A stretch of 64,000 nucleotides of DNA from Haliclystus octoradiatus (taxonomy: Eukaryota; Cnidaria; Staurozoa; Stauromedusae; Haliclystidae). The stretch lies in assembly GCA_916610825.1 (NCBI GenBank), contig OU744449.1, positions 21,651,793-21,715,792 on the forward strand, read 5' to 3'. The translations under genes were made by a program, and so were the position numbers. Below the pieces are notes generated by a model, which was not told where the DNA came from, did not search any database, and saw only the letters and a list, made by a program, of their open reading frames with translations. Of this stretch, positions 1 to 64,000 are shown piece after piece; the stretch's first letter is position 1, and each line of letters opens with the position of its first letter.

Positions 1-134
1 CCTGCAGCAATAGATCCTTTAGCAATCCCAGCAGCAGTAAACCCAGTGCCAGTGAGAACCCCACTTGATGCCAATGGGACGCCAACTACAGTAGCAATTC
101 CAAATAGAATACCCATATTGTCAGAAATGGGAAT
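1..134 (-). CDS. IFI6/IFI27 (ISG12)-like protein, internal exon, partial at window edge
   Basis: On the minus strand from 134 to 1 one frame stays open and encodes a small glycine/alanine-rich hydrophobic segment containing MGILFGIATVVGVPLASSG followed by VLTGTGFTAAGIAKGSIAA. This matches the conserved core of the Ifi-6-16 family (IFI6, IFI27/ISG12), whose members have V-x-G-F-T-x-x-G-I-x-x-x-S-I-A-A. The family consists of short membrane proteins, in vertebrates interferon-induced and placed in mitochondria or ER; related genes occur in several invertebrates. A pyrimidine-rich acceptor (gctttcttcatag) lies directly upstream, so I start the exon at 134; an internal Met codon sits at 116-114. 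The remainder of the protein lies left of the window. The family call is inference from the core motif; the N-terminal exon was not found. Confidence 0.68.
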   Translation of the reverse strand, partial: MPISDNMGILFGIATVVGVPLASSGVLTGTGFTAAGIAKGSIAA

Positions 135-357
135 CTATGAAGAAAGCACCAAACATTTAGCAAGATTGTCATCGTTTTGTACTTTGTAAATGTTGAGATA
201 TCATATATCCAATGAAATCTGAATATAAGAGGCTAAGGGTAGATAACACTACCAACACCAAAGCCATGAAAATACCATGAACTTGTTGTGAAAACACCAT
301 GAAAATGTAAAAATGTGAAAACCACAGATTTTTTAAGCCATAAAAAAGCTTGAAAGC

Positions 358-477
358 CAGGGTCCGACAAAAGGTTCAGTCTTCTGGAATCCTAGGGGCA
401 TTTAAACTTTTTCTTCTGAATTTTGTCTAGCCTTCCGGGATCTAGGATCCCAGGATCCCCACTTTTGTCGGACCCTG
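358..477. mobile_element. 120-bp MITE, TIR CAGGGTCCGACAAAAG, hAT-like
   Basis: The element begins CAGGGTCCGACAAAAG and ends with the exact inverse CTTTTGTCGGACCCTG. The eight bases on the left (ttgaaagc, 350-357) and on the right (ttgaacgc, 478-485) match at seven positions, which fits the 8-bp target duplication of hAT elements. A longer relative lies at 36643-36816. Degenerate relatives sharing the 'acttttgtcg-a-ctc' end or the 'ggatcccaggatccc' core are visible near 2655-2790, 15190-15310, 43380-43450 and 46440-46500. Confidence 0.8.
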
Positions 478-485
478 TTGAACGC

Positions 486-1950
486 CGTGTGAAAACATCA
501 ATATTCTCGATATAAAAATGTGGAAATGCCTCAAAAATGCAATAAAAACGCAACGAAATTTCATTAAAAGTCCTAGCATGAAAGACCGTACAGCTATTCA
601 ACCTCGAATCATTAGAGAGTCAATGAATTGTGAATTATGAAACTTGAATTGTGAATTGTGAAAATGTTCATATTAACTCACAACTGTTGTTGATCTGAAA
701 ATAGATACAATCTGCAATTTTGATATAAATAAACGAAGTGGATAATGTTCCGGCAGCCGGAATCCTGAGTACTAGAGATAATGTTCCGTGCGTCTTTTGC
801 GCATGCGTATTGTGTTGTTTGCATTACTGTCACATTCGTTTAAGATGCAATGGCGACGGACGGTCCTATTCCTCGATCACGTTAAAAATAACAATTATGT
901 TCATCAATTTAATAATAGAATATAAATAGTTTAAATTCAAAGTACTAGAGGTTGAAAACACTTTGTATTAGGGATTCACGACGCTAGATGCCACACCAAA
1001 CCGTTCTCCCAAACTTACAGAAAAAGCGAACGAACTCGACTCGGCTTCGGTTTTGAGTTTCAGAGTTTTGACTCTGAGAAACAGTCGATCCAATCTGCGT
1101 TGTTGGTGCTATGAGTTTTTGACTCATGGTTACGGATATAAATTTTTCAATACTATTCAGAAGAAATATACAAATCAATTTAACCTACCTTGTTATTATT
1201 ATTACTTCAACATAATTCTACAGTTCTCACCAGTGTAACTCTCTGCCAAATAAATTTATTATTCTGCCAAAGCTATTTGCTCTGCTACGTCTGTACATGC
1301 ATTCAAACATTAGTTACTTGCAATATATGTAAATAGCTACTGTCGTATTCATTGGTATTTAGTTAGACAGTGGCCAGTCCATAATGCAAAAAACACGTTC
1401 TTGTGGGCTCTCTAAATAGAGATTTTGAAAAACCCAGGTCTACAGAAGTTCACTTTCTTTCACGGAGATACTATAAATGCTGGCAACCACCACTCATTCC
1501 TGGAGTTTTACACTACACGGTTTATAAATATTACTAATAAACAAACAGAAGAATCTAGCCGCGACGTGTAAACTGGCTTTCTATCTGATTTTGAACTTTT
1601 AGGAAGTGAATTTTTGAAGACTGCTTAATAAAAACCTGAGTTATTTCGTGTAACAGAAATATAATACATATACACTTTTAACACGTTCCGTGCACTTTTA
1701 GGCAGTTACAGTACGAAGCGCATGCCTATACAGAGACTCATCTGAAACAAAAAATTGGCACTTACTTAAATATCTCTTTCCTGATTGGTCTAAAACATAT
1801 AACGAATTTTGGGAATGTCAGCACGCCAGCGTCAACAATATCTCTATGACAAAAGACATTGGACGTCCTCTAGAAAGAAAGTATGTCCGTAGACGTTTGA
1901 TTACAACGGCCTTTTTGTCTTGCGTGTCTCGCCTTTTTGTCTTTCAAACT
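486..1950. other. Gene-poor AT-rich spacer
   Basis: I see no exon with coding character on either strand. Short open frames (for example around 738-929 and 984-1238) show no recognisable motif and start or stop at random. An 18-base word, tttgactcatggttacg with its flank, recurs at 1115-1134 and 20145-20162, suggesting a shared dispersed repeat. Confidence 0.6.
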
Positions 1951-1959
1951 CGTGATCTT

Positions 1960-2036
1960 CTAGTCAAACGCCGTTAGCCTGTGTGCATTACGTCAGAACT
2001 CCATTTCATACAGGCTAACATCAATGAGGGTAAAAA
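1960..2036 (-). repeat. 77-bp repeat unit, inverted relative to 5862-5938
   Basis: These 77 bases read as the exact reverse complement of 5862-5938 as far as I can align them by eye. Inside each unit the words GTTAGCCTGT and ACAGGCTAAC form a short inverted repeat around an approximately 25-base centre containing a tgacgtaa palindrome-like word. Either the pair are termini of a roughly 4-kb element, or both are copies of one very small MITE. Confidence 0.75.
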
Positions 2037-2044
2037 GCGGGCCC

Positions 2045-5000
2045 ACTAAGAAACATGTTTTTCAATGCGCATGCGTAAAACCTCGCTAAAACCCTAAGTC
2101 TAGCCGAGACTACTATTGAAATGACAAAAGTAAAAACAAAATGAGTGTTCGACATTGCCAAGTTCGACGTCTTGATATGTTATCCTGCTTCATTTCTAAA
2201 AGCTCAAAATGCTCTCTATTATCATTTTCTTCTTGATGGTAATTTAACTCAAAGTGTTTTGAATGTAAGAACATAATTTATCATAAAGCAAGCAGTCTTT
2301 TTCTTTACCAGAAACTGGAAGTTGCGTCGCAGACGCAGAGTGACGGTCCGAACCTAGCCAGGTTGGTATTAATAAGACAGTAAATACGATCAACTGCAAC
2401 TAATCAACTAAAACTTATGTCTGTTGTTGTCATAACGTTGAACTTTACTAATCCATATGCATATACTGACTCATTTATGCTAGGCTGGCCAATGGCCCAA
2501 TGCCCAATTGCCCATCTGTTTGTCTTCTCTTCATTTTTCACATTTTCAGGACTTCTAACCTACTAATACTTCGGATTAGCCTAGGCCAAATAGTATACTA
2601 CAGCACACTTTACATACTAGTAATTATTATTATTATTTATATGTTGTTATAAAGCCTAAAGAGTATTCTGGAATCCCAGATGCACTTGAACATTTTCTTT
2701 TCAATTTTTTTATTGATGTTTGACCAATAAATTGTAAAATATCAATTTCCTTCTGAATTTGCTCCAATCTTCTGATTCCTACTTTTGTCGAACTCTAGCT
2801 GTAAGATTTTATCCTACGTGAATCAAGTGAATCAATACGCAGCAAATTTAATCAATCATTGGTAAATCTCTTTTACATCTTTAATCAGATAAGTACTACA
2901 TAGATGAGTGTCATTATCAATAATTGGTTGAAACTTGAACATATGTGATATATGCTTAAGTCGCTGATTTCTCTCTAACTTTGTCTTCCGTCTTCTTTGA
3001 TTGTTGAAATGTTCTCCTTGTGGCGTACAGCAGCATCAGATAACTATACATGAATTGCTAAAACTCTAAGGGTATTTATTTATAGGCATACTATTTTATT
3101 TACCAAGGTCATTTACAAATCGCAAGGCCTTAATTGGTTGTAAGGCAATCTTATTTAATGTCTGATGATAGAAAGAAGTTATCCTATTTCTGGTGTATAA
3201 TCCCATGATTTTCACGATAGGAAGTATTTACATTATCCCATGATTTTCATAATAGGAAGCCAATGGAGACTAACTTTGTAACAATACCTAGGACTTATTC
3301 ATCCTCTTGGTGAAGGAGTTTATAGCATATATTTTTAGTTAGAAACCTTCAAGTTTAAAAATAGAGGTAAGCTAATGTTATCAAATTTTGGCAGTTAAAG
3401 CAGTAAGTTATTTCAGCATGAGCGCACAATTTGGATAATTTGTAGTCTGGCAGTAAGCAAAATACTTCATTGAACATGTTATATGACACTGATATTGCAT
3501 TGGTTATGTTGCTAAAAATAACATTTATTTACAAAATTATAAATAAATAATATTCATTTTCAAGATACAGTAAATATAGCCTACATATACAATGAATAAT
3601 GAAATATTTTGATGCAGCCTCAATCGTAGCAGGACCAACAAAATTGCCTAAAAGGTTATTTATTATCCAATAAGATGACGATTGAATTTTGGATTTCAAT
3701 GTTTACATGAACAATGAAGAGTTCCATTTTCTGTTCATAAAACTGTTTTAAGAGCATGCCAGCCTGATTAGCAGAAAATTAGTTCTGTGGACGCTTTGCA
3801 TGATTTCCCTGAACTTCATCAGTTGGTGTGCTTGTCCGGAAGAATGTCTCTTCTTTCTTATCTGCATAAAAAATGGTATTTGGTAGGCTATTGGGCAAAG
3901 AGAGATCAACATCTATGTAATTTAGTGTCCTACATGACAGAGGATTCACCTGGTCACCCGCACTGGAACATAGAGTAACTAACTATTAGAGCTTGTATCA
4001 TAGGATTCGATTTGTGTAATTATTATTAAATTTGTAGAAAGATGATTTCTTACTATATTGCTTTCGTCCTGTAATTGCCTAAATCACATTTATTGTACTC
4101 CTGTTTAGACATATGAGCCTAGAAATTGCCCAAAACAATGCTAAAGATGAAATGATATATTGTTTTAATTTGTTTACTTCTCTGATGTATTTTGAGTATT
4201 ATGTATTTAGTATGCCGGAACCTGGATCCTGTATTTTGTATATCTGGTGTACATTGTTACTAAATAGCAGCAACATTTTGCTGTTGAGGATTATTGTTTC
4301 ACATTTTCTGAGGGGGGGGGGTATTAATTCTCTTGCATAGATTGAAGTGAAATTTGAGGCACAAGTGACCCTTCGTGCAACACATAAAACAGGACAGACC
4401 TGAAATTAATTTTGGAGAATCTTGAATTCCAACATCTCAACCTATAGTGTTCTTAGCGGCTGAGAAACTGGGTCTATATGAAAACGGTGATCATCATAAT
4501 TGTTCGATCACCAGGCTGCATGCTTAAATAATCCTCATTGTAACAGAAGCAGGTTTTCAATATTTTCAAATTATCTTATCTCGTCTTCAAGCAGGTCAGA
4601 AATGGAATGTTTTCAAGTTTATAGAATATTTATATGAAATCTAAAAAGTTACACAATAGTTGATATTGAATTTTTCTACATGTGAAACAATAAGTGATAC
4701 ACGAAGAAAGGGAAATCACCTCCAAGAGATATGCTTGCAGATATAATACAAAGATAATGGTTGAGACTGCAACAAGTTCTACAACAAAACAATTTTGATT
4801 CAAAGCATCTGCGAGTTGATATAGGCATCGAGCAAACCTTACTCTGTCTCTGTGTTGTTATATTTTTGTATTTTGTTCCCAACATATGTGAATTATGCAA
4901 AATAAAACACTTACCATGATGCGATTGGAAGACCGACCATGATCGTGAAAACAGTTTGGTAGGCACAAGACTCTAATTGTGGATGTAGGTATCTATAATC

Positions 5001-5850
5001 ATGTGCAGTCATCGAGTATAAACACTTTGAACATCATCATTGAGCCTCAAAAAAGCAAGGCTAGATCGATGCAACATCTGAACTTCAAGCATAGAAGGGT
5101 GAGATGAACGAAATAATTCTGATTGTACACAGTGCCATAAGCTTATCTCTCAAGTCATGAACTATTAGCGTTCATCGCTCCAACATTTAATATGAATTAT
5201 CAAAAACAATACGATGCTTCATATCCTTGATTCAAACGAGAGTATGACAATGTCAATATCTAATATACAAATGCCATTCATCCATATGTATATATAAATG
5301 ATAATGCAACATGCTTTGTACTTTATAGGCTGATTTTATCAAACTTAACTGCCAATTTTTCGAGGCAGCTGCCAGCTGCTAACAGAAATCTTCTGACGAA
5401 TTGGCTTATCAAAGTTTAAAACCCAACACCAGATATTATCTCATGAACAAACTCTATTATAATTCAAATCCAGTCATTAAATGTCCACGTTGTTAAACAT
5501 TATAGGAAATAAGTAAAGACAGCAATTCAGTCTAATTAAATATACTGAAAACAGCGTTTCAATTCTCCAGGGTAGGCAGGCAAATTAAATAAACTTAACG
5601 AATGATTCGAAGCATGGAAGCAGACTTTTGAAAATTTGGATATTATTGAAAAAGTGGTGAGTCAGACTTCATGACGTAGGGGATATTTCAGCCAATCAAG
5701 ATGGCTTACAGCTCCACGTGATCTCAAGGTCGCATGTGATTGGGCATTTCCAAATTCTGAAATGGTGGGCCAACTTTTAGTAAGAAATTCCTCTAGCCCG
5801 AGTGCAGCGACTCTCAGTTTCATGGAGCGGAACACGGGATAGAGGCTCTT
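2045..5850. other. Long stretch with no supported gene
   Basis: Only short, uncorroborated open frames occur here. The one at 3787-3978 (+, 63 codons, starting GTG) has no recognisable domain and no good splice context. A 25-base word (atcccatgattttcaygatagg type) is duplicated in tandem at 3200-3259, and a run of nine G lies near 4312-4320. I assign no function to this segment. Confidence 0.5.
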
Positions 5851-5861
5851 GCCTAGTGATC

Positions 5862-5938
5862 TTTTTACCCTCATTGATGTTAGCCTGTATGAAATGGAGT
5901 TCTGACGTAATGCACACAGGCTAACGGCGTTTGACTAG
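5862..5938 (+). repeat. 77-bp repeat unit, partner of 1960-2036
   Basis: This copy is bracketed by an 11-base direct repeat, ctagtgatctt, at 5853-5863 and 5935-5945, which looks like a target duplication around a 71-base insertion. The inverted partner at 1960-2036 lacks such flanks, although it is followed by a similar ctagaagatc word. Confidence 0.75.
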
Positions 5939-5942
5939 TGAT

Positions 5943-6560
5943 CTTCCTCCTTCCGCCATCTTCGAGGGCGAAGCACACACGATGAAATTGACCTTCTAGA
6001 AAATGTATTTAGTCAGCTTATATCAACCCCAAAACGAAGATCATCAACATCAGCAGGTGAATTGAAATCATGCACATTGCCACTATTATTATTTATGCAG
6101 TATATACGAAACACGATTTTAATAGAATTTTGTATACTTCATTTTCCTTTATTTTAGATTAGCTACCGCGACCTGAGCAAGAGCAAGATAACATCAGCTG
6201 CTTCAAATCAACTGCCATAATAACATATTCAAGATTAATACGTAAACTACAATCAAGCATATCGCTACGATATGATTTAATTTAAATTTTACTAATTTTA
6301 TTTTCATTATCTTCAGATTTCAACCGCTCGCGGCAGGCTCTACGGCATGCAATCTGAGAAAAATTCCCTCTGTTGCTTTGAAACAACTCTAAATTTAACA
6401 AATTTCACAATAAGAGGTAAATAATATTCATATCCATTACTAGGATTAATTTTCAATGTAATATTTACGAAGTATGATCTATATTGAATTTTACTAATTT
6501 TATTTTCATTTTCTTCAGGTTTCAGCCGCCCTCATGATACCAACGATAGGATGCGATAAA
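5943..6560 (+). other. Exon-like cassette: one donor followed by three related acceptors
   Basis: A frame closed upstream by a TGA at 5939-5941 and without an ATG encodes HDEIDLLENVFSQLISTPKR and a short serine/threonine stretch, ending at a good donor (gcag|gtga, exon end 6056, phase 1). Downstream are three acceptors with near-identical tracts (ttttcattwtcttcag type) at 6157, 6316 and 6518. Joined in phase, the second gives a 14-residue tail beginning DFNRSR, the third a 14-residue tail beginning GFSRPHD, and the first an immediate stop. The exon starts are similar in sequence, so they look like duplicated alternative last exons. No family was recognised and no start codon found; this may be a decayed gene piece. 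Confidence 0.3.
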
Positions 6561-6759
6561 ACATTTCACCTCGACACCACATCATAATATAATGAAAATG
6601 ATATCAGGACATAATTTCACATGTAAACTAGCTTCATTTTATGTGTGTATTAACCGTGAAGACAAAAAATTGCTATGCACTTTCATAGTATTGCAGAGTC
6701 TTGATTTCTTGAAAAAAACACTCTGACACCTTAAACTTAAGCGTAAAATGTAAACTTAA

Positions 6760-6958
6760 AGGGGCAAAATTGACCGGCGACCGCTGCAAGCTCAAGTTGA
6801 ATTTAAGCTTAGCATAATTCAACCGTCTCGCTTTGAAACTATTGTTATACGCTGGCCTAATTTGTTATAAATTCATGTCAACAATGAACATTGTGTTTTA
6901 AACAATAGACAAGCACGTGATCCTAAGTGCGTAGCGCCTGCCGGTCATTTTTGCTCCT
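6760..6958 (-). mobile_element. About 200-bp MITE with TTAA target duplication
   Basis: The element starts AGGGGCAAAATTGACCGGC, ends GCCGGTCATTTTTGCTCCT and is flanked by TTAA on both sides (6756-6759, 6959-6962). A close copy in the opposite orientation lies at 15751-15940. TTAA duplication is typical of piggyBac and Kolobok-type DNA transposons; no transposase is present. Confidence 0.82.
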
Positions 6959-7050
6959 TTAAAGGTTTTCTGAATAAATGATGATGATGATGATGACAAC
7001 GCAACTTGTAGATTTTATTTTGTACTAGATAGAGTTATATCTATATAGAA

Positions 7051-7520
7051 CCAAAAGTATGTGGTGCACATTGATGATTTTCAGATATATTGCACAAAAA
7101 GACATATACTATCATTAAATGGAACATTCATCTTCGTTTGTTTCAATTATATCGTAAAATTTATTGTGTTTTCATAGTATATATGAAAAGTCTTGATTTT
7201 CGCTTGCACCGCAAATGACAGATTTCGCACTATACTGAAAATTTGTCTCAATAGATCCAAAAGTAAGAGGTACACATGGATGATTTTCAGATATATTGCA
7301 CAAAAAGACATATACTATCATTAAATGGAACATTCATCTTCGTTTGTTTCAATTATATCGTAAAATTTATTGTGTTTTCATAGTATATATGAAAAGTCTT
7401 GATTTTAACTTACACCGCAAATGACAGATTTCGTACTATACTCAAAATTTGTATCAATATAGATCCAAAAGTAAGAGGTACACATGGATGATTTTCAGAT
7501 ATATTGCACAAAAAGACATT
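7051..7520. repeat. Tandem repeat, ~207-bp unit, about 2.3 copies
   Basis: The same unit starts at 7051, 7257 and 7465, recognisable by ccaaaagta followed by gatgattttcagatatattg. Units two and three are closer to each other than to the first. The third is cut off near 7520, just before the LINE fragment. Looks like a short satellite array; no coding content. Confidence 0.85.
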
Positions 7521-7579
7521 TTATAAAACTTTTAAATCCTAAAGGAAAAGCTCCAGATTTCACTATCATGATGGTACAA

Positions 7580-8206
7580 TGTTATGTTTAAAGAAGATGA
7601 AGTATTAAATGCTATTCTTTCCTATCAAAACATAAAGCTGTAGGTCCAGATAATATTGCAAATGAGCACTTGTATTTCTCTGTGGATATTTTATTACCTC
7701 TATGGACAAAACTTTTTAACCTATGTTTACAACTTGGGACTACTCCTCCTCAATGGATGCACAGCACTTTCAAACTGTTATTCAAAGGCAAAGGATCCCT
7801 ATATGATCCAAGAAACTACCGTGGAATCACTCTGTTATGCTGTCCTTTCAAAATTTTTACATCACTAATAGATAAGCGCATCAAAGCAAACATTTTTCAT
7901 CTTATCCCACACGAACAATTTGGTTTTCAAGAAGGAAAAAGTACTATTATGGCAATTGAAATACTCCTAGATTACATAAAACATCAATTTTCTTTGAAAC
8001 CCAGTTCAGTCTATTGTGCGTTTGTTGACTTCAAAAAAGCATTCGACAACGTGTTCAGAGAACGTTTGATAATGAAGCTTCAAAATCAATTTTTTGTCAA
8101 AGGGTTACTACTACGTTTAATTTCTGATCTATTACGCGGAAATGCAGTGCTGATTGACGATGGCTTAGGCCTTTCATCATTATTTTGTATACATTTCCGT
8201 TATTAA
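7580..8206 (+). pseudogene. Non-LTR retrotransposon reverse transcriptase fragment
   Basis: From about 7580 the frame reads into FKEDEVLNAILSYQNIK, then after a frameshift near 7640 continues as AVGPDNIANEHL and KGSLYDPRNYRGITLL, a QFGF-x-x-G-K-S-T segment, and AFVDFKKAFDNV. These are the early fingers and palm motifs of a LINE reverse transcriptase, including the first catalytic aspartate in FVDFKKAFD. The piece ends before the downstream DD motif, so it lacks the active-site pair. Both ends are truncated and there is no poly(A) tail. It belongs to the CR1/Jockey-type part of the non-LTR tree, but I cannot name the clade. Confidence 0.85.
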
Positions 8207-8209
8207 CTA

Positions 8210-9960
8210 TTACTTACATGTACCCATGCTATTTTAAGGGACATGTATGTTCTTTTTTTGTAACGCTTGATTACCCTGAAATGGGTGCAATTATATCAAT
8301 TATTGAGCGAACCATAGATTATAGAATACAGGGATTGGCAACTCTATTGTTCTTGGCCGCGCGGTCAGATTATGTCGAATTTGGCGCGAAACGCAGTCAG
8401 GTGATCTTGAGCCGACACAAGATTACAACGATGCAGTCAAAACCTTGTAAACCTTTGTAAACCCTGAAAAAAAAACAGCACGGGCCGCATTCTTGTTAAC
8501 ACCTCGGGTGTTAATTGACGAGTAGCGTGCCTGTTTTGCTGCAGTGTAAATGGCCCTTTAATATACAAATACATTTATAACTAACAAATCAAAATCAAGC
8601 TGAAATGTTCACTATAAAATAATTGCGCTTCTAAATGAGAGGAATACAGTTTACAGCTAGACGGCCTATATAGGTCTACGACATACAAGTAGCACAAAAT
8701 ACACTCAACAATTGTGAAAACATTCAGTGTCGATGTATTACATTTGTAATTACGTTATGTTACACTCACATTTACAATGAATTTTATACAATATCAAGTT
8801 ATGGATGTTCACCTTATTATTCAAATTAATGTTGACTTGCTGTTACTTTAAAGTTTGAATTTTCTTTTAATTTGTTCCTTAGCGATTTCTTTTTCAATTC
8901 CAGTTTCTCTTTTAAGTTACAAGCAGTAAGCCATTCCGTTCGTGTACGAAAATTATCTCACTTCATATAATAAATTATAATAATATCTTGTAGACAAATA
9001 AAACATAAAATCCTCAGTATTTTGATTGTTATCTACTAAACCAGAGTGTTGTGCTTCTATATCCCAAGTAGATTATTAAACTTTTGGGATTTGCAAAACA
9101 TTCAAGCGTGTTTGCTTCAAGAGTCCATCTGATCTCCATGTCTGAGTTCCACAACAATAATAAATAGACTTCCCGAAGGTGCTCATCAACGCAATGAATT
9201 TCAGATAGATGTTTTTATTACTGCCGAGAAGATTTGTAGGAAATAAATCAAAATCGTTGAATATATTTGACACATCTCCAGAAATGTTCGAAGAAATATT
9301 TACTCATTCGTAGTAACTTTTGAGAAGAGTAGAGTCATTTGGTCGTGAATAAATCAAGTTGATAAACCTTCATCTTCATCGATTCGATGGATAATTTTAT
9401 ATCAGTGTGTTTTGATCGTGTACATGTGAAGGGCTACGGACACCGTTAAACCATCTTTAGTTTTCCAAATCCTTCAGCAGTATTAGCATTAACGTAAACT
9501 TCTCTGTAGGTGCGCTATGTAGGTGGTTTATGGTTTGCTCATAGATAATAGAAATAGACCGCTGATGGGGTCACGTTAGGGTCGCGATGGATCAAGTGCC
9601 GTGATAGAACGTAGTTTATATAGTCTCACTATATAAACTATGGATAGAATGAGGCTATATTTGTACAAGAAATGGCTTGTATGTTCTTTTGAATGGAACA
9701 CCGGCAAAAAGTACGAAGTACAAAACAAAATATGCAGTAAATATTATCAACGGTATGTTACTGTGACATTGAAATACCATTTGTTTGAGGAAATAATTCC
9801 AGATTGTTCGGCCTAGTTTCAGTATCCAAAACAAAACTGGAAACCTTCAGATAGAAATTTGTACAAAAACCGTCCACTCGTGTGAATACTATGAACATTG
9901 AAGCATTACAACAACAGACCATTAGCCTCATTCCATCACGGCCCTCATTTCCGCGCAGCG
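8210..9960. other. Spacer with no supported gene
   Basis: No convincing exon. A perfect short hairpin (ttaacacc-tcg-ggtgttaa) lies at 8496-8514. A 65-codon minus-strand frame at 9076-9273 (contains GKSIYYCCGTQTWRSDG) has fairly protein-like composition but no start, no matching splice site and no family I recognise. Confidence 0.45.
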
Positions 9961-9984
9961 CTCCAGTGAGGAGACCGCTTCTTT

Positions 9985-10518
9985 AGATAAAGGGAAAATT
10001 TTTTATTGGTGCATGATCTTCTTGTGTTTTTACTTTGCGCGATCATTTCTCCTTCAAAAATGCAGTAAAGTAAAAACAGTGAAAACTTCATTCCGAAAGC
10101 AGATTGCCATTTGGTTAAGCTGTTTTTTATTTAGAGACAATTAAGTAAATTGTTTACTGTTTTTTCCGGTGTAAACCCTCTTGTGGAAAAAAATAAGTGG
10201 CTTCCTGTTCAAGGAAAAAGAATGAGACACAGAATCGTAACTTCTTGATTGCATTTTTGAGGGGGAAATGCTTGCGTATAGTAAAAATACAAGAAGAACC
10301 TGTACTAATAGAAAATTTTTCTCTATCTAAAGGAAAAATCTCCATATATCCGGGATATATACACTTGAAATTTTGTCTAATGCTACATGTATACTTGACT
10401 GGCTCTAAGTCCAGCTGACTTTGATGTGCCGAGATTTGATGGTTGGTAAGCGGGACCAACACTTACCAACATATCAACATCGTCCTGAAAATAAGTGAGA
10501 CTTGGAGCAAGTCAATAT
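9985..10518 (+). repeat. Dispersed repeat, copy C of the hairpin-motif family
   Basis: The first part (9985-10075) is an imperfect inverted copy of 10215-10330, so the element folds back on itself. The 10080-10390 part is the reverse complement of 32950-33260, and the end at 10440-10518 matches the hairpin ends of the copies at 17281-18135 and 34028-35240. The shared end motif is GGTAAGYGRGAC facing its complement across roughly 25 bases. A minus-strand frame of 102 codons lies inside it but has no recognisable motif. Confidence 0.7.
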
Positions 10519-11420
10519 GTATACTCTAATCTATCTAATCATCAAGCATGGTTGCAAGCATGGGACTAACTATAAGTAACTAGCAATAGGTGATCCACTT
10601 TGCTGGATAATCTGCAGATATTGAAAATTATCTTTATTATTACAGTTAATTCTATATTAAAGAAGGAGCTACTGTTATTTCTCAAATATTGATAAATACT
10701 AATACATGATAGAAATTCGTAATAGAAATTGCAACTGCAAGTCATAAATTGCTCGATGGCGTACTCAGCGTCAATGATGCATATGCACATGTTTTAGTCT
10801 GGACGCAGGCTAGTGTTATCTTGGTCATCTATGTGCTAGATGCGTTCCGGTTTCTTTTCTCTTTCTTCCCCCCTTTCTTCTATTCATCAATATATCATTG
10901 CCTTGATGAATGATGACATTGATAACATACCGTTCCAGCAGACAAAAATGGCACTCCATCAAACCCAAAAGAAATACCTTTCTTGGTAAACATGGACCAT
11001 TATGGCCAAGATTGACTCTTCGCTTCTAGGAGGAGCTCTACTGCTTCTTTTTCTGTGTACACGCAAAATGATCAATTTCATTCCCAGCCCCAGCCCTTAT
11101 TTTACAAAATATACATATACAGGATATAATAAGATTGATTCAGGTTATATGATTTAATATCCATCAAATCATTTCAATTCCTTTAATTCCTTTCAATATG
11201 AAGCCAGATTTTGAGCGAGGTGGAGGTGTTATACGCAGCTTCTATAAAAATAATCTAATTGATTAACTATTAAGTAGCACCGAATATTACACATGTATTT
11301 TAAACTCACTTTATGAATTGAGTTCATTCTACATTATCTCATTTATATTCTTTAACTTCCATTTATATTTTCATTTATTATTCCAATCAATCGTTGGCTT
11401 TTATACATCCATCAGATGAA

Positions 11421-11699
11421 ATGGAAACAGGAGAACTTTTCAAGGTAGAAAAGATTTTAAATCAACGAAGACAGAATGGAAATGAAGAAGTGCTGGTCAA
11501 ATGGCTTAAGTATAGTAATCGTTTTAACTCATGGGAACCTAAAGAAAATATTATCAATCTTTCTGATGTCCAACGAAGTGAAGTTCAACGCATTTCAATG
11601 ACCATTATACTCATTCAACCGCAGAGGAAGAATCAAGCATCACAGAGAAATCAAACAATGCGACATAGAAAAGGCATTGAAAACAACAAAAGAATTTGA
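11421..11699 (+). pseudogene. Chromodomain module of the retroelement
   Basis: The first in-frame ATG at 11421 (upstream frame is also open) leads into FKVEKILNQRRQNGNEEVLV and then KWLKYSNRFNSWEPKENI. This is a textbook chromodomain: V-E-K-I-L, a basic loop, V-K-W-x-x-Y, and N-S-W-E-P, including the aromatic residues that form the methyl-lysine cage. Chromodomains bind methylated histone tails and in chromoviral integrases steer insertion to heterochromatin. Here it precedes the SAP module, with a frameshift between about 11600 and 11680. Confidence 0.85.
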
Positions 11700-12201
11700 A
11701 TCTCACTTTGCAAAGATGAAAGTAGTGGAACTGAAGAATTTCCTTGTGTCTAGAAATCTACCAGTTTCTGGTTTGAAAGCAGTATTAATCCAGAGACTGG
11801 TCAACCACAGCACGACTGAAATCAATAAGGGCACAACAACAACATACCTAGATACAACTGTAGAGTCACCATCACAACAAGCTTCCGCAAACGAAACACA
11901 ATTATTATCAAAATTTATTACTTCAAGGAATCGTACCATGGAGAGAATTCCAAGAGGGGCCCGAGCTGTAGGAGCAGAAATATTAACTGGTATAATCGAT
12001 GATATAATGAAACACAACACAGTATCCTCCTGGCTGAAACTACTCTGCTTTTGGAATATTTGCCTAGCCAAACCAATTCAACAACAGGATGTAAAAAGAA
12101 GCAGAAGAACCAGTCTTACGAACAAAATCAAACATGCATTCATTGAATTTCATACCTTTAGTACAAAAAAAGAAAAAGAAAGCTGTCAATATCTCAGATG
12201 A
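11677..12201 (+). pseudogene. SAP-domain module of the retroelement
   Basis: In the next frame, overlapping the chromodomain frame by about 20 bases, the sequence KMKVVELKNFLVSRNLPVSG and LKAVLIQRLVNH forms a SAP helix-extended loop-helix (residues about 13-45). SAP domains bind AT-rich and scaffold-attachment DNA. The frame is open upstream of 11677, so the original protein was probably continuous with the chromodomain. A second frame change near 12134-12200 leads into the RT. Confidence 0.78.
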
Positions 12202-13765
12202 ACATATGCAATCGAAGAAGATCGCTGAGAAGATCAACCTGAAGGACATCAGAGGAGCCATTCGACTTGCCACTAGCAATGAAACAATAGCTGAAGAATC
12301 GGTGGAAAATACTGCACTTCTGCGCCTCAAACATCCACACAGAAGAGAAGACCTATACAAAATTGAGCAGCTAGACCATTCTCACCAAACACAATCGGTT
12401 AATTGGGAAACTGTAAAACAAGCGATCGAAAGATTTCCATGTGGATCAACAAATGGGCCAAACGGTATCGAACCACAACACCTGAAAGACCTATTGAACT
12501 CAAGTGCCAAAGAAACAAGTAACAAACTTCTACTATCACTAACGTCTTTTATAAACAACATCGGCAATGGAAACATCCCACAACAAATTCTGCCATATTT
12601 CTTTTGTGCAAAGCTACTTGCATTCAATAAAGACAATGGAGACCTTCGACCAATAGCAGTTGGAAACACCCTTAGACGTCTGAGTTCCAAAATCTATGCT
12701 GATTACAGCAAAGGAAAAGCTACAGAGTTCTTTCATCCAAACCAGCTCGGAGTGGGAACACCTCTTGGATGCGAACCGGCAGTTCATGCAACAGCAACAG
12801 TAATAGATAACTTGAACCAAGAAGACATCCTAATCAAGATCGATTTCTCAAATGCCTTCAATTCTGTACATAGAGACAAACTTTCGGAAAACGTCTATCA
12901 ACACTTTCCAGAAATATATAATTATTTACATCAATCGTATGCACAGTCATCATTATTATTTTTCGGACAAAACCACATCCTCCATTCCGCAGAAGATATC
13001 CAACAAGGAGATCCGCTAGGACCACTTCTTTTTAGCCTCATCATTCAACCAATCATTGACTCACTACAGAGCCCATTGTGCATATGGTATCTAGACGATG
13101 GAACAATAGCTGGGCCAAAGGAAACAGTCATCAAAGACCTACAGATCATAGAAACTATGGGTTCTCAAATTGGGCTATTCCTCAACAAGTCTAAGTGTGA
13201 AGTTATTTCAAAAGCTGAACTCGACAAAGAAGACTCATTGGACGGCTATAGACGCACCCCAATTGATGAGTTGACGCTACTTGGCGGACCAATAGGAGAA
13301 AAGGCCATAGAAACCATACTCAACCTTAAAACCGAAGAACTAAGAAGAATGAACTCCACATTTACTCTCCTGGACTCTCACCACGCACTCTACCTCCTCC
13401 AACATTGTTTCTCAACTCCAAGGCTTCTACACATCCTTAGATGCTCACCATGTTTTGGGTACGATCTTCTTCAAAATTGGGACTGCGCTTGCAAAGAAGG
13501 TCTCGAGTCAATCTTGAATATAAACTTGGACAACGAAAAGTGGAAACAAGCTAATTTACCTATATCAGCAGGTGGTATTGATGTACGCTCAGCTTCAGAC
13601 ATCGCTCTTCCTGCTTTCATATCATCAGTATTGAACTCTTCATCTTTGGTCAAATCTCTCCTTTCTGCAGCCCTTCAGGACTGTACCGTACCTACTGCAC
13701 TTCATTGTGGGAAAACAGTAGAGCTGCCACAACCATTCAAACAGAAAGAACTTGATGCTGCTTAA
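12134..13765 (+). pseudogene. Reverse transcriptase module of the retroelement
   Basis: A 543-codon frame carries the RT core: a GPNGIEP segment (residues 108-114), LRPIAVGNTLRRL (171-183), IDFSNAFNSVHR with the first catalytic aspartate (236-247), QQGDPLGPLLFSL (290-302) and IWYLDD with the catalytic pair (317-322). All three catalytic aspartates are present. The apparent Met at 12134 is probably not the true start, because the SAP frame runs in from upstream through a frameshift. The frame ends at an in-frame TAA at 13763-13765, after which homologous sequence continues in the same frame. Confidence 0.9.
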
Positions 13766-14529
13766 GTCCTTCAGAAGCAAAAAGCTATGCAAGAGACTGT
13801 CTCGTCACAAAAGGACATGGCCAGGTTGAGAGCTGTTCAATCAAAAGAATCTGGAGCTTGGCTCCAAGCTATACCATCAGCTCCACTTGGACTGTTCCTT
13901 TCAAACTCAGAGATTCGGATAGCTACCGCCCTGCGACTGGGTTCAAAGGTCTGCGAAGAGCATACCTGTAGATGCGGAGAAAACGTTTCAGTTGATGGGA
14001 CGCATGGCCTTGCCTGCAAAAAATCTGCGGGCCGTTGGTCACTGAATAACATCATCTGAAGAGCATTATCATCAGCACACGTACCTTCTATACTGGAACC
14101 ACCCGGCCTAAGTAGGGACGATGGACAAAGACCTGATGGTGCTACACAAATCCCATGGAAAAATGGAAAATGCGCTGTGTGGGACGTAACTTGTGTAGAT
14201 ACCTTGGCTGCATCCAACATACCAAAGTCAGCAAAAGGAAGTGGGAAAACAACAGAACAAGCTGAAAAAAAAAGATTAAAAAATACGCAGGATTATCCGC
14301 TAACTACATCATACAACCAGCTACTTTCGAAACTTTGGGATCATTCAGCGAAGGAACAAAGAATTTTATTGATACCATTGCCAAGAAGCTAACCATCGCA
14401 ACTGGTGAAAAGCGCTCAAGAGCTTTTCTGATGCAAAAATTGAGTATCGCAATTCAGAGAGGTAACTGCACAAGCATTATGGGAACTTTACCGACTTGTG
14501 ATGGCATTACAGAAATTTTTAACATGTAG
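13766..14529 (+). pseudogene. C-terminal zinc knuckle and restriction-like endonuclease of the retroelement
   Basis: The RT frame continues past the TAA at 13763-13765 with a C-x-C...H-x-x-x-x-C cluster (CRCGENV, then HGLACKK). An in-frame TGA at 14057-14059 follows, then [11 protein letters not shown] and VWDVTCVDT, then a frame change near 14335 into SRAFLMQKLSIAIQRGN. The CCHC knuckle followed by R-P-D and a downstream W-D resembles the PD-(D/E)XK endonuclease arrangement of R2-type non-LTR elements; that assignment is inference. The breaks mean the copy cannot make an intact protein. Confidence 0.75.
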
Positions 14530-14689
14530 ATAATATGCAAAGAGTTCAAAGTTGTAAATAGTTTTTTAGATCTTACATCTTCGTAGCTCTTTTTCTTTTT
14601 TTTAGAAAATATAAAATGTAATAAAATTAATTAAAAATGGATTAAAATATAATGAATAAAAAAAAAAAAAAAATTCCTTTATTAAATTA

Positions 14690-15745
14690 CATCAATCATT
14701 CAGCCTTACCGAATCTAACTTTGTTGTAGCATCTCTAGACTGTAGTTGTCCTCTTTTTGTAGGTTTCAAAGTAAGATGCACAATTATTTCGATTTGAAAA
14801 CGTTAAGAGTCTGCGATGTCTGCTGCCGCCATACCATACTATATCATTTACACATTTTTAGTAACTATCTATTCTATCTATCTTTGTAAATTTACAGAAG
14901 CTTAATTAAAATTTTGAAATAATGTTGAACTTAGATTTGTATGGGGATCAAAAGACAAGGGATTATTAAATTCATTGGTAAAGAATTGAAGGATGATCTA
15001 ATTAACTGTATTTTTCATAGCACATTTTGAGATTTCCCGGGAAAGGAGCAGCATGGAAGTAAACAGCCTCACTCACAATAATATAGATAATTATTTCGAG
15101 GATAGCGCGCTGCACTCTATGTGCGTTAGACTTGGCGTGCGACGACGCTAGGGACGACCGATGTTGACTATGAACTAATACCGACCCTATTGGTGTTGAA
15201 GTTTGACCAATAAATCAAAGAAACATTAATTTAATAATTTTTTTCTCAATTTTTTGAACCTTCCTGATTGTAGGGTCAACAATTCCTACTTTTGTTGGAC
15301 TCTCGTCCTAAACAAAGGAAAAGTTTGATAGTTTGAAAAATCTTCCAAATATCGACACTGTAAAATTTCACAAGACTCTGGAAAATGGCACTTATTAAAA
15401 CCCCCCCTGTATAGCCGATGTATGATACCCCACTGGGTTAATGATACACATCAAATGGTCAGTTTCCTTGAATCTTTACATGAATAGTTCATGAGAATAC
15501 GGTCATTCAATGTTCATGGATTGTTTTCACAGGGGATGGTGCAGTAATTTGAAAATATTTTCAAATTTGATAAAAAGTATTCAACTTATCCAGATTCAAA
15601 CAAACGAATAGTTTTAGTAGGCCTACACATTCATTCTTCTAGACTAACACAGGCCACTACAATGTGCACATACTTCTAAAATTTCAAGAATCATAAACAT
15701 TGAAAATATTAAAACAGTTATTTTTGTATAATTTTTCACTGTTAT
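14690..15745. other. Spacer with short repeats
   Basis: No gene seen. 15190-15310 holds a degenerate relative of the CAGGGTCC MITE (gtttgaccaataaat... cctacttttgt), and 15480-15536 a degenerate relative of the 16393-16528 MITE. Confidence 0.5.
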
Positions 15746-15750
15746 ATTAA

Positions 15751-15940
15751 AGGAGCAAAAATGACCGGCAGGCGCTACGCACTTCGGATCACGTGCATGT
15801 TTATTGTTCATAACACAATGTATATTGTTGACATGAATTTATAACAGATTAGGCCTGCGTAGAACAATAGTTTCAAAGCGAGACGGTTGAATTACGCTAA
15901 GCATAAATTCAACTTGTGCTCGCAGCGGTCGCCGGCCCCT
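15751..15940 (+). mobile_element. 190-bp MITE with TTAA target duplication
   Basis: Begins AGGAGCAAAAATGACCGGC, ends GCCGGCCCCT and is flanked by TTAA at 15747-15750 and 15941-15944. It is the inverted counterpart of 6760-6958, including the shared core cgagacggttgaatta. It lies just downstream of the MRPS24 stop codon. Confidence 0.85.
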
Positions 15941-16023
15941 TTAAGTATTCAGCAAAGAATCAGCAACACTTTACAAATCAATACTTCCTATAAATATAGA
16001 GAACACATTTATTCACAATACAA

Positions 16024-19000
16024 TCATCGTTGTCTCTTCATTAATGTTTTTTCAATAGATCGAACTTCAAACTTTACAGGACAGCTGAGTAGTGCTGTCA
16101 ATAGCTTCTCGTTAAATGCAATCAGAAAATACAATTTATGCTGTGCGTGAATACCAAATGCTTTCACAAACATTGCTATAGAAATTTTATTCAATCGTCT
16201 TTTGATAATGATATCTGAAGCACACAAATCATAAAATGTTCCTTCGACAATCTTACGGATAACAATATCATCAATCAGGCACTCATGAGCCCAATGACTT
16301 CCTTCTAAACTACCTGCAAAATCAAACAAAACAATATTTTTAGATTGGCAACTTGACAGTTATTTAAAAAGAGAGAAAATTATTAGAATTCTCCCCTGCG
16401 AAAAACAGTTCAGGAGTTCATGAACCCTCACAGACAGTTCATGAACAGTTCATGAACAGTTCATGAAACTTTGGGGCCATTTAACGTTCATGAACTGTTC
16501 ATGAACTCCTGAACTGTTTTCGCAGGGGCTTAAAAAAATCATTGGCTATGCATGCACATGTTTAATCTTATTTAATATTGAGCCTCATTACTTTTCTACA
16601 AATTAAAAAATCAAACATTTCTCTTAGTTGGTAAGCTGTTAGCCTAACCGTTTTCTGAATCTAATAATAACATTTATTTTTATTTTTATAGTACTTATTA
16701 TTCTTGCCATACCAATAAAATAAACTGTTGAATTTGTTGGACTTGTGCAACCTACAACACTGTAGGCCTACTCTATATATTGATAATAGTTTGTTTTGAA
16801 ATTGATATAATTCTAAGCGTCAGCAAAACAAACTTCCACAGTATATATGGATGCTGAATAATGCTTACATAGTTTCTAATTTTATCTTTTATGATTTGAT
16901 AATATTTCTTTTATTTATTTATTTATTTGATATTTATTATTTATTTGGAAATGTGTTTGATTATCAAATTTGTCTATAAAATATAGCAGAGCTTAAATAA
17001 TAAAAGTCAGAGAATCAGACAGTCATGTTTGCTACTTGAAGTTTCACGCTGAGGCGATCATCAGGCAATCTATTCAATGATAAAAAACATTATACCTGAA
17101 AAGGTAACCTCAAGTAGCAAACATGACTGTCTGATTCTCTGACTTTTATTATCCTTTTCATATGATAATAAATAGCCTATCATTATGGAATTGATAATAC
17201 AAATAAATAAAAGCACTATAGTCTGACTTGAGCAATTAGTATAGGAAATATTGGATACCACTCCTCCTTGGACTGATCTATAAGTCCCGCTTTGATATAC
17301 AGCAATTTGACGAGCGGTAAGCGGGACTTATTCCCTTCGTACAGCGTAGTGCAGGATTCTGCACAACGGCATCTGTTTGATCGTATTGTTCTGACAAATT
17401 ATCACGCATTTGATGTACGCGGAAAGATGGGGTTCGACATTACGAAAATTAATGATAGATGCAACATGCAAGCCAAAATAAAATGAATTAAATCTATATG
17501 GAAACTTATGGTTATTAAATCAAGTCGACTAACTGATTGCTGTCAAAAATTACAAACTTATTTCAACGTCATCATTCAAAATACAGATGGCGAAATTATC
17601 TGTAAATGTTTTTACCCTTCAGGATTGTTTAAGATTATATCATTGTGAATGCTTTTGGTTACCATCGAAAATTCAGCAGTTCCACGTCGTGTACAAGAGC
17701 AAGGGAAAGATTTATTCAGAATATAGCAACAATCAAGTGTAGTGTTTATGATTTCCACAATGAATCATATTTCAATCTGCATTTCGATCTCCAACGAGCG
17801 CTCAAAAAGTTTGCAGTAAACAGCAGCGTTCGCTAAATCAATGACTCGCCAGAATCAGTAAGTTAGAATAATAAAATCAGTTTTCCAGTTTAATTAGCTC
17901 CAATACCCTGAAATATATATACAACAAGTGACTCAAGCCACTATTTCTTTCAAATATTTTAGCATCTTTTAAAATTTCAGGCTTACATATTTTACGATTC
18001 GTTCGCTGTTGACCGTTGACACCCTGGAATACTCAAATAAAACTACGTGTTTTCTAAAACAATAGAATTGCCAAAGGACACCAGTCTCACTTACAAACAT
18101 ATCAAAATCGTCAAAGTAAAAGTGAGACTTGGGCAAGTCAAACTCCTCCTCAGCTCTCAATAAATGGAAGATTCTGGGAGTGAGAGTCCTGAAAGGCTAG
18201 CACAAATTCAGAAGAAAATTGAAGAAATAGTTGTATTCGAGTTTCTTTGATCAGAAGAAAAATCATTTCTTTTCATTTCTTGGACAGAGAAGCATTAAGG
18301 CTGTGCAGTTTTTATCATATTTTTTTTTAGACAATAACCGTAAAATGAAAAGATGTGAAAACGTTTACGTGAAAATGATCCCGAAAAGTTTGTAAGAAAA
18401 ATTGGAATCCAGAAAGGAAATATCTTTTATCAGACCCTGCTTCTCCCACATTAGGTTATCATTCTGTGGGAGGTGACAAAGACATATGCCCCTCAACCAC
18501 TGCATGACATCCTTCATTGGCATCAGAAGGAAATGTCTCGACGGGGTTATGGGAGAGTAGTATCTTTTCATAATGTTTTGTATCGTGAATTGTGCTATTT
18601 ACAAGTTTCTTTTTCAGCTATGTCTGACCGTGATTTGTGGCGTTCTTTGTGTAACAAATATGTAAGGCGTATTATGCGGGTATCAGCGGCTTTTCCAGGA
18701 GGTGAACCCCGGGGAACCCAGGGGGGATGGTTGAGATTTGCTAGAGAACAGATAAAAGCATGACGGGTATTGTTGTTGAATCTTTTGTAAGAAAATTTAA
18801 AAAAATCATCATTTTCAATATTTTTTGTACCTGGGGGAGGGGGATTATTGGAAATTATTACCCCCATATCCTAGGGGGTTAATTGACTTTTGCACAGATT
18901 GTTTAGCGAACCCCGGGGGTCACCCCCGGGAAAGCTGCTGATACCCGCATAAGAGGGATGGCACATTTCTATAATGTGACTGTTTATACTACTACTACTA

Positions 19001-19807
19001 CTATTCATCCTTAATTTACTAAGTAAAAATGAGTTATCATCATCGAAAGCCCATGTGTTGCATTTCAACTTTTCGTTTTTGTTGCATAGGCCTGGTCAGT
19101 CCACTGCATAATAGCCGGATGAATTGGTTACAACATGTTTGCATCTTGAATTTATAATGAATCAAAGTGATGTTTCCTGTCATTACTTTTTATTGTTTCA
19201 GTAATATTTTAGATTGTCTTGTATATCACTGTCCAAATTTTGCTTAGAATTAATGGATGTTTTTATGAGCTCTTTTTATAGCTCGTGAATCATTTTGATT
19301 CAATGAGAACACCCAACAATTTTCACAGAATTCAACTCTGCAAGCCACAATCTAGCCTAATGCTTGCCTATCAAAGGATGCCAAGTTGGCCGCTTGTAGA
19401 TTATAATAATTAAAAATAAATATTATCAGCCTATAGGCCTATTTATAAGCGGACAACTCGGCATTCTGTGAAACATACCATTGCTTCACAAAGAAGCTGT
19501 GTATCATTAAAGTAGGCCTACGGAATGGGTGAATATGTTCCATAACATAACCTAGCATTATTAGTATCCTAATTATTAGCATACTATTATCTGATGTTCA
19601 GCAATTAAACCTATATTCCATTTTATTTTGTGTGATCTTTTATTGACTTTGCTTACCTGTGTGTTGAGAATTAAACCCTTTTGTGACACCAATAGTATGA
19701 GCTGGGACTTTATCTTGGGTATATGCTGTAACAGTTCTTGTCTCATAAAATCGTTTTATTATCATAGAAGGATAAGCTCTTGGCAATTGTCGGTTGCACA
19801 TTCTCAT
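16024..19807 (-). CDS. MRPS24: Mitochondrial small ribosomal subunit protein mS24 (uS3m), two exons, complete
   Basis: Join of 19807-19657 and 16313-16024 (minus strand), 146 codons plus stop; human MRPS24 has 167. Exon 1 starts at ATG 19807 with a basic, hydroxylated N-terminus (MRMCNRQLPRAYPS) typical of a mitochondrial presequence, then reads VPAHTIGVTKGFNSQHTG, matching the vertebrate HYIAHRKGW-x-S-x-H-T-G segment. The donor (acag|gtaagc) is phase 1 and joins the acceptor tttgattttgcag. Exon 2 continues SLEGSHWAHECLIDD, EGTFYDLCASDIIIKRR, KLYFLIAFNEKLL and SCPVKFEVRS, each aligning with the human C-terminal domain. The protein is a structural component of the mitoribosomal small subunit, the counterpart of bacterial uS3 C-terminal region. 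An AATAAA lies on the minus strand at 16013-16008, so the 3' UTR is very short. The intron contains MITEs, a Penelope relic and hairpin-repeat copy A. Confidence 0.93.
16393..16528. mobile_element. 136-bp palindromic MITE
   Basis: Ends are CCCCTGCGAAAAACAGTTCA and its inverse TGAACTGTTTTCGCAGGGG; the arms continue with several repeats of gttcatgaac. It lies in the MRPS24 intron. A degenerate relative is at about 15480-15536. Confidence 0.82.
16977..17147. repeat. Penelope-like terminal relic with inverted arms
   Basis: The word agtcagagaatcagacagtc plus catgtttgctacttga (17005-17040) is repeated in inverse orientation at 17110-17146, with a hammerhead ribozyme motif on the minus strand between them. 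The left flank aaaatatagcagagcttaaa recurs at 57277-57296, before a nearly perfect palindrome of the same arms. The inverted-terminal layout is like that of the Penelope element at 28083-30216. Confidence 0.72.
17029..17068 (-). ncRNA. Hammerhead ribozyme motif (type I), Penelope relic
   Basis: Read on the minus strand: stem I strand TTGC, the invariant CTGATGA, a short stem II (cgc-ctca-gcg), the invariant GAAA, a minimal stem III (c-ttcaa-g), then TA at the cleavage position and the stem I partner GCAA. All conserved core positions are present. Hammerheads with very small stem III are known from Penelope-like elements. Activity is not demonstrated. Confidence 0.78.
17281..18135 (+). repeat. 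Dispersed repeat, copy A of the hairpin-motif family
   Basis: The left end is an inverted repeat, taagtcccgctt facing aagcgggactta (17281-17330). The right end (18075-18133) has agtctcactta facing aagtgagact. The body is the reverse complement of 34028-35240, with shared words such as ccacgtcgtgtacaagagc and gatcgtattgttctgacaaa. Open frames inside (for example 17969-18160 minus) recur as frames in copy B but show no known domain. Confidence 0.78.
18490..18990 (+). repeat. Dispersed repeat with GC-rich inverted segments
   Basis: Part of this segment (cataatgttttgtat... gatttgtggygttctttgtgt, 18570-18680) is repeated in inverse orientation at 19990-20100. Internally, atgcgggtatcagcggctttt near 18675 faces aaagctgctgatacccgcat near 18932, so the segment folds back on itself. 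It also has blocks of G and C (gtacctgggggaggggga, ccccgggggtcacccccggg). It lies in the MRPS24 intron. Confidence 0.65.
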
Positions 19808-19867
19808 TACATCACAGTTAAGTTTTCTGACAGTTGCCTATAAATGGGTGAAAATGAATAATTATAT

Positions 19868-20160
19868 ATAAGTCAGGTATGTACAGTAATTAGATTGTAT
19901 ACCCTAATATTGAAAAATTGCATTGTCTGAGATATTAGGTTTATGCAATTTATCAGCAGATAGTAGCAGCGATAGACAGTTACATTATAGGACTGTGACT
20001 GGACTCTCTTTTGCTTAACATATTTGCTACACAAAGAACACCACAAATTACGGTCATGTAAATAAGAAAATTCACAATACAAAACATTATGAATAGATGT
20101 CCAATGGATGATCCACAACAGTTTAATGTGCACATTACCCAGTTTTTGACTCATGGTTAC
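19868..20160 (-). repeat. Inverted partner of the 18490-18990 repeat
   Basis: Shares about 100 bases with 18570-18680 on the opposite strand and the tataatgtgactgt-type word with 18970. It starts just upstream of the MRPS24 start codon. Confidence 0.6.
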
Positions 20161-20205
20161 GTAAGTGACCTTGAGTCTATCCTGTCCTGGTGGAAACGTT
20201 TTCAT

Positions 20206-20247
20206 TTTATTTCATTTCATTTCATTTCATTTCATTTCATTTCATTT
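20206..20247. repeat. (TTTCA)n pentanucleotide microsatellite
   Basis: About eight consecutive ttcat/tttca units. Two unit-related frames here are repeat artefacts. Confidence 0.95.
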
Positions 20248-20471
20248 TTGACTAAATCTCTTGTTCTTTTGAAATAACGTTCAACATACTGCTTTGCGTG
20301 CTAACAAAGGTCGAACAAAAAACGATTGCGCAAGAAACACCATTTTATTGTTAAAAATACAATGGGCATGCTGTGTGATTATTCCAAATTTTTAGCCAAA
20401 TTTTTTTAACAAAAATTTTTTTTCATTGCCCGCCGTGATAGCCGACTCGCAGCTTAGCGAGATTACAATTG

Positions 20472-21424
20472 CAGTGATGTGAGTACTCGTTACAAAAGTA
20501 ACGCGTTACTTGATACTCGTTACTTTTGAAGTAATTTTAAGGGTAATTAATTACTTTTTTGAGGAAAGTAATAAGTAAGTAATTAATTACTTTTTAAAGT
20601 AACGAGTATTTGCAGCCATAAAGTAATTGATGTTACTTCCCGATTACTTTACGAAATACTTTATTCCCGATATATTTCATTGTTTTGTTATTATGAAGTA
20701 GGTATAAATGTTTTCAGTGCATAATTATTGTGAAGTCCCAAATGATTTGAAATGATTGTTGTTTGTGTGAAGCTGGTTATTGTTTTCTACATGTTTTGAT
20801 TTTGAAATTATATTAGCAGCGGCAAGATTTTCAAAATAAACTATTTCATTGTTTACATAGAATTTATTCGTCACGTCATTTGACACTTCTATTGTTCAAA
20901 GTAGAGAATGTCAACACATTTAGACTTGATGAGAAAAACACGCAAATGTTTTTGACTTATGAATGAATAATATGATATTTCATCGATGAAAAACATAATC
21001 TTTGCAACAATTTTTCGCTGGAAAAAATCATGTTCAAAAAAACACAAAAATTGACACTGAGATTAATCACATTAATTTGACCAAACTATTCGGAAAAAGT
21101 TTATTTATTTTATAATTTCTTTTTTACATGCGTATATTTATAGTTTGGTTGTCCAAAGTTTTGAATATTTCAATGTTGTTTGACTATGGTTCAGCTACAG
21201 ACAGTGAACATACTTATAATAAACACTTCCTGTCTAGCCTAAAATACATATAATTTTGAATCTTTACAGACAGAAATGTTTTGATAAATATTCCAAAAGT
21301 AACAAAGTAATTAGTAATTAATTACTTTTCTCAGAAAAGTAATTAGTAATGTAATTTATGAATTTTTGGTAAAAGTAATTTGTAATCTAATTAATTACTT
21401 TTTTAAGTAATTCTCACAACACTG
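20472..21424. mobile_element. Non-autonomous hAT element, 953 bp
   Basis: Starts CAGTGATGTGAGTACTCGTT and ends AATTCTCACAACACTG, with many subterminal gtaattaattactttt palindromes at both ends. An exact 8-base target duplication, tacaattg, flanks it (20464-20471 and 21425-21432). CAGTG ends plus 8-bp duplication are the hAT signature. No transposase frame remains. Confidence 0.9.
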
Positions 21425-21814
21425 TACAATTGCATTATTAAATGAAATGTTTTCTAATACTCCTGGATTAGTTTACATCGTGATTATCTCTTCATTGGTA
21501 GAACACATGATTGTTTTCTTCTTCTCGTCATTTGAAATGGTTAATGAAAGGTTTTAATCGTTCTGTAACATCACTATTTGAAGTGAAACTTCGAAGATAA
21601 TTGTTGTTGTGTTTTGACCATGAGAACTTTTAAACCGACAATTCATCATTTGTTTGGGGGCTTAGACAAGACAGTATTATATATTTATTGCCAGTCGTCA
21701 TGGTTTTATTTGGTTTATTAAAATGCTTTAATTCTGCTGCGACATCAGTTTATGAAGAGACAATTTCGCACGTCATTTACAACTCATACCTGTATTATAA
21801 GTAGTGAAAATCAC

Positions 21815-21890
21815 TTCATTTGTCTAGTGGTGAAGCGTTTGCATAAGGCGCGTGGGGTCTGGGGTTCAATCCCATCGGTCTGCCTTAACA
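21815..21890 (+). pseudogene. tRNA-like sequence (SINE head or tRNA pseudogene)
   Basis: Contains tagtggtgaagcg, resembling a pol III A box, and ggttcaatcccat, a canonical B box. The T arm is good but the anticodon arm does not pair properly, so it is not a functional tRNA. No clear SINE body follows; the sequence downstream is T-rich. Confidence 0.5.
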
Positions 21891-22269
21891 TTTTTTTCTT
21901 TTTTCTTTGATTTATTATTTGGATATATTTTTCTTTATATTATTATATTATTTGGATATTGTTATAATTTATTTTACTTGATTGAACTTGATTTTTCATT
22001 TGATATGATTTTTATATCATTCGATTGGATTGATTTACTTTTTTGAATTTTATTTGAATTTTTTTTCCTTTGCATGATGATTTGATTGATTTGATATTCT
22101 ATTGAATTTGATTTCAATTGGTTTAATTGATTATTATATTATTCACCATGAGTCCGAGCGTAGCGGAGCTACTTTTACACAGATTCGGGTAGCTTCAAGT
22201 GGGAAAAACCTTTGAAACTATAATTTAATACATGATTTAATTTAATTAATTAATTAATTTAATACATTT

Positions 22270-22683
22270 AGTTCAACGGAAATTTAGCAGAATAGTGTGC
22301 AAACGTTCTGGATTGTATTTTCCAATTATTCCGAGCGTTTACAACATCTCCAACTTCACAGTTTAGAATATCGCCGTATATGTAACGATATCATTATTAT
22401 ATATAAAATTTTTCATGGCTTAATTGATTTAGATATTTCTGCATTTTTCAAAATCAGTAAGTCCAAATATACACTAAGATCACATGGGATGAAGGTTACC
22501 CCGTTATTTACACCAAAATATGACTTTTCCAAATATTCTTTTATGTATAGAACAGTATCCGTTTGGAATAGCTTACCTGAAGATCTAGTAGCGATTAAGT
22601 CTTTAAATAACTTCAAAAATAATCTTAATAATATATCATTAAACAAATTCTGTTGTATATATCCATATCATTTTTCGATCTAA
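22270..22683 (+). pseudogene. 3' end of a CR1-like LINE ORF2
   Basis: A first frame reads VQRKFSRIVCKRSGLYFPII, then after a frameshift near 22335 a 100-codon frame carries YSERLQHLQLHSLEYRR, SKYTLRSHGMKV and YRTVSVWNSLPEDLV. These are the conserved features of the C-terminal tail of CR1/L2/Jockey-type ORF2 proteins (ERL-x-x-L-x-L-x-S-L-x-x-R-R, W-N-S-L-P). The frame ends TAA at 22681-22683. The copy is 5'-truncated, lacking RT and endonuclease. Confidence 0.88.
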
Positions 22684-23211
22684 ACTAATTAATCAACATT
22701 TTAGGCTTTGTGTAAGTGTATAATAATAACAATTGTACCTATATATGCCTGTCAAATAACTATTTAAATTGACAAATATACATACATACATAAATACATG
22801 ATGTAATCGAGTCTGCAAATTTTCAAAGGCTTGTAATTTTTTATTTACTTTATGTATCAAAATGAAACTTTCCACAATGTTTAGACTATATAAGAATGTT
22901 CTCCTGCAATTTTGTAATTTTTGAGACTTTGGAAGTTGAGTATTCCGATTCACCCCGTTCCAATTCACCCCGCTCTCCCTATCTATACATAGAATTAGAT
23001 AGCCCACTATAGATGATTATTAATTGACCAGTTTTTAGAGAAGGGTGCTTTTCGACGAGATTTCGGGGGAGACTACGTAATATTTGCCTGCGGCGCGGTT
23101 GCTTATAGCAAATTTTTTCCTTCTCCGTGGGCGGAAAATCAATAATGAGGCTTCTGAAAAAACATTTTGCGGGCGCCTCGAGATGCTGAAAATGTTATCT
23201 CGGGGGCAGCT

Positions 23212-23447
23212 CCAGACTGCAGAGTTTGTAATTTGCGCGGCTAATTTATTTTTCAAATCATATTTTTGTGCGGCTGGAAGCACTGTTTTCGTTACTTTTC
23301 TCTGTTCTGCGACTGAATTTGGTTGAAAACGTATAGAAAATTATAAAATCGAGACACAATGTGCGGTCAGAAAGGGGCCAGATCAATATTGAAATTCTTG
23401 TTCTGCGGCTAAGATCTTAGCCGCAAACAGCAAACTCTGCAGTCTGG
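23212..23447. mobile_element. 236-bp MITE with exact 8-bp target duplication
   Basis: Ends are CCAGACTGCAGAGTTTG and CAAACTCTGCAGTCTGG. The flanks are identical 8-mers, gggcagct, at 23204-23211 and 23448-23455. Inner arms contain gcggcta/tagccgc. It sits in a locally GC-richer block (23035-23460) that may itself be an older repeat. Confidence 0.88.
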
Positions 23448-24563
23448 GGGCAGCTTTGCTCTGCCGTACTCTACAAATGGTTAAGTGATACAAAGTTACA
23501 AACTATCTTAACAGATTAATTACGAATTTCAGACAACTTACAGCAACTAAGGAAGCCATTCCTTTAAGGAAATCAAAAATCACCTACGATAAACAAAGAG
23601 TCTAAGAGACAGCACAGAACAATGATAGCCTAATATATATTGTTAAATTGATAGTTAGTCCACTCCAGCAAACTCCCAGCCAACACAAACACACTAATTA
23701 ATCCAATCAGTGTTTTGGCATCCAAGAAACCATGTACCATGCCACTTGGTAATTAATATTTTTATGTCTATTCGATATTATCAAATTGCAAAATTAGTGC
23801 AAAATGTGCAGCCATTACATAGCCTCGTTTTTCGCTGCTAATATCAATTTCCCGTGATGCTTTTGACGCAATATTATTTTCTAAAAATCACATTTCGCTT
23901 TGCGACAGCAGTGAAAATTTCCGAATTTGGAATTATCGATTGGTTTTTCGTTACAAATGTCCACGTATCAGTCTTCCTGGCTCATTTAGAATTTCTACGT
24001 GAGTTTCACTGCCAATTTATTTTCATTTTGTTATTTTTCTGTTTCCTTTTAACAATTTCACACCAGTTTTTCTGCTGATGCGATTATTGCCACGGTTCAA
24101 TATTTTATAAAAATGCGATGGCGATTGTTGTAGGCCTGTTGAGTGTTTGTTTGTCTGTTTACTATTTATTTCACTTTTCATAGTTACGATTTCATTGGTC
24201 ATTATACACAGATTCCTTGACCCTAAATTTCTCGATTCTGGTCGATTAAATAGTCAGTTAACACGCAAAGATGATCAAGATGACAAGTTGTTTAGGCCTA
24301 AGCCCTAAGCCTACTTTTTTAATGTAACAAAATTGTCCAAGCCAAATTCCACAGCTTTATTAATAATAACTAAAGCCTATCTAGGCTATCGGTAGCTAGT
24401 ACGTAATATAGTTCTTAATTTGTCACTAGACACTATTATTGAATTATCGATCATATCTAATGTTATCAATATTAAAAAACCTCTGCCTCCCTCTGAGGGA
24501 TTATTTCTCCAAAGTATATCGCACCAAAGGAAATGACATTCAATATTGTTTTCTAGGTTAACA

Positions 24564-50220
<25,657 letters not shown>

Positions 50221-52305
50221 CACTTGGTATCATCACAGAACATAGTGCGCCGTCATTCTCTTTCTTGTTTAGCGTCACACAACTCATCCAACTCATCAAG
50301 ATCAAATCATTTTAGATCATCCAGATGAGCCAAATCAATTGTAGAAGAAGATTATCCTATCTGGTTTGTTTTGAACCAAGTAAAGCAAGGCATTGCAACC
50401 GCCAGCCCATTCCCAAATATCAAATAAATATAATACCAAGTTTTTATCACTCATATTCATACGCTTTGTTCCTTTAGACAGGAGTGCAGAAAGAATAATA
50501 CCCATGGATGCATGCAGCATACAACAAAAAGATTGTGAAAATGGTATTATATAATTATAAAGAATTGTAACTGATGAGAATTTATTAATGATATCTATTA
50601 ATCATTATTATAATTAATATTATTCAATATTTGTTACATTAAAGCTTTCTTAAAATATTTTGTAAATTTTTGTACAGTGTACAGAGTAGTTTTGGAAGTT
50701 CAAAATAATTCTATCTGATATTATTTCTTTTCTTATCTGTGAATTCGTTTGATGTTAAAATGATTTTCAGAGAAGGGAAAGAGATAATCTGACTCGTTTA
50801 TGTTGTTCTTGTTGATCTGTGTGACTAATTATTAGCTCAACTTCAAATCCAGATCATGTGTAGACTCTTTCTTCTCTGTTTAAGAATGGTGATGCTAGCC
50901 AACCCATTAGAGGATTAGCCGTTAGCCGATCGTTACTTTTGTAATCGTTACTAACATCCCTGGGATTAGGTTAAAGTTACCACATATTACCAAATAGTTG
51001 TTGATCTGATCCTTATTTAATTCTTATCTTGATCCGATATCCGAAAGCAAATCGGCATTACTGTATGTGTCCGAATAACTTTAACTTCTACCTTGATTAG
51101 ATATGATATCATCATCGCTTCATCATCACCTAAGCAAATAAATACAATGCTTTACATTTTACATGAAGCTCTGAAAACATTATAAGCAAGTAGTAATTTC
51201 AAAATGTACGTCCATGTTCGGAAGCAGATTTCACTCAGATGAAGTACTGCTGCAATTGTGTTGCTGTTAAATCCGTTCAAAGCTAATTCGATCAGTGGGA
51301 TTCAATCTCAATCCGCTGATTGTTTGAGTGTTTCTTGAAAATTAATAAAAATAATATCGAAAATTCGAAATCATGATATGACAAGCATTTATATAATACA
51401 GAGCCAGAAACGCAATGATGTTAGCCAACGATCCGTGTGATTGATGTTGATTATTTAATGAAAACATGATCAAAATGATCAAATTAATTATTAAACGGAG
51501 TGGATAAATCTACGGCAGGAAGTTCTTTGTTCCTTTGTTTTAAAAGTTCATCACAAAAACGGATATTTTCAAGTCAGACTCGAGATAATAATAATACTAA
51601 GTTGTAATAATATAGTCATATCAAAACCGTTTTGATATTTGTTTTTATATAAAATATACTAATAATTAGAATCAGTGTGTGTATCAATGTGTGTATTTAA
51701 ATCTATGTTCAAAGCATTCTCTTCAAAAAAGATTGTATATAAGCCGCTTTATTCACTCATTCCTTCAAGTGTTTGTGGACGAGTGGTATAAGGTCACTAA
51801 TGATTTCTATTCACAGCACGGCATTGAACGGGAAACTTTTTTTTTCCTTTGCTCTCAAAATCAAACTTCACTGCCATGACAATATAACCAAACTAAATTG
51901 AAGATGTAGCACAGTAGGATTTATTATATTAAATGAAAAATTTCAGAACGATTCGACTGTTTTGGTTTGTTTCTAGTAAATAATTCTGCTAGATTGCCAG
52001 GCCGCCGAATGAACGGAGAACGGGCAAACCAAAATTAAAAGAGAAAGTCTGACGCCATGACACATCTCATTGATACGCATGCGTAGAACTGTGCTATTGT
52101 TGAAAGTGTCAACAAAAGTACAAAATCGCTTTCACGTGAAATTCAGCCTGTGTGACTAATTTGAACGGAGTTATTGAAAGCGGCTGGCTAACCGGTAGAA
52201 GTTAATGCCGCTTGTGAGCCGTTCAGAAGAAAGTTCTGATACAAGGCAATTTCATATTATTTATGAAATAACAGAAGTTTAATGCTGATTATGATATGAT
52301 AGCTA
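50221..52305. other. LENG8 3' region and intergenic spacer
   Basis: Candidate poly(A) signals AATAAA at 50423 and ATTAAA at 50638 follow the LENG8 stop. The rest shows no exon; short frames lack motifs. A GC-richer block with ccgccgaatgaacgg and several gcatgcgta words at about 51990-52210 directly precedes the EF-hand exon and may be its promoter region. Confidence 0.5.
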
Positions 52306-52440
52306 ATGGATCCACAATTGGATGTTTGGGAGCAATTAAGATCTGTTTTTGATTCATGCAATCATGATGGAGATGGTTGTGTTAAAATTGAAGATTTAAT
52401 CTCTCTTGGGCATAATCATGAAGATGATGGAAGCTCAGAG
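52306..52440 (+). CDS. EF-hand protein, Rab11-FIP3/4-like, first coding exon
   Basis: ATG at 52306 opens 45 codons ending at a strong donor (cagag|gtatgt) in phase 0. The protein begins MDPQLDVWEQLRSVFDSCNH and continues DGDGCVKIEDLISLG, one EF-hand with Asp/Asn at loop positions 1, 3 and 5. The layout, a very short N-terminus leading straight into L-R-x-V-F-x-x-C and an EF loop, resembles the start of Rab11 family-interacting proteins 3/4, which bridge Rab11/Arf endosomes and dynein; ninein-type centrosomal proteins are an alternative. The next exons are not found: the intron enters an (ATA)n tract and an assembly gap, and the following genes are on the other strand. Confidence 0.62.
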
Positions 52441-52785
52441 GTATGTTACAACAATTATAGTTTCATTTGTGAACGTATGTCTTCGATTGGTTTCTTTGTT
52501 AGTGTAGCTTTTCTCCGAGGAGTTTATCTTGGCAGGAACTCTTCCGTGTGTTTTGCAATCACTTTTATTGGCACCTTTTGACTCAATGAGGACATGTTCT
52601 GCCAAATTTACCTGGCTTTTGAAACCTTTCCAAAGTATTGTTTTAACTTTCTTATGTTGTGTTCGTATCTTCTTTCAAAAAAATCTCAACACGCATTTTT
52701 ATCTTATCTATTTGTCCTGCCATGACCCTATAACTTTTAATTAATAAGCTGTAAGCCTATAAAAAGCTTATTATTGTTGCCAATA

Positions 52786-52985
52786 NNNNNNNNNNNNNNN
52801 NNNNNNNNNNNNNNNNNNNNNNNNNNNNNNNNNNNNNNNNNNNNNNNNNNNNNNNNNNNNNNNNNNNNNNNNNNNNNNNNNNNNNNNNNNNNNNNNNNNN
52901 NNNNNNNNNNNNNNNNNNNNNNNNNNNNNNNNNNNNNNNNNNNNNNNNNNNNNNNNNNNNNNNNNNNNNNNNNNNNNNNNNNNNN
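52786..52985. other. Assembly gap, 200 N
   Basis: Exactly 200 undetermined bases, a conventional gap size rather than a measured length, at the edge of a long microsatellite that probably stopped the assembly. Confidence 0.99.
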
Positions 52986-53252
<267 letters not shown>

Positions 53253-53259
53253 TGTTGTC

Positions 53260-56200
53260 GATGATGAAATGGAAGTTTGTCACATATGTCTATTGATTTC
53301 TATATTTATTATTAATGTCTTTTCATTGCAGCAAAATTGCCGGCTATCGCTATCAGTAGACATGTGAGATTATGTTGGATAAATAAGAATTTACCCAGTG
53401 TGGGTTTGTTTACAAATGTGATATCGTTCCTATCCGAATAGTTTATAAATGGTTTTCAAAAACATTGATTATATAATTTCCATTCTGACGCATGACCATA
53501 CACAAAACAAAAGATCAGTCTGCACTGTTGCTCAGAGACAATAGAAAGTCATTCAAGTGCGAAACCAGAGCCATCGATATACAAGAGTTGGGACACACTC
53601 TCATGTTGCCGCTGAGCATCTTATTGGCCAACGCGATTATCACGTGACACATGGGCGCCATTTATGTTCGTGATTTCTGAAAGACTTCAACTTAGCGCGA
53701 AGAAATTGCATGTGTTTTGAATTCGAAGGATGTAAATATTGCAAATTATATTGTAATATGGTAGTTATTCTGCCACGAATGGGTATGATATTATAAATTT
53801 TCATGTTCTGATGATAGATAGATTATATATTTCGAGCATTTCAATTTCAAAGATTACAAACCATTTGATAGAATAATAATGAAACTCAGAGTTAGAACAC
53901 AACACATATACATTTAATCAATAAGTATGCTCTTCCAAATTGTGTTGCAAATTTGTAAAAATTTGAACTATAAATTAAATATTTACGGTTAAATACAAAG
54001 CTGGATTAAGGCTTTTGATATGACACACAAAGTCACACGATAAAAACTGAATCATTAGATCGATTTGTGAGATGATTCATTATTATGATTTATCGTTTTA
54101 CGATTTCAATATTGATACACTATACAGTATTTTACATATTACATATTACATATTATTAACAAAATAATGATCAGATAATGTCCATCAATAACAAAATCAT
54201 ATCAATATGCTTGTAGCGACATATCACATATAACATTGGCAAATAAGCGATTGGTTTCCGAAAACAAAAATTAAAAATCTGAGGTTTCTCAAATTCATTC
54301 TGCATTGATTGGCGATTACAATCTCCTGCAATAAATACATAAAAAAGGTTTATTATAATTCCATCTGCATTATTTACGATCATTTTTTCAGATAAACATA
54401 CCAGCAGCAAAGCCCACTACATAAATCTAAACATCTACAATTGTGTCCATAACAATCAAACCAAAATATCAGTCAGTTATTATCAGTTATAAAAAAGTTA
54501 TTGGAGCTAATACATGAATCCTTTATCCATTTTGGCTTTGGTGCATCTGTCAATGCCCTCAATAGTTATAAAATTCAAATCAATTGCTAGAAAGAATGAA
54601 TATTATGAATGTGTTATAGAGTCTTCAAGACGGCGACGCAATCTCATTCACTACCCTTTCACAACTGTCTATAACCATCCTTACTTTCGGGATACTCCAG
54701 CGGATTACTCAACAACTTATACACCGTTACACTATCTGCTTTGGCCAAGAAAATAATCAGAAAACATTTCAATTACAAATCAGAAATCATACAGCTTCTT
54801 ATCAATCATCAAGCGCAATGCGAGAAAAAGCAATATTAAAAATTGCAAGGAGGGACTATATTCAAATAATTCAGATAAAATAGGTGTAATACTAACTAAC
54901 CTTGTACTTCTGAAACGCTTGTAAAGAAATGTAATTCTACCATTATTTAAAATAACTTCAAGGCTTCAACTGCCTATTTAATGCTGATTTCTTCGCTACT
55001 CCAATTCCAAGGCCAGGCATTCTTTCACAGTGCAAACACGAATCCATCAAGGATGATATTAACAAGCGAATATCAGCGTCAAAGTAGATCAATCGGAATG
55101 AAATGTGTTCTGTGAATTCCATTTCACACTGAGATACACTTTTACTTTGTCAAATTATTAACATACAATCTCAAGCTTAACATACAATTCCAAGTGCTAG
55201 CAAAACATGAACATGCTTGTCAAGAAGCAAGGAAAATGTGTTGCGAAAAAAAGATATCGTTTGTCACAAACGAAAATGTTGCCCATGAATAAGAAATATT
55301 ATCAGATTGAGGCTAAAAAGAACAATAGTGTCCCAACTCTTCTATATCGATGGCTCTGTGCGAAACTGCTTAGTTATCGCTTCAGTCTGGGAAAGCATTG
55401 TTGTTGAAAATGGAAACAGTTTTCATTGGTTTTTATCAACTTCAATGTATTTATTTAAGAAATGAAGCCGGCCATGTACGCCTCTGGTTAATAACGAATC
55501 CATTAATATGTGTTTCGCGTCAATTGCATCAAAATGGCATCGTGAATCCCCGCCTTACATACGGACATACAAATGGAAGTAATAGCGTAAATTTAAAAGT
55601 AGATTGAAAAAGGGAGAATGAAAGTTAATTGACGTCATACTATAAAATTACTATCACGACGAATGAGCAGGATAAGATCGTTACAACTATCGAGCATTCG
55701 TTCGTAAGAATGAAATGTTAGAAATTATAACATATCAAAGATCTGCTACGATTTATTCCAGCAATTTGATTGGTTAACGCCAATAACGTTATTTCCCCAT
55801 AGCCGAGCTAGACCCCGTCGATTACAAGAAATTTATGAAAATACCAAACAACCGATAATTATATTTAAATATGGCATTATGAACTAGCAAGTAATAAAAA
55901 TTAAAAAGCAAATACAGTGAATATTTGTAGAGTCATATACAATTTCATTGAGTTACTGTTTCATGCAGTTTCTCAGTTGTTCAAAATAAATCAAATGGCT
56001 TGCAGGAAAATATCTTAGCCAGTAAACAACCATGTTTAAGGTGTATAGAAATATTTTGCACAAATTAACAATTCAAAAACAATTTGCACAACTTTTATTT
56101 TTTATAGTCAAGAAGTAAGATTCAATAACTAAATTTAATGTTCAACTGTCAATGTTATTAAACGCCTCGTTGGTATCACTTTACTGAGAATGAATTTTGT

Positions 56201-56990
56201 GAAGGTGTGAACTATACATTTATATCAAGTTTATACCCCATGATGAGCAAATTTTTTTGGGCTTAAGATAGGAGTAATTCTCCTAGAACAAGTCATTACA
56301 GCTGTATGTTTAGTGTTTAGCAATTATACTATACTCATGTTTGTGTTATAGCGTAATATGGTTGTGAATACTGAGCTGCGTATTTAACTAAGTCCAATCC
56401 CTCAAAGTAAAAAAATTTAAGTAAAAGTCTCAATAAATATTTTTGTAGTCAAGAAGTATGCTTTTTCAAATGTTGCTAAATAATAATCAACAATATAAAA
56501 AGTTTAAACTAGAAATTTCAGATCAACGCTATGAATTATATTTCTTACCTTCTGGGGACAAAGCAGGATTATTATGCTTTTGGTTGAACACAGAGTCACA
56601 CGATAAAAATGAAAATTTGATTTTTTATTCGATTTTGTGAAGTAATCCAACAGGTTCATTTTACTTTTTAAAATTCCGATAGTAATAAACTATAGACTCT
56701 ATTCTACAAATTGTGACTGAGAAAACAAAAATCAGATAATGTCAATCAATAAAAATAAATAATATATCATGCTTGTAGCATACTATCATCATATATATAT
56801 ATGACAGCTCTGTGAATGGTTTCGGAATCAAAAATTGAAATTTTCTTAATTTAATTGGTTGCAGGCTCCTTATAAGGTACAATAGATAAATATAATAAAT
56901 ACAAACTGCTATTTCGTCTGCATGATTTCAGAAAGACATACAACCAGCTGTACCTACTAATGAAGTTAATAGATAAATCTATACATCATA
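53260..56990. other. Spacer with a diverged local duplication, no supported gene
   Basis: 53930-54430 and 56480-56960 are diverged copies (agtcacacgataaaaa, atcagataatgtcaatcaat, atgcttgtagc, gattgcaggctcc-type words). gagccatcgatatacaagag at about 53568 recurs inverted near 55330. On the minus strand at 54325-54280 a good acceptor (tattgcag) precedes GDCNRQSMQNEFEKPQ, but no family is recognised and the duplicate lacks the frame. Confidence 0.45.
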
Positions 56991-56999
56991 ATAATATTA

Positions 57000-57240
57000 A
57001 TGAGAAGGTCAAGAACGCAATTGATTTCAAATTTTAAAGCCGCTAAAATTTAGCAATGTAATAACAATAACCCAACAATCAGATAATAGAACCATTGTAA
57101 TAAAATAACAATAGAAACTGTAATCAGATTCCTGTTCTAGCTATGTGTTAATGTGTATGTTTGTAATTGTAGTTAGTATGTGTTGTCTGATGATCGTTTA
57201 ATAACGTGAAACTTGAAGTTACAACCAAAGAATGTGTCTT
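57000..57240. repeat. Penelope-like terminal relic with hammerhead
   Basis: atgagaaggtcaaga at 57000-57014 faces tcttgaccttctcat at 57223-57237, an inverted arrangement like the arms of Penelope element 2. A hammerhead motif lies inside the right edge. Confidence 0.65.
57182..57225 (+). ncRNA. Hammerhead ribozyme motif (type I), Penelope relic
   Basis: Stem I GTTGT (57182-57186) pairs with ACAAC (57221-57225). Between them lie CTGATGA, stem II cgtt-taat-aacg bounded by T and T, GAAA (57208-57211), minimal stem III c-ttgaa-g and the cleavage triplet GTT. Stem I and loop II differ from the copy at 30147, but the core is unchanged. Confidence 0.82.
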
Positions 57241-57276
57241 TCTTGACCTTCTCATAGGGTCATTGGGCTCAATGCA

Positions 57277-57375
57277 AAATATAGCAGAGCTTAAATAATA
57301 ATAGTCAGAGAATCAGACAGTCATGTTTGCTACTAAGTAGCAAACATGACTGCCCGATTCTCTGACTATTGTTAA
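57277..57375. repeat. Near-perfect palindrome of Penelope terminal sequence
   Basis: aatagtcagagaatcagaca followed by gtcatgtttgctact meets its own inverse agtagcaaacatgactg and gattctctgactatt with essentially no spacer. The left flank and arm match 16977-17040. Confidence 0.8.
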
Positions 57376-58009
57376 TATTATTACTATATATATTTATTTA
57401 TTTAATACCCAGCGAGATTTCCCATTGTTCTGTTGTTGCTGTAATTTTCGTCTGTTTTTTATTTTAACCAATCAGCAATCAATATCAGTTTCACGCGAAG
57501 AAAACGATATAACCAATTTTATTGCTTGTATCGTGTTTCTTCACGTGTGAGGATAATGATGTAACCAATCAACATCCACTTCATTTGTGGGAAAAAATGT
57601 AAACATTGCCCGGGAAAATAATTGCAGGGAACATAATTTTTTCAACTTAGCAGTGTTAACATCAACCAGCAGAAAAGAATGTCAAATATCCTGAGGTTTC
57701 CGTCTGCTGAACACGTAAATGAGTGATTGATTGCTTGGGCAAGTAAAAAATCAGGAAATGTAATCAAAAATCAAAGTGCGTACATATTGTCAATCAAAGA
57801 CAGTACGGGAAAACGCAACATGAAAATAGTAGGAAACGTTTTTACATAATTTGCATAATAATGACAAATTTGCATTAAAGGCATTATTTAGCGACATAAA
57901 TCCGTACTCGTCCAGTTTATGTGATGCAGAATAATATTTTTAAAAAACCCATATCCTCGTCACAGTAAATATATCAGGGTAAAATGTGTTCTGTGGATTT
58001 TATTTCATT

Positions 58010-58850
58010 TCATTTTAAAACCAATTTGATTGCATTTTTCTTTCTTTCCTTTTCTTTTCTTTTCTTTTCCTTTTTTCCTTCAGTTCATTTTTCTATTTTT
58101 TTCATATTGTAATTTCTAAATTTTTTTCTGCTGTTTTCGAAAACATCTTTATATATATTATCAATTCAAAAATTTGAAATTATGTGGCTCTGAAATTATT
58201 GGCGATGTGACAAATATTTGACTCTTTATGATTAACTCCAAACCTAGCAAGCCATCGAATGAAGAAGACATGCAAAATGTACATTTTGAGAATGCTTTAA
58301 AGCTGTAAATAATCAATGTGTTCTGTGAATTTTATTTTATTTCGTATTAAAACCTATCCTATATACATGTGTACTGTATTAACATAGATTTATTGTTGAA
58401 CTTTTTAGTGAAATGTTGAGGGTATATTTTAATGCAATGTTTATCATTTTTTTCCTTAATTTTCCTCTTTTCTATTTTTTTTCTTTTTTCTTTTCTCCTT
58501 TTTTTCTATTTTTTTTCTTTTTTTTTCTTTTATTCTTTTTTTTCTATATTTTTCTTTTATTCTTTTTTCTCCTTTTTTTCCTTCTTTTTTCTTTTATCCT
58601 TTTTTCCTTTTTACCTTCTATCCTTTTCCTATTTTTCTTAAATTTCTATATTATTTATTCTATAATATTCATATATGCTTACAAATTTATAATTGATATA
58701 ATGTGGATAGATACAATTATTGATAATGTGACAAATATTTTACTCTTTATGATTAACTCCAAACATAGCTAACCATCAATCGAGTTTGAAGTGCAATATA
58801 GACATTTTGTGCATGCTTTAAAGGTGAAAATAGTCAATTTATGTGCATAT
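58010..58850. repeat. Tandem duplication (~520-bp unit) with polypyrimidine tracts
   Basis: The sequence aatgtgttctgtgRattttattt ... gtgacaaatattt-actctttatgattaactccaaac occurs at 57980-58310 and 58315-58830. The second unit has an expanded, almost pure T/C tract (58441-58640). Frames rich in Phe and Leu across it are compositional artefacts. Confidence 0.8.
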
Positions 58851-58882
58851 ATTTGACTGTTTGAAGTTTTACTTGCAAAGTT

Positions 58883-59959
58883 TTAACAATTCTGTTTAAT
58901 TTTGATTTCAGTTCTGGATAATGACCGTTCAAATCCTGTGATTGATAACCAATTGACACCTTTTCCGTACATTGTTGAATTGTAAATACCGTTTAGATTT
59001 GCACTGTGACATCTTTTATACCACCAAGCACCAGAGTACATAACAGCACAATTCACCTGTTCATATATATCATTATCTCTGTCTTTTGTTGTAAACATTT
59101 GTCCATTCGCTAGATTCATCGCATCGCCAGCATTCCCTTAAATTGAAATGAGTAAATTATATATAATGAAATATAATTAAATGTTTTCTAATGTGATTAA
59201 AACGTTCCTGTAAGCACAGATAGCATTAGAATTACACGAGCCCATAGGGCCAGTATTTATCAGGTTTCGAGTGTCTCCCAGCATCACAAGTGTTGGTATC
59301 AGATAACCGAAACACGCGGCTTCTCGTTGAAGTAACCTTCTTGTGTCAGTAACCTTCTTGTGAAATGATATATCTTTACTATTTTTTAACGAATTACCCT
59401 AAAACATGTTACGTATTAGATCAATATAAATCTCCTATAAACCTTCACGTCTTCGTCGTATCTCGACTTTCTTCGAATCATAGATCTAGAGGTCTACTTT
59501 TGAACCACTTTAGATTCAGTTGAACGAACGTTGAAAATTTTCTCGTTTCTCGTTTCTTCTGTTTTGAAAATTTGTTTGCAGCCTTTTATTGTAGTAAAAT
59601 AAAATTTTACTGAGGTTAAACACTATCTTTGAATCCCACTGCAATCTTTCCTATTAAATGGCACAAAGTTAATGAGGGTTTATTCTTATTGAAAGGCTTG
59701 TTTGATCTGCGACTGCATGTATGCCTATGATATGTATTGTATACCCCAATTGTATTGTTGTTGCTATTGTATTTGTTGACGTGGTAAATTTATGTGCTGC
59801 TCATATTTTACGCTGTTCATTGTTTTTTATTGTGATGTTAAGGACTCGAGATAAAGGATTCAACCTGTTTTGTACTGATTTTGATTTTGTCTCGAAATTA
59901 CCACCATGACAAAATAAAGTGGCTCAAAGATGCAGAATGCTTTTAATTATAGTATTATG

Positions 59960-59995
<36 letters not shown>

Positions 59996-60478
59996 CCAAC
60001 GATGCGAACATAATTAACTATCTATTTACAATTACTTAGAACTATTGGGTATTTTATCTCTAGCGTGATGATCAAGTTGTTTTGTCTTGCATGATCAAAA
60101 CACGGGAGTTAGCCAATCAAATCACTACATAGAAGAGTATTCGAAGAAGTATCGAGTTTATACACTGTTATTCTTAACCTTAATTAGCTCTATCAAAGAC
60201 TTCAATACCTTGTGTTCCATTGAACTTCAACATGTAGTTTTCGGACTCATCTGGAATTGAAGCCTCGTAATATTCCATGTAGTAATGATTTTTTCCATCC
60301 CATAAATCAAATCTCAATGTCGCATTAACATCTTTTGTTTGTAAATGAGCTTTATCTAATCCGAGCCAAAATTCATCACAAAGATCACCAAATCCTCGTT
60401 TGTAAGATAGCCAATCACGATAAAAATCAACACTTCCGTCAAATCGTCTTTGTAAGATGGTCCATCCTGTTACTTTGC
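58883..60478 (-). CDS. Fibrinogen-related-domain (ficolin/tenascin-type) protein, last two exons
   Basis: Join of 60478-60209 and 59128-58883 on the minus strand; acceptor ttttcag, donor acaag|gtattg, acceptor atttaag, all in phase, ending TAA. The first exon encodes TGWTILQRRFDGSVDFYRDW and GFGDLCDEFWLGLDK, the second GNAGDAMNLANGQMFTTKDR, then DND (calcium site), YSGAWWYKRCHSANLNGIY and a KGVNWLSITGFERSLSRTEI end. This is the C-terminal two-thirds of a fibrinogen globe, used by ficolins and similar lectins to bind acetylated sugars; the Ca-binding D-x-D-N-D and the paired Trp-Trp and Cys-His of the binding face are kept. A possible 25-base upstream exon (61313-61289, RCKDAVNG) would supply the expected Cys, but this is weak. 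The 5' part is absent or lies beyond the DIRS element. Confidence 0.9.
59962..59994. repeat. (TA)n microsatellite
   Basis: About 16 units inside the intron between the two fibrinogen-domain exons. Confidence 0.95.
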
Positions 60479-61967
60479 CTGAAAATCATAAATATAAACA
60501 ATAGGTAGGTATCACTTAAAAACGTTTCCATTAATTAGCGTTTGTATAGCAGGTTGGGATTGTAAGGAAAGTTGATGCATAAATGCGCAACAATTAAAAG
60601 CGATGTTGTTTATGGCTGAATAAATACGTATATAGATAATCAAAATTTGAAAAGAGTTCAATCAATCAACATTCATGACGTGGCTGCTAAAACTTTCAAA
60701 TCGATTCCGGTAAATCAAAAACATGATAACATGGTCAATATTGTTTCATTGAACAAGTACAACAACATGTGATGTGCCTTATCAACTTCACTTGTATCAG
60801 CATTTGATTTGAAATTTTATAGTAGGTAATTGTTTGATGACATCTCTCTATGAAATATCACATTCGCAATGTTTCAAGCAAATTGCAAAGCGCATGGGAT
60901 TGAAGAAAAAAATAAACGAAATTCGTTTAGATTGTAATTTTACATAATTTTAAAGACTTTTATTACTTTGAACGGAGGCGCTGTTACTTTATGTCTTTGT
61001 AATAAACATTGTTTTGATAGAAATGCGATTTGGAGCAACATAATTTATTATTTTATTAGAATCATGTTTCGATCACTACTATATTGATCAATCTCAAGAT
61101 AAGTTAATAAATTATTACAAGCAGTTATATTTATAATAATATTAAAATATTTGCATTAAAAATAGGATTAGGGTCCACAATTCATAGCTCGTCTCAGGCT
61201 CTGCGCCTTGCAAATTCAAGGATTTAAATAAACCCACACCCCGCACTTCACAGGAAGTATTCTGAATATATATACATAGTATACATACCATTAACAGCAT
61301 CTTTACAACGCCTCTGTTGACGTAAAAACAAATACCAAATCAAATTAATGATAGCAAATCTATAAATAATACAACATCGAGTAATATTATCTAAAAGTTT
61401 TCATTCATTCATTCGTTCGTTTTATTTGTAAAAAATAAGCCATAAGATGTACTTTTTGTACAGGCAAGCAAATGGAAATTGAAATCAATATAATTTAAAT
61501 TGGTGTGCGGCCTATTGAAAGTGCTTGCAGTACCTACTTAAGTAGATTTATTCAATCTTAAACTGAAATTTAAAAGTTAAACGAGACTTACCAAGTTGAA
61601 GTTTGACTGTAATTCTGCGAGGTACCAGGTCCTGAGCTAAGGAGTCAGCACAATGAGATGTGCACATATCTCTGTAATAATCAGTCTTCAAAGCACGAGT
61701 AACTTCCACCCTTTGGGCGGGAATAAATAATTAGATACAATAATAACCACTTATAAGGGTGGGTGACTCCTTAGCTCAGGACCTGGTACCTCGCAGAATT
61801 ACAGTCAAACTTCAACTTGGTAAGTCTCGTTTAACTTTTAAATTCTACTCGTTACCAGGTCTCCTTCGCTAAGGAGTCAGCACAATGAGATTTGAAAGCA
61901 TGGGAGATACGAGTTCAACAAATAATCGAACAAAGCCTCTTTATGTTAAACATAGCAATTAGACAAT

Positions 61968-63098
61968 TTATATTGTTGCTTGTGATAATACAGATCGAGC
62001 TAATGTACTGCCCGATGTTGATATCGGCTTATTATAAAATTTAGCGAAGGTTTTTGAGTTAGTCCATCCTGCACTATTCAATATCTCCCCTATTGGGGTT
62101 CCTCCTTTAGAGGCTGCTGACGTAGCAGCAGAACGCGTGCTATGCGCTTTAAAAATAGATGTATCTATGCCAGATAATTGTAAACAATTTTTGATCCATC
62201 TAGCAATTGTATCACATGTTACCGGTTTATACGGTTTGATTAAACTAATCAATAACTGTTTGTGGTTGCCTCGCAGTTTTTCAGTAATTAATAGATACTG
62301 CTTTAGGCACATCATAACATCTAGCGCTGGATTATCATGATAGGCTTTAAATTCAATCGTACCTACATGATGCAAAGGCCGCGATGTCTTCAGTAAAGAA
62401 GATATCGTAAAAATGCATTGATTGTTATCTATAGACATTTCATTAATACACAAGGCCTGCAAAGTTTGACAGCGCTGACCAGATAGTAATGCCATCAACA
62501 TAACAGTCTTCATAGTCAATTGCTGATGAGTTAATAGCTCAACTGATGGAATACCAGCAAGATAGTTCAGCACTAAACTTACATCCCAAATATGAGTGTA
62601 TCTAGGTAGAGTAGGTCTGATGTTAAATACTCCTTTCATAAACCTAGTTACCATTGGATGGGAACCAAATGATCCCAATTGATTAGGTAAAATAATAATC
62701 AATGATAATGTACTACGGGCAGTGTTAATGGCACTATAGCCTAACCCCGAATCAAATAACTCAGCCAAAAAGTTTATACCATGTTCCAGAGCAATGTCAT
62801 TGGATTTAATAGCATTTTGTTCACAATATTTTCGCCATTTAGGCAAAGTAGTAGCGTATTGTCTCTTAGTAGATGACTTCCAGGAAGATTTCAATACTTT
62901 GGTTGCCACTTCAGAGAACCGATTGTATGTGTTCCCCTCCCCGACACAGAGCAAAGTAACAAGACTAGCTTCTTGCTCAGCGGGTGCCGCTCCAGTGGTT
63001 TTTGGGGTAACTGCAGAGTCTGCTCCCCCGTTGGTAAACTCACTGGGCACTTCTCCAACATCTGCAACAGCTTCGGCCACCACGGCTGAGTCGGCCAT
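61968..63098 (-). CDS. DIRS tyrosine recombinase
   Basis: 376 codons, uninterrupted, starting at ATG 63098. Residues 63-150 form the SAM-like/core-binding part (SSWKSSTKRQYATTLPKWRK); the catalytic part has R209 (LLSGQRCQTLQA), K237, H319-S-T-R322, W345 and nucleophile Y355 (FAKFYNK). All catalytic residues of the R-K-H-R-H/W-Y set are present, so the frame looks intact. It overlaps the end of the RNase H frame by about 200 bases in a different frame, as is usual in DIRS elements. Confidence 0.92.
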   Translation of the reverse strand: MADSAVVAEAVADVGEVPSEFTNGGADSAVTPKTTGAAPAEQEASLVTLLCVGEGNTYNRFSEVATKVLKSSWKSSTKRQYATTLPKWRKYCEQNAIKSNDIALEHGINFLAELFDSGLGYSAINTARSTLSLIIILPNQLGSFGSHPMVTRFMKGVFNIRPTLPRYTHIWDVSLVLNYLAGIPSVELLTHQQLTMKTVMLMALLSGQRCQTLQALCINEMSIDNNQCIFTISSLLKTSRPLHHVGTIEFKAYHDNPALDVMMCLKQYLLITEKLRGNHKQLLISLIKPYKPVTCDTIARWIKNCLQLSGIDTSIFKAHSTRSAATSAASKGGTPIGEILNSAGWTNSKTFAKFYNKPISTSGSTLARSVLSQATI

Positions 63099-64000
63099 TG
63101 TGGTACTACAAGTAGGCCTGCTGCGCGGTCGGTTGAAATCTTCTGTAATACTTTTGTTATAATGCTAAATGGAGGAAACGCATAAAAGTTCAATTCACTC
63201 CAATTTAAATGAAATGCATTAACAGCCCAGGCATCTGGGTCAGGCCTGTATGAGACATAGCAATCTAATTGTTTGTTCAACCTTGATGCAAATAAATCAA
63301 TTTCCGGTTGAACCTCAATATCCTTAACAGCTTTGCTGAACATTAAAGGATCAAGTCGCCATTCAGATGATACGTGTTTTTGGCGAGACTCTGCATCAGC
63401 AGTAACATTAAGCACTCCGGGAATACGTGCAACTGTGATCCAAATATCCCGAGCAATACACCATTGCCATATATTTCTAGCTAAAGTGTCAAGTTTAATA
63501 GAATGACAAGTTCCCATGTGATTAATTACTGATTCCGCAGTAGTATTGTCTACTAAGACTTTAACATGTAAACCTCTAACAGTAGTTTCAAAAGCACGTA
63601 ATGATAGCCAAACCGCAAACGTTTCCAAATAGTTTATATGCTCCTTAGCCTCGTCTGATGACCAATGGCCACCAGTAGAGTCAGTAGATGTGCTATTAAT
63701 TGAACAACCCCAGCCTGTGTTCGAGGCATCAGTTGTCATATTTATATTAGGAGAGGGGTATGATATAGGCTTATAAGATGTAGTTATTGAAGTGGCCCAC
63801 CAATCGAGCTCACCTAAAGCCCCATCTGATAAAGTCATATTCCCTTCATAGTTGCCATGGCAACGTTTCAATGCATTGGCTTTGTCTGCTTCTAAACGAC
63901 GGTAATACAAAGGGCCCCATCTAGCACCAGGGAATGTAGAAACTAGTTGACCAATCACCTTGGCAACATCCCTCACTGTTGGTTTATGCGATTTAGATAA
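62891..64000 (-). CDS. DIRS reverse transcriptase C-terminal end, RNase H and downstream domain, partial
   Basis: The frame is open to the window edge (the first GTG at 63976 is not a start). Counted from 63976: a short RT tail (FPGARWGPLYYRRLE), RNase H with D83 (NMTTDASNTGWG), E118 (NYLETFAVWLSL), D143 (VLVDNTTAESV) and D194 (TADAESRQ), then a region with EIDLFASRLNKQL, PDPDAWAVNAF and PQWPTQPWWPKLL that is constant in DIRS polyproteins downstream of RNase H. Ends at a stop at 62891. All four RNase H acids are present. The catalytic RT core lies outside the window. Confidence 0.9.
   Translation of the reverse strand, partial: LSKSHKPTVRDVAKVIGQLVSTFPGARWGPLYYRRLEADKANALKRCHGNYEGNMTLSDGALGELDWWATSITTSYKPISYPSPNINMTTDASNTGWGCSINSTSTDSTGGHWSSDEAKEHINYLETFAVWLSLRAFETTVRGLHVKVLVDNTTAESVINHMGTCHSIKLDTLARNIWQWCIARDIWITVARIPGVLNVTADAESRQKHVSSEWRLDPLMFSKAVKDIEVQPEIDLFASRLNKQLDCYVSYRPDPDAWAVNAFHLNWSELNFYAFPPFSIITKVLQKISTDRAAGLLVVPQWPTQPWWPKLLQMLEKCPVSLPTGEQTLQLPQKPLERHPLSKKLVLLLCSVSGRGTHTIGSLKWQPKY

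Follow-up and report, generated by a model that had tools for sequence, protein, structure and literature searches.

Does the retroelement at 11186-14671 of the window (the whole stretch of 64,000 nucleotides of the Haliclystus octoradiatus genome that we analysed) encode one protein that joins a chromodomain and a SAP domain to the reverse transcriptase (RT) of an R2-like LINE, and would such a protein choose its insertion sites by reading chromatin? We conclude that the window probably holds a dead copy of an R2-like LINE of the restriction-like-endonuclease type, one of a group whose chromodomain-SAP/PHD protein would read chromatin in place of DNA sequence.

The element and its copies in the genome

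We read one element in the window, with an A-run lying before the right copy of the flanking repeat (Table 1). The initial annotation had described a single unit of about 3.5 kb, bracketed by a 10-bp repeat and a terminal A run and carrying a chromodomain, a SAP domain, an RT with its catalytic motifs, and a zinc knuckle followed by R-P-D. All of these parts were recovered, the three domains as Pfam matches and the repeat, A-run and motifs by direct reading, with the spacing of the knuckle refined to that in Table 1. The RPD itself occupies 14129-14137 and the further D 14183-14185; a WDxTxxD motif also lies downstream of the RT, after the knuckle and RPD. A chromodomain-like core pattern occurred once in the window and in none of 20 mononucleotide shuffles. 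The solved chains in the Protein Data Bank (PDB) closest to the window chromodomain were 4quc (RE36324p), Rhino and CBX2, and its aromatic-cage positions F, W and Y are kept. Pfam searches of the N-terminal ORFs returned the chromodomain and the SAP domain only, with no R2-type zinc finger/Myb. We found no integrase in Pfam, no long direct repeat at the element ends and no Rfam match within the window. Chromovirus identity was rejected on finding neither LTRs nor an integrase with a C-terminal chromodomain.

Table 1. Positions of the parts of the element in the window
Feature	Position	Strand	Basis
Left target-site duplication aattccttta	11176-11185		Read; 10-bp match to right flank
5' UTR and extreme N-terminus	11186-11420	+	Homology start between copies
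Chromodomain	11439-11561	+	Pfam Chromo E 5.7e-11, above Pfam cut-off
SAP domain	11707-11808	+	Pfam SAP E 1.1e-12, above Pfam cut-off
Linker	11830-12200	+	Window-copy frame shifts inside linker or at linker end
Reverse transcriptase	12629-13210	+	RVT_1 E 2.4e-23, above Pfam cut-off
RT motif DFSNAF	12842-12859	+	Read from sequence
RT motif YLDD	13088-13099	+	Read from sequence
Zinc knuckle C-x1-C-x9-H-x3-C	13967-14017	+	Read; conserved in most rows of alignment A2
RPD...D motif of presumed restriction-like endonuclease	14129-14185	+	Sequence and alignment A2
3' UTR and terminal A-run	14527-14671	+	3' end common to truncated copies
Right target-site duplication aattccttta	14672-14681		Read; 10-bp match to left flank

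The RVT_1 match and the matches of a profile of six RT segments to R2 (3.7e-13) and L1 ORF2p (2.9e-7) in the PDB indicated an RT of the non-LTR type; group II RTs were matched as well (1.1e-9). Taken with the knuckle and the RPD motif, the RT profile points to an R2-like LINE that would nick DNA and prime on the nick. Since the C-terminus had no sequence match in the PDB and no usable model (single-sequence model, mean pLDDT 31), its presumed identity as a restriction-like endonuclease rests on motifs. Proteins with WYLDDG and RPDG are common in invertebrate genomes. The single-sequence model of the N-terminal piece had a mean pLDDT of 59, and a fold search with it found no match at E up to 0.001; with models of such low confidence and an empty fold search, the models neither support nor oppose our reading.

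The genome search that had been proposed as a check (DNA against the same genome, 262 Mb in 33 contigs) gave 53 rows of matches, which lie on nine contigs and include the window itself. The copies share a common 3' end and have scattered 5' starts, as in truncated LINE copies, and most aligned pieces were 86-95% identical to the window copy. We took 26 of 34 copies for a duplication test, dropping eight for internal or rearranged ends; in 5 out of 26 the two flanks had a word of 9 bp or more in common, against 0.035 expected from mismatched flanks. Flanks of the copies with duplications were simply A/T-rich. The window element is mobile and old, and it has LINE traits: no LTRs, a truncation series with a common 3' end, and short target-site duplications. 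Insertion at one 28S rDNA site was not found, the copies being dispersed with differing flanks. Three similar truncated copies (L007, L051 and L027, at 18.92, 18.94 and 18.99 Mb of G000:C7, respectively) have the same breakpoint and, next to it, an inverted 3'-end piece, as would result from duplication of a single rearranged insertion.

The element has retroelement-rich surroundings (window 7601-8203, 25579-26700 and 61971-64000). They include two further fragments of RTs (RVT_1 1.3e-13 and 2.7e-5), as well as a tyrosine recombinase adjoining an RNase H-like ORF, which looks DIRS-like. Downstream of the element, at 16402-16520, a perfect inverted repeat of 24 bp encloses nested GTTCATGAAC repeats. 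Long trinucleotide-type simple-repeat arrays lie at 30204-30600 and 52740-53299, the second partly read as N.

One reading frame pieced together from broken copies

The window copy is broken: its chromodomain, SAP domain and RT lie in three different frames, two in-frame stops follow the RT, and the frame shifts near 14266. One of the two stops is absent from all 14 other copies that span the site. Our claim of one ORF therefore refers to a piece-by-piece comparison among copies and not to the window copy. The junction between chromodomain and SAP domain was in one frame in L002, L003 and L052 and out of frame in L005. The SAP-linker junction was in frame in L001, L002, L003, L005, L020 and L052, and the linker-RT junction in L002, L020 and L052, with L003 and L005 out of frame. 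From the RT to the C-terminus, 9 out of 14 copies were unshifted and 5 out of 14 out of frame. Single stops are present inside several of these in-frame stretches. In a diverged relative (L060), the end of the RT, the knuckle and the RPD motif share one open stretch of 338 codons. The comparison supports one protein frame that joins chromodomain, SAP domain, RT and R2-like C-terminus; the continuity of the chromodomain-SAP-RT frame, which the initial annotation had proposed to test, holds in three other copies each for the chromodomain-SAP and linker-RT junctions and fails in the window copy itself.

An ATG directly precedes the chromodomain in L002 and L020, so the chromodomain start is the probable N-terminus of the protein. 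The initial annotation had named two findings that would count against it, namely copies starting downstream of the chromodomain and a chromodomain belonging to an unrelated upstream element or gene. Many copies do start downstream, scattered as in 5' truncation, and five besides the window copy reach the chromodomain, three of which extend into the common 5' UTR. Homology between copies begins at 11195 (L002) and 11214 (L003), a limit indicating that the chromodomain was not borrowed from an upstream gene. A chance fusion limited to the window copy was rejected, as the five other copies carry the chromodomain too.

Six copies extend as far as the chromodomain, the window copy among them, and every one is broken; with no intact copy seen, nothing shows present activity. 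Codon differences within the family at positions 1, 2 and 3 numbered 9, 3 and 24 in the chromodomain, 29, 22 and 30 in the SAP domain plus linker, and 207, 127 and 203 in the C-terminus, respectively.

Recurrence of the architecture in diverged families

The chromodomain architecture recurs in diverged families of the same genome, once with a PHD finger replacing the SAP domain. We used 67 of the 90 rows from an RT search, dropping 23 of the window family; the rows retained, at 33-59% identity, gave 47 loci, which are a sample, as 78 of 955 candidates were scored. A chromodomain match on the same strand lay at most 5 kb upstream of the RT at 8 out of 47 loci, against 0.05 at random, and within 2 kb upstream at 6 out of 47, against 0.02 at random. 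These figures are based on 104 of 112 chromodomain rows, the eight removed being seven that belong to the window family and one from a small contig. A first chance test with 36 of the 112 rows chosen by eye had given 8 out of 47 loci against 0.0175, and we repeated it with the larger set since a choice by eye could be biased. No chromodomain match was found within 5 kb at the other 39 of the 47 loci, which 5' truncation may explain.

We read eleven diverged loci (L053 to L063). Matches to the chromodomain were obtained by tblastn in seven of them (L053 to L059) and also in L017, which came in through the chromodomain search. Among the pieces checked with Pfam, which were those of loci other than L057 and L058, the chromodomain was above cut-off in L054, L055, L056, L059 and L017 and below it in L053. 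SAP matches were found by tblastn in L053, L054, L055, L057 and L058; L057, the sole locus run for the SAP part with Pfam, gave E 3.4e-12. In L059 (5957-6313, minus strand), one ORF holds the chromodomain with a PHD finger directly behind it (E 1.1e-6, above cut-off), and in L056 (2178-3004, minus strand) a weak PHD remnant (E 0.08) follows the chromodomain upstream of the same RT type. PHD fingers are known in some LINE ORF1 proteins. No chromodomain was seen in the stretches read for L060 to L063; there was little upstream sequence for L060, and an LTR-type integrase ORF precedes L061.

Between the chromodomain-PHD and RT parts of L059, and antisense to them, lies an open 941-aa ORF of another LINE (2600-5425, plus strand; G000:C7 near 3.664 Mb), with RVT_1 (E 1.5e-9), FADDL, a CPCG...H...C knuckle and RLDV...VDVRVFNPF.

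A small RT tree of the loci, drawn without reference LINE clades, split into four groups. Every group has at least one locus with a chromodomain, and one of them combines loci of the SAP type with loci of the PHD type. Between families, pN and pS were 0.365 and 0.654 for the chromodomain, close to the 0.369 and 0.769 of the RT, all calculated on alignments by tblastn, a method biased towards conserved stretches. Of the three aromatic-cage positions known from HP1, the first is F or Y in the alignment, the second W and the third mostly Y; the exceptions are C for W in L055, and F in L058 and L in L059 at the third position. Among viral contigs, 180 pattern matches yielded no confirmed relative.

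Possible chromatin reading, its alternatives and known systems

Judged by their sequences, these elements are R2-like LINEs that form a group of their own, in which a chromatin-reader-like N-terminus replaces the zinc finger/Myb of R2. The protein runs, in order, through chromodomain, SAP domain (PHD finger in at least one family), linker, RT, zinc knuckle and RPD motif. Its C-terminus would nick DNA and its RT prime on the nick, in target-primed reverse transcription. The chromodomain may attach the complex to the methylated tail of a histone, with the SAP domain or PHD finger supplying a second contact, and chromatin reading would then stand in for the DNA-sequence reading of the zinc finger/Myb N-terminus of R2. 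By analogy with the N-termini of R2 and R4/Dong, we infer that the chromodomain, with SAP or PHD, reads chromatin and steers insertion by histone marks. A wider proposal, in which our belief and our doubt are about equal, is that a clade of R2-like LINEs swapped its DNA-reading N-terminus for a modular histone reader (a chromodomain plus an interchangeable SAP domain or PHD finger), its sites being chosen by combined chromatin marks, as an independent non-LTR counterpart of chromoviral targeting. What is understood of LINE targeting comes mostly from elements that recognise a DNA sequence. If the proposal is true, chromatin-guided target-primed reverse transcription could be tested directly in a group of histone-reader-like LINEs, convergence with chromoviral integrases would be shown, and exchangeable reader modules for R2-type systems would be suggested.

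The alternative that survives best, which we nonetheless consider unlikely, accepts the architecture and has the chromodomain and SAP or PHD serve nuclear retention, RNP assembly or the handling of silencing, with insertion blind to chromatin. The A/T-rich flanks described above agree with it, as does the spread of the copies. We compared three sets with a uniform distribution: 40 positions of the window family (obtained by merging the 53 search rows by eye), 43 diverged and 47 chromovirus-like positions. The KS p values were 0.065, 0.44 and 0.18 and the per-contig p values 0.96, 0.43 and 0.38, respectively. This coarse test revealed no clear chromosome-scale clustering, and the chromovirus-like set behaved similarly. 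Against chromatin-blind insertion, the residues of the methyl-lysine cage are mostly kept, and the target reader of R2 and R4 is thought to be N-terminal: the N-terminal domain of R2 reportedly directs insertion, and a like role has been argued for that of R4/Dong (PMC7998251). The interpretation in the initial annotation therefore stands as to one element, one frame and an architecture that we did not find in print in the open-access text covered; insertion targeted to a chromatin state is a proposal to which the copies, scattered across nine contigs with no clear bias, lend no support.

It is highly improbable that one element captured its chromodomain by chance from a host gene or a neighbouring LTR element. 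Donors would be at hand, as chromodomain ORFs are numerous elsewhere in the genome, a number of them within long repeated ORFs resembling chromoviral integrases, but the chromodomain is in frame after a 5' UTR common to copies, and each of the four groups in the small tree has members with it upstream of the RT. That a chromoviral (Ty3/gypsy) remnant was mistaken for a LINE is barely credible: retroelement chromodomains are known from LTR elements (PMC5348765), but here the chromodomain is N-terminal, Pfam gives no integrase, long terminal direct repeats are missing, the RT is nearest to R2, and there are an A-run and a truncation series.

Returning to the proposed R2-like LINE that would read chromatin, we compared it with published elements. 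Among the matches listed from open-access full text, a body that lies outside Repbase and most subscription journals, no chromodomain or SAP domain was reported in a non-LTR element, and we provisionally regard the chromodomain-SAP/PHD-RT-RPD architecture of a LINE as new to print. According to a 2017 paper, which adds a third group, chromodomains had until then been shown in only two groups of LTR elements (PMC5348765); in the accessible text of a 2024 LINE paper, its element is described as having no domain resembling the CRM chromodomain (PMC11288735). Chromoviruses, CoDi-I and Chronos are chromodomain retroelements like the window element, but they are LTR elements; in Chronos the chromodomain adjoins the integrase at the 3' end of pol (PMC5348765), whereas here it is N-terminal in a LINE. 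Retroelement chromodomains can direct integration to heterochromatin, according to the text available (PMC12477314). R4/Dong resembles the window element in its RT, its restriction-like endonuclease (presumed in the window element) and an N-terminus proposed as target reader, and differs in that this N-terminus is SANT/Myb-like and its targets are rDNA or microsatellites (PMC7998251). BLAG of Blattella germanica is also a dispersed, non-site-specific R2-like element, of 3.2-3.7 kb (the window element has 3.5 kb), whose single ORF encodes about 970-1070 aa; its proteins have N-terminal CCHH zinc fingers, and the portion of the paper available mentions no chromodomain, SAP or PHD (PMC7650587). 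With R2 the window element shares the single-ORF order of RT, knuckle and RPD-type C-terminus, solved R2 being nearest in the RT profile. R2 is reported to carry zinc finger/Myb domains at its N-terminus and to have a fixed 28S target (PMC7650587), whereas the elements described here have a chromodomain with SAP or PHD and dispersed copies.
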